Below are positions 1-46,163 of a stretch of DNA of 46,163 nucleotides, one piece after another; position 1 is the first letter of the stretch, and every line of letters begins with the position of its first letter. The notes beneath the pieces were generated by a model that was given only the letters and a program-made list of their open reading frames with translations, had not been told where the DNA came from and ran no database searches. The stretch is from NCBI GenBank assembly GCA_024399535.1, contig JAKSNU010000006.1, positions 1-46,163 on the forward strand, given 5' to 3'. This DNA comes from Paludibacteraceae bacterium (GTDB lineage: Bacteria > Bacteroidota > Bacteroidia > Bacteroidales > Paludibacteraceae). The translations under genes and the position numbers were made by a program.

Positions 1-629
1 TTGACGGGCTATCCTATCTCATCCCCTTGAAACAGAACTCCGCTTTCATCAGGAACTACGGGATGGACAATCCGACAGACTTTCTCCAGGGATACAAGGA
101 TGGCACAATCCTTTACAAGAAAGTCAGGATGACCAACGGGAAATACCTGTATTCGTTCCGAGACCCCAAGATGGCGTACGAACAGGAGGTGGCCTATGTA
201 CAGCAGGCTGACAGGCACGAAAGCTTTGACTGAGAGAAGTATGTCGAGAAGAAGTCTCTGTTCGGGCTCGTGGTTTTCAAGTCAAAGAGCAACCTGGATC
301 CACTCACTGTCTATCTGGCATACTCTCTCAGATGGCAGATTGAAGTGATGTTCAATCACTACAAGAATATCATAGACAGGAATACCGTCAACGTGCATAC
401 AGACTACAGGGTGTACGCAACAGAGCTTATCAACTTCCTTTCTGTGGTTATATCTGCCAGGATAAAGAATGAGATTGTGAAGAAGGAACTCAACAAGCAA
501 TACTCGTACAAGCAGATTTTCAAAATGCTCTCAAAATACAAAAAGGTAAGACTCGAGGAGGATGGAGAATGGAAACAAGCTACAATGCTCAAGTACATCG
601 AAGAACTAACAGCTAAATTGGGTGTATAG
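1..629 (+). pseudogene. IS transposase C-terminal part, interrupted by a stop codon
   Basis: The reading frame is open from the window edge and continues to a TAG at 627-629, except for an in-frame TGA at 231-233. The downstream half contains a Y-x-x-RWQIE-type motif (about 318-345) followed by a basic C-terminus, as in DDE transposases of the IS4/IS1634-like group, where this glutamate is the last catalytic acid. The segment before the stop (a strand motif ending in IPLK and a lysine-rich stretch) fits the region between the second aspartate and that glutamate. The 5' part lies outside the window. The TGA makes an active transposase unlikely. The exact IS family is uncertain. Confidence 0.7.
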
Positions 630-671
630 GGGACAAAAAACGGCTTTTTCTATTTCAACATACATCCGAGA

Positions 672-690
672 CCTATGGCGTTGCCATAGG
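672..690. repeat. 8-bp stem hairpin after the transposase
   Basis: CCTATGGC (672-679) and GCCATAGG (683-690) form a perfect 8-bp stem with a 3-base loop. A second small hairpin, GTACT/AGTAC, follows at about 712. No T-run follows. This may be part of the IS end or a short palindromic repeat element. Confidence 0.5.
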
Positions 691-719
691 CTAAGATGTT
701 CAGTACTTTCAGTACCTAA

Positions 720-944
720 GAAATCCTAACGATAAAGGCCACTGAATCAGGCTTTGTTGTGACAGAAAGCAGGGTATCGAACTCAGAGACAGCCAAGTGC
801 AATGCTGATTATGAATATCTATATCATGACATTACGCTTGACCTTGATGGCCGTATCCTAAAGAATGACTCGATTCATGAATATGACTCAGAGGAACTCA
901 AACGTCGTTATGATTCTGATGACCTATTTCCAATTATTTGGTGA
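720..944 (+). pseudogene. Gene fragment, 3' end of an unidentified protein
   Basis: A frame opens just after a TAA at 717-719 and runs 74 codons to a TGA. It has no ATG; the only possible internal start is a GTG at 759. The product is acidic, with the tail RRYDSDDLFPIIW, and looks like the end of a larger protein whose start was lost, probably when the upstream insertion sequence arrived. I do not recognise the family. Confidence 0.35.
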
Positions 945-969
945 GATATAAAAAATTCTTTCAAACATT

Positions 970-999
970 TTGTCACTTCCGAAAATTGTCGTATCTTTG
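970..999 (+). promoter_or_regulatory. Bacteroidetes-type promoter
   Basis: TTTTG ending at 972, a 19-base spacer, then TATCTTTG at 992-999 match the -33/-7 consensus (TTTG-N19-TAnnTTTG). It sits just upstream of the truncated AlbA-type start and probably now transcribes the intact gene at 1174. Confidence 0.75.
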
Positions 1000-1043
1000 C
1001 ACTCAAGATCTAATTATATGGTCTGTCCATAAAAAATAGTGCA

Positions 1044-1130
1044 ATGACTCAACTCGAACTACAACAATACCTCTTCCGCGAGTACCCACAAGAGAATGCT
1101 CGGTGTGAGAGAGGAATTTATACAACTTGA
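1044..1130 (+). pseudogene. Truncated 5' end of a second AlbA_2-type gene
   Basis: An ATG at 1044 opens a 28-codon frame that reads MTQLELQQYLFREYPQENAR and then ends at a TGA (1128-1130). As I recall the family, this resembles the N-terminus of Slfn/AlbA_2 putative DNA-binding proteins (E-L-x-x-L-L-x-x-YPQEN, normally followed by CEWKEFK). Homology breaks off about 20 residues in, and a different AlbA-type gene begins 44 bases further on. It therefore looks like a promoter plus start left from a gene replaced by recombination. It might also now act as a leader peptide. Confidence 0.5.
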
Positions 1131-1173
1131 AACAACTGGCAATGTAATCATAAAAATTCTTTTTATATTTAAA

Positions 1174-2628
1174 ATGATGAACGAAAATATTAATAAACTT
1201 GTAAATGAATTATGCAAACTGCCCAAAGAGGTGGGCTGGTTGGAATTTAAACATAACAACTGTGATCCCACCATGGTTGGCGAGGATATTAGTGCTCTTG
1301 CTAATAGCGCAACACTGAATGATCGTGATTATGCATATATGATTTGGGGCGTGGACGATGCCTCGCATGATATTGTTGGTACAAAAGTTTGCCTTTCGTT
1401 GGAAAAGAAGGGAGCGCAGGAATTAGAGAATTGGTTACGTTATATGCTTTCGAAAAACGCAGACTTTGAGTTTATTGATACAGATATTGATGGAAAACAT
1501 GTAGAAATGATTCGCATACGCAAGGCACTCAATGAACCAGTTTCTTTCCAAAAGGTTGATTATATACGAAGTGGAAGTTATACAAAGAAATTGCACGAAT
1601 TTCCCATGTTCCGCATTCAGTTGTGGGATAAACTTCGCCATACGCAATTTGAGGATGTATGCGCAAAGGTCGATCAAAAATACGAAGACATTGTAAGATT
1701 GCTGCAAGTTGATGTATATTTTATGTTGCTGAAGATTCCACTGCCAACAGAAAAGGATACTATAATTCACTATCTTAACGAAGATGGCATTATTCGCAAA
1801 CAAGATAATGGACTATATTCAATTACTAACCTTGGGGCAATGTTATTCGCTAAGGATTTGAACGAATTCGCAAGATTGGGACGAAAAGCATTGCGTATTG
1901 TTAAGTATAAAGGTATAAATCGTTTGTTTATTCAGAATGAAGAGCTTTTTACCCAAGGTTACGCCATTTGTTTTGAAAACATTGTGCGCTTTGTTAATGC
2001 TCTTTTGCCAAGTAATGAGGATATAAATTCAGTTCAATTGTCAACAAAAAGCAATTTTCCTCTTCCTTCTGTGAGAGAAGCTATTGCGAATGCTTGCATT
2101 CACCAAGACCTGTATATTGCAGGCACAGCACCAATAGTGGAGATATTTGACAACAGAATAGAAGTTACTAACCCTGGCACTCCATTGGTTGATGTGCTTC
2201 GTATAATTGACAACCCTCCAAAGTCAAGGAATGAAAAATTGGCATCGTTAATGCGAAGATTGAAAATGTGTGAAGAACTTGGCCGTGGTTGGGATAGAAT
2301 GGTTTTGGCTTGCGAAGCACAGTTCATTCCTGCTCCTCGTATTGAAGTGTTTCAAGAGAATACCAAAGTTACGCTTTTTTCAGAAATTGAATTCAGCAAT
2401 ATACCAATGGAAGATAAACTCTGGTCATGTTACCTCCATGCATGTCTGATGTATATACAAGGCGATGCATTGACGAATAAGTCGCTCCGAGATAGATTTA
2501 ACGTAAAAGAATCTTCGGCTGGAAGTATATCAAGATTAATAAAGGAAGCTGTTGCGGTAGGAAGTATTAAAGCTCTCAATCCAGACACTGCCAAACGTTA
2601 TATGAGGTATATTCCAAACTGGGCATAA
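1174..2628 (+). CDS. ATP-binding Slfn/AlbA_2-type putative transcriptional regulator
   Basis: The protein has 484 residues. The N-terminal part (about 10-150) has the AlbA_2/Schlafen-like pattern: ExGWLEFKHN, then EDISALAN, then an MIWGVDD strand with IVGT. A GHKL-type ATPase fold follows at about 298-400 (VREAIANACIHQD with the N-box Asn, then EIFDNRIEVTNPG, then LGRGWDRM). A winged-helix-like C-terminus (about 420-480) is probable. Proteins of this build are cytoplasmic and often annotated as ATP-dependent regulators; their ligands are mostly unknown. The frame is open back to 1096, but the ATG at 1174 (or 1177) is preferred because the upstream residues are hydrophobic and unlike the family. 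It is probably transcribed from the promoter at 970-999. Confidence 0.8.
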   Translation: MMNENINKLVNELCKLPKEVGWLEFKHNNCDPTMVGEDISALANSATLNDRDYAYMIWGVDDASHDIVGTKVCLSLEKKGAQELENWLRYMLSKNADFEFIDTDIDGKHVEMIRIRKALNEPVSFQKVDYIRSGSYTKKLHEFPMFRIQLWDKLRHTQFEDVCAKVDQKYEDIVRLLQVDVYFMLLKIPLPTEKDTIIHYLNEDGIIRKQDNGLYSITNLGAMLFAKDLNEFARLGRKALRIVKYKGINRLFIQNEELFTQGYAICFENIVRFVNALLPSNEDINSVQLSTKSNFPLPSVREAIANACIHQDLYIAGTAPIVEIFDNRIEVTNPGTPLVDVLRIIDNPPKSRNEKLASLMRRLKMCEELGRGWDRMVLACEAQFIPAPRIEVFQENTKVTLFSEIEFSNIPMEDKLWSCYLHACLMYIQGDALTNKSLRDRFNVKESSAGSISRLIKEAVAVGSIKALNPDTAKRYMRYIPNWA

Positions 2629-2630
2629 TT

Positions 2631-2737
2631 TAATTTGCCGGTAATTTGCCAACAGATTGTTTTGTATATTGCATTTGCAATCAAAATAATGATTTACAAC
2701 ATAATATGATTTGTGATTTAATTTGCCGGTAATTTGC
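2631..2737. repeat. 19-bp direct repeat pair
   Basis: TAATTTGCCGGTAATTTGC occurs at 2631-2649 and again at 2719-2737, 88 bases apart. The first copy begins three bases after the stop codon of the AlbA/HATPase gene. Such pairs can mark a duplication or an old recombination junction. Confidence 0.6.
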
Positions 2738-2845
2738 TGAACGCTATGTGTTCGATAAATCCATATTGTAACAGTTGAAGCTTATTTGGAACTTTGCAAT
2801 TTAGCAAGCCTTTGGAAATACATGACTTACAATAGAAAGAGAAAA

Positions 2846-3078
2846 ATGAAAAAAATAGGAAAACACATATTGGGATTCATATTGTTTTTGGTGTTTGTCT
2901 ATTTGGTTGAACTGACTCACTACGCAAGACAATTGTTTGGGCGGTATCGCAAATGGGCTATCTTGACCTGTTGCTCGACTTTGGCATAAAACTGAATGAG
3001 AAAATAAAACTTGAGCAAGACAGAATGAATAGCCAACCTGTCCCTATGGATTATGAAAGTGACACTAATGTTTTTTGA
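2846..3078 (+). pseudogene. Small membrane protein gene, probably frameshifted
   Basis: An ATG at 2846 starts a frame with a Lys-rich N-terminus and one strong membrane segment (GFILFLVFVYLVEL), stopping at 2987-2989. A second frame (+1 relative), open through 2953, continues with MGYLDLLLDFGIKLNEKIKL and ends at 3076-3078. Read together with one frameshift near 2945 they give a plausible protein of about 77 residues. I recognise no family. The alternative is that only the first 47-residue peptide is made. Confidence 0.35.
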
Positions 3079-3488
3079 GAGATGATGAAATATTATACTG
3101 GCATAAAAAGATTGAGTTTGCTTCTACCCATTTTATTCTGTTTTTTCGAATCTTGGGGTCATGAAATGATTTATAATTCTCAATCATTCAGATAATTCGT
3201 ATGGTTTGAAAAATAAGTAGTTCCTTTGCAGCGCAATTTCTTTTTATCCCAAGTTTTGAAATAACCATATCACAATTGTTTTCAAAAAGTGACCCTCAGG
3301 ATTTTTGCTGAAACAATTGAACTAATTGAAATTTACAATGTGGTTGCATTTGCTAATGGGTCATTTGGCAATATATGAAGTGGGTGGGGTTACTTAATCA
3401 TTTACTTTATCACGCCTCCATATTATGGTACAGAAATTCGATATGTTTGTTCCTTCGTGCAGCACTCGTCCAAAACATTACCATCACT

Positions 3489-3522
3489 CGTTCTATCCTC
3501 GCTAAATAGCGATGGTAGAACG
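3489..3522. repeat. Interrupted hairpin
   Basis: CGTTCTA (3489-3495) pairs with TAGAACG (3516-3522), and TCGCTA (3499-3504) with TAGCGA (3507-3512), separated by a small internal loop. Its role is unknown; no T-run follows. Confidence 0.5.
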
Positions 3523-3733
3523 AACAATACTGCTGCTCTGATAGAGTACACGTAAAGGAAAACGGCAAAGCACTCAGACAGGTTTTTGGTGTCATCCTTG
3601 CAAGGGGTTGTGAAAAATGTGCGGTTCTGCGTTGATTGATGGATTGTTAGCCATTTGGATATAGTCTGTTGCATCTTGTCTGAACAAGATTGTTTATCCC
3701 CTCAGTACTGGATTTTTTATGTGATAATAATCA

Positions 3734-4127
3734 GTTAACATTCGTGTCGTATTCGATATTGTTGAATATCTGTCCCTTAGGTAATGAATGTTAACTTGTT
3801 AACTGTTAACTCAGATGATTTTGCATTTTGCAACTCGTATTTTTGACTTCGCAAGGACCATTGTTTCTGCTTTCTTCTATTGTCTTTCCCTAAAGACTAT
3901 ATCTTTATATCTATATAATATATTAATTTATAATACATTAATATATATCGCGCGCGATATATAATATTATTTATTTAGATTAACATCGGAAGAAGAATAG
4001 TGAAGCATGTCATGTACAAAAAGTTGCGAGTTAACATTTAACAATTTAACATTTTGTCATTTATCTGTTGACTATCAGTATATTAACACGCAAAACAGCG
4101 TTAACTGCCATTTAACATCGGATTAAC
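3734..4127. repeat. Cluster of twelve TTAAC motifs, many as GTTAAC
   Basis: TTAAC starts at 3735, 3791, 3799, 3806, 3980, 4031, 4038, 4046, 4083, 4101, 4112 and 4123. Three GTTAAC palindromes are tightly spaced at 3790, 3798 and 3805, and TTAACATCGGA occurs twice (3980, 4112). Density this high in about 390 bases suggests a protein-binding array, possibly for the HU-like protein encoded just downstream, but base composition (AT-rich) explains part of it. Confidence 0.45.
3942..3963. repeat. 22-bp perfect palindrome with a (CG)4 core
   Basis: CGCGCGCG at 3949-3956 is flanked by alternating A/T for seven bases on each side, giving an uninterrupted alternating purine-pyrimidine palindrome inside an AT-rich block. 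Such tracts are prone to cruciform or left-handed conformations. Confidence 0.7.
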
Positions 4128-4195
4128 ATCACTTTCTGTAGGGACAAAAAGCATTCACCTGGCGCCTGATTAATGTTCAACATCCAGGACATCTA

Positions 4196-4226
4196 TTGTT
4201 CAGTTCAAAAAATAGTCGTACCTTTG
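4196..4226 (+). promoter_or_regulatory. Promoter of the HU-like gene
   Basis: TTG at 4196-4198, a 20-base spacer, then TACCTTTG at 4219-4226 match the Bacteroidetes consensus. The ATG of the gene lies 63 bases downstream. Confidence 0.75.
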
Positions 4227-4288
4227 CAACGCAATTTCTCATCATTCCAAACTTTGGAACCATCATTCCAAACCTTGAAACGAATATT

Positions 4289-4924
4289 ATGCTTAACTAT
4301 CACATTCAAGAACTGCCAGACCTGCAGCAAGACTCCGAAGATATAGTCTTTCCGAAACTGGACTCTTACAGTCAGTTTGACAACAAGAAAATGATCAGGC
4401 GCATCGCTATGGAAGCTGGAGTCAAAGAAGGTGTCGTGATGGCCACTCTCATTGCTCTGCCTCATGCACTGAAGAACATCCTGCTCGAAGGACACACATG
4501 CAAGATTGACGGACTGGGAACCTTCTCTCTGTCATTAGCCTTTGAGCCAAAAACCAACGAAGATGGAACGAATGAATCGAACCACCGGAAGGTAATGATA
4601 AACCGTCTGAACCTCAAAGTGGATTCTGCCTTCTTGAGCGAACTTCGCGAAGAGGCTCAATTCGATTGGAAAGACAGCCGGATTGTTGCCGTAAGTTCAT
4701 CCAAAGGGCAACTTGAAGAGCATCTCCGCCTTGCCATCAAATGGTTTGACACTCATCCGACGCTAACCCTCCAGGAATATGCCAAACTGATAGGGATATC
4801 TCGCTCCGCAGCTTCCCGCGAACTCAAACGGATTACCGGCAATCCTGATTCAGGCATCTCCACGCAAGGCCAAGGCAACCGCAAGGTATGGGTGAGTGTC
4901 AGCAAAAATGCGTTGCATATTTGA
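4289..4924 (+). CDS. HU-like DNA-binding protein with C-terminal helix-turn-helix
   Basis: The protein has 211 residues. Residues 1-125 resemble the HU/IHF-like domain common in Bacteroidetes: a helical start (MIRRIAMEAGVKEGVV), ALPHALKNIL, then LEGHTCKIDGLGTFSLSL. Residues 150-205 form a helix-turn-helix with SRSAASRELKRIT as recognition helix, resembling MarR-like or replication-initiator wings. It probably acts on the nucleoid or as a local regulator in the cytoplasm. The ATG at 4289 is chosen because translation from the upstream in-frame TTG (4196) would run through the promoter. The large motif-rich non-coding region directly upstream may be its own target. Confidence 0.8.
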   Translation: MLNYHIQELPDLQQDSEDIVFPKLDSYSQFDNKKMIRRIAMEAGVKEGVVMATLIALPHALKNILLEGHTCKIDGLGTFSLSLAFEPKTNEDGTNESNHRKVMINRLNLKVDSAFLSELREEAQFDWKDSRIVAVSSSKGQLEEHLRLAIKWFDTHPTLTLQEYAKLIGISRSAASRELKRITGNPDSGISTQGQGNRKVWVSVSKNALHI

Positions 4925-4944
4925 GACGGAGCAGGCTCCGTCTC
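4923..4944 (+). terminator. Hairpin overlapping the stop of the HU-like gene
   Basis: GAGACGGAG (4923-4931), loop CAGG, CTCCGTCTC (4936-4944) form a perfect 9-bp stem. It overlaps the TGA at 4922-4924. The tract after it is TATAGTATAT rather than a T-run, so termination strength is uncertain. Confidence 0.6.
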
Positions 4945-5080
4945 TATAGTATATCCAACCTATATAGGTGGTGCACTATGGGATAAGATAATGTAAGGCA
5001 AATATGACATGCCAAAATCTATGTGATATACTATATATATGTTAGCGAAAAGTTACCGAAAGGTTACTGAGTATTCGAAT

Positions 5081-5126
5081 TGAACTCGAATCGGACTCGA
5101 TTGCAATCGACTTTGATTCGAGTTCA
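5081..5126. repeat. Nested inverted repeats
   Basis: TGAACTCGAATC (5081-5092) pairs with GATTCGAGTTCA (5115-5126). Inside lies the perfect 14-bp palindrome TCGATTGCAATCGA (5097-5110). Just upstream GTTAC is repeated at 5052 and 5063. The structure could be a regulator-binding site or a cruciform. Confidence 0.6.
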
Positions 5127-5271
5127 CCATAATGTATCGATAATTTCTTATTGATGATTCTGAAAGGTTTCGATAGCGTTATCAGATTGATATACTGCAA
5201 TATTATGGTCTTTGGACAGAAATGAAGTGATTTTTCTGCGATTTTTCTGATGTTATTTCGAATTTTATTTG

Positions 5272-5310
5272 TACCTTTGCAAATCCTTTTGCAAAGGATT
5301 TGCAAAGGTA
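5272..5310. promoter_or_regulatory. rbr: Palindromic promoter element upstream of rubrerythrin
   Basis: An 18-base arm beginning TACCTTTGCAAATCC (from 5272) is followed by the loop TGC and its perfect complement ending in GGTA at 5310. The left end reads TACCTTTG, a good -7 element toward the rubrerythrin gene. The same sequence faces outward on the opposite strand. No good -33 box is visible at the usual spacing, so activation by a factor binding the palindrome is possible. Confidence 0.55.
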
Positions 5311-5438
5311 GGTTTCATATTTTATGTTTAATCCATTTTTTATAGCGGGATATGGCGGTCCAGAGTATTTCTGCGACAGGGGAGAAAATGTGATGCGGCA
5401 GTTACGATTGGAACAGGTTTAATTAAATGATATTTATT

Positions 5439-5978
5439 ATGAAGACTAAGTATTCAGGTACCCAGACCGAGAAAAATCTGGAGGCTGCTTTTGCGGGTGA
5501 GTCGCAGGCAAGAAACAAGTACACATATTTTGCTTCGAAGGCAAAGAAAGAGGGCTATGAGCAGATTTCGGCCTTGTTTCTGAAAACGGCAGAGAACGAG
5601 AAGGAACATGCGAAGCTTTGGTTTAAGGAACTCAATGGTATTGGCTCGACGGCTGAAAATCTCGGTGCTGCTGCTGATGGCGAGAATTATGAGTGGACCG
5701 ACATGTACGAGGGTTTTGCCCAGACGGCTGAGAAGGAGGGATTCCCTGAACTGGCTGCAAAGTTCCGTGGCGTTGCATTGATAGAGAAACGTCACGAAGA
5801 GAGATACCGTGCCTTGTTGCATAATGTCGAGGCTCAGGAGGTGTTCAAGAAAGCTGAGGTCAAGGTTTGGGAGTGCAGGAACTGCGGTCATATCGTTGTG
5901 GGTACTGCTGCACCTGACGAGTGCCCTGTATGTGCTCATCCACAGGCATATTTCGAGATTAATGCTGACAACTACTAA
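5439..5978 (+). CDS. rbr: Rubrerythrin
   Basis: This 179-residue protein has a ferritin-like diiron domain (residues 1-135) with the expected E-x-x-H pairs: [21 protein letters not shown], and [12 protein letters not shown] rubredoxin-like C-terminus follows, with CRNCG and CPVCAHP holding the mononuclear iron. Rubrerythrins reduce hydrogen peroxide in anaerobes, in the cytoplasm. Length and order are standard. The ATG at 5439 ([14 protein letters not shown]) fits the family start better than the in-frame ATG at 5427. It is a single gene, bounded by the palindromic promoter region and a terminator at 6004-6035. Confidence 0.95.
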
Positions 5979-6003
5979 TCGTTAATGCTTAATAGTTGAT
6001 AAT

Positions 6004-6035
6004 AAGGATGTTTCAAATGCGGAACATCCTTTTTT
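6004..6035 (+). terminator. Intrinsic terminator after rubrerythrin
   Basis: AAGGATGTT (6004-6012) and AACATCCTT (6023-6031) form a 9-bp stem with a 10-base loop, followed by a T-run to 6035. Confidence 0.85.
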
Positions 6036-6091
6036 AGTGCTTGAGAGTGATTTATATGTTGCGATTTGTGAAAAAAATAGAAGCATAAATG

Positions 6092-6122
6092 TTTGATTAA
6101 TGGATTATTGTTTGTAACTTTG
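6092..6122 (+). promoter_or_regulatory. Promoter of the phosphorylase-mnmE operon
   Basis: TTTG (6092-6095), a 19-base spacer and TAACTTTG (6115-6122) match the consensus fully. The first gene starts at 6181. Confidence 0.8.
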
Positions 6123-6180
6123 CAGGCGATTTATGTGGAGTGGCATTGGGCTATTGAATTAAAATTAAATAATATAGGAT

Positions 6181-7050
6181 ATGGAAAGGGTAATTGCTGA
6201 TTCAGAGTTGGTTATAAATGGGGATGGAACGATATTTCATTTGCATCTGAAACCAGAGTGGGTGGCGGATACTATTGTGTTGGTGGGCGATCCTGACAGA
6301 GTGGATATGGTGGCTTCGTTTTTTGACAGGAAGGAGATAGATGTGAGGTCGCGCGAGTTCCATACCATCACCGGTTGGTATGGCGGAAAGAGAATTACGT
6401 GCGTGTCGCATGGCATTGGTCCTGATAATATTGAAATAGTGGTCACAGAGCTCGATGCACTGAAGAATGTGGATTTCACTTCGCGAATGGTAAAGAAGAG
6501 TCTGACGAGCCTGAAAATGGTCAGAATCGGCACTTCGGGCGGATTGCAGGAGATTTGTCCGGTCGGGACATTTGTGATGTCGGAGGCTTCGGCAGGATTT
6601 GACGGTATGTTGAATTATTATGAGTTGCCCGATGGGGTAGTGGATAGGGAGTTGCAGAGCGAGTTGATGAGACAGTTGGAATGGCGTGACGAATGGAATA
6701 AGCCATATATGGTATGGGCTGACCGTGGACTCGTGGACGAGATAGGCGAAGGAATGGTGAAGGGTATAACGATTACGGCTCCTGGGTTCTATGGCCCTCA
6801 AGGCAGATATGTCAGGATAAAACCTGCCGATATGGAACTAAACCGAAAGATTATGGCTTTCGATTACAAGGGATTGAAGATAACAAATTACGAGATGGAG
6901 AGTGCTGCATTGGCAGGGATGGCACGATTGCTCGGACATAGGGCTGTCACTGTATGTGCCATCATAGCTGGAAGAGTGGCGAAAAATATGAACACCGAGT
7001 ATAAGGATTCGATGAGGGAGTTGGTGAAAATTGTTCTTACAAGATTATAA
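6181..7050 (+). CDS. Nucleoside phosphorylase, uridine phosphorylase-like
   Basis: The protein has 289 residues of the PNP/UDP phosphorylase family, which cleave nucleosides with phosphate to base plus ribose-1-phosphate. Visible hallmarks are VLVGDPDRVDMVA near the N-terminus, the SHGIGPDN phosphate-site loop, MVRIGTSGGLQ, and the base/ribose-site segment NYEMESAALAGMARLLGH followed by a CAIIAGR strand. It resembles the Bacteroidetes uridine phosphorylase-like group more than bacterial trimeric Udp, so the substrate is inferred. It is cytoplasmic. It is separated from mnmE by three bases and is likely cotranscribed with it. Confidence 0.88.
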   Translation: MERVIADSELVINGDGTIFHLHLKPEWVADTIVLVGDPDRVDMVASFFDRKEIDVRSREFHTITGWYGGKRITCVSHGIGPDNIEIVVTELDALKNVDFTSRMVKKSLTSLKMVRIGTSGGLQEICPVGTFVMSEASAGFDGMLNYYELPDGVVDRELQSELMRQLEWRDEWNKPYMVWADRGLVDEIGEGMVKGITITAPGFYGPQGRYVRIKPADMELNRKIMAFDYKGLKITNYEMESAALAGMARLLGHRAVTVCAIIAGRVAKNMNTEYKDSMRELVKIVLTRL

Positions 7051-7053
7051 TTT

Positions 7054-8364
7054 ATGGAGGATACTATAGCTGCAATTGCAACTGCGCATGGTGTTGGCGG
7101 AGTTGCTGTAATCCGTGTTTCCGGCGAAAAGGCTCTCGATATAGTTCGAAGTCATTTCAATGGCGGAAAAATGCTGTTGGCGAGACATGCGACATACGGA
7201 ACGTTCGGTGACGGGGAAAACAGGGTTGACGATGTGGTGGCGACCTATTATAAAGCACCTAATTCCTATACTGGCGAAGATGTAGTTGAGATTTCGTGCC
7301 ATGGTTCTTCGTACGTGCAGCGTGAAGTGCTTAAAACGCTGATAGATAGTGGCTGTAGAATGGCGGAAAGGGGCGAGTTCACTAAGAGGGCATTTCTTAA
7401 TGGAAAAATGGACCTTGCACAGGCTGAGGCAGTGGCTGACCTTATAGGGGCAAAAAGCAAAGTTGCACACGGTTTGGCTATGGCTCAACTGAAGGGAAAC
7501 GTGTCAGACAGGCTGCGCGAACTGAGGTCACAACTCGTCGAACTTGCAGCTCTTGTGGAGCTCGAATTGGACTTCTCGGACCACGAAGATGTGGTATTCG
7601 CAGATAGGGAAAAGCTTGGCGAAACGGCAGAAGCAATCCGACAAGAGATAGAAAGATTGCGGAGAAGTTTCAGCCAGGGCAATGCCATCAAGAACGGAAT
7701 ACCAGTTGCGATAGTAGGCGAGCCTAATGTCGGAAAATCGACACTCATCAACCGGCTTGTGGGTGAGGATTGTGCTATAGTTTCGGACATAGCTGGTACG
7801 ACAAGAGACACCATCGAGAGGGAGGTGGACATAAACGGAGTGATGTTCCGTTTTGTTGATACGGCAGGCATAAGAGAGTCGGAAGACAAGATAGAGAGGA
7901 TGGGTATAGAGAGGTCGCGTATGGCGATTGAGAAGGCGAAGGTGATAGTGCTGCTTATCGAAAATGGTAATGAGGCTGACATTGTCGGAGAATTGAGAGA
8001 TGGACAGAAAATGATAGTTTGCGAGAATAAGGCGGATGTCAGTGGTTGCAGTGGCAATCATCTGGGTATCTCGGCATTGACAGGCGAGAATATCGAGACC
8101 CTGAAACATAGCATTTACGAGGCTGGTGTCGGCGAGGAGATGGAGGATGTGACGATAACCAATGCACGTCATTACGAGGCTTTAGGAAGGGGTTTGGAGG
8201 ATATCGAACGAGTCATCGAGGGGTTGAAAGGAGGTTTGGAAACCGACCTTGTGGCGGAGGATTTGCGTGGGTGCCTGTTCCATCTTGGCGAGATTTGTGG
8301 TGGCGAAGTGACGGCAGACGAAGTGTTAGGCACTATTTTCGAGAGATTTTGCATTGGGAAATGA
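7054..8364 (+). CDS. mnmE: tRNA modification GTPase MnmE
   Basis: The protein has 436 residues, slightly short of the usual 450-460. The N-terminal tetrahydrofolate-binding domain starts with DTIAAIATAHGVGGVAVIR. The G domain shows G1 GEPNVGKS (about 222-229), G2 AGTTRDT and G3 DTAG; G4 is ENKAD rather than the usual NKxD context but keeps the key residues. The C-terminus ends in the diagnostic FERFCIGK with the essential cysteine. With MnmG it makes the 5-carboxymethylaminomethyl modification of wobble uridine. No mnmG is nearby. Confidence 0.97.
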   Translation: MEDTIAAIATAHGVGGVAVIRVSGEKALDIVRSHFNGGKMLLARHATYGTFGDGENRVDDVVATYYKAPNSYTGEDVVEISCHGSSYVQREVLKTLIDSGCRMAERGEFTKRAFLNGKMDLAQAEAVADLIGAKSKVAHGLAMAQLKGNVSDRLRELRSQLVELAALVELELDFSDHEDVVFADREKLGETAEAIRQEIERLRRSFSQGNAIKNGIPVAIVGEPNVGKSTLINRLVGEDCAIVSDIAGTTRDTIEREVDINGVMFRFVDTAGIRESEDKIERMGIERSRMAIEKAKVIVLLIENGNEADIVGELRDGQKMIVCENKADVSGCSGNHLGISALTGENIETLKHSIYEAGVGEEMEDVTITNARHYEALGRGLEDIERVIEGLKGGLETDLVAEDLRGCLFHLGEICGGEVTADEVLGTIFERFCIGK

Positions 8365-8379
8365 GTATATAGATAAGTT

Positions 8380-11085
8380 ATGAAAACGTTTTTAGGTAGT
8401 GTCGCAGAATGGGCAGTCGGCGAGTATGGATTTAACGAGATTGGTGATGTGGATTTCGTTTTCCCTAACCGGAGGGCGGGGTTGTTTTTCATCAGGGAAC
8501 TGGCAAGAGTCGTAGGAAGGGAAAGGACAATCGTTTTGCCGAAGGTATATGATATCAATGGTTTTGTCGAGTCATTTTCAAAATTAAAGAAGGCTGACGA
8601 TACTGAATTGTTGTTGTATCTGTTCAATACCTATAACGAGATTTTGGGTCGAAACGACAGTTTAAGGAGTTTCGTGGAGTTCGGTGAAAAGATTTTGCAT
8701 GATTTCGACGAAGAGGATAAGTATTTGGTTGACGTCCACAAATTGTATGACAATATAAGCGACATAAATCAACTCAGGGCAGATATAGAGCTCAGCGATG
8801 AACAACGTGAGGCTGTCGAGAGGCTTATCAATGTCGGTACAAAGGATAATGGTTCATTGAAATTCCGCGAAAACTTTGTCCAAATATGGCGAAGCATGGG
8901 TGAATTGTATGATAAGTTCACCGAAAGGTTAAAGCAAAATGAAGTTGGTTACGAGGGATTGATATACAGGGAAGTATGTGGGCGAAATGACGAAGATATA
9001 ACGCAACGCAGGACTGTGTTTGTAGGGTTCAACGTGCTGACGACTTCGGAAGAGGCATTCATAAATAAATTTGAGAGAGCGGGTAAAGGGAAGATGATTT
9101 TCGATTACGGAAAAGTGGCGAGGGATGGCTCATTCTCGAACTATAGGCAGAAAATCGCTGATTTCGGGTTCAAAATTCCTGATAATATGACGGAACACCC
9201 AGCGATGACAGCAGCCGAACAATCGGAAAGGGTGGGCGAGATTGTCAGAGAATTGATAGACGGCAGTTCGGTGGAAACAACCGAGAGGAACACCGCAATT
9301 GTATTGGCAGACGAGACTCTGCTGACTGATACTCTCGCTGCATTACCTGCCGATATTGAGCATATAAACGTCACAATGGGTTATCCGCTCAGGAACACCC
9401 CGATTGCAACATTGGTCAATGCGCTCATTTACATGCAGACAACAATTTGCGTGCATGGAAGTAAAAGGACTATATACCATAAACCGTTGATGGAAGTGCT
9501 GTTACACCCGTATGCAGGCTATGTTTGCAATGCGGATAAGGCAGGTGAGATGGTTCGCAAAATGACTCAATCCAACATCATAAGGGTTGATATAGAGGAT
9601 TTGTGTGAGGTGGACGGGCGATTGTTCCAGCCAGCTGACGACCTGCTCGGGTATCTAATGGAGGTTTGTGACAGGATAGAGGAGGCAACTGGCGAAAATC
9701 AGTTGCAACGAGAGTATATCAGTGAATACAGAAGGCGGTTGACATTGCTCAAAACATATACACAAGAGACTGGTGTGCAGATAGATAAAGGCGAGATAGC
9801 ATCGATAATCCGTAAAATGGCGAGGAGCATGAAAGTGCAGTTCAAAGGCGAACCTTTGAAGGGGTTGCAGGTTATGGGATTGTTGGAGTGTCGTTTGCTT
9901 GATTTCGAGAATGTCATATTTGTGGGCTTTAACGACCAATATGTGCCTGGGGTAGGGGTAAGCGACAATTCGATAGTGCCTTACAACATGCGGAAACCTT
10001 TTGGATTGCCAACTCACGAGATAACCAATTTCATCTATGCCTACAATTTTTACCGAATGATGAACAGATGTTCGAGACTGGACATGATATACAATATGTC
10101 AACAGGCGAGATGTCGAAAAACGAGCCGTCAAGGTTTCTGTTGCAGATGAAATATCTTTATGGAAAGGAGGTGAAAGTTCGTCATGCCAGCGTGGCGGAA
10201 TTCGGTGAATGTGCCGGCATAGAGCCATACAGACCGGGGAAGGAGATGTGGAAGACACTTGACCATATTTCGCCATCGTCGTTGAAAGACTTCATAAACT
10301 GCCCATTGAAATTCTTTTACGGTACGTTGATGGGATTGCAGAGCGATGAAGAGATTGACGAAGGAGTGAAAGCTAACAAGTTTGGCGATTTGTTGCATGG
10401 TGTGATGGAGGAATATTATTCGAATGGAGGACTGAAAGACCCTGATGCTGCATTCCGTAAGGTTTATAAGAAAGTGATGCATAGGGAGTACGACGAGAGG
10501 GGTGTTGACATCATAGCCCACGATGCGGTGGTGAAGATGGCGAGATCCATAATTAGTTATGACGAGAACGAGCGTAGAACGTTCCGTGTGGAAGCATGTG
10601 AAAGGAAATTTGCTTTTGATTTTTCGGGGATGAAGATTTCTGGTAAAATAGATAGGATAGATACCAGCGGTGACGAGGTCGTTGTGATAGATTACAAAAC
10701 TTCGCGAGGAACCGAGAAGATAGATATCGAGAGAATGTTTAGGATAGGAGGTGCGAAACTTGAAGACAATGAGGCGATGCAGGTGCTGATGTATTGTCTT
10801 GCACTGAAAAAGATGAAAATGTATGAGGGGAAGACGTTCCGACCAGTGCTCTATAAAACATACGAGTTGATGAAACCGAAAAAGGAGAGGAAGGAGATTA
10901 CGATACAGCCTTACGATGATGTGTCGGAGGAGTTTGAAAAGGGGCTAAAGCAGACGATAGAGGAGATAACAAAACGGATTGAGTCTGGTCGTTTCGAAAT
11001 GAGAAAAGAGGTTGAAGGATATGAGGATAATACGCAGGACAGAACCTGTGAATATTGCGATTTCAGGAATTTATGTAACAATTAG
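8380..11085 (+). CDS. AddB-like PD-(D/E)XK nuclease with Fe-S cluster motif
   Basis: The protein has 901 residues. The N-terminal two thirds look like an inactive helicase fold: the start includes VFPNRRAGLF, but no intact Walker A is visible. The C-terminal nuclease includes SPSSLKDFINCPLKFFYG (about 630-650), GKIDRID, VVVIDYKTSRG (about 770-780) and a terminal cysteine set CEYCDFRNLC (about 889-898). With the Cys of NCPLKFF these give the four cysteines of an AddB-type 4Fe-4S nuclease. The family processes double-strand DNA ends together with an AddA/UvrD-type helicase, which is not encoded in this window. It starts 15 bases after mnmE and ends 4 bases before the next gene. Confidence 0.85.
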   Translation: MKTFLGSVAEWAVGEYGFNEIGDVDFVFPNRRAGLFFIRELARVVGRERTIVLPKVYDINGFVESFSKLKKADDTELLLYLFNTYNEILGRNDSLRSFVEFGEKILHDFDEEDKYLVDVHKLYDNISDINQLRADIELSDEQREAVERLINVGTKDNGSLKFRENFVQIWRSMGELYDKFTERLKQNEVGYEGLIYREVCGRNDEDITQRRTVFVGFNVLTTSEEAFINKFERAGKGKMIFDYGKVARDGSFSNYRQKIADFGFKIPDNMTEHPAMTAAEQSERVGEIVRELIDGSSVETTERNTAIVLADETLLTDTLAALPADIEHINVTMGYPLRNTPIATLVNALIYMQTTICVHGSKRTIYHKPLMEVLLHPYAGYVCNADKAGEMVRKMTQSNIIRVDIEDLCEVDGRLFQPADDLLGYLMEVCDRIEEATGENQLQREYISEYRRRLTLLKTYTQETGVQIDKGEIASIIRKMARSMKVQFKGEPLKGLQVMGLLECRLLDFENVIFVGFNDQYVPGVGVSDNSIVPYNMRKPFGLPTHEITNFIYAYNFYRMMNRCSRLDMIYNMSTGEMSKNEPSRFLLQMKYLYGKEVKVRHASVAEFGECAGIEPYRPGKEMWKTLDHISPSSLKDFINCPLKFFYGTLMGLQSDEEIDEGVKANKFGDLLHGVMEEYYSNGGLKDPDAAFRKVYKKVMHREYDERGVDIIAHDAVVKMARSIISYDENERRTFRVEACERKFAFDFSGMKISGKIDRIDTSGDEVVVIDYKTSRGTEKIDIERMFRIGGAKLEDNEAMQVLMYCLALKKMKMYEGKTFRPVLYKTYELMKPKKERKEITIQPYDDVSEEFEKGLKQTIEEITKRIESGRFEMRKEVEGYEDNTQDRTCEYCDFRNLCNN

Positions 11086-11089
11086 CGAT

Positions 11090-12361
11090 ATGGACAATCA
11101 AGACGAATTGTTGCCCATTGTTGATGAAGAGGGAAAAACAATAGGCAAAATGACGAGAGGCGAGGCGCACGATGGAAGCAAGCAGCTTCATCCCGTTGTG
11201 CACCTTCAGTTGTTCAATGGCAAAGGTGAGATATATCTCCAGAAACGGCCACTCTGGAAACCTATACAGCCAGGGAAATGGGATACTGCCTGCGGTGGGC
11301 ATGTAGGGTATGGCGAGAGCACGGACGAGGCATTGGAACGCGAAGTAAGCGAAGAGTTGGGCATTGATGTCAGGAGCGTTGGTGCACGGTTTGTGACAAA
11401 ATATGTGTTTGAAAGCAAGGTTGAGCGGGAACTCGTGTATGTGTTCAAGGCTGTATGGGATGGCGATGTGAAGCCGAGCAATGACGAGTTGGATGGAGGA
11501 CGTTTCTTCAAGGTGGAAGAGCTGAAAGAAGAGGAGTGTACTCCAAATTTCTGGCAAGAGTTCTTTGGTAAGATTATGAAGACATATAGTATCTATTTCA
11601 GTGGAACGGGAAATACGAAAAAAGTAGTTAAGGCAATAGCGAAGGGAATAGATTCCAATGCTGAGGATGTCAATTGGACTGACCCTGCGACTCGTAGTAT
11701 CGAACATAAATTTCAGAGCGGAGATATGGTTGTGTTTGGTGTTCCGACTATAGCTGGCAGGGTGCCCAACGTGTTGCTTAAGTCATTCGTGAATATTGAG
11801 GGTAATGGAGCAAAAGCTGTGGCTGTAGTGACCTACGGCAACAGGGCATACGACGATTCATTATTGGAGTTGGCGAGATTGCTCAAGGGGAGAGGCTTCA
11901 GAGTGGTAGGGGGTGCGGCATTCCCTGCAGAACATTCATTTTCAAGGACATTAGGAGCTGGAAGACCTGATTCTGAAGATTTGTTGCAGGCAGCAGAATT
12001 CGGACGCAGAGTAGTTGCGGAGATAGCTGATGATGAACCTGAGATATTTAGGACTGACCGGGAGTTGAAACCATACTTTCAGCCGAAAGACCGTGATGGC
12101 AATCCAATCAACATATTGAAAGTGAAGCCTGTATTAGATGCTGGAAGATGTGTCGAGTGTGGCAGATGTGTTCGTGCTTGCCCTATGGGGTCAATAGATA
12201 AAAAAACTATGGAGGTGACGGGAATTTGCATCAAATGCTGTGCGTGCGTCAAGGGTTGTCCTGAAGGGGCATGGAGTTTTGCGGACGCTGGATTCTTATA
12301 CCATAAAGGCGAATTGGAGTACCTCTATGGCGACAGGAAAGAGATAGAGTTTTATATTTGA
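11090..12361 (+). CDS. Fusion: Nudix hydrolase + EFR1-type flavodoxin/ferredoxin
   Basis: The protein has 423 residues in one frame. Residues 1-160 are a Nudix hydrolase of the isopentenyl-diphosphate-isomerase-like shape, with the Nudix box GHVGYGESTDEALEREVSEE. Residues 163-330 are a flavodoxin-like domain starting MKTYSIYFSGTGNTKK (FMN phosphate loop). Residues about 345-400 hold two 4Fe-4S motifs, CVECGRCVRACP and CIKCCACVKGCP. The flavodoxin-ferredoxin half alone equals a complete EFR1-type protein, and its natural start would be the Met at 11576. The chain therefore looks like two genes joined by loss of the first stop. Internal initiation at 11576 is possible. The frame also extends upstream into the nuclease gene, but ATG 11090 begins the Nudix domain. 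Confidence 0.85.
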   Translation: MDNQDELLPIVDEEGKTIGKMTRGEAHDGSKQLHPVVHLQLFNGKGEIYLQKRPLWKPIQPGKWDTACGGHVGYGESTDEALEREVSEELGIDVRSVGARFVTKYVFESKVERELVYVFKAVWDGDVKPSNDELDGGRFFKVEELKEEECTPNFWQEFFGKIMKTYSIYFSGTGNTKKVVKAIAKGIDSNAEDVNWTDPATRSIEHKFQSGDMVVFGVPTIAGRVPNVLLKSFVNIEGNGAKAVAVVTYGNRAYDDSLLELARLLKGRGFRVVGGAAFPAEHSFSRTLGAGRPDSEDLLQAAEFGRRVVAEIADDEPEIFRTDRELKPYFQPKDRDGNPINILKVKPVLDAGRCVECGRCVRACPMGSIDKKTMEVTGICIKCCACVKGCPEGAWSFADAGFLYHKGELEYLYGDRKEIEFYI

Positions 12362-12379
12362 TAAAAAAATAATTCTTTT

Positions 12380-12412
12380 TTGTGTTTATCTCAAAAAAAT
12401 CCTTTACCTTTG
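12380..12412 (+). promoter_or_regulatory. Promoter of the sigma/caspase/CHAT operon
   Basis: TACCTTTG at 12405-12412 is a clear -7 element, 30 bases before the sigma gene. A TTTTG ends at 12382, but the spacing (22) is longer than usual, which may mean an additional or alternative sigma factor, perhaps the one encoded here. Confidence 0.6.
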
Positions 12413-12441
12413 CAGAGTGAATTGAATATTGTTTTCTAAAT

Positions 12442-13041
12442 ATGAAAATACCTGTGCCATTCCCTCATATTGCCAATATGTCTGATGCTCAGCTTGTGCC
12501 TAAAATAAAGGACAGAAAGGAGCGTGAGACTGTGGAGTTTTTCTATGGCAAGGCTGCACCTATTTTCATAAAATTGTTCAATGGCTATTTCACAGATTGT
12601 CAGACACCTATCGAGTTTATCGACGATTTCTATGCCGACTTGATGGTTGAGCGGCAATCAGTAGGCAGTCGTAAGATTGATGGGTTTGCATACGATTGTC
12701 TTTTTAAGAATTGGATAGGCAAGATTGCTTTGATTTTTTGTTTTGACCGTTATTCGATGAAGGAGAAACGCAACGAGGCGTTGTCGGACTATGCAAAGCT
12801 AAATCCAGAGCCACAATTGATGCAGAATATCGCTTCGCTTGACCGCCGGGATGTCAGTATGCTGCTTTCGATGATGCCCAATCGTCAGTATAGCGAGTTG
12901 ATTCGTATGGTTTATGTTGACGGAATGACGTTGCATGATACGGCTGAGACTCTCGGTGTTGAGATGGATAGATTTTTCAATATGCACCGGCGTGCAAAAC
13001 TGCAATATACACAGGTCTATAATAAGGAGATTAGGAAATGA
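12442..13041 (+). CDS. ECF-like sigma-70 family factor
   Basis: The protein has 199 residues. A poorly conserved region 2 lies at about 25-100. The C-terminal part (about 130-195) fits sigma region 4: MLLSMMPNRQYSELIRMVYVD, then GMTLHDTAETLGVEMDRFFN as the helix-turn-helix, then a basic HRRAKLQY. The size and the following one-membrane-span gene, overlapping by four bases (ATGA), are typical for an extracytoplasmic-function sigma/anti-sigma pair. The region 2 match is weak, so this is a divergent member. Confidence 0.75.
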   Translation: MKIPVPFPHIANMSDAQLVPKIKDRKERETVEFFYGKAAPIFIKLFNGYFTDCQTPIEFIDDFYADLMVERQSVGSRKIDGFAYDCLFKNWIGKIALIFCFDRYSMKEKRNEALSDYAKLNPEPQLMQNIASLDRRDVSMLLSMMPNRQYSELIRMVYVDGMTLHDTAETLGVEMDRFFNMHRRAKLQYTQVYNKEIRK

Positions 13042-13436
13042 ACGAAAAACTATTTTCAAGAATATCTCGCGAGAAACTGGAAATGTATCTTGACGGCTCG
13101 TTGGACGAGCGGGAAACTGCCGAGTTTGACCATTTGCTGGATGATGACGCTGAGTTACAGCTGCTTGTTGATGAATATGTGAGACTACAAATGCAGATAA
13201 ACAATGAAGCACTCAGCGAATATAGTCAAAGCAAACCATTGAAACGAAATAGGTTGATTTGGCTCTCGGTAGGTGCAGCTTGCTGCTTGGCTTTGGTAGT
13301 GTCGTTGACTATGATTTCCGGGCCTTCTGACAATCATATTCAGCAACCTGATGATACTCCGGTATTTCGTGGTAATGACACTTTGTTTGATGCTAATCTC
13401 GATTCAATGCAGATTGATAAAACCGATTCTATATAA
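13038..13436 (+). CDS. Membrane anti-sigma factor candidate
   Basis: The protein has 132 residues. The cytoplasmic part (1-72) begins with a helical LEMYLDGSLDERETAEFDHL segment, like the sigma-binding start of Bacteroidetes anti-sigma factors; it lacks the zinc HxxxCxxC motif. One membrane span follows (about 73-94, LIWLSVGAACCLALVVSLTM). The exported tail of about 38 residues is rich in Asp (PDDTPVFRGNDTLFDANLDS). A short aspartate-rich exported tail is a plausible protease target. The gene overlaps the sigma gene by four bases and precedes the caspase gene by five. Confidence 0.65.
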   Translation: MNEKLFSRISREKLEMYLDGSLDERETAEFDHLLDDDAELQLLVDEYVRLQMQINNEALSEYSQSKPLKRNRLIWLSVGAACCLALVVSLTMISGPSDNHIQQPDDTPVFRGNDTLFDANLDSMQIDKTDSI

Positions 13437-13441
13437 TAGCT

Positions 13442-14284
13442 ATGCGAAGAATATTTTTGTTTATCATGTTGTTGTTGTCAGTGAATCTATATTCACAGAC
13501 GCGGCGTGCGTTGGTCGTTGGCATAGGGAAATATCCTAAAGAGACTGGTTGGCAGACCATTCACGGGGATGTTGATGCAGACAGCATCACCTGCATGTTG
13601 CAGAATGCGGGTTTCGACGATGTCGTTACTTTGAAGAACTCAGCTGCAACTAAGGCATCTATAGTAGAGGCTTTTCATGCGTTGGCGCATCAGTCGTCCG
13701 AAGGCGACATTGTGTATGTCCATTTCTCGGGTCATGGTCAGCAGATGATAGACCGCAACTCTGATGAGTCTGACAAAAGGGATGAGAGTTGGATACCCTA
13801 TGATGCTTATCGTAAACCAAATTCCAAGGATAGGGGCGAGAAACATCTTGTTGACGATGAGGTGGGTGTGTTGCTTGATGCAATTCAAGCAAAAATTGGC
13901 AAAAGCGGACGCATTGTTGTTGTGGTAGATGCTTGTCATAGTGGTACTTCTACTCGTGGCGAGGCTAAACATCGAGGAACAAGCATTCCGTTTGTCAGAG
14001 AAAATCAGGTTGCTGCGCATAATAGTGACGCACATACATGGCTGCTTATAAGCGCATGTCGTGACGACCAATTGAATTCCGAGATGAGCAATCCGAGAAT
14101 GGGACTTCTGTCGTATGCCATATGTACAGCCATACGATATGCCAACGGATGGAATAACGCACGTTTCTTTGCTGAATTACAGAGGATTGTCAATCGTTAT
14201 AAGTCACAAGATACTGACCAGACAATAATGGTGAGTGGCGATACATACCGTTTCAATATTGTTAAAGTACTATCAAAACAGTAA
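13442..14284 (+). CDS. Secreted caspase-family (C14) protease
   Basis: The protein has 280 residues. A signal peptide (MRRIFLFIMLLLSVNLYSQ) is followed by a caspase/metacaspase p20-like fold: ALVVGIGKYP at 23-32, the catalytic His98 in HFSGHGQ, and the catalytic Cys165 in VVDACHSGTS. Asp-rich loops (DRNSDESDKRDESW at 104-117) resemble metacaspase calcium or substrate loops. It is expected in the periplasm or outside the cell. It lies in the same operon as the sigma pair and a TPR-CHAT protease, five bases after the anti-sigma gene and four before the CHAT gene. Confidence 0.88.
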   Translation: MRRIFLFIMLLLSVNLYSQTRRALVVGIGKYPKETGWQTIHGDVDADSITCMLQNAGFDDVVTLKNSAATKASIVEAFHALAHQSSEGDIVYVHFSGHGQQMIDRNSDESDKRDESWIPYDAYRKPNSKDRGEKHLVDDEVGVLLDAIQAKIGKSGRIVVVVDACHSGTSTRGEAKHRGTSIPFVRENQVAAHNSDAHTWLLISACRDDQLNSEMSNPRMGLLSYAICTAIRYANGWNNARFFAELQRIVNRYKSQDTDQTIMVSGDTYRFNIVKVLSKQ

Positions 14285-14288
14285 TGCT

Positions 14289-16916
14289 ATGAGAAGAATT
14301 TCACTGCTTATGTTGTCTATGATGATGACAGCTATGGCGTTTGCGCAGGAGTCGCCATGCGATAGTCTGTTTGCTAAAGCCAGGGAATATGACGAGCTCT
14401 ATAATTTTCAGGACGCATACGAGACATTTTCTGCTGCAAGGGATTGCTATTCCGAGTATGGCTTGACATCTGACGTTGCACGTTGTCTGAGCGAAATGGC
14501 TGGGCAGATGTCAGAACTGAACGAAAATGATAGTGCAATTGTTTTATTCTCAGAGGCAGAATCGCTTGCTATCTCTAACCATGATACCATGTTGGCACTC
14601 TCAATTTTACGTGCTGAGAGGCGTTTCTATTATTATCTCGGTGATGTGCAGTCCAGAACTCGCATAGCTCTGCTCATCGACTCGTTGCAGGAGGGAATTT
14701 CGGATGTGATGACTATTTTCGAGTTTGACGTAAAGGATTGTCGTGAGGCGATGGATTTCTATAAAGATTTCGACCAAGCGGAGTACTATCTTTTGCGTCA
14801 TAGGAATCTGTTTTCACAACTTTCGGAAGAGGACCGTATGTTTTGCAATGGCGAGATTGATATACTGATGCGCGACCTTCGTCGTAAGCAGAAACGTTAT
14901 GATGAAGCGATAGAATATGGTTTGCGCTATCTCAACTATCGTCGTAATAATCCGAAAGTCACTGATGTCTCGCTTGCCATGCAGTATGTCTATCTGTCGG
15001 ATATCTATAGTTTTGTTAATGATACAGTCAATACGGTGCTATATGCCGACAGCACTATGGCTTGTGCTATAAAATATGAAAATCCTGCAATATCCTCAGC
15101 CTTCGGTACTGCGACATCAATTGCATTGCAGCGTGTCGGTCAGTACGAAAAAGCGATAGACATACTCGAGTGGTCCGACTCGACAATAATGCTTTCAGAG
15201 AGTAGGACTCTTGAACATATTTTGAATATTCGTTTGGCAAAAACAGTTGTAAGTTACAGGGAACAGCGTTTCGATGAGTGTGTGGGCTATTATGAAGCAG
15301 TCATTGACCTTTCGCGTCAGAAATACGGCGAGCATAGCGAGGATTATAGCCGTGACCTCTACAATTTCAGCAAGGTTCTCGGATTGACTCACGATTATGC
15401 CCGAGCATCGGAATATGCGATATTATCATCGAAGATTCTGAGGGAGGTCGTGTGCGATAATATTCAGGCGGTATCGTCAACCGATTTTTCCGCCTATTGG
15501 CAAGATATTTCCAACCGATTGTTCAATATATCCTCAATAGCTGTTAATGCAGGCGAATTGTCAAGTCCGTTGACTCTTGCAGCCTACGAGTCACTTCTTT
15601 TTTCACGCTCATTGCTGCTTGAGTCATCACTCACAATCGACAATTTAGTGATGAATAGTGGCAATAGCGAGGCACAGGAACTCTATGAAAGTGTGAAAAC
15701 CATGAAAGCCAATTTGAATAAGGTGCAAAAGAATAATAAGAATGCAGATGCAATTGCCAACCTAAAAGATAGCATAATTACGGCAGAACATCGTCTGACA
15801 GTTCTCATCCCTTCTTATGGGACACATGCCGATTTCCTCAACCAGAAACATTCAGATATTGTCAATTCTCTCCCTCGGCATTCGTTGCTTGTGGAGTTTT
15901 TTGACTATTATCGTCCTTCTGACAAACAGCAGGTGTATCTTGCCTTTGTGGTTGACCCTAAACGTGAATACCCATTGTTGCTGCAACTCTTCACTGGAAA
16001 TGAATTAGATTCAGTGCTTGATGGACAGAGAATTAGTTCGCTCTATTCACCCGAGCATAACCGGAAGGCACGAAGGCTGATATGGGATAAGATAGCTCAA
16101 TATGTGCCTAAGGGATATGACGTCTATTATGTTCCTTCTGGCATACTCCATCAGGTGTCGCTTGAGTCGTTCAAGGCTGACAATGGTCAGTTGCTTTCAA
16201 AACGAAACGACTTCTTCCGTCTTTCGTCAGGACGTGAGTTGCTGAGGTTTGACCAGCATGTTTCTCTTCCAATGAATCTTCAACTGTATGGAGGTCTCAC
16301 CTACGACACTACGCTTTTCGAAAACAACTATGAGTATTTGTCAGGGACTGCCGACGAGGTGAAAGATATATCGGCAATTGCTGTGGCTGGTGGCGCAGAT
16401 GTGACTATGCTGTCAGGTGATGAAGGTACGATAGCTTCACTTATGGCTCTCACACACAAAGCTCCGAAAATTATTCATATAGCTACCCATGGTTATTATT
16501 TCACACCTGACGAGGCTCAGGAGGTTAATCTCGTCAAGGGATATACTGATGCAATGTTGCTCAGCGGATTGATTATGTCAGGTTCGAATATCTCAGCCAA
16601 CGAGATTTCGCAACTTGACCTTTCTTCTGCATCGCTTGTCGTTCTTTCCTCATGTCAGTCAGGTATTGGAAATTCCACACCTGAAGGACTTTATGGTCTT
16701 CAGCGCGCCTTTAAGCGTGCTGGTGTGCGTACGCTTGTAATGACGTTGTGGAACATCGACGACAAGGTGACGAGACGGTTTATGAGCAAATTCTACGAAC
16801 GTCTTGTCGCTACAGGTTGGAACAAGCATCAGGCATTTCGCGAGGCACGCAGTTTCATCATCAAGCAATATCCCGAATCGCCTAACCTCTGGGCATGTTT
16901 TGTGATGATTGATTGA
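14289..16916 (+). CDS. Secreted TPR-CHAT protease
   Basis: The protein has 875 residues. A signal peptide (MRRISLLMLSMMMTAMAFAQ) is followed by a long helical TPR-like region (about 25-480) and a C-terminal CHAT domain (about 560-875). Catalytic His734 lies in IIHIATHGYYF and Cys789 in VVLSSCQSG, with the conserved ending LWACFVMID. CHAT domains are caspase-related peptidases (separin/Csx29 group). The ATG at 14289 is chosen because it starts the signal peptide; the frame extends upstream to 14235 inside the caspase gene. It is the last gene of the operon, followed by a hairpin at 16952-16975. Confidence 0.88.
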   Translation: MRRISLLMLSMMMTAMAFAQESPCDSLFAKAREYDELYNFQDAYETFSAARDCYSEYGLTSDVARCLSEMAGQMSELNENDSAIVLFSEAESLAISNHDTMLALSILRAERRFYYYLGDVQSRTRIALLIDSLQEGISDVMTIFEFDVKDCREAMDFYKDFDQAEYYLLRHRNLFSQLSEEDRMFCNGEIDILMRDLRRKQKRYDEAIEYGLRYLNYRRNNPKVTDVSLAMQYVYLSDIYSFVNDTVNTVLYADSTMACAIKYENPAISSAFGTATSIALQRVGQYEKAIDILEWSDSTIMLSESRTLEHILNIRLAKTVVSYREQRFDECVGYYEAVIDLSRQKYGEHSEDYSRDLYNFSKVLGLTHDYARASEYAILSSKILREVVCDNIQAVSSTDFSAYWQDISNRLFNISSIAVNAGELSSPLTLAAYESLLFSRSLLLESSLTIDNLVMNSGNSEAQELYESVKTMKANLNKVQKNNKNADAIANLKDSIITAEHRLTVLIPSYGTHADFLNQKHSDIVNSLPRHSLLVEFFDYYRPSDKQQVYLAFVVDPKREYPLLLQLFTGNELDSVLDGQRISSLYSPEHNRKARRLIWDKIAQYVPKGYDVYYVPSGILHQVSLESFKADNGQLLSKRNDFFRLSSGRELLRFDQHVSLPMNLQLYGGLTYDTTLFENNYEYLSGTADEVKDISAIAVAGGADVTMLSGDEGTIASLMALTHKAPKIIHIATHGYYFTPDEAQEVNLVKGYTDAMLLSGLIMSGSNISANEISQLDLSSASLVVLSSCQSGIGNSTPEGLYGLQRAFKRAGVRTLVMTLWNIDDKVTRRFMSKFYERLVATGWNKHQAFREARSFIIKQYPESPNLWACFVMID

Positions 16917-16951
16917 CTTACACTACTATAGCTCAATATTTTGGATTGTGA

Positions 16952-16975
16952 AAAGGCTGTCTTCTGACAGCCTTT
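16952..16975 (+). terminator. Terminator after the CHAT gene
   Basis: AAAGGCTGTC (16952-16961), loop TTCT, GACAGCCTTT (16966-16975) form a perfect 10-bp stem. The stem ends in TTT but no long T-run follows. Confidence 0.7.
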
Positions 16976-17071
16976 CGTCGTTGTTGTAAATTAGTCAGTA
17001 GCAACATCAGAAATATTTTTTTTCTCCTGTCTGGATAGAATTTTTGACTTTTTCAGTCTATATTTATAGAT

Positions 17072-17110
17072 ATGTTGCATTTGAATGAACTTAAATAAAT
17101 GTTGCATTTG
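17072..17110 (+). repeat. Tandem 12-bp motif upstream of the cysteine-repeat precursor
   Basis: ATGTTGCATTTG occurs at 17072-17083 and 17099-17110, with 27-base periodicity. It lies about 55-90 bases before the precursor start, where an operator would be expected. No standard -33/-7 promoter is visible here, so these repeats are the best candidate control element. Confidence 0.45.
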
Positions 17111-17163
17111 CAATTTGTTCATAATGGATAATTAAATAACTGTATTATAATAATTTAATCTAA

Positions 17164-17862
17164 ATGATTATGAAGAAAAAGAAAATCAACGGAGAACTTC
17201 AGTCCCGTCGTGAATTTTTCAAACGAGCGGCAAAAGGTGCTTTGCCAATAATTGCATGTTTGGCGCTGCCATCAATGTTGACGGAGTGTTCTCCAGTGAA
17301 TGAACCAAACGGAGGATGTAGTTCTTGTTCTACAGTTTGTGCAAGTGATTGTTCATCATCATGTACGAGTGGGTGTACGACATCATGTACGGGTAGTTGT
17401 ACAGGTTCGTCCACAGGGTCAACATGTTCTTCATGTTCTTCTTCATGTTCAAGTGGTTGTACAGGTTCTTCCTCCGGCTCATGTTCTTCATGTTCTTCTT
17501 CTTGTTCGGGAGGATGTTCTGGTTCATGTAACACGTCATGTACTGCAACCTGCGCAAGTGCATGTCAAGGTTCTTCGCAGAAATCTTGCAATTCATGTAC
17601 ATCATCGTGCCGTTCATCATGTTCAAGTTATTGTGATGATTCTTGTTCTCGTTCATGTGGAGGCGATTGCCATAGTGCTTGTAATTCCTGCTCTGGATTA
17701 TGTGTAAGTTCATGTAGTGGCACAAATACGCAACGTTGTAGTTCATGCAATAATTCATGTAGTATGTATTGCGTTGGATCGTGTTCAACATTGTGTAAGT
17801 CTGGATGTGATTCCACTTGTTATTACACATGTCATTATGGTTGTACCGATATGTCAAGTTAA
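17164..17862 (+). CDS. CXXX-repeat peptide precursor with twin-arginine signal
   Basis: The protein has 232 residues. The N-terminus carries a Tat signal: SRREFFKRAAKGALP (residues 14-28), then the hydrophobic IIACLALPSML. A short linker ends in NGG at 48-50. The remaining 182 residues hold 42 cysteines, nearly all in CxxxC spacing, with Ser, Thr, Gly and Asn between. Blocks open with a CxxC and are separated by linkers of 7-8 residues such as TGSSTGST, TGSSSGS, QGSSQKS and SGTNTQR. This matches the CXXX-repeat targets of radical SAM maturases; neighbours 17885-20384 fit that role. The product is expected to be modified in the cytoplasm, then exported folded by Tat. Cleavage after GG is possible. 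Start 17170 is an alternative. Confidence 0.88.
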   Translation: MIMKKKKINGELQSRREFFKRAAKGALPIIACLALPSMLTECSPVNEPNGGCSSCSTVCASDCSSSCTSGCTTSCTGSCTGSSTGSTCSSCSSSCSSGCTGSSSGSCSSCSSSCSGGCSGSCNTSCTATCASACQGSSQKSCNSCTSSCRSSCSSYCDDSCSRSCGGDCHSACNSCSGLCVSSCSGTNTQRCSSCNNSCSMYCVGSCSTLCKSGCDSTCYYTCHYGCTDMSS

Positions 17863-17884
17863 GATTGGATTAATATACCTTTAA

Positions 17885-19105
17885 ATGGAAAATCTCAAAA
17901 TTAGACCTGAAGGCAAGGTTTGGCAAGATGGTGTTTCGAAAAGCATAACATTTATTGTCACTAAGGATTGTCAGCTCGCCTGCAAATATTGTTATCTTGT
18001 TGGCAAGAACTCCAAGGAGAGGATGTCGTTTGAGACAGCAAAGTCTGCCGTTGATTACATTTTAAGTCATGAATCGCAGTTTACTGAAGCATCTGTGGTT
18101 TGGGATTTCATTGGTGGAGAACCTTTCTTGGAAGTAGATTTGATAGATCGGATTTGTGACTATATTAAAATTGAGATGTATAGGAGGAATCATCATTGGT
18201 TCGGTTCGTATCGGTTTTCTCTAACTACAAATGGTATTAATTATGACACTCCGAAAGTACAGGACTTTATCAAAAAAAACAAAAACCATTTGAGTGTTGG
18301 TCTGACGATAGATGGAACAAAAGTCAAGCATGATTTGAATCGCATTTATAAAAAATCTGGAAAAGGTTCATACGAAGATGTGGTGAGAAATATTCCTCTA
18401 TGGATGTCTCAATTTCCGTTTGAAGGGACGAAGGTGACCATTAGTTCGGAGGATATCCCTTACATAGCAGAAAGCGTACTTCATATATATAGTCTTGGTA
18501 TTCACCAGGTCAATATTAACTGTGTTTTCGAGGATGTATGGAAAGAAGGTGACGATAAATTATTTGAAAGACAATTGGTTTCGCTTGCCGATTCTATTAT
18601 TGACAACGATTTATATAAAGACTATTCCTGTTCGTTTTTCAGTGAACATATCGGTAAACCACAAAATCCGATTGACGAAAACCAGAACTGGTGTGGAGCA
18701 GGTCAAATGTTGGCAATAGATGCAAATGGCATATTTTATCCTTGTACTCGGTTTGCTCAGTATTCTTTAAGGGAGAAAAAGGCATGGACCATAGGCAATA
18801 TTCATGATGGTATTGATCAAAACCGACTTCGTCCTTTCTTAACACTTGACCGTTGTACGCAGAGCAAACCTGAATGTATCAGTTGCGAAGTGTCACGTGG
18901 ATGCGCTTGGTGTCAAGGAGAAAATTATGATGCGGCTGAAACTCCTACTGCTTACCAAAGGGCAACTGCAATTTGCAAAATGCATAAGGCTCGGGTGAGA
19001 GCAAACAATTACTATTGGAATAAACTTTATCGTAAACTTGAGTTGGAGGGATTGCGCGAAGAGTTTGAAAAAAACAAACCTAAGTCTAAAGATTTAATTT
19101 GCTGA
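17885..19105 (+). CDS. Radical SAM/SPASM peptide maturase (CXXX-repeat type)
   Basis: The protein has 406 residues. The radical SAM motif is CQLACKYC (Cys29, 33, 36), followed by the SAM-contact strand FIGGEPF (about 76-82). The C-terminal SPASM region contains cysteines in NWCGAG (Cys270), FYPCTRF, CISCEVSRGCAWC (about 328-340) and AICKMH, enough for two auxiliary 4Fe-4S clusters. Enzymes of this class install thioether or related crosslinks in ribosomal peptides. It starts 22 bases after the precursor and fits the family named 'radical SAM peptide maturase, CXXX-repeat target'. The bond it makes is unknown from sequence. Confidence 0.9.
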   Translation: MENLKIRPEGKVWQDGVSKSITFIVTKDCQLACKYCYLVGKNSKERMSFETAKSAVDYILSHESQFTEASVVWDFIGGEPFLEVDLIDRICDYIKIEMYRRNHHWFGSYRFSLTTNGINYDTPKVQDFIKKNKNHLSVGLTIDGTKVKHDLNRIYKKSGKGSYEDVVRNIPLWMSQFPFEGTKVTISSEDIPYIAESVLHIYSLGIHQVNINCVFEDVWKEGDDKLFERQLVSLADSIIDNDLYKDYSCSFFSEHIGKPQNPIDENQNWCGAGQMLAIDANGIFYPCTRFAQYSLREKKAWTIGNIHDGIDQNRLRPFLTLDRCTQSKPECISCEVSRGCAWCQGENYDAAETPTAYQRATAICKMHKARVRANNYYWNKLYRKLELEGLREEFEKNKPKSKDLIC

Positions 19106-19109
19106 TAAC

Positions 19110-20093
19110 ATGCTTCAATATCTTATCATTTTATTGGATGACACTTCGACATCATTCTGTCACTATGAGTGTACCAAGGTCAATCGAAAGTTGATATCGT
19201 TGGAAAATCTCAGAGAAGGAATCTTTTTCGCAATGGAGGAGAACATGATGATTCAGTTTGTCTATCCAGACTATAATTTACCTCAAGAGTATGAGGATGT
19301 TATTGAAAGTATAGACCATAGTAAGATAAAACCAGCATCATGTTGCGACAATGCAGATGTTGTTATTCTCAACTCGTTGGATGAAACTTCTGATTTTCAG
19401 TTTCAAGAAGGGATTCCATATGTGTTGCGAATTGATAAGGAAAATCTATTCAGCTATAGGCAAGAGGTGAGGGATATAATTGAAAAAGTGGCTCGATTGA
19501 ATGTGGTAATAACTGATATAGATTCATTTACCGATGATGATTTTACCACGTACAAGGAGTTTCTTTCGGAGTCTGTGGGTCAATTGATTGATTTATATAC
19601 AAAGGGCATGACACCGCAGTTCAATTTGTTGACAGACCGTATGATGTTGCATGAGATGAACAATTGCAATGCTGGACACGAAACTCTAACTCTCGCTCCA
19701 GATGGGAATTTTTACGTTTGTCCTGCTTTTTATTATGCTTCTCCATGTGATGGCAAAGAAATCTCATTGGCGGATGTCTGTAAAAAGGGATTTTCTGTTG
19801 GTTCACTGGAGAAAGGTTTAGATGTAAAGAACAAGCATTTGTATAAAATTGATTATGCTCCTATTTGCAGGATTTGTGATGCATTCCAATGCAAGCGTTG
19901 TGCTTGGTTGAATCGCAAGACGACATTAGAGGTCAACACGCCGAGTCGTCAACAATGTGTTGTTGCTCACATCGAGCGAAATGCATCACGTATGTTGTTA
20001 GAGGGATTTCGTAAAAAAGGGTTTTACTTGCCAGAACAGGAGATAAAAGAGATAGATTATCTCGACCCATTTGAAATAAAAAGGAAAAGATAA
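19110..20093 (+). CDS. CXXX-repeat peptide maturase, SPASM-like without radical SAM motif
   Basis: The protein has 327 residues and begins 4 bases after the radical SAM gene. No CxxxCxxC motif is present. The N-terminal half is acidic with no clear domain. The C-terminal half resembles a SPASM region: NNCNAGHETLTLAPDGNFYVCPAF (read in two parts around Cys187 and Cys204), then CRICDAFQCKRCAW and a late Cys in RQQCVVAH. It probably binds auxiliary Fe-S clusters and partners with the upstream enzyme, as described for the 'CXXX repeat peptide maturase' family. A catalytic role is not demonstrable from sequence. Confidence 0.75.
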   Translation: MLQYLIILLDDTSTSFCHYECTKVNRKLISLENLREGIFFAMEENMMIQFVYPDYNLPQEYEDVIESIDHSKIKPASCCDNADVVILNSLDETSDFQFQEGIPYVLRIDKENLFSYRQEVRDIIEKVARLNVVITDIDSFTDDDFTTYKEFLSESVGQLIDLYTKGMTPQFNLLTDRMMLHEMNNCNAGHETLTLAPDGNFYVCPAFYYASPCDGKEISLADVCKKGFSVGSLEKGLDVKNKHLYKIDYAPICRICDAFQCKRCAWLNRKTTLEVNTPSRQQCVVAHIERNASRMLLEGFRKKGFYLPEQEIKEIDYLDPFEIKRKR

Positions 20094-20105
20094 ATCAAAG
20101 ATATT

Positions 20106-20384
20106 ATGGAAAAGAAAATTGTAGGACAGGTTTCTGTCGAAGAAAGAGATGAGATTCAATCACTTTTTGAACGTAAAAATGGTCTCAGTGAGTTGGCTAA
20201 AATTCTTACTGCTGACAATGGTGAATTGTATGAAAGGCTCATCAAAGATATGGGCGAAACAGGTACTAAATTCCAGAATTGGTGGACTCGTATGAGTGAA
20301 AAATACAATTGGAAGTCTGCTGAAAACGGGAAATGGGAGATTAATTTCGATACATGTGAAATTTATCTTGTGATAGAAAAATGA
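20106..20384 (+). CDS. Small CXXX-repeat peptide modification system protein
   Basis: The protein has 92 residues, no signal peptide and no cysteine motif. It is helical at the start (VSVEERDEIQSLFERKNGL) with a tail rich in Trp and Lys (WWTRMSEKYNWKSAENGKW) and a short strand at the end. Size and position fit the accessory protein of CXXX-repeat clusters, perhaps a leader-binding or chaperone-like partner. It begins 12 bases after the maturase and overlaps tatA by four bases (ATGA). Confidence 0.6.
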   Translation: MEKKIVGQVSVEERDEIQSLFERKNGLSELAKILTADNGELYERLIKDMGETGTKFQNWWTRMSEKYNWKSAENGKWEINFDTCEIYLVIEK

Positions 20385-20629
20385 TTCTTATGCTAATAGT
20401 ACCATTGTTTATTGGAACTACAGAACTTCTGCTAATCTGCGGACTTGCTCTTTTGTTGTTCGGAGGAAAGAAATTGCCTGAAATGATGAGAGGGCTTGGG
20501 CAGGGAGTACAGAGTTTTAAGGAAGGAATGAATAGTGCGGTGAATTCTGAGGAACAGCCAGGAAAAACACAAGATTCATCTGCGAAAAATGCAGAGTCTG
20601 AAAATAAGCCAGATGTCGGAGAACAATGA
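20381..20629 (+). CDS. tatA: Sec-independent protein translocase TatA
   Basis: The protein has 82 residues. One N-terminal membrane span (about 8-25) ends in the hinge FGGKKLPEMMRGLGQGVQ, followed by the amphipathic helix and SFKEGM, then a Glu/Ser-rich tail. This is the standard TatA layout. Its start overlaps the 92-residue gene and its end overlaps tatC, so it belongs to the peptide cluster transcript. No tatB is present, as in minimal TatA-TatC systems. Confidence 0.93.
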   Translation: MILMLIVPLFIGTTELLLICGLALLLFGGKKLPEMMRGLGQGVQSFKEGMNSAVNSEEQPGKTQDSSAKNAESENKPDVGEQ

Positions 20630-21395
20630 AATGTTGACATTCGGAGGGCATCTTGAAGTGTTGCGCAAGATGCTTTTCCGTGTGTTGGTTGTGTCTGGAG
20701 TTATAGCAGTAGTTGTGTTTTTTTTCAAGGATGTCGTTTTTAGTGTGTTGTTGGCTCCTGGAGAATATGATTTCTGTACATACCGATGGATTGAACGTCT
20801 GATTAAGTTCTGTGGATACGATTTCACCTTCGAGGAATATCATGTCGATTTAATAGCTACTGACCTCAGCAGTCAGTTTATGACGCATATTACAACATCA
20901 TGTATTCTTGGTTTGCTCGGTGCATCCCCATATGTGCTGTATGAACTTTTCAGATTTGTATCACCTGCTTTATACGAAAACGAACGGAAATATTCTGTCA
21001 GCATAGTTGTCTCTGTGTATCTTCTCTTTATGGCAGGTGTACTTATGAGTTATTTTGTGCTTTTCCCAATATCCTTTAGATTTTTGGGAACATATTCTGT
21101 TTCAAAACAGATACGAAGCACTATAACTCTCGATTCGTATATCACTACATTTTCTACTTTGACGTTTGTAATGGGTGTAGTTTTCCAATTGCCAGTCATA
21201 GCTTTTGCTCTTGCTAAAATGGAAATCGTGACTGCCAAGATGCTTGCTACATATCGTCGCCATGCGTTTTTGATAATTTGCATAGTCGCTGCTATTATAA
21301 CGCCTCCCGACATTATGACTTTAATTGTAGTAGCAATCCCATTGTATCTACTTTATGAATTTAGCATACGAATAGTAAAGTTAGTTGAAAAATAA
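20613..21395 (+). CDS. tatC: Sec-independent protein translocase TatC
   Basis: The protein has 260 residues with six predicted membrane segments. Hallmarks are the cytoplasmic LTFGGHLEVLRKMLFR start (usually FxxHLxELR), FVSPALYENERKY with its glutamate, and ITPPDIMT near the end. It forms the signal-peptide receptor of the Tat pore. ATG 20613 overlaps tatA by 17 bases; the ATG at 20631 is an alternative. Being the last gene of the peptide cluster suggests coupling to export of the Tat-signal precursor, although it may also serve the whole cell. Confidence 0.93.
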   Translation: MSENNEMLTFGGHLEVLRKMLFRVLVVSGVIAVVVFFFKDVVFSVLLAPGEYDFCTYRWIERLIKFCGYDFTFEEYHVDLIATDLSSQFMTHITTSCILGLLGASPYVLYELFRFVSPALYENERKYSVSIVVSVYLLFMAGVLMSYFVLFPISFRFLGTYSVSKQIRSTITLDSYITTFSTLTFVMGVVFQLPVIAFALAKMEIVTAKMLATYRRHAFLIICIVAAIITPPDIMTLIVVAIPLYLLYEFSIRIVKLVEK

Positions 21396-21418
21396 TTATT
21401 ATTTTTTATCTTTAATAT

Positions 21419-21449
21419 TTGGCTGTTTAGAAAATTTTGTATAACTTTG
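21419..21449 (+). promoter_or_regulatory. Promoter of the first LPP20-like gene copy
   Basis: TTG (21419-21421), a 20-base spacer and TAACTTTG (21442-21449) fit the consensus. The promoter region differs from that of the second copy at 34311. Confidence 0.7.
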
Positions 21450-21482
21450 CAGGCGAAAATAGAATAAATATACATTAAATAG

Positions 21483-22186
21483 TAAAACCTCAAAAATTAT
21501 GAAAAAGATTTTTATGGTTGCTATGGCCTTAATCATAGCATGTTCTACTTGTTTTGCCGCTGGCGACAGCGACCAGAAAGAGATTAGGAAAGAGCGTAAC
21601 GAAATCCGCAAGCTCGCCAAAAAGGAACTGGATGCAAGAGTGTCGAAGGTGGTGAAGAAAGAGGCAAAGAGACTGAAAAAGGAGGGTTGGCTCGTCAAAC
21701 CAGGAGCACTGCCTTTGGAGAAACAGCTTGAGAGAGTATATCTCATGCAGTATGAGTATGACGAGAGCTTGTATCCAAAATACATCATGGGCGAGGCTTC
21801 GTCGGTAGGCGAGAACTATGATGCTGCCAAGACAGCAGCAACATCTCTTGCTATTACAAACCTTGCAGGTCAGATACAGACCGAGGTGACTGCACTTGTC
21901 GAGAACACAGTAGGCAACGAGCAGTTGTCGGCAGAAGAGGCTGCTTCGATTACAAAATCTGTGATGTCGAGCAAGAACCTTATTTCGCAGAGCATCGGCA
22001 GGGTAATGACTGTCATGGAGTGCTACCGCATCAACTCAAAGAACAACAATGAGGTGCTCGTTCGCATTGCATATAATGGCGAGATGGCAAAAGAGGCTGC
22101 AAAGAAGGCAGTGCGTGCTTCGCTTGAGGAGAAAGGCGAAGAACTTCACGACCAGCTTGACAAAGTGCTCGGTTTTGACAAGTGAA
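21483..22186 (+). repeat. 704-bp direct repeat, copy 1
   Basis: The sequence from 21483 to 22186 recurs at 34393-35096. I found no difference on reading both through. It contains the complete 228-residue gene plus 16 bases of leader and one base after the stop. Flanks on both sides are unrelated. Confidence 0.9.
21499..22185 (+). CDS. LPP20-like exported protein, copy 1
   Basis: The protein has 228 residues. A signal peptide (MKKIFMVAMALIIACSTCFA) is followed by a highly charged helical segment (25-70, rich in Lys/Glu) and a domain at about 90-215 with the alternating YDAAKTAATSLAITNLAGQI helix seen in LPP20/FlgT-N-like proteins. The alanine-rich C-terminal helix (EMAKEAAKKAVRASLEEKG) follows. 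It is likely periplasmic. Its function is unknown. The nucleotide sequence is identical to the gene at 34409. Confidence 0.75.
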   Translation: MKKIFMVAMALIIACSTCFAAGDSDQKEIRKERNEIRKLAKKELDARVSKVVKKEAKRLKKEGWLVKPGALPLEKQLERVYLMQYEYDESLYPKYIMGEASSVGENYDAAKTAATSLAITNLAGQIQTEVTALVENTVGNEQLSAEEAASITKSVMSSKNLISQSIGRVMTVMECYRINSKNNNEVLVRIAYNGEMAKEAAKKAVRASLEEKGEELHDQLDKVLGFDK

Positions 22187-22276
22187 TTTGTCATTTTTAC
22201 AATGGCAATTGAATTTACAAAAAAATAGCCAAATATCAATATTCGTTTTATTTAACTTTTTAATATATTGTTTGTT

Positions 22277-22603
22277 ATGAAAAGAATTATTGCAATTTCG
22301 TTTTTACTTATTGTATTGTCGTTAAACAATTCAGGCAATGCAGAGTGTCGTGATGGGTATGAACTGGTAGGCTCATACAGCGCATTTGTAATAATACCAA
22401 GTTTTGGTAATTACACAACGAGCTACCATTCAATTAATATATACAGAAATTGCAATGGGACACAACGATACTGGGCAAAAAATGCCAAACAACTCTATAA
22501 TATCGTTATAAATAACAGCAAACGAACATATTTGGGCTATGATGTTTCCAAATACGATTATGAGGTGGAAGTTAACGGTAATTTTTATTTCTTCAATCTA
22601 TAA
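22277..22603 (+). CDS. Small exported protein, unknown
   Basis: The protein has 108 residues with a signal peptide (MKRIIAISFLLIVLSLNNSGNA) and a Tyr/Asn-rich, probably beta-structured remainder with two cysteines (in ECRDG and RNCNG). I recognise no family. The frame is open to 22268, but the ATG at 22277 starts the signal peptide. It lies about 90 bases after the LPP20-like gene. Confidence 0.6.
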   Translation: MKRIIAISFLLIVLSLNNSGNAECRDGYELVGSYSAFVIIPSFGNYTTSYHSINIYRNCNGTQRYWAKNAKQLYNIVINNSKRTYLGYDVSKYDYEVEVNGNFYFFNL

Positions 22604-22696
22604 CGTGAGCAATGTTTATTTGATGAGTTGGGTAGAAATTGACTGATTTTAACAGATTGAAACGAATGGATATTTTTTTGTTGAAAACTAATCAGT

Positions 22697-22736
22697 GAAA
22701 AATTTGTCTGAATAGAATATTTGTTGTGTCTTTGCA
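22697..22736 (+). promoter_or_regulatory. Promoter of the WG-repeat gene, shared sequence
   Basis: TTTG at 22703-22706 and TGTCTTTG at 22727-22734, 20 bases apart, form a slightly imperfect consensus. The 40 bases match 34305-34344, upstream of LPP20-like copy 2, apart from a few positions. Confidence 0.6.
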
Positions 22737-22771
22737 ACGTTGAAAAATGTAATTAAAAAAACATATTTAAT

Positions 22772-24586
22772 ATGAAAAGATTATCTATTATTTGTTTGTT
22801 GTTATTGTCGGTAATGGCAATAAACGCAGCCAAGCTGCACAGAATTGAAGAAAAAGGTAAATACGGTTATGCCGATGAGGCTGGAAACATCGTTGTGAAA
22901 TGTAATTTAACCTATGCTATGGATTTCAGCCAAGGTTTGGCATACGTTTGTAGGAAATTTAAAATTTTAGGTGCTGACTGTGCGGAGCAAGGTTTTATCG
23001 ATGAGACTGGAAAATTCGTCATTCGTATTAGTGATGGTGTCGGAATGGTGCCGTTGATTGATCCTGCAAATTACAAAGGCGACGAGATTATGTTCAAAGA
23101 TGATTTTGTGAAAATACCATCTGCCGTTCCTTATTATATATCCTTGTATCAAGGAGTTGTCGAGTCGTGCCGTCCGCGAAAAGACCAATTGGGCAATGGA
23201 GGATTGGAAATGTTGTTTCAGTCAAATATAAGTAATGGTATTTTTGACAGAGGTGCTACGTTAAATGTGACTGGATTTAAAGAGTTTGTTGATAGGGGTG
23301 ATGTATTGATTGGCGTGTCGAGAAATGGAAATGAATTGGCATTTGACAAGAACAGTCATTTTCCATACTCGTCCTATTATTTTTCATACCAAATAGAAAA
23401 CAACTATTATGCAGCCAGCAGTTCTATTTGGACAGGTGAGTTCGGTGTCGTATATGCGACTACTTTACTGACCAATATAGTCCCATCACCCTATTTATAT
23501 ACAAAATACGGAGAGTCGAATAATTATTTTGATTCGCTTAACGTGCTGAAGTTTGACAATGGAGACATGATGTTTGTGACGTATGTGGATAAAACTAATC
23601 ATTATAGGTTGCTTGACAAAACTTGTACTACGGTTGCAGATGGTACGACTGAAATTAAGAGTTACTTACAAAACAAGAGTTATAAGTTGGTAGAATACAA
23701 GAATCTGACAAGCGGACCAATTGTTGATTGTATAAAATCCGCACCTGTCGAGAGGGTGACCGATCCATCGAATATGTACAGCAAGCATCAGACTGGTTCT
23801 GTATGGAAGAAGAAAGATATTTCGAAGATGATATTAAATCCTGACTCGTTTTCGAGTAAGCCGCTCAGATTGACTGTTGTGAACGGGTTCAATGGTCAGA
23901 GACAATCTTCAAAGCCTGTATCTTTCAATCCAAAAAAAGATAATATTTCTGATATTATAATCTCAGACATTGCATTTCCACATATAGTGGTGTTGAATAA
24001 TAAGGGAAAGGAATGCAAGATGGAGGATTTTGAAATTACCAGTTCATCTGATAAGGTTGAAATCAAAGGAAATGACATCAAGCTGAATGTGACAGCAATG
24101 GATGTGGTGAAAGGTAAAGTTGAGAAGGAGTATGATGTTACCGTGAAACATATTGCGTCAGGAGTACAGACCACTATAAAAATCGCACCAATGTTTGTTG
24201 ACAGTATTACAGACAACCGTGCAATGCAGACATACGTGTTCACTGAGATTCCAGGTGAAACGAGAACAGATTATGCAATTTGCTATAAGATTGATACCAA
24301 AGAGTATGAAGTGGTGAAGATGCCATTTAAAATTAATGCAAAAGGAAAAGATGGGGCAAACGGAGGAATCAATGGCAATTATGTTACTCCTGGTCAAAAT
24401 GGCGGTTTTGGTGCGAATTTAGTTGTGTATATGTCAAAATATTTCAAAGAGCATTTCGGGGAGCAGAGTTTGAAAATAGAGACTGATGGAGGTAAAGGTG
24501 GCAAAGGAGGGCAGTCCGGTTCGGTAAAAGCTGATGACGGAAAAGAAGGAGAGAAGGGCGTTCTGGAATTTGTAACGCTGAAATAA
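22772..24586 (+). CDS. Exported WG-repeat protein with glycine-rich tail
   Basis: The protein has 604 residues. A signal peptide (MKRLSIICLLLLSVMAINA) is followed by WG-type repeats at about 20-100 (GKYGYADEAGNIVV, EQGFIDETGKFVI). The middle has no domain I recognise. The C-terminal 90 residues are glycine-rich, with collagen-like runs such as GKDGANGGINGN and GGKGGKGGQSGS around 530-590. It is likely surface or periplasmic. Similar first-half repeats recur in the gene at 24740. Confidence 0.75.
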   Translation: MKRLSIICLLLLSVMAINAAKLHRIEEKGKYGYADEAGNIVVKCNLTYAMDFSQGLAYVCRKFKILGADCAEQGFIDETGKFVIRISDGVGMVPLIDPANYKGDEIMFKDDFVKIPSAVPYYISLYQGVVESCRPRKDQLGNGGLEMLFQSNISNGIFDRGATLNVTGFKEFVDRGDVLIGVSRNGNELAFDKNSHFPYSSYYFSYQIENNYYAASSSIWTGEFGVVYATTLLTNIVPSPYLYTKYGESNNYFDSLNVLKFDNGDMMFVTYVDKTNHYRLLDKTCTTVADGTTEIKSYLQNKSYKLVEYKNLTSGPIVDCIKSAPVERVTDPSNMYSKHQTGSVWKKKDISKMILNPDSFSSKPLRLTVVNGFNGQRQSSKPVSFNPKKDNISDIIISDIAFPHIVVLNNKGKECKMEDFEITSSSDKVEIKGNDIKLNVTAMDVVKGKVEKEYDVTVKHIASGVQTTIKIAPMFVDSITDNRAMQTYVFTEIPGETRTDYAICYKIDTKEYEVVKMPFKINAKGKDGANGGINGNYVTPGQNGGFGANLVVYMSKYFKEHFGEQSLKIETDGGKGGKGGQSGSVKADDGKEGEKGVLEFVTLK

Positions 24587-24608
24587 CACCATTCCTTTAG
24601 GTTTTGCT

Positions 24609-24648
24609 ATGTTCAGAAAGTCTTATCTGTCAGAGGCTTTCTGAACAT
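24609..24648 (+). terminator. 12-bp stem hairpin after the WG-repeat gene
   Basis: ATGTTCAGAAAG (24609-24620) pairs perfectly with CTTTCTGAACAT (24637-24648), with a 16-base loop. There is no T-run. Confidence 0.65.
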
Positions 24649-24739
24649 TATAAACGGAACCCGAAAACTTGCAAAATGGATTTATAAAACTTACCTATAG
24701 AATTCTCATAAAAACCTCAAAGTAGAAATGATAAACTTT

Positions 24740-26002
24740 ATGAAACGTCTAATTATTATTTCAATAATTGCCTTATTGTCAACATCATTGATTGGGCAAG
24801 ATTTTGAAACTTTCAAGAAGGGAAAGTTCATGGGTCTGCGCAAAGGGGAAGAAACCGTCATCGTCACACCAGACAAATATAATTTCATCGGCAATATCGT
24901 TGATAAATACACCTGGGTGAATGTAGGCGGGAAAAAACACTGTAAAAGTTTTCCCAATGGCGGGAAATGGGGTGTGATAGACTCGACTGGAAGGGAGGTC
25001 TGTCCTCCTGTGTATGACTACGTTGCAGCGTGTCGTAACGATTTCGTTGTGGTCAACGTAGGAGGAAGTGTGATTGGTTCTTATGTGACTGGTGGCAAAT
25101 GGGGTTTGTATGACTTAAAGAGTGGTAAGGTTGCCATTGAACCGTCTTACACGTTGCTTTCGGCTGTTAACGATGACGGCAGATTATGGGCTTGCATGGA
25201 CGGTAAAATGGATTTCCGCATACTTGGTGATACCATCTTCGGGAAGAAAAAAAAAGTTGAGGATTTTGAGCCGTATTTTGAATATATAACCCTTTATCCT
25301 CTGAACATGACAATATGTCACGAGTCGAAATATGGGGATTGGTCTTTGATTGACACAGAGAACAACACACTCACAACTAATAGTTATTCAACGGTTTTCG
25401 ATTTCATAGATGGATATTCGCTTGTGTATTCTAAAGGACGTTACGGGTATATTGATCGCAATGGGCGTGAGACCGTACGTCCTGAATACGTTATGCTCAC
25501 AATTTCAAACAATGGACGTTGTTGTTGGTCGCGCAAAACCGAATATTCAAGGGTTGGGCTGATTGACATAACCAACGGCAATGAGATAACCGATGAGATT
25601 TTCGACCAGCCAGGTTCATTGTTCTTTGGATCTGTGGCATGGGTTAAACTTGGGGGGATGTACTGTTTGATTGATACGGCAGGAACGCAGTTGACCCAGC
25701 CAAAATATTCGAAGGTTTCTCCATTCGTGAATGGAATCGCTATTGTGTATCTGTCAAAATACGCTGTGGGCGCAGTGAACAGTGAAGGAAAGGAGATTGT
25801 TGAGCCTATTTACACTCAGGCGGCTCCGCTGTTCGGTGAGGGGTCGCAGTTTAGGACAACAGGCGATTTGCTCATTTCATGGTTCTTTCATCCTAAAAGA
25901 GGGGTCGTGTGGATAGATCAGAACGGAAAAATAGTTTTGGGTGACGCAAAGAAGCAATTTGCAATTGACGAAGTCATTCCAGAAGAATTATGGGACTATT
26001 AA
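24740..26002 (+). CDS. Exported WG-repeat protein
   Basis: The protein has 420 residues with a signal peptide (MKRLIIISIIALLSTSLIGQ) and at least five WG-like repeats: GGKWGVIDSTGREV, GGKWGLYDLKSGKV, GRYGYIDRNGRETV, GGMYCLIDTAGTQL and a divergent VGAVNSEGKEIV. These form beta-rich repeats often found in cell-surface proteins of Bacteroidetes. The ATG at 24728 is an in-frame alternative. It is followed within ten bases by the next gene, suggesting an operon to 28762. The sequence AAAACCTCAAA (24711-24721) before it also precedes both copies of the LPP20-like gene. Confidence 0.8.
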   Translation: MKRLIIISIIALLSTSLIGQDFETFKKGKFMGLRKGEETVIVTPDKYNFIGNIVDKYTWVNVGGKKHCKSFPNGGKWGVIDSTGREVCPPVYDYVAACRNDFVVVNVGGSVIGSYVTGGKWGLYDLKSGKVAIEPSYTLLSAVNDDGRLWACMDGKMDFRILGDTIFGKKKKVEDFEPYFEYITLYPLNMTICHESKYGDWSLIDTENNTLTTNSYSTVFDFIDGYSLVYSKGRYGYIDRNGRETVRPEYVMLTISNNGRCCWSRKTEYSRVGLIDITNGNEITDEIFDQPGSLFFGSVAWVKLGGMYCLIDTAGTQLTQPKYSKVSPFVNGIAIVYLSKYAVGAVNSEGKEIVEPIYTQAAPLFGEGSQFRTTGDLLISWFFHPKRGVVWIDQNGKIVLGDAKKQFAIDEVIPEELWDY

Positions 26003-26011
26003 ATTTTACAA

Positions 26012-27316
26012 ATGATGAAAAAGATATACATATACATAGTTTTTGTAGTGACGTTCTTTGGTAACGTCAATGCCCAAGGCACGCTCGATTATGACCGTTC
26101 ATCGCTGTATTCAATTTCTCTTGTTTACAAGTCAGAGAAGTATGCGGAAGATATAGCCAGGACTTTCATGAAAATGAATGTGCCAGACAAATTCAACGAT
26201 CATAGCCTTAACTTGAGAGTCATTCCTATGTCAGGAAAACCAAGAGATACAAGTGACGATGAGATTGCGGCATTGATGGGCACATTCTTCCTAAAAAACC
26301 AAATAGCGCGCAGAATGGTAGCAAGGTGGTTCAACCGAGACAAAGAGACTGGTGCGTTCGACGTAAATCTGATAAAGGATAGGGGAAACTACAACGCAAC
26401 TGTGATGGATGTTGCCACGGCAATGAAAACCGTCCGTGGAAGGGCGTTGATTGAAGATGCAGGCGAGCAGTTGATTGGAAACACATTCATCGTTGTCAAC
26501 GAAATAAGTTATATTGACAAAGAACGTAACGCGCAGATTGCCGCATTGGTGTTAGTATCGGTTGGAGCTCTTTTGGGGGCGGTTGCAAATATTGCATCAT
26601 CAGTGTCTAATATGGGCAACAATAAAAACAATAAAACCAGTCAGGAAGTGGCAGCGTTCGCTTCGTTAGGTAGCACAATGGCAAATCTTGGAGGTGTTAT
26701 ATCGCAAGCTGTCGCGGGTTTTACAGTTAATGTGAAATCGCATCTTTTCCAGTTGGATTGGAACGACGAGGTCGCTGCAAAATTCTATGACCAGTATTAT
26801 TTTGACGAATCAGAAGTGAGCCCTGAAAAAAAGGCTGCCTTCGATAATGACAACTCTACATTCAAGATGAAATACATTGGCTATTATTCATCTCGCAGTA
26901 GTAAGACTGTCTTAAGGGGACTACATAATAACGATGAGGTTTTTATGAAAGTCCTTACACGAGCAACGGATAAAAACATCGTGGAGTTGCAGCGTAAATT
27001 CCCTATGTTTAAGGTTGTGTCAAATGTGGCTTCAGTCGAAAATAAATCTGTTTATGTTCAGATTGGTCTGAAAGAGGGTGTGTCGCCTACTTCTAAATAT
27101 GAGGTTTTGCAACGTACCATCGGGTCTGACGGTCATATCTCCTATACTAGAAAGGCTGTCATAAAGCCTGTTGCAGACAAAATCTGGGACAATCGTTGCA
27201 TGGCAGTGGAGGAGATGGCAGAAAATGCTACTCTCAATGCAACTGAATTTACATGCACGTTCGGTTCAGTGTCGGCAATCTTACCTGGAATGATTGTCAG
27301 AGAAATAAAAATGTGA
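26012..27316 (+). CDS. Exported protein with internal hydrophobic segment, unknown
   Basis: The protein has 434 residues. A signal peptide (MMKKIYIYIVFVVTFFGNVNA) is followed by a soluble domain, a hydrophobic Ala/Gly/Val-rich stretch (about 175-200, IAALVLVSVGALLGAVANIA) that may insert in a membrane or pore, and a C-terminal domain. I recognise no family. It is separated by two bases from the next gene. Confidence 0.65.
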   Translation: MMKKIYIYIVFVVTFFGNVNAQGTLDYDRSSLYSISLVYKSEKYAEDIARTFMKMNVPDKFNDHSLNLRVIPMSGKPRDTSDDEIAALMGTFFLKNQIARRMVARWFNRDKETGAFDVNLIKDRGNYNATVMDVATAMKTVRGRALIEDAGEQLIGNTFIVVNEISYIDKERNAQIAALVLVSVGALLGAVANIASSVSNMGNNKNNKTSQEVAAFASLGSTMANLGGVISQAVAGFTVNVKSHLFQLDWNDEVAAKFYDQYYFDESEVSPEKKAAFDNDNSTFKMKYIGYYSSRSSKTVLRGLHNNDEVFMKVLTRATDKNIVELQRKFPMFKVVSNVASVENKSVYVQIGLKEGVSPTSKYEVLQRTIGSDGHISYTRKAVIKPVADKIWDNRCMAVEEMAENATLNATEFTCTFGSVSAILPGMIVREIKM

Positions 27317-27318
27317 TT

Positions 27319-27804
27319 ATGAAAATTAGATTGTTTTTACTCTTTATGTCTGTAGCCATGGCGACAATGGCACAGAAAACAGTCGGTATAGACTGGAGTT
27401 ATAGTGTCAAATGTGCAGGTGTGACACCTAATGGCGACTATATGGTCGAGGTGGAGTGTGTCGGAAGAAAAGTTGACGTAGCTATGGATCATGCCAAGGA
27501 ATCAGCAGTTTATGATGTCCTGTTCAAGGGAATAAATGGCAGTGTCGCTGGATGTACGACGCAACGGGCAATCGTGTCTGACCCATCTGCTTTGGAAGCA
27601 CATTTGGATTATTTCAAAAAATTCTTTGACAAAAAGAAAGGTTCCTATTCTATGTACGTTCTTGATATCAATGGATCGCAACCTCAGATTACGAAAGTAA
27701 GTGGAGGTTATTCGATCAATGTTACACTCATAGTACTTAAGGATAAACTACGTATGCTTATGGAGAAAGAACAGATAGTCCGTGGTCTTTCTTCTGGCTT
27801 TTAA
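27319..27804 (+). CDS. Exported LPP20/FlgT-like small protein, unknown
   Basis: The protein has 161 residues with a signal peptide (MKIRLFLLFMSVAMATMAQ) and a compact domain whose helix VAMDHAKESAVYDVLFKG resembles LPP20/FlgT-N proteins. The ATG at 27319 is chosen because it starts the signal peptide; the frame extends upstream to 27253 inside the previous gene. It lies in a run of closely spaced genes. Confidence 0.6.
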   Translation: MKIRLFLLFMSVAMATMAQKTVGIDWSYSVKCAGVTPNGDYMVEVECVGRKVDVAMDHAKESAVYDVLFKGINGSVAGCTTQRAIVSDPSALEAHLDYFKKFFDKKKGSYSMYVLDINGSQPQITKVSGGYSINVTLIVLKDKLRMLMEKEQIVRGLSSGF

Positions 27805-27817
27805 TAAATAATTGAAT

Positions 27818-28762
27818 ATGAAAAGATTGACTTTTTTTACTTTGTCGTTAATGTTGTCGTTGCAACTACTCAATGCTCAAGCTAAGAAACCATCTATTAT
27901 GGTAGTTCCGAGCGATTTGTGGTGCAATCAGAATGGATATGTTCTCACCTTTGAGAACTATGGTGGAAGCACTACTATCCCTGACTACAAGAAGGCTTTG
28001 CAAACTAATGACCAATTAGTTTATGTAATTGCAAAACTTGGTTCTCTCATGGCAGATAGAGGGTTCCCTTTGAATACTCTTGAATCGGCGCTTGCCAGAA
28101 TTGAAGAGACTACAGCTCGAAATCTTGTAATGACCAGCAAGAGCGGTGCTTCAATCAAAGAAAATCCGATTGATTTGCTCAACAGGCAAGCCAGAGCTGA
28201 CATATTGATGAAGGTGACATGGTCGGTGAAGAAAAATGGTCCTAAAAATTATGTGACATATGTTCTTCAAGCTGTTGACCCTTATACTGGCAAACAGGTG
28301 GCAGGTGCTGAAGGCGTCGGTGTTCCTTCTATGTCGGCATCTATAGATGTATTGATAGAGGAGGCTGTATTGACCAATATGGACAATTTCTGTGCCAGAC
28401 TGCAGAGCCACTTTGACGACCTGTTTGCGAATGGTAGGGAGGTCGCAATGGACATACAGGTGTGGGATGATGCAACATTGGATCTTGAGACAGAGTTTGG
28501 CGGCAAGGAGTTGGCAGAGATAATAGATGATTGGATTGCCGAAAACACTGTCGAACATCGCTATTCCAAGGCTGAAGGTAGCGAGACATATGCCCGATAT
28601 GACCAGATGAGAATTGCGCTATATACACCTCAAGGCAAACCTCAAGATGCCGAGTCGTTTGTCCGTCAATTGCGTACGTATCTGAGAAAGACATTCGAAA
28701 TCGAATGTAAGGTTGTGCCTGACGGATTGGGACACTGCTACCTTATGATTGGTGGTAAATAA
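27818..28762 (+). CDS. Exported DUF6175-like protein
   Basis: The protein has 314 residues. A signal peptide (MKRLTFFTLSLMLSLQLLNA) is followed by the segment KPSIMVVPSDLWCNQNGYV, which I associate with DUF6175 of Bacteroidetes; this is a recollection, not a search. The function is unknown. It ends the 24.7-28.8 kb run, followed by a strong terminator. Confidence 0.65.
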   Translation: MKRLTFFTLSLMLSLQLLNAQAKKPSIMVVPSDLWCNQNGYVLTFENYGGSTTIPDYKKALQTNDQLVYVIAKLGSLMADRGFPLNTLESALARIEETTARNLVMTSKSGASIKENPIDLLNRQARADILMKVTWSVKKNGPKNYVTYVLQAVDPYTGKQVAGAEGVGVPSMSASIDVLIEEAVLTNMDNFCARLQSHFDDLFANGREVAMDIQVWDDATLDLETEFGGKELAEIIDDWIAENTVEHRYSKAEGSETYARYDQMRIALYTPQGKPQDAESFVRQLRTYLRKTFEIECKVVPDGLGHCYLMIGGK

Positions 28763-28830
28763 AAAATGTAAATTTTCTTCAGAACACGGCTCATTTTCGG
28801 AATGCCTTCATTCCAGATGTGGTTGGCTTT

Positions 28831-28889
28831 ATAGGTGCTCCTTAATTCCCTTCCTATTTTGAAGGGAATTAAGGAGCACCTATTTTTTT
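28831..28889 (+). terminator. Very strong intrinsic terminator
   Basis: A perfect 23-bp stem (28831-28853 with 28861-28883) and a 7-base loop are followed by a run of seven T's through 28889. Core arm: GGTGCTCCTTAATTCCC. It closes the operon 24.7-28.8 kb. Confidence 0.9.
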
Positions 28890-29132
28890 ATACCAGAAAC
28901 AGCCTGCATTCGACCTTTAGACTTGAAATAATGTGCGAAGATGAATGACAAATTGCATCAAAATAATTAGATGCAATTCGGTTTGCAATCAATATGCGTA
29001 TTGATAATCAATTAGATATAGAGCCATACTAAATATATTGAGTAAAATTTGCAAAGTTCGATTAAAAACTTTAACTTTGCAAGTGATTTCAGAAACAAAC
29101 GTCCTGCTGATAGGAACTATATAATTATTATT
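28890..29132. other. Intergenic region with promoter
   Basis: This stretch is AT-rich and holds no gene that I can support. It contains the promoter at 29048-29079. Confidence 0.5.
29048..29079 (+). promoter_or_regulatory. Promoter of the Sel1-like gene
   Basis: TTTG (29048-29051), a 20-base spacer and TAACTTTG (29072-29079) fit the consensus. The gene starts at 29133. Confidence 0.75.
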
Positions 29133-31046
29133 ATGGCTGCTAATCAAGAACAAATCAACAATCTGATAGTCAACAAACTATTTCTTGATGCTTTCAGGGA
29201 AATTTCTAAGAATGTGCTGACCGACAAGACGAGTCAGACATATTTCCTGCAGATTCTGCGTGTCAGAAACAATGTCGCAATCCTGCAGCAGGATATGGAC
29301 TCTATCCGCAAGGCTGCCGACGAAGGCAACCCTTACATGCAGTTGGCATACGCCAGGCTGCATGAGTGTCTGATGCCTGAACCAGATTCACTGAAAACAT
29401 ATATCAAATATTTCGAGGCAGCAATGAAGGCTGGCATTCCTGATGCACGTGCCTATCTTGCAGCATCCTACAGGGATGGCGACTTTGGCGAGGTTGACCT
29501 CGGGAAATATCACGACGAGTTGCAGCTTGCCATGGACGAAGGCAGCGAAAAGGCTCTCCAGCAGATTCTCCTGAACAAGATTTTCGGCAATTTCGGTGTC
29601 GAGGCTGACCCACGCAAAGTCAGCGACGACATCACTGAATATATCGACAGGTGCAAGGCTGACGGCACAATCATCGACCCTGCATTCTATTATCTGATGG
29701 CAAGTGCAGACGAGAAGATAGGCAGGACCGGCTCTGCAATGGACGAGTATGAGACAGCCTACGACAAAGGCCATCTGCCTGCACTACTTGCTCTGGCTTT
29801 CATCCATTGCTGCGACGAAAATGGCAGCGTTGTTGACAAGATAGAGTTCGAGAAAATCCTTGACCGCGGACGTGAATGCCAGTGTTCAGACAGCTTTCTG
29901 ACCTATTCCATGCTGGTGGATGACGAGCTTTACGAAAGTTGCACTGACGACGAAAAGGCTCACATCAACAAACATTTAGCCGAGGATTTGGATACTGCAG
30001 GACGTTTGGGCGATGATTTCGGCCCTTACTATCTTGCCACATATTACGAATACGGCACAATGGGTTTCGGACAGGACTTCAGCAAGGCTTTCAGTTTATA
30101 TGCAAGGGGCGCAATCCTACGCAACACATCATGCTACGAGGCAATGGTCCGCATGATTCTGGACGACCATACAGCACCGGCAGAGTATGACGAGAAGTTT
30201 GCATACAATGCCGCTTACCTCTGCTTGATGCTTGGCGGCGACACTCTTGGCGAAGTCATCCGTGGCTACCGAAAAGGGTTCCTGACCGAACATGCCGCAG
30301 CCATCGAGCAGGTTTATCTTCCTCAGTATGCGCAGCTTATGGAGGACATAATGGACGAGCATGACATTGACGATGACGACGAACCTATAATAGACGACCC
30401 AGATTCATTCCATGCGGCAGAGCGTGAGGTTGAGGAGGACGACTGGACAATGGACCCTGACATCGACCTTTCAATGCAGACATGTGCGGAGTGTGCAGAG
30501 CGTGTCAGACACCTCATGCAGGAGCAGGACCACCTGTGGGAAGTTGCCAGCGTTGCAAGGAAGTTCATCACGGCGGCACAGCATGTGATGAGCGACAACG
30601 ACTCGCTGATTGACCAGCTTTACGAATGCAGCCAGACAATCGCCGACGGCCTCACGGACCATCCACGCCTCAAACTGCTGCTGATGCAGCTTCAGCTCGA
30701 AATGCTTCAGAAAGTCGAGGCTGCAAGCCAGCACGAGCTTATAATATCCGACGACCTGAAAAAAGAGATTGCCCGCTATGAACGTAACATTGCGTTGGCA
30801 GACGAAGGACGTCTAAGCGAGATACCACAGTCCGGTTTCCTCAAACGCGACCCTGTAGAGTGGACAAAGAAATGGGAAGATGTCGTCGATGAGGCAGAGA
30901 AGATTGCCTGCAGCCACCTTAAGGATATACCACGTGGAATGGGCTTCTGTTTCGCATATTGGCCAGAGCGCAAGGCAGCCTTGGCAAAATTAGGCGTCGA
31001 ATGGCGCGACCCTCATCAGATGAACCCAAGAGTAATGTTCGATTGA
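29133..31046 (+). CDS. Cytoplasmic Sel1/TPR-repeat protein
   Basis: The protein has 637 residues without a signal peptide. Helical repeats of Sel1/TPR type run from about 55 to 400 (GNPYMQLAYARLHE, AGIPDARAYLAASYRDGD, YDKGHLPALLALAFI, YYLATYYEYGTMGFGQDFSKAF). A very acidic linker follows (about 408-450, DIDDDDEPIIDDPD), then a helical C-terminus. The first ATG after the promoter, at 29133, starts MAANQEQINN. It is a likely scaffold. Its end is two bases from the next gene. GC content looks higher than in its neighbours. Confidence 0.75.
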   Translation: MAANQEQINNLIVNKLFLDAFREISKNVLTDKTSQTYFLQILRVRNNVAILQQDMDSIRKAADEGNPYMQLAYARLHECLMPEPDSLKTYIKYFEAAMKAGIPDARAYLAASYRDGDFGEVDLGKYHDELQLAMDEGSEKALQQILLNKIFGNFGVEADPRKVSDDITEYIDRCKADGTIIDPAFYYLMASADEKIGRTGSAMDEYETAYDKGHLPALLALAFIHCCDENGSVVDKIEFEKILDRGRECQCSDSFLTYSMLVDDELYESCTDDEKAHINKHLAEDLDTAGRLGDDFGPYYLATYYEYGTMGFGQDFSKAFSLYARGAILRNTSCYEAMVRMILDDHTAPAEYDEKFAYNAAYLCLMLGGDTLGEVIRGYRKGFLTEHAAAIEQVYLPQYAQLMEDIMDEHDIDDDDEPIIDDPDSFHAAEREVEEDDWTMDPDIDLSMQTCAECAERVRHLMQEQDHLWEVASVARKFITAAQHVMSDNDSLIDQLYECSQTIADGLTDHPRLKLLLMQLQLEMLQKVEAASQHELIISDDLKKEIARYERNIALADEGRLSEIPQSGFLKRDPVEWTKKWEDVVDEAEKIACSHLKDIPRGMGFCFAYWPERKAALAKLGVEWRDPHQMNPRVMFD

Positions 31047-31048
31047 CT

Positions 31049-31657
31049 ATGGCTATAAAACTCAACTTCAGCAAGACCGACAGCAATCTTTTCGGTCGTT
31101 CCAAGATGTGGGGGTCTCCCGATATGCCAGACTCGCTTGACTATCCCGAGGTGGCAGTCAACGACGACGGCGAACTGGTTGACGACCCTATGACATTCAT
31201 CTGCCAGATACGTCTTGAGGATATTGCACCATACGACATTCAGAACCGCCTTCCCCACGAGGGTATGCTCTATTTCTTCGGTTGCCTCGACTATTTTTTC
31301 GGCAACCTTGACGCACTCGCTCAGCCAGGAATGGGCGAATGGGATGAACGGTACTTCAAAGTGCTCTACAACCCTACGTGCGACGACCTTCACACCCATA
31401 GCATAGTCTATGACGACGGCACGGAGTTTGGTCTTAAAGCCGAGGAAATCACATTCGCCGAATGTGCCGACCGTGAAGAGGGCTTTAAGCTTCTCGGCAA
31501 ACCTTATCTCGACGAGATAGCGGAGCAATACGAGGGGTGGACATCCCTGCTGCAGCTGGACGAAGATGACGATTGGGGGCTCAGGTTCTTCGACTGCGGA
31601 ATGCTCTGCTTCATGATAAAAGAAAACAAAATAAAATGTTACCTACACTCATTTTGA
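31049..31657 (+). CDS. DUF1963 (YwqG-like) protein
   Basis: The protein has 202 residues, no signal peptide, with the DUF1963 pattern: SKMWGSPDMPDSLDYP, FICQIRLEDIAPY, and LPHEGMLYFFG, then a late FFDCGMLCF strand. The family's function is unknown. It is transcribed with the Sel1-like gene (two-base gap), and the exported NPCBM-like gene starts one base after its stop. Confidence 0.75.
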   Translation: MAIKLNFSKTDSNLFGRSKMWGSPDMPDSLDYPEVAVNDDGELVDDPMTFICQIRLEDIAPYDIQNRLPHEGMLYFFGCLDYFFGNLDALAQPGMGEWDERYFKVLYNPTCDDLHTHSIVYDDGTEFGLKAEEITFAECADREEGFKLLGKPYLDEIAEQYEGWTSLLQLDEDDDWGLRFFDCGMLCFMIKENKIKCYLHSF

Positions 31658-31658
31658 T

Positions 31659-33950
31659 ATGAAAAAAATACTATTATCGTTTATTGCCTTGATTGCATTA
31701 ATGCTTACAGCTGATGCTCAAGTGGTTTTTGTCGATACTTTCCAGCCGATTAAAAAGAGTGGTTCGGGTCATTATCGACCTGTGACATCGAAAGAAGGCA
31801 ACCAACTTAGATTGTCGTGCTACAAGATGGGCTCTGGGTTCTCGCTCGATGCTCCAGGCGGAGGACTAATTGGTTCAACCGAACCAAACGAGGTTGAATT
31901 CGACATAAAAGGAGAATACGTTGCTATGACTTTCGTACTTGCTCCTTTCATACCAAATTCAGCAGGAGATGGTCATTACAGCATAGTCACAATAACTGGT
32001 GACGGCAAGCGCCTATTAGACGATGTTGTGTTCGACCATGATGCCTTGCGTATGATAAAATTGGACGTAACAGACGTAAACATATTGAAAATAAGTGTAC
32101 TGCAAGGCAGCCAAAACGTAGGATTCGGCAATGTGAAACTATGGAAAGCAGGTCAGAAAATACTACAGACAGGCAATCCTCTCAATAGTCTGCCAAAAGG
32201 GGCTGTCAGATTAGTAAATGACCTGAGACCTCATTTCATACGTCATACTGGTTGGGTTAACACCCTCGACACATCGTTCTTGAATGGTCCACGCGAAGTC
32301 CCAAGCATACGCATTAACCGTAAAGAGTTCAACAGCGGACTGCAATTCACAGCAAACGAAGGTTTTATGGAAGATATGATGGGCTATAGCTATTTCTGGA
32401 CGAACAAGCGATACGACAAGATTTCGTTCATAGTGGGACCTCGCGACAACCAAAGTTCAAATGCCAGTGCATGGTTGATAGTCAAGGCTGACAAAAAGGT
32501 CGTATATGAAGGAGTGGTAACCCAGAAAGACCTTGCACAGCAAATCGTTGTAGATATTGCAGGAGCAGAACTTGTTTCATTCCATAGTCAGCGTAGATCG
32601 AGCGACTTTTTAGGTTCCATAACATTTGGAGTCGTTGATATTATTGCCTATCCCCCTGGATATACCGACATTCCCACCCCTGGAATTCTCAACGTGAACA
32701 AAGACAAGATAAGCAAATTGCCAGACATCTGCCCTCTCCTTTCGAACATACGGCCATTCTCGGTTCGTGGCGTGAGCAAAGAGGCAAATACTATGTTCTA
32801 TGGCGAATCGCGCTACATCACTTTCTCGATGGGTGGTACAAAATACAACGAAGGTCTGCTACTCACTACTGGCAATACATTGATGGGCGATATGATAGAT
32901 GCGTATGCCGCATTTGACCTTGGTGGCGAGTTCGACTGGATAAGTTTTGATGCCGGATGCTTAAGCAAAAACCACATACTGGATGATGACGCATTACGAA
33001 TTTATGCCGACGACCAACTGGTATTCGACAAGACTATTTACTGCACATGGCCAAACCAGCACTACGAAATACCTGTTAATAAATGCCGAACATTGCGTTT
33101 CGAGAAAATGGGTAACGGCAAAAAGAAACAAACCATCATCGGTGTTGGCGATATAATCCTATATCGTGGCAAACCTGTAGCAAACAACATCTTCGAACAT
33201 GACATACCGGAATGCCCTTACGAAATAGATCTAATCGACCTGTGCGGAAAACCTTATTTCCACTATGTAGGCAGATATGTGAGTTCGCTGACAAACTTCA
33301 GCATGGACGACTGTTTCCACGATGGCAGCACCATCACAAAGTATTTCCAAATGAAAGATGGCAGGCAAATCAACAAAGGCATAATGCTTGAGACTAACAT
33401 TCCATTAGGTCTTGAAAATGTGACAGTTACTGGTGCATTATTTACGTTCCTGACTGGCGCAGGCGCAAATCTGAGTAGTTCGGATGTTGCGGCAGAGACA
33501 GGAACTACCGGAGGTGCTACTGGCATACCTATGGGGGCTATAGGGTTACTCCTATTTGACAAAAACCAAAAGCAAGCATCAGTTGCAGCATTCAATCCAT
33601 ACGGACAATACGAGAGTTGCACATTCACTGTTGCTTGCAAAAGTGAACACGTAGATGAGATGGCTACATCTTTTGGCGACAGAAGTGAAGAGGTGATGAA
33701 AAACCCTGTAAAACTGAATATTTTTGCCGACCGTGTGCTGGTTGGAGAAGTATGGCTGAATAATAAGATGGAGCCAACCACAGTCACAGTACCAATAAGA
33801 AAGTGCAAACAGCTGATGTTCTGGCTGGAATGTGGCGACACTCGCTCAGGACAATATGTGATTTACGATGCTAAGTTGAGCAAAGCACCGACAAATATTC
33901 CGATACCTGAGAAGTACTCGAAAACTCCTGAAGCAACAACAGGCAAATAA
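31659..33950 (+). CDS. Exported protein with four NPCBM-like domains
   Basis: The protein has 763 residues. A signal peptide (MKKILLSFIALIALMLTADA) is followed by four segments that look like NPCBM/lectin-type beta sandwiches, at about 20-165, 185-335, 350-505 and 520-745. Each repeats a pattern of a strand ending in LRPH/IRPF, a GLxL-type strand and a WISF/ISFIVG strand. The last is interrupted by a Gly/Thr-rich insert (about 605-640). Carbohydrate or peptidoglycan binding is plausible but inferred. There is no catalytic module. Confidence 0.65.
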   Translation: MKKILLSFIALIALMLTADAQVVFVDTFQPIKKSGSGHYRPVTSKEGNQLRLSCYKMGSGFSLDAPGGGLIGSTEPNEVEFDIKGEYVAMTFVLAPFIPNSAGDGHYSIVTITGDGKRLLDDVVFDHDALRMIKLDVTDVNILKISVLQGSQNVGFGNVKLWKAGQKILQTGNPLNSLPKGAVRLVNDLRPHFIRHTGWVNTLDTSFLNGPREVPSIRINRKEFNSGLQFTANEGFMEDMMGYSYFWTNKRYDKISFIVGPRDNQSSNASAWLIVKADKKVVYEGVVTQKDLAQQIVVDIAGAELVSFHSQRRSSDFLGSITFGVVDIIAYPPGYTDIPTPGILNVNKDKISKLPDICPLLSNIRPFSVRGVSKEANTMFYGESRYITFSMGGTKYNEGLLLTTGNTLMGDMIDAYAAFDLGGEFDWISFDAGCLSKNHILDDDALRIYADDQLVFDKTIYCTWPNQHYEIPVNKCRTLRFEKMGNGKKKQTIIGVGDIILYRGKPVANNIFEHDIPECPYEIDLIDLCGKPYFHYVGRYVSSLTNFSMDDCFHDGSTITKYFQMKDGRQINKGIMLETNIPLGLENVTVTGALFTFLTGAGANLSSSDVAAETGTTGGATGIPMGAIGLLLFDKNQKQASVAAFNPYGQYESCTFTVACKSEHVDEMATSFGDRSEEVMKNPVKLNIFADRVLVGEVWLNNKMEPTTVTVPIRKCKQLMFWLECGDTRSGQYVIYDAKLSKAPTNIPIPEKYSKTPEATTGK

Positions 33951-34408
33951 AACTTCTTGTATTTGATTAAAATCGAGAAAAAAACATCATAATAATAGTA
34001 GTAGAGGGGGATATTTAAGGAAAACACTATCGATACACTATCGATACACTACTTATAAATCCTTGATAACCCAGTGTGCCTCCGTCCCCGAAGCGGAGGA
34101 ATTGCAGAGACGGAACGGAGGCAGGGCGGACAAACTGCAGATTATGAGTATTGCAACATTAGTATTTCGTTCTGAAATCGCAGTGACATGCTACTTGGTT
34201 CTGAAAGACTTTACATAACTACTGTTTTTATGGTAAGCATCAAGTGAAGTTGGAGAAAATGCTTGCTTTGTATAATGATAAATAATAGTTAAATTTTTTG
34301 TATTGAAAAATTTGGCGGAATAGAATATTTGTTTTAACTTTGCAGGCTAAAGTAATAAGTTGGAAATTATAAATCAAAGTAATATGTATTAATAAAACCT
34401 CAAAAATT
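33951..34408. other. Intergenic region with short tandem repeat and hairpin
   Basis: No gene is supported in these 458 bases. ACACTATCGAT repeats 2.5 times at 34024-34051. GCCTCCGT (34078-34085) and ACGGAGGC (34115-34122) can pair around smaller CTCCG/CGGAG stems, a possible terminator or attenuator. The promoter of LPP20-like copy 2 is at 34311-34342. Confidence 0.55.
34311..34342 (+). promoter_or_regulatory. Promoter of LPP20-like gene copy 2
   Basis: TTTG (34311-34314), a 20-base spacer and TAACTTTG (34335-34342) fit the consensus. The surrounding 34305-34344 closely matches 22697-22736. Confidence 0.75.
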
Positions 34409-35096
34409 ATGAAAAAGATTTTTATGGTTGCTATGGCCTTAATCATAGCATGTTCTACTTGTTTTGCCGCTGGCGACAGCGACCAGAAAGAGATTAGGAA
34501 AGAGCGTAACGAAATCCGCAAGCTCGCCAAAAAGGAACTGGATGCAAGAGTGTCGAAGGTGGTGAAGAAAGAGGCAAAGAGACTGAAAAAGGAGGGTTGG
34601 CTCGTCAAACCAGGAGCACTGCCTTTGGAGAAACAGCTTGAGAGAGTATATCTCATGCAGTATGAGTATGACGAGAGCTTGTATCCAAAATACATCATGG
34701 GCGAGGCTTCGTCGGTAGGCGAGAACTATGATGCTGCCAAGACAGCAGCAACATCTCTTGCTATTACAAACCTTGCAGGTCAGATACAGACCGAGGTGAC
34801 TGCACTTGTCGAGAACACAGTAGGCAACGAGCAGTTGTCGGCAGAAGAGGCTGCTTCGATTACAAAATCTGTGATGTCGAGCAAGAACCTTATTTCGCAG
34901 AGCATCGGCAGGGTAATGACTGTCATGGAGTGCTACCGCATCAACTCAAAGAACAACAATGAGGTGCTCGTTCGCATTGCATATAATGGCGAGATGGCAA
35001 AAGAGGCTGCAAAGAAGGCAGTGCGTGCTTCGCTTGAGGAGAAAGGCGAAGAACTTCACGACCAGCTTGACAAAGTGCTCGGTTTTGACAAGTGAA
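34393..35096 (+). repeat. 704-bp direct repeat, copy 2
   Basis: This matches 21483-22186 over 704 bases with no difference seen. The sequence offset is 12910 bases. The downstream sequence differs: here a terminator follows. Confidence 0.9.
34409..35095 (+). CDS. LPP20-like exported protein, copy 2
   Basis: The 228-residue product is identical to that of the gene at 21499, with the same signal peptide and helical Ala-rich C-terminus. It has its own promoter (34311-34342) and is followed by a terminator (35107-35143). Two identical, separately controlled copies suggest a recent duplication or gene conversion. The function is unknown. Confidence 0.75.
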   Translation: MKKIFMVAMALIIACSTCFAAGDSDQKEIRKERNEIRKLAKKELDARVSKVVKKEAKRLKKEGWLVKPGALPLEKQLERVYLMQYEYDESLYPKYIMGEASSVGENYDAAKTAATSLAITNLAGQIQTEVTALVENTVGNEQLSAEEAASITKSVMSSKNLISQSIGRVMTVMECYRINSKNNNEVLVRIAYNGEMAKEAAKKAVRASLEEKGEELHDQLDKVLGFDK

Positions 35097-35106
35097 AATA
35101 ATTATT

Positions 35107-35147
35107 CCTTGCCCTTTCTTGTTCTGCTAAGTAAAGGGCAAGGTTTT
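35107..35147 (+). terminator. Intrinsic terminator after LPP20-like copy 2
   Basis: CCTTGCCCTTT (35107-35117) and AAAGGGCAAGG (35133-35143) form an 11-bp stem, followed by TTTT. Confidence 0.8.
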
Positions 35148-35257
35148 CTGTTTTTTGAATTTACAACTATATAGTTGATTTCGGGAGAAGTTTTTGATTG
35201 TTGAGTAATTTGAATAAATAGTCAAATAGAAAGATAATACCATTGCAAAAATTATTT

Positions 35258-36136
35258 ATGAAGAAGTTGTTTCTTGCCACCATCGGTTTGTGTCTCGCTA
35301 TGATGGTATATGGTGGTGATATAGTAAGAGTTTCCGCTACATACGAATATACGTCAAACAACCCCAACGAGACACCGGAACAGGCTGAAAGGACGGCTAT
35401 CCAAAAAGCACGTGAAAAAGCACTTGAGGAGAAATTCGGACTTGACGTGAGCAGCGTGAACAGCACCTACGTCCACAGCAAGGCTGAAGGAGACGATGCA
35501 TCTTCAGTTGCGGACGTGTTTGCCCTCGGCGGAACGTCAGTCAGAGGAGAATGGATAGAGACCATTGAGGAGAAGATTATTGAAAAATCGTATATAAAAG
35601 GGTTTTGGGTCGTTAAGGTCTATGTGGCAGGCAAGGCAAGAAACAACTCTAAGGAGAAGGTGGAGATAGAATACGCCCTTGTGAATAACGCTCACGACAA
35701 ATATAATCGTGACCAATATAATGATGGCGATGATATTTACCTGCGTTTTTCAACTCCAGTCAGTGGTAGCCTGTGCGTATATCTGATTGACGAGGAACAG
35801 AACGCATACTGCCTGTTGCCTTACCAGACGGCAACAACCGGATGCTATGATATACAAGCAAATAAAGAGTATTTGCTGTTCTCGGGGAGCGAGGACAGAA
35901 ATGCTGACGAATATACAGTCAACTGCCAGCGCAATGTTGAGCAGAATGCTATATACATAATCTTCACACCAAACAAACTGACCAAGGCAAATGACTCAAA
36001 ATCTGGCAATAACTGGAGAAATGAGCCTATGCCCCGCCAGTTGTCGTACGAGGCATTCCTCTCATGGTTGTCAAAAAACCAACGTAAGGACGAAGATTTG
36101 GTGGTGAAAACAGAAGTGATTACAATAAGAAAATGA
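35258..36136 (+). CDS. Exported DUF4384-type protein
   Basis: The protein has 292 residues. A signal peptide (MKKLFLATIGLCLAMMVYG) is followed by a FlgT/LPP20-like first domain (AERTAIQKAREKALEEKFG) and a DUF4384-like second domain at about 150-250 (DDIYLRFSTPVSGSLCVYL, then CLLPYQ). DUF4384 occurs widely next to caspase or serine/threonine kinase genes; here a caspase gene follows two genes on. The ATG at 35258 starts the signal peptide. Confidence 0.75.
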   Translation: MKKLFLATIGLCLAMMVYGGDIVRVSATYEYTSNNPNETPEQAERTAIQKAREKALEEKFGLDVSSVNSTYVHSKAEGDDASSVADVFALGGTSVRGEWIETIEEKIIEKSYIKGFWVVKVYVAGKARNNSKEKVEIEYALVNNAHDKYNRDQYNDGDDIYLRFSTPVSGSLCVYLIDEEQNAYCLLPYQTATTGCYDIQANKEYLLFSGSEDRNADEYTVNCQRNVEQNAIYIIFTPNKLTKANDSKSGNNWRNEPMPRQLSYEAFLSWLSKNQRKDEDLVVKTEVITIRK

Positions 36137-36169
36137 CAATAGTGTTGAAATATAAAAATATCTAATAAT

Positions 36170-38230
36170 ATGAAGTTAAATTTTCGTTACTTTTATCTCT
36201 CTTTGGCGATTTTGTTTCTTGCAGGATCTGTAATGGCCGAAGACCGTGTCAATCCCTTAGCCAACACTCCACAAGGCTGGGATAATACCAATTTTGCCAT
36301 CTGTTACTACAATGGCAACTCAGTCTATAACCTTCGCTCATATGAATTTTGTCATCCTGGCAAGATTTTCAGTCTTAAGGTTTCTCCGAACTATCTCTCA
36401 TTTGCTGTTATTTTCGCAAAAAAAGATCGGCGTACTGTCAGATTATACTCTTATACAGATGGTAAAGAGTTATATACTTTCAAGTTGAATTCAACTCCTA
36501 CTGCGATTGCGTATAGTGCAAATGCGAAGTATTTCATGATTGCAACAGATGATTACGATGTGCAGGTATATAATCTTTCAACCAAACAGCAGATACGCAA
36601 AATACGCACAACGACGGTAGCCAACAATATAGCATTGAGCAACAATGGATATTTCATTGCTGCTATTGATGGTGAGATGCTCTATATCTACAACACTGAG
36701 ACTGGCCGCGTGCGCAAGGTTCTTGAGATTGGCGCAAACATCAATTGGGTGGCTTTCTCGCCAGATAACAACAAGGTTGCTGTGCTGGTCGAGACTGGCA
36801 AACTATTTTTCTATGATACTAAGAATTTCAACTTGACCGAAACGTATGATGGTATGGGCGATGCCCGCTGTTGCTCATTCCATCCAGAGGGGAAATATAT
36901 CTCTGTTATAACCGAATCCGACAAGATAAAGGTTATCAACATGAAGAATCCTACAGACCGTGAGGAGGTTACTTCGTCTTATCCGGGAATCACACAGCTT
37001 GGCTATTGCTCGTTGGTGGATAAAAGCAAGCCTGTCATTTTGGCGTATAACAATATCAAGCAACTTGTGTTCCATGATTTGGACAATCTGGTTCCTGACT
37101 ATGAGCAGTTGGTAGCAGACGAAGTAGAAACTATGATGGACGATTGGATGAAGATGATGCCTGGCGAGTCGCTTGAGGATTACCAGTTGCGTGTCAACGA
37201 CGAGACAAGGACTGCCCAATATGCTAAGTTCGAGAATGAGATAGCTACTGAAATGGCAGGCGACAAGATTGGCAACGCAGATGTGTCATTTGGTAGCTAC
37301 AATCAAGATCAGAGTATGTTAGAGGTGAATTTCGACAATATGCCGAGTATCTATCTCGAAGTGCCACAGGAGGATGTGGCTGAATTCAGCAATCCCGAGA
37401 AACTTTCGTTTGACAAGTCGGTTTATGGCGTGGGCGAAAACGATCAGTTTGAATTGCTTTATACCGAGGTGACAAATACAGAGACTGGTAAGAAATATGT
37501 ATTCGACAATATGGCTAAGCAGTCTCTCGAATATTTGACTTCTGACGACAATTTCGTTCCACTTGATTTGATTCAGCAGTCATCAATGGAGGAGGTCACT
37601 CTGCAGGAAATTCGGCAGGAGGTAGTTGAAGAGGCTCAGGAAAAGAACCTCATTTCGGAGCATACTCATATTGGTGTAAAAACCAAAGTTGCAGCATCTA
37701 CCGATGCAGATGGAAATAAGGTGATGAATTATAACATTGACTTTAACTATGTTGTTGATTCTGCTTTCTCAGTACAAGAGGATTTCCATCCTGGCAAATA
37801 TATTTCCGAGGAGTCCGCATCTGCCGAGGCTATGCTGAAAATTGTAAAGAATGCGTTCGAGAAAGAGTTTCGGCAGTATATCCAAGCAGGAAAGAAGGTA
37901 CGCATCATAGTTACTGGTGCTGCGGACGCATTGCCAATTAGCCGTAAGATTACATATGGCGGTGAGTATGGCAATCACGAAGATGAGACAGTTACGAAAA
38001 ACGGTGAGTTATCTACCGTCACGCTGACCGGGCAATCAGGTATTACAACTAACGAACAGTTGGCATTTGCCCGTGCATTGGGTGTGCAAGACTACGTTAC
38101 AAAACATATTACAGAACTTCAGTCAATGCAGATTGAATACGATTATGTAATCAATGTGAGCAACGAGTATGGGGCTGAATTCCGCCGTATTGGTATAACA
38201 TTTATATTCCTTGATGCATTTAGTAAGTAA
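36170..38230 (+). CDS. Exported WD40-type beta-propeller with OmpA-like end
   Basis: The protein has 686 residues with a signal peptide (about 1-23, ending GSVMA). Residues about 55-310 are WD40-like blades (PNYLSFAVIF, SANAKYFMIATDDYDVQVYN, SPDNNKVAVLVETGKLFFYD, HPEGKYISVI). A module at about 315-480 (MMPGESLEDYQLRVNDETR) resembles one in the next gene. The C-terminal 110 residues look like a degenerate OmpA-type peptidoglycan-binding domain: VRIIVTGAADALPI, then NEQLAFARALGVQDYVTKHI. The protein would sit in the periplasm, attached to peptidoglycan. It ends one base before the caspase gene. Confidence 0.7.
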   Translation: MKLNFRYFYLSLAILFLAGSVMAEDRVNPLANTPQGWDNTNFAICYYNGNSVYNLRSYEFCHPGKIFSLKVSPNYLSFAVIFAKKDRRTVRLYSYTDGKELYTFKLNSTPTAIAYSANAKYFMIATDDYDVQVYNLSTKQQIRKIRTTTVANNIALSNNGYFIAAIDGEMLYIYNTETGRVRKVLEIGANINWVAFSPDNNKVAVLVETGKLFFYDTKNFNLTETYDGMGDARCCSFHPEGKYISVITESDKIKVINMKNPTDREEVTSSYPGITQLGYCSLVDKSKPVILAYNNIKQLVFHDLDNLVPDYEQLVADEVETMMDDWMKMMPGESLEDYQLRVNDETRTAQYAKFENEIATEMAGDKIGNADVSFGSYNQDQSMLEVNFDNMPSIYLEVPQEDVAEFSNPEKLSFDKSVYGVGENDQFELLYTEVTNTETGKKYVFDNMAKQSLEYLTSDDNFVPLDLIQQSSMEEVTLQEIRQEVVEEAQEKNLISEHTHIGVKTKVAASTDADGNKVMNYNIDFNYVVDSAFSVQEDFHPGKYISEESASAEAMLKIVKNAFEKEFRQYIQAGKKVRIIVTGAADALPISRKITYGGEYGNHEDETVTKNGELSTVTLTGQSGITTNEQLAFARALGVQDYVTKHITELQSMQIEYDYVINVSNEYGAEFRRIGITFIFLDAFSK

Positions 38231-38231
38231 T

Positions 38232-40709
38232 ATGAAACGATTGTTATTCACATTATGTGTATTCTTTCTGTCTTTCCCAATTGGAGCACAGACTAAGGAT
38301 GCTGCAACCGTTTATTCGGAGTTTCAGCAACTGAACACTATTCTGAAAACGACAGATGTTTATTCGGAAGAGCATCAGATGGCGGTTCAGAGGATGTTGC
38401 AACTCTATCCCATGCTGCAACATCATGCTGCAAGTTTCTCACAGAAGGGAAATTCAAACAATGCTGTCGTTTTTGCAAAGGCATATGTGGATATGGCGCT
38501 GATGCCAGAATTTCAAGATATGCACCTTGAGAAAAGCGAAAGCTATCCTACAATGGTCTATTTTGTAGCATCCAACTATTACAACCGCAAGGAGTATGCT
38601 CTTGCAGAACGTTATATGGAGCGCTACATTGAATGCGGAGAACAGAAAAACCGGAAAAACGTCTTTCTTTTTTTGGCTCAGACTCAAGCCAAGCTCGGTC
38701 AGATTGAGAAAGAATTGAATACGCTCAGTGCTGCACTGGTTGAATATCCTACTGACCAAAATATGCTGGCTTTGTCCATCAATACAAGAATGGAAAATGG
38801 TTGGTATGAGGATGCCTTGCAGTATGTTAACCTTGCACTTCAGGCTCGTCCCGGCGACAGCAAGCTTGCTTCACTGAAAGGGCAATGTCTCGAAGGAATG
38901 GGACAATACGAACAGGCTGCAAATATCTATGCAGTTTTAGCCGGACAGCAGAAGACGCTGAATATCTACAAGCATTACGCACTCAACTTGTTCAACTGTG
39001 CAGTATCGCTAAACACAATTGCACCAGAGCGTAGCACTGATTATTTCCAACGTGCTATTCCAATCCTCAAACAGGTTGTCGTAAGTGACCCTACATCAGT
39101 GCAGTATACCACTTCATTGGCATTGGCATATCTCTACACAGATCAATACGAAGAACTGAGTGCGATAAATGGTCGTCTTCGCGCTATGGGAGCAGCAGAA
39201 GTGAGTGGCGGACAGGTAGGCGCTGATATTGCGTTGATGTCTTCCGACCTCCAGCGTCCATCATCAGCGAGACCTGCTGTTGCTGCCAATACACTTCCTG
39301 TCTCTACCTCTGTCGCACCAGTGTCTCAGCCAAAGCAGGAGCAGAAACCTAAGTCAAAGACTGGCATAGATTTCACATTATACGCTCAGAACTATATCGA
39401 AAAGGAGATTAACCAATGGCAGCAGAAAGACCCGTTTGAGACGATTGACGAATACACGCAACGTGTCACTGAGGAAACCAGAAACGAGAAAGTCAATATA
39501 CTGATGAATGAAGCCAAGCAGGAGTATCTTGCCAAATATCAGAAACAGATTCGTCGTTCTGACTTCTCGCTGCAACCATACGATGCAGAAAATGGCGTGT
39601 TCCTCATAAATAGCAAATATGGAGATATAATCCTTCCTGTCGCAAGGGAAGACAACGAGGCACGTCAGTTTGCCAGCAACTGGATGTCTGTACGTATCGA
39701 GAATCCCGTACTGGATATTGCAGGTGATGAACTGATAATCCGTTCAATGGATTTCGTTGCGCCAAATGGCAAGGCATATCGCTATTCCGATCAAGATGAA
39801 GCCAAATATACTCAAGCCGATATCCAGCTTCAGTTCAATGATATTGACTATGCAGGACTTGGCAGTGCCTCGAATGGTGCAGGTCGTCAGAAGGTAAGCG
39901 TGCAGAAACAGAAAGTCACTGTCGGTGAATCAGACATTGACGTTGGCATACCTGAGACAAAGAATGTCCGCAGCAAGACATTTGCCTTCATCATCGGCAA
40001 TGAGAATTATCAGGCAGTGACGAGTGTGCCGTTTGCATTGAACGATGCCCGTTCGATGCAAAAATATTTCAATAAGACTCTCGGTATTCCTGATGACAAT
40101 ATCCGCCTTTATGAAGATGCCACTTTCGGCAAGATTCTCGGCTGTGTACGTGATATCAAGAGTATTGCAAATGCTTATAATGGCGACATTGACATAATTT
40201 TCTATTATGCTGGTCACGGTATTCCAGACGAGAAAAGCAAGTCTGCCTATCTGCTGCCTGTCGATGCAGATGGTACACAGACAGACGCATGCTACTCAAT
40301 AGGGCGTCTTTATACGGAACTCGGGCAGTTGGGTGCAAAATCAGTTCTTGTGATGATGGATGCCTGCTTCTCTGGTTCTCAGCGTGGCGATGGGATGATT
40401 GCATCGGCTCGTGGTGTAGCCCTGAAGGTTAAGCCGGACGAACCGCAGGGCAAGATGGTGACTCTTTCGGCTGCAACCGGCGAAGAGACTGCCTACCCAT
40501 ACGAGGAAAAGCAGCATGGCATGTTCTCTTACTTTGTCATGAAACATTTGCAGGAAACAAAAGGCAAAACAACCCTTGGTGCGTTGGCTGACTATGTCAT
40601 GACGCAGGTGCGTCAGCAGTCCGTTGTGATAAACCACAAAAGCCAGACACCTACCGTCAGTGCTTCGTCCGAGGCAAGCGAATGGCGTAGATGGAATATG
40701 AATAAATAG
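38232..40709 (+). CDS. Exported TPR-caspase protease
   Basis: The protein has 825 residues. A signal peptide (MKRLLFTLCVFFLSFPIGAQ) is followed by TPR-like repeats (about 90-330), a low-complexity linker rich in Pro/Ala/Gln (about 345-372), and the module shared with the WD40 gene (about 379-539, DPFETIDEYTQRVTEETR). The caspase domain follows at about 580-825 with FAFIIGNENYQ, catalytic His662 in YYAGHGIP and Cys712 in MMDACFSGS. It is translationally coupled to the WD40 gene (one-base gap) and lies 13 bases before the next gene. The ATG at 38232 starts the signal peptide. Confidence 0.88.
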   Translation: MKRLLFTLCVFFLSFPIGAQTKDAATVYSEFQQLNTILKTTDVYSEEHQMAVQRMLQLYPMLQHHAASFSQKGNSNNAVVFAKAYVDMALMPEFQDMHLEKSESYPTMVYFVASNYYNRKEYALAERYMERYIECGEQKNRKNVFLFLAQTQAKLGQIEKELNTLSAALVEYPTDQNMLALSINTRMENGWYEDALQYVNLALQARPGDSKLASLKGQCLEGMGQYEQAANIYAVLAGQQKTLNIYKHYALNLFNCAVSLNTIAPERSTDYFQRAIPILKQVVVSDPTSVQYTTSLALAYLYTDQYEELSAINGRLRAMGAAEVSGGQVGADIALMSSDLQRPSSARPAVAANTLPVSTSVAPVSQPKQEQKPKSKTGIDFTLYAQNYIEKEINQWQQKDPFETIDEYTQRVTEETRNEKVNILMNEAKQEYLAKYQKQIRRSDFSLQPYDAENGVFLINSKYGDIILPVAREDNEARQFASNWMSVRIENPVLDIAGDELIIRSMDFVAPNGKAYRYSDQDEAKYTQADIQLQFNDIDYAGLGSASNGAGRQKVSVQKQKVTVGESDIDVGIPETKNVRSKTFAFIIGNENYQAVTSVPFALNDARSMQKYFNKTLGIPDDNIRLYEDATFGKILGCVRDIKSIANAYNGDIDIIFYYAGHGIPDEKSKSAYLLPVDADGTQTDACYSIGRLYTELGQLGAKSVLVMMDACFSGSQRGDGMIASARGVALKVKPDEPQGKMVTLSAATGEETAYPYEEKQHGMFSYFVMKHLQETKGKTTLGALADYVMTQVRQQSVVINHKSQTPTVSASSEASEWRRWNMNK

Positions 40710-40722
40710 ACATTATAAATAT

Positions 40723-41430
40723 ATGAAACGAATACTATTAATATTTGCTGTGATGCTGTGCGGCATGAGTGTGTTTGCGCAGAGCAGGAAAATCACAGGT
40801 ACCGTGGTTGACAAGGATGGTCAGCCACTGATGGGCGTGCAAGTCAAGTCCGAGTCAGGCGACGTTGCCGTCACCACCGACCTTGACGGACGTTTTGAGA
40901 TAACCGTTCCTGAAGGCTCGAAACTGACTTTCTCGATGTTGGGGACAAAGTCGAAAACCAAAGAGGCCTCTGATGGCATGGTCGTAATGATGGGTGTATC
41001 TGATAGCAAGGAGGTGAAGAAAGGATTTCAGGGTATGTTCGACCTCAACAGCAATTTCACGTCAAGCCATGGCGGCATAGGAGCAGACTTGATTTTAGGC
41101 GGCAGAATTAACCCGTATTACCATATAGGTGGTGGTATTGGAGTTCATTCTCTGCTGAATTCAGGCAGTGATGATTACAATGTGTTCACTACACTCTATC
41201 TGAACAACACGGTCTATATACCGACAGGCAGCAAGATGACACCGATGTTCGATTGCGGCTTGGGTTGCAGTATGGGATGGTTAGGCATCAGCCAGCCTTA
41301 CAAAGAGACTATCATAGGTCTCTATGCCAAGGCAGGTTTAGGCTTTGAGGCTGGAATGTTCAGGATGAGTGCAGGTTACGAACTTATAGGCACTCACACT
41401 GGTTATGTCAGGATTGGAATTAAATTTTGA
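40723..41430 (+). CDS. Exported carboxypeptidase-regulatory-like + small beta-barrel protein
   Basis: The protein has 235 residues. A signal peptide (MKRILLIFAVMLCGMSVFAQ) is followed by a CarboxypepD_reg-like domain (22-95, ITGTVVDKDGQPLMGVQV ... TTDLDGRFEITVPEGSKL). Residues about 105-235 consist of alternating Gly-rich amphipathic strands (GGIGADLILGGRINPYYH, LYAKAGLGFEAGMFRMSAGY) ending in IGIKF, as in a small outer-membrane barrel with a terminal Phe. The next gene starts five bases after the stop. Confidence 0.75.
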   Translation: MKRILLIFAVMLCGMSVFAQSRKITGTVVDKDGQPLMGVQVKSESGDVAVTTDLDGRFEITVPEGSKLTFSMLGTKSKTKEASDGMVVMMGVSDSKEVKKGFQGMFDLNSNFTSSHGGIGADLILGGRINPYYHIGGGIGVHSLLNSGSDDYNVFTTLYLNNTVYIPTGSKMTPMFDCGLGCSMGWLGISQPYKETIIGLYAKAGLGFEAGMFRMSAGYELIGTHTGYVRIGIKF

Positions 41431-41435
41431 AAGGT

Positions 41436-43025
41436 ATGAAAAAGACAGTTTATATACTGATGCTGATGGTGCTGATGGCATCATGCAAGGATGGTCTGCT
41501 GGTTAATCAGTATGACAAGAATGTCAACAGGTCGTTGAATGGAAAAAATGGCCAATCTGGAGATATTGATACAACCCATATTGATACAACCCATTCGGAC
41601 AATCCCATCAATCCTGAGTACGAAACAATCAACGTAAATGGTGTCACGTTCAGGATGGTGAAAGTGGATGGTGGAACGTTCCAGATGGGGTCAAACGATG
41701 GATATTCTGACGAGAAACCGGTGCACAGCGTCACTCTTAGCAGCTACTATATAGGCGAGACAGAGGTGACTCAGGCATTGTGGCAGGCTGTGATGGGCAG
41801 CAATCCTTCGTACTTTAAAGGAGACAACCTGCCTGTGGAGTGGGTGAGTTGGGATTACTGCCAGGAGTTCATTAAAAAATTAAACCAGTTGACGGGAAAA
41901 ACCTTTGCGTTGCCTACAGAGGCGCAGTGGGAATATGCGGCACGGGGAGGCAACAAGAGCCGAGGGTATGAGTACTCAGGCAGCAACAATATAGACGATG
42001 TTGCATGGTATTATGACAACAGTTCCAGCGAGACACATCCGGTAGGAACAAAGCAGGCGAATGAGCTTGGCATATACGACATGAGCGGCAATGTATTTGA
42101 GTGGTGTCAGGACTGGTATGGCTCATACCCTTCTTCATCGCAGATTGACCCTGTCGGTCCTTCTACTGGATCGAGCCGTGTGAATCGTGGTGGTAGTTGG
42201 TACCACGATGCCAAGGACTGCCGTTCTGCTAATCGCGACAGCAATAGTCCTGGCAGCAGCAACAGCCACGGCAATCTCGGTTTACGCTTAGCCTTGCTTG
42301 ATGAGCAACCAGAGGAGCCGACAACTGAAGTATCAGTGACGGTAGAAACGGGAAAAGCAGTTCTGAATGTTGATGGAACTATATATAATTTAATTAAGGT
42401 GGATGGCGGAACTTTCAAGATGGGACAAGAAGGTGTGGCAACCCCAGTGCACAGCGTCACTCTTAGCAGCTACTATATATGCGAGACGGAGGTTACGCAG
42501 GCATTGTGGCAGGCTGTGATGGGCAGCAACCCTTCGTACTTTAAAGGAGACAACCTGCCAGTGGAGCAGGTGAGTTGGGATAACTGCCAGGAGTTCATTA
42601 AAAAATTAAACCAGCTGACGGGAAAAACCTTTGCGTTGCCTACAGAGGCGCAGTGGGAATATGCGGCACGGGGAGGCAACAAGAGCCGGGGTTACGAGTA
42701 TTCGGGCAGCAACAATATAGACGATGTTGCATGGTACGATGGAAATAGTTCAATGCAGACACATCAGGTGGGCACGAAGATGGCGAACGAGCTTGGTCTC
42801 TACGACATGAGCGGCAATGTATGGGAGTGGTGTCAGGACTGGTATGGCTCATACACTTCTTCATCGCAGACTGACCCTGCCGGTCCTTCTACTGGGTCGG
42901 GCCGTGTGAATCGCGGTGGTAGTTGGTTCGGCAATGCCAGCGGCTGCCGTTCATCTAATCGCCGCAACTATAGTCCTGGCAGCCGCTACAACTTTCTCGG
43001 GCTTCGGCTGGTCTTGCTTTTTTAG
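41436..43025 (+). CDS. Lipoprotein with two tandem formylglycine-enzyme-type (C-type lectin fold) domains
   Basis: The protein has 529 residues. A lipobox (LMVLMASC, lipidated Cys17) anchors it to a membrane. Domains at about 70-290 and 310-529 are SUMF1/FGE-like: VDGGTFQMGS, ETEVTQALWQAVMG, LPTEAQWEYAARGG, DMSGNVWEWCQDWYG, and RGGSW. Both end in a variable-looking stretch, then LGLRL. The DNA of the two domains is repeated with constant offset 726 (41721-42198 versus 42447-42924). True FGE catalysis is not evident, so a binding role is more likely. It belongs to the 36.2-43.0 kb operon. Confidence 0.85.
   Translation: MKKTVYILMLMVLMASCKDGLLVNQYDKNVNRSLNGKNGQSGDIDTTHIDTTHSDNPINPEYETINVNGVTFRMVKVDGGTFQMGSNDGYSDEKPVHSVTLSSYYIGETEVTQALWQAVMGSNPSYFKGDNLPVEWVSWDYCQEFIKKLNQLTGKTFALPTEAQWEYAARGGNKSRGYEYSGSNNIDDVAWYYDNSSSETHPVGTKQANELGIYDMSGNVFEWCQDWYGSYPSSSQIDPVGPSTGSSRVNRGGSWYHDAKDCRSANRDSNSPGSSNSHGNLGLRLALLDEQPEEPTTEVSVTVETGKAVLNVDGTIYNLIKVDGGTFKMGQEGVATPVHSVTLSSYYICETEVTQALWQAVMGSNPSYFKGDNLPVEQVSWDNCQEFIKKLNQLTGKTFALPTEAQWEYAARGGNKSRGYEYSGSNNIDDVAWYDGNSSMQTHQVGTKMANELGLYDMSGNVWEWCQDWYGSYTSSSQTDPAGPSTGSGRVNRGGSWFGNASGCRSSNRRNYSPGSRYNFLGLRLVLLF
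41721..42926 (+). repeat. Intragenic tandem duplication (unit 726 bp) of lectin-fold domains
   Basis: 41721-42200 and 42447-42926 align without indels at offset 726, with scattered substitutions (about 90% identical by eye). Divergence becomes concentrated after the RGGSW codons, in 42201-42290 and 42927-43000. Confidence 0.85.
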
Positions 43026-43060
43026 GTTACCACCAGATAGCCAGCCAGCGATACAGCAAA

Positions 43061-43147
43061 TGAGTTTTCTGCCTGCCCCTGCCCTTTGCCGCTCTGTCGG
43101 GCGGAGCCACAGAGCGGCAAAAGAGTAGGGGTGAGGCAGAAAACTCA
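43061..43147 (+). terminator. Large imperfect inverted repeat after the lectin-fold gene
   Basis: TGAGTTTTCTGCCT (43061-43074) pairs with 43134-43147; CCCCT (43076-43080) with AGGGG (43127-43131); TTTGCCGCTCTGT (43085-43097) with 43109-43121. The 11-base loop is at 43098-43108. This could be a terminator, and its GC-rich stem 36 bases after the stop is also where diversity-generating elements often have a hairpin. Confidence 0.7.
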
Positions 43148-43166
43148 AAGGGCGAAAAATTAATAT

Positions 43167-44774
43167 ATGACATTTATGGATATGGAAGAGCTTTGGACAA
43201 GGCAATATCCTGTGGGGAATGACGATTTCGTCAAAATCAGGAAACAGGGACAACTTTATGTGGATAAGACGGAACTCCTCTGGCGGATGATAAATCTGTC
43301 GGAATGGATATTCCTGAGCCGTCCACGCAGGTTCGGCAAGACGTTGATAGCCTCAACATTGCAGGCATATTTCGAGGGACGTAAGGAGTTGTTCGAAGGG
43401 CTTGCCATTGCGGAATACACCAAGGAGTGGGTGAAATATCCCGTGCTGCGTTTCAACCTGTCAGTGGTCAAGGACTTGCCGACAGAAGAAATACAGCCGA
43501 GGATAGGTATGCAACTGAAAGAGTATGAAGCAATATATGGACGAGATGAAGATGAGAGGACTCCAGGAGCAAGGCTTTCAGGACTGATAAAGCGTGCTTA
43601 CAAACAGACAGGTCTTGGCGTAGTGCTGATATTCGACGAATATGACGCTCCACTGCTTGGCAAGTTGGGAGATTCTGAACTGCTTGATAAGACACGTACC
43701 ATCATGCAGGAGTTCTACACCCCGATAAAGGCATGTTCGGCATACGAGCGGTTCACCTTCATAACTGGAATAACCAAGTTCTCGCAACTGAGCATCTTCT
43801 CGACACTGAACAACCTGAACAACATATCAATGCTGCCTCAGTTTGCGGCACTGACCGGCTTTACGGACGAGGAGTTAGATACATATTTCCACCCGGACAT
43901 AGAGCGCCTCGGCAGGACTATGGGTGTAGGCTATGACGAGATACGCGAGATGCTTCGCAAAAAATATGACGGTTATTATTTCACTGAGGCAAAAGTGGCG
44001 GTATATAACCCATTCAGTCTCCTTAGTGCCTTTGCTAATCAGAAAATGGAAGATTACTGGTTCAAGAGCGGCACGCCTACGTTCATATTCGATGCGATGC
44101 AGAAGTACAAGACCGATATCACCACACTTGAGCAGTTGTTGGCTCCTTCCGATGGTTTTGACGTGCCGACAGAGTCGATGACAGATGCACTGCCATTGTT
44201 ATACCAAAGCGGATACCTGACAATAAAGGATTACGACCCTGAAACATACATCTATACTTTGGATTTTCCTAACTCAGAGGTGAGAACAGGTTTCATCAAA
44301 GGGTTGATGAAGACTTATCTGGGAATGGAAAAAACAGATACACAAGTTGGTTTTGCCCTGAAATTCTGGCAGGCTCTCCGCAAGAACGACATCGAACTTG
44401 CCCTTCGCGAGATGAAAGCCTACATGGCTGGACTGCCATACGTCGAGGGGTTCAAACAGAAATTAGCGGAGGTGTCGAACGCCGAGGGATTCTACGAGTG
44501 GACATTCTACATCATATTCTCAATGCTGAATATCTATGTCCGCACTCAGGTGAAGTGCATAAAGGGGCGCATCGACATACTGATTAAGATGCCAGACACA
44601 ATCTACGTGATGGAACTCAAGCTGCACGGTACGCCATTATCGGCACTCAAGCATATTGAGAGTGGCGACTACGCAGTGCCATACTCGACTGATGGCCGCA
44701 AAGTGGTGAAGGTCGGCATACGCTTCGACATGACCAAATTAGCGGTAAGGGACTGGAAGATAAAAATGGAATAA
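43167..44774 (+). CDS. AAA-ATPase-like / PD-(D/E)XK nuclease-like protein
   Basis: The protein has 535 residues. The N-terminal ATPase-like domain contains a degenerate Walker A in SRPRRFGKT (about 51-59) after DDFVKIRKQGQLYVDKT, and VVLIFDEYDAP as Walker B (about 152-162). The C-terminus has GRIDILIKMPDTIYVMELKLHG, which keeps the D and ExK of the PD-(D/E)XK fold (DUF1703-type). This family is abundant and expanded in Bacteroidetes; it is cytoplasmic and of unknown function. ATGs at 43176 and 43182 are alternative starts. No promoter was recognised. Confidence 0.85.
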   Translation: MTFMDMEELWTRQYPVGNDDFVKIRKQGQLYVDKTELLWRMINLSEWIFLSRPRRFGKTLIASTLQAYFEGRKELFEGLAIAEYTKEWVKYPVLRFNLSVVKDLPTEEIQPRIGMQLKEYEAIYGRDEDERTPGARLSGLIKRAYKQTGLGVVLIFDEYDAPLLGKLGDSELLDKTRTIMQEFYTPIKACSAYERFTFITGITKFSQLSIFSTLNNLNNISMLPQFAALTGFTDEELDTYFHPDIERLGRTMGVGYDEIREMLRKKYDGYYFTEAKVAVYNPFSLLSAFANQKMEDYWFKSGTPTFIFDAMQKYKTDITTLEQLLAPSDGFDVPTESMTDALPLLYQSGYLTIKDYDPETYIYTLDFPNSEVRTGFIKGLMKTYLGMEKTDTQVGFALKFWQALRKNDIELALREMKAYMAGLPYVEGFKQKLAEVSNAEGFYEWTFYIIFSMLNIYVRTQVKCIKGRIDILIKMPDTIYVMELKLHGTPLSALKHIESGDYAVPYSTDGRKVVKVGIRFDMTKLAVRDWKIKME

Positions 44775-44859
44775 TGCTGAAAAAGGTATTCCTTTCGCCA
44801 CAATAATCATGAAGTAAGCAATCCTTATGAGCATTCGACCAGCATGTCGGTTTCGAATA

Positions 44860-44899
44860 ACCACCGTCCGATAATTCACTTGTATTATCGGACGGTGGT
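44860..44899. terminator. Bidirectional terminator between convergent genes
   Basis: ACCACCGTCCGATAAT (44860-44875) and ATTATCGGACGGTGGT (44884-44899) form a perfect 16-bp stem with an 8-base loop. It lies between the + strand gene ending 44774 and the - strand gene ending 44916. Confidence 0.8.
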
Positions 44900-44915
44900 C
44901 ATGTTATGATGAGGT

Positions 44916-46124
44916 TCAATTCGAACGCATGTCAATCAAACTTATTATTCTGTCCATATCGAGCCGTAGGAATTCCTCGACGCTGAAGCCTCCGCTGCCT
45001 ACAATCATGGTTTGTTTCGGATGAAACAGCTGGCTGAATGTGCGGAGTCCTTTGTTGGTCGTGCGTCTGCCGCTTTTTACCTCAATTGCCATAGTGGCGA
45101 AGCGTGTGGATATAATGAAATCAACCTCATCGGCATGGTCTCGCCAGTAATACACTTTATAGTCCAACTCGTCTGCATGATTGACTATATGTGCCCCTAC
45201 TGCACTCTCGACCCATCTGCCCCAACGTTGAGGTTCAAGCAGCTCTTTCTCGAATCCCCGACCATTCTGGATTGTCATCAGCGCATTGTTATATACCTGG
45301 AACTTTGGCACGGACATGTATTTACGTGCAGTGTCAATCGAGTATTTCTGCAATCCTCCGACAAGATTCGCTTCGCCGAGAGTGTTGATGTAGCTGGCAA
45401 TTGTCGCTGTGTTGCCTGCGTCTTGCAGTTGCCCAGCTATCTTGTTGTACGACAGAAGCTCGCCTGAGTATGCACAGCCGAGTTCGAATGTCTGCCTCAG
45501 CAATGCTGGTTTTAATATCTTTTTTGTCATCAGCACATCTTTGTCGATTGCTGGGTCGAGTATCGAATCACGGACATAATTACGCCAACGTCTTTCGTTG
45601 CCTATCAGACTTGCTGCACCTGGGAATCCTCCGTAATAGATGTATTGGTTCAGTGTCATGCCGAAAGCTTTTTCCATCTCGGGGAATGACCAGTGTGTTA
45701 TGCGAATCAGTTCGAATCTGCCGGCAAGACTTTCGGTCAGTCCGTCTTTCAGCATCAGTCGGCTGCTGCCCAACAGTATTACTTTCAGATTGAGTCCAGC
45801 CTGTGTGTCGGCATCCCATTCGCGTTTCACAACCTCACTCCAGTTGTCGATTTTCTGGATTTCATCAATAATCAGTATGTGTTCGGGCTCATTATATATG
45901 GATATGGCTGTCCTTGCCTTGCTCCATTGCTCGGCTATCCATTCCTTGTTGTCTGGTGCAATGGCATCTGCGTTTACAGATGTCACAGGAATGGTGGTCT
46001 GCTGTATGAACTGACTTATCATCGTCGATTTGCCAACTTGTCTTGGACCGGCAAGAACCTGAATGAACCGCCTCGGTTCATTCATCCTGTCAATAATGCA
46101 CTGAAGTGAGTCTCGAATTATCAT
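44916..46124 (-). CDS. AAA ATPase with DUF4143 domain
   Basis: The protein has 402 residues. Walker A AGPRQVGKST (about 25-34) and Walker B HILIIDEIQ (about 81-89) define the ATPase; SLAGRFELIRI and the YIYYGGFPGA motif follow. The C-terminal DUF4143 domain contains GRWVESAVGAHIV and YWRDHADEVDFII ... AIEVKSGR, a PD-(D/E)XK-like core. The family is very common in gut Bacteroidetes; the function is unclear. The ATG whose A is at 46124 (MIIRDSLQC) is preferred over the upstream TTG (46151), which lies in an AT-rich leader. Confidence 0.9.
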   Translation of the reverse strand: MIIRDSLQCIIDRMNEPRRFIQVLAGPRQVGKSTMISQFIQQTTIPVTSVNADAIAPDNKEWIAEQWSKARTAISIYNEPEHILIIDEIQKIDNWSEVVKREWDADTQAGLNLKVILLGSSRLMLKDGLTESLAGRFELIRITHWSFPEMEKAFGMTLNQYIYYGGFPGAASLIGNERRWRNYVRDSILDPAIDKDVLMTKKILKPALLRQTFELGCAYSGELLSYNKIAGQLQDAGNTATIASYINTLGEANLVGGLQKYSIDTARKYMSVPKFQVYNNALMTIQNGRGFEKELLEPQRWGRWVESAVGAHIVNHADELDYKVYYWRDHADEVDFIISTRFATMAIEVKSGRRTTNKGLRTFSQLFHPKQTMIVGSGGFSVEEFLRLDMDRIISLIDMRSN

Positions 46125-46163
46125 ATTTTTATTTATTTTGTCAATTCCCAAATTCTCAATCTG

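What the first reader, a model, noticed from the sequence alone, without database searches (positions are those of the whole stretch)
17164..21395. Cysteine-repeat peptide cluster that appears to carry its own Tat translocase
Six tightly packed genes run in order: a Tat-signal precursor with 42 cysteines, a radical SAM/SPASM maturase, a SPASM-like partner without the radical SAM motif, a 92-residue accessory protein, tatA and tatC. The last three overlap or nearly overlap (ATGA at 20381; 17 bases at 20613), so they are likely translated together. Tat exports folded, cofactor-loaded or crosslinked proteins, which is what a heavily crosslinked peptide would need. CXXX-repeat maturases are a named family group; a dedicated TatA-TatC pair as part of the cluster is, as far as I know, not a described feature.
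Basis: partly seen in the sequence, partly recalled or inferred. Interest (0 to 1): 0.92.

Follow-up and report, generated by a model that had tools for sequence, protein, structure and literature searches.

The report
Crosslinked-peptide operon with its own exporter
A gut bacterium's operon that appears to make a cysteine-studded, enzyme-modified protein also encodes its own membrane machine for exporting already-folded proteins, and the same pairing recurs in dozens of relatives, which suggests that the protein is finished inside the cell and then shipped out whole.

Summary
On one strand (17164-21395) lie a Tat-signal precursor with a 42-Cys CXXX tract, TIGR04115 radical SAM maturase, TIGR04119 partner, TIGR04116 protein, tatA and tatC; the genome has another tatAC elsewhere. 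In relatives found with the TIGR04116 protein, tatC follows within 0.75 kb in 52 of 58 loci (one copy broken). In the window's family all 33 genomes with the system have tatC, against 191 of 325 without it; in 15 of the 33 every tatC found is cluster-linked. Cluster TatCs form three groups (one group rejected, p 2e-12), so tatAC joined, or was replaced in, this operon about three times. 85 of 90 precursor tracts follow an RRxF Tat motif. Linkage is not universal: distant relatives and some close ones use an unlinked tatC, and one lineage whose CXXX peptide lacks a Tat signal has no linked pair. Best reading: a radical-SAM-modified Cys-repeat protein finished in the cytoplasm and exported folded by a dedicated minimal Tat. 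The parts are known families; a dedicated Tat in such a system did not appear in my paper searches. Chemistry, export and purpose are untested.

The parts
17164..17862 (+). CXXX-repeat precursor with Tat signal peptide (232 aa)
   Evidence: TIGR04117 35.7 bits, below cut-off; leader profile A3 (to which it contributed) finds only this gene in the own genome at E up to 0.01
17164..17292 (+). Tat signal / leader, ELQSRREFFKRAAKGALPII..., ending in a lipobox-like LTEC
   Evidence: Alignment A3: RRxFF and a Pro in the hydrophobic part invariant in 32 leaders; the lipobox of the window copy is weak (Glu before Cys)
17317..17844 (+). Cys tract: 42 Cys, mostly C-x3-C
   Evidence: of 40 Cys-Cys steps counted in the window tract 31 are of 4 residues; over all 85 precursors 1394 of 1561 steps (89%)
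17885..19105 (+). Radical SAM/SPASM maturase (TIGR04115)
   Evidence: 635 bits; next best NCBIfam model PapB ranthipeptide maturase 207 bits; nearest solved sequence 5wgg, E 1.6e-26
19110..20093 (+). TIGR04119 partner: SPASM-like Cys array without the radical SAM CX3CX2C motif
   Evidence: weak SPASM and PapB C-terminal matches in a homologue (L197)
20106..20384 (+). TIGR04116 92-aa protein, probable maturase subunit
   Evidence: 99 bits; 22 invariant columns in 49 sequences; fused to TIGR04119 in L195
20381..20629 (+). tatA
   Evidence: overlaps the preceding gene by ATGA
20613..21395 (+). tatC (frame open from ATG 20589)
   Evidence: lies in a group of 45 cluster-linked TatCs (SH-aLRT 99, quick tree), apart from the genome's other TatC

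Best explanation
This is a self-contained make-and-export module. The precursor is made with a Tat signal that also appears to act as the recognition leader. In the cytoplasm, the radical SAM enzyme (TIGR04115), with TIGR04119 and TIGR04116 as working partners, modifies the CXXX array, most likely with Cys-derived thioether crosslinks. The finished, conformationally locked protein would not thread through Sec and is carried across the inner membrane folded by the module's own minimal TatA-TatC. It is then cleaved, or lipid-anchored in the lipobox type, in the cell envelope. Shown: gene content, order, conservation, Tat motif on the precursors, separate TatC lineages. Inferred: crosslink chemistry, order of steps, that this TatAC exports this precursor, final location.
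For: tatC downstream on the same strand in 52 of 58 loci, median acc-to-tatA gap 5 bases by longest-ORF starts; 30 of 34 full-length TIGR04116 loci in the family have tatC within about 0.5 kb (matched by eye). Among ORFs of 90 aa or more in window plus 58 loci, beyond the module's parts and an ORF group lying across acc and the tat genes, the widest shared families occur in 6, 4 and 4 loci. 85 of 90 distinct Cys tracts in 70 loci follow RRxF. tatC in 33 of 33 CXXX+ genomes against 191 of 325 CXXX- (p 7e-8), and two or more tatC matches in 17 of 33 against 5 of 325 (p 5e-16). Cluster TatC needs 3 label changes on the tree; the one-clade tree is rejected, p-AU 1.9e-12. The leader profile finds 20 genes in 16 of 16 CXXX+ genomes tested (three of which supplied leaders to it), all on the contig of a CXXX cluster, and none in 7 CXXX- genomes. 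TIGR04119-TIGR04116 fusion (L195) and radical SAM-TIGR04119 fusion (L216) tie the three maturation proteins together. In L216 the only CXXX peptide seen has no Tat signal and no tatAC is linked.
Against: Five close loci (L010, L021, L040, L053, L057) have Tat-signal precursors but no tatC in the stretch seen; L010 shows only 1 kb downstream. L037 ends after tatA. L091 and L092 keep tatA but no tatC; L093 has neither. In L056 tatC is broken. Distant CXXX loci in 5 of 5 genomes lack linked tatC, and L220 has a Tat-signal precursor with its tatC far off on the same contig. So an ordinary Tat seems able to serve. No crosslink or export is shown. The three TatC groups could reflect in-place replacement rather than fresh recruitment, and the tree is a quick one. 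The co-occurrence tests do not correct for relatedness. Leader conservation could be due to Tat targeting alone.
Confidence: 0.7

Rival explanations
1. Portable-kit (selfish operon) reading: tatAC is bundled not for specificity but because the module moves between Bacteroidales many of which lack Tat, so it must bring an exporter. Any TatAC would do.
For: 134 of 358 family genomes (37%) have no tatC match, though many are incomplete; 15 of 33 CXXX+ genomes have only cluster-linked tatC; few flanking families are shared between loci; the six loci without linked tatC lie in genomes with one tatC elsewhere; cluster TatC falls in three groups.
Against: 13 of 33 family genomes keep both a linked and an unlinked tatC (a 14th, G084, has a second copy at a contig end), which bare supply would not require; 45 cluster TatCs form one group with no unlinked member, as expected of a specialised translocase.
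Confidence: 0.4
2. The Cys array is a metal or Fe-S scaffold; the radical SAM proteins modify it lightly or assemble the cofactor, and Tat is used because the cargo is metal-loaded.
For: Tat classically exports cofactor-loaded proteins (abstract of PMC3712460); up to 62 Cys per precursor; 89% of Cys steps are of 4 residues.
Against: The maturase is closest, below their cut-offs, to Cys-peptide maturase models (PapB, CcpM, SCIFF) and to 5wgg; no metal-insertion family shows among the families shared by 4 or more loci.
Confidence: 0.2
3. TIGR04116, whose gene touches tatA, is a Tat proofreading chaperone of the NapD type that holds the signal peptide until modification is complete, rather than a maturase subunit.
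For: Gene overlap with tatA; the chaperone NapD binds an epitope overlapping the twin-arginine motif (abstract of PMC3712460); the RRxFF leader is highly conserved.
Against: It is fused to the TIGR04119 partner where no tatAC is linked (L195) and occurs in L216 where the CXXX peptide has no Tat signal. No PDB sequence match (best E 0.25).
Confidence: 0.15
4. Chance or ancestral neighbour: tatAC sits beside the cluster by vertical inheritance of gene order, without functional link.
For: The loci are relatives at 64-80% identity, nearly all Bacteroidales by title, many of them MAGs; some are near copies (L003/L004) and one isolate gives L014 and L015.
Against: Three separate TatC groups at the same place, few shared flanking families, Tat signals on the precursors.
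Confidence: 0.03

Closest known systems
CXXX-repeat radical SAM peptide system (NCBIfam TIGR04114, 04115, 04116, 04117, 04119)
   Same: Maturase, partner and 92-aa protein pass the curated cut-offs; C-x3-C repeat target
   Different: Linked tatA-tatC and a Tat-signal leader; the NCBIfam names seen here mention neither; their full descriptions were not seen
Ranthipeptides / SCIFF (PapB, CteB maturases)
   Same: Next-best model for the maturase is PapB (207 bits, cut-off 340); nearest solved sequence 5wgg (CteB by recall)
   Different: Under the PapB cut-off; Asp/Glu are rare in the repeat (6% of X residues; 61% Gly/Ser/Thr); the maturase aligns to 5wgg only from that chain's residue 94, where CteB has an N-terminal RRE (passages of PMC8326336)
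Bacillus subtilis TatAdCd with phoD (substrate-linked second Tat)
   Same: An extra TatA-TatC pair next to the gene of its substrate (passages of PMC3827258)
   Different: There the substrate is a phosphodiesterase; here a Cys-repeat protein with its radical SAM maturases
Redox-enzyme Tat substrates with NapD-type chaperones
   Same: Finished in the cytoplasm, then exported folded (abstract of PMC3712460)
   Different: Presumed modification of the chain rather than insertion of a ready cofactor; no known Tat chaperone family matched in the cluster

Membership tests
CXXX-repeat radical SAM system | TIGR04115 maturase over cut-off | tested here: met
   635 bits, cut-off 350
CXXX-repeat radical SAM system | TIGR04119 and TIGR04116 over cut-off, adjacent | tested here: met
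   233/150 and 99/50 bits
CXXX-repeat radical SAM system | Target with Cys every fourth residue | tested here: met
   31 CxxxC steps in the window precursor
CXXX-repeat radical SAM system | Target model TIGR04117 over cut-off | tested here: not met
   35.7 bits, cut-off 50; the model is named for another group (Syntroph_Cxxx), so I do not treat it as defining
CXXX-repeat radical SAM system | Post-translational modification of the target | not testable with these tools
   Needs mass spectrometry
TatAC translocase | TatA and TatC families over cut-off | tested here: met
   TIGR01411 55.3/53.9, PF02416 49/21, PF00902 210/25, TIGR00945 163/133
TatAC translocase | Moves RR-signal cargo | not testable with these tools
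   RRxFF on the cluster's own precursor
Dedicated (substrate-linked) Tat | Second, separate Tat in the genome | tested here: met
   G000:C9:32558-33223; but 15 of 33 family genomes have only linked copies
Ranthipeptide (PapB family) | PapB model over cut-off | tested here: not met
   206.9 bits, cut-off 340
Ranthipeptide | Non-alpha thioether crosslinks | not testable with these tools
   No product known
NapD-type Tat chaperone (TIGR04116) | NapD-like fold | not testable with these tools
   Structure prediction switched off; no sequence match in PDB

The most novel reading that the evidence does not exclude
A class of radical-SAM-modified Cys-repeat proteins whose leader is a Tat signal: the same short sequence steers the maturase and the translocase, and a specialised TatAC (the 45-member group) accepts only the finished, crosslinked protein. 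In some cells the whole Tat system exists for this one product, part of it anchored on the cell surface as a poly-thioether lipoprotein.
Probability: 0.4. Interest if true: 0.85.

Novelty: new variant of a known kind. Interest (0 to 1): 0.68.

Why it matters
It would join two fields that seem hardly to have met: radical SAM peptide modification and folded-protein export. A translocase tied to one small, defined, repetitive substrate is a handy model for how Tat senses that a cargo is finished, and the precursor, with or without its maturase, gives a clean test. It also gives gut and rumen Bacteroidales an unexplained envelope protein with up to 62 cysteines.

Tried and rejected
Structure prediction of the TIGR04116 and TIGR04119 proteins was switched off; PDB profile searches gave nothing convincing for TIGR04116 (best E 0.25) and only a weak match to the SPASM part of 5wgg for TIGR04119 (E 0.012). 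TIGR01409 as a census of Tat substrates proved too insensitive: of 16 genomes, 9 had a match at E up to 1 and 2 a match over the cut-off, and most known precursors were not reported. So whether genomes with only cluster-linked tatC have other Tat substrates stays open. So Bacillota were not tested. The idea that TIGR04116 is a Tat chaperone was lowered after the fusion was seen. The paper that I recall as founding the CXXX families (Haft and Basu 2011) was not held under the DOI that I recalled, so I cannot say whether it mentions Tat. Paper searches: searches found 0 papers; others listed 1 of 1, 20 of 35, 8 of 8, 4 of 4, 1 of 1, 6 of 8 and 12 of 32; no listed title or abstract start shows a CXXX/Tat link; unlisted rows were not seen. 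Of papers I saw: passages of PMC10352776 (0 occurrences of CXXX, Tat, twin-arginine or translocase as word starts), PMC3827258 (12 of 51 places) and PMC8326336 (12 of 14 places); abstract and section list of PMC3712460 and PMC5080379; listings only for all others.
Full report
What is there. Six genes lie on the + strand from 17164 to 21395 with gaps of 22, 4 and 12 bases, then overlaps of 4 and 17. Their families are clear: TIGR04115 radical SAM maturase, TIGR04119 partner, TIGR04116 92-aa protein (acc below), TatA, TatC. The precursor has a twin-arginine signal (SRREFF) and 42 cysteines in a CXXX tract.

Is the Tat pair the cell's only one? No. The window's own genome (80% complete) has a second tatA-tatC at G000:C9, near an SDR gene and genes that look like ftsY and rimO (the neighbour names are my reading of the sequences). 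The two TatCs are 44% identical and fall in different parts of the tree.

Is the link conserved? A scan of one genome per species with the TIGR04116 protein gave 58 loci, relatives at 64-80% identity, so close kin are favoured. tatC starts within 743 bases downstream on the same strand in 52 of 58; in one of these, L056, it is broken. L037 reaches its contig end after tatA. L010 (1 kb visible), L021, L040, L053 and L057 have none in the stretch seen (6 kb in the last four). In a second collection, 33 of 358 genomes of the window's family have TIGR04116; of 34 full-length loci 30 have tatC within about 0.5 kb (matched by eye), one (G303) is at a contig edge, and three (G051, G030, G159) are unlinked, two of which keep tatA. 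The two collections overlap (for example the G104 contigs have the lengths of those of L014 and L015), so these counts are not independent. In 295 genomes of the order of G365 (G365 included), 7 passed the TIGR04119 cut-off and 5 of these, G365 among them, have linked tatC. In a phylum-wide sample of 395, 6 passed the TIGR04115 cut-off including the window's; in the other 5 the only tatC is on another contig. The link is thus lineage-restricted.

Is the Tat pair needed? In the family, tatC is found in 224 of 358 genomes: 33 of 33 with the CXXX system and 191 of 325 without (Fisher p 7e-8); two or more tatC matches in 17 of 33 against 5 of 325, fragments included (p 5e-16). Relatedness and genome completeness are not corrected for in these tests. 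By eye: of the 33, 15 have only cluster-linked tatC (10 of these at least 90% complete and at most 5% contaminated), 13 have both kinds, 1 (G084) has a second copy at a contig end, 3 have only unlinked copies, and G303 is unclear. Of the 58 loci I tested the genomes of 43; all 43 have a tatC, including those of the six loci without a linked one.

History of TatC. In a quick tree of 120 TatCs, cluster-linked ones form three groups (45, 13 and 6 rows), the last two nested among unlinked TatCs ('unlinked' rests on the upstream stretch seen, and 4 rows at contig edges were not labelled). Holding all 64 together costs 185 log-likelihood units, p-AU 1.9e-12, on 112 rows after 8 were dropped. tatAC was therefore recruited about three times, or replaced in place; either way a Tat pair has been kept at this spot. 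Among ORFs of 90 aa or more in window plus 58 loci, no flanking family comes near this conservation: apart from the parts and an ORF group lying across acc and the tat genes, the widest occur in 6, 4 and 4 loci.

The precursors. Of 90 distinct Cys tracts in 70 loci, 85 follow RRxF; four of the rest have no signal region in frame before the tract (fragments by my reading; for the one in L093, which runs off the locus end, one search finds a leader just beyond) and one (L059) has an altered motif. The leaders are alike beyond the Tat motif: RRxFF and a proline in the hydrophobic part are invariant in 32. A profile of these finds 20 genes in 16 of 16 CXXX+ genomes, three of which supplied leaders, all on the contig of a CXXX cluster, and none in 7 CXXX- genomes. 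That is the basis for the idea that the signal doubles as maturase leader; it is inference. By a regular expression, 29 of 85 look lipobox-like, a few of them spuriously (in L026 and L046 the matched Cys seems part of the tract); these tend to have more Cys (p 0.001) and more acidic residues after the Cys (mean 2.1 against 1.0), and 5 carry K-(D/E)2, a motif of the surface signal described for Capnocytophaga lipoproteins (abstract of PMC5080379). The window's own box (LTEC-SPVNEP) is weak.

The maturation proteins. The maturase is nearest to Cys-peptide maturase families and to 5wgg. A fusion of TIGR04119 with TIGR04116 (L195; an ORF of the same 510-aa length in L196, not scanned) and one of radical SAM with TIGR04119 (L216) say that the three act together. 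In L216 the only CXXX peptide seen (70 aa, 13 Cys, 2.8 kb upstream of the maturase) has no Tat signal and no tatAC follows; in L195, L196 and L220 the signal is present without linkage. In L197-L199 no convincing precursor was seen. So the Tat signal reaches further than the linkage. At linked loci each Cys tract with a signal region in frame carried RRxF, save the one altered copy in L059, which has two normal ones beside it.

Verdict. Gene content, conservation and the precursor signal are shown. That this TatAC exports this precursor is strongly suggested. Crosslinks, order of steps, surface location and purpose are inferred. No such pairing appeared in the papers listed by my searches, but the paper that I recall as founding the family was not available.

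Noticed in passing
window 12442-16916: Upstream run: a 199-aa protein that looks like a sigma factor (my reading; Pfam only DUF1492 below cut-off), a 132-aa protein, a caspase-domain protein (PF00656, 80 bits) and a TPR-CHAT protein (PF12770, 153 bits): a possible protease signalling set. None of these is among the families shared by 4 or more CXXX loci.
   Followed up: partly
window 22772-26002: Two neighbouring proteins with WG repeats (PF14903) downstream.
   Followed up: no
L195:5436-6968 and L196:5726-7258: TIGR04119 fused to a C-terminal TIGR04116 domain (scanned in L195; the L196 ORF has the same length).
   Followed up: yes
L216:6101-8266: Radical SAM and TIGR04119 in one 721-aa ORF, with a CXXX peptide that has no Tat signal 2.8 kb upstream.
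   Followed up: yes
L091:6014-6223, L092:6411-6623: Clusters that keep tatA but not tatC; the only tatC found is elsewhere in the genome.
   Followed up: partly
L156:1682-3670: TatC with a roughly 400-residue C-terminal extension in the genome of L021, whose cluster has no tatAC.
   Followed up: no
L060, L218, L224: The record titled Pseudoflavonifractor carries Bacteroidales-type clusters, and its order search returned what looks like a genome of the window's family: probably mislabelled. L224 is a TIGR04116-tatA-tatC trio without full maturase genes in the stretch seen.
   Followed up: partly
L100 and L101: One genome (G104) holds two clusters, each with its own tatAC, and no other tatC found.
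   Followed up: partly
G342:C9:278876-279598 (L231, L240): Two TIGR01409 Tat-signal matches over the cut-off lie about 4 kb from that genome's unlinked tatC (C9:274494-275210): the unlinked Tat may have other cargo at hand.
   Followed up: no
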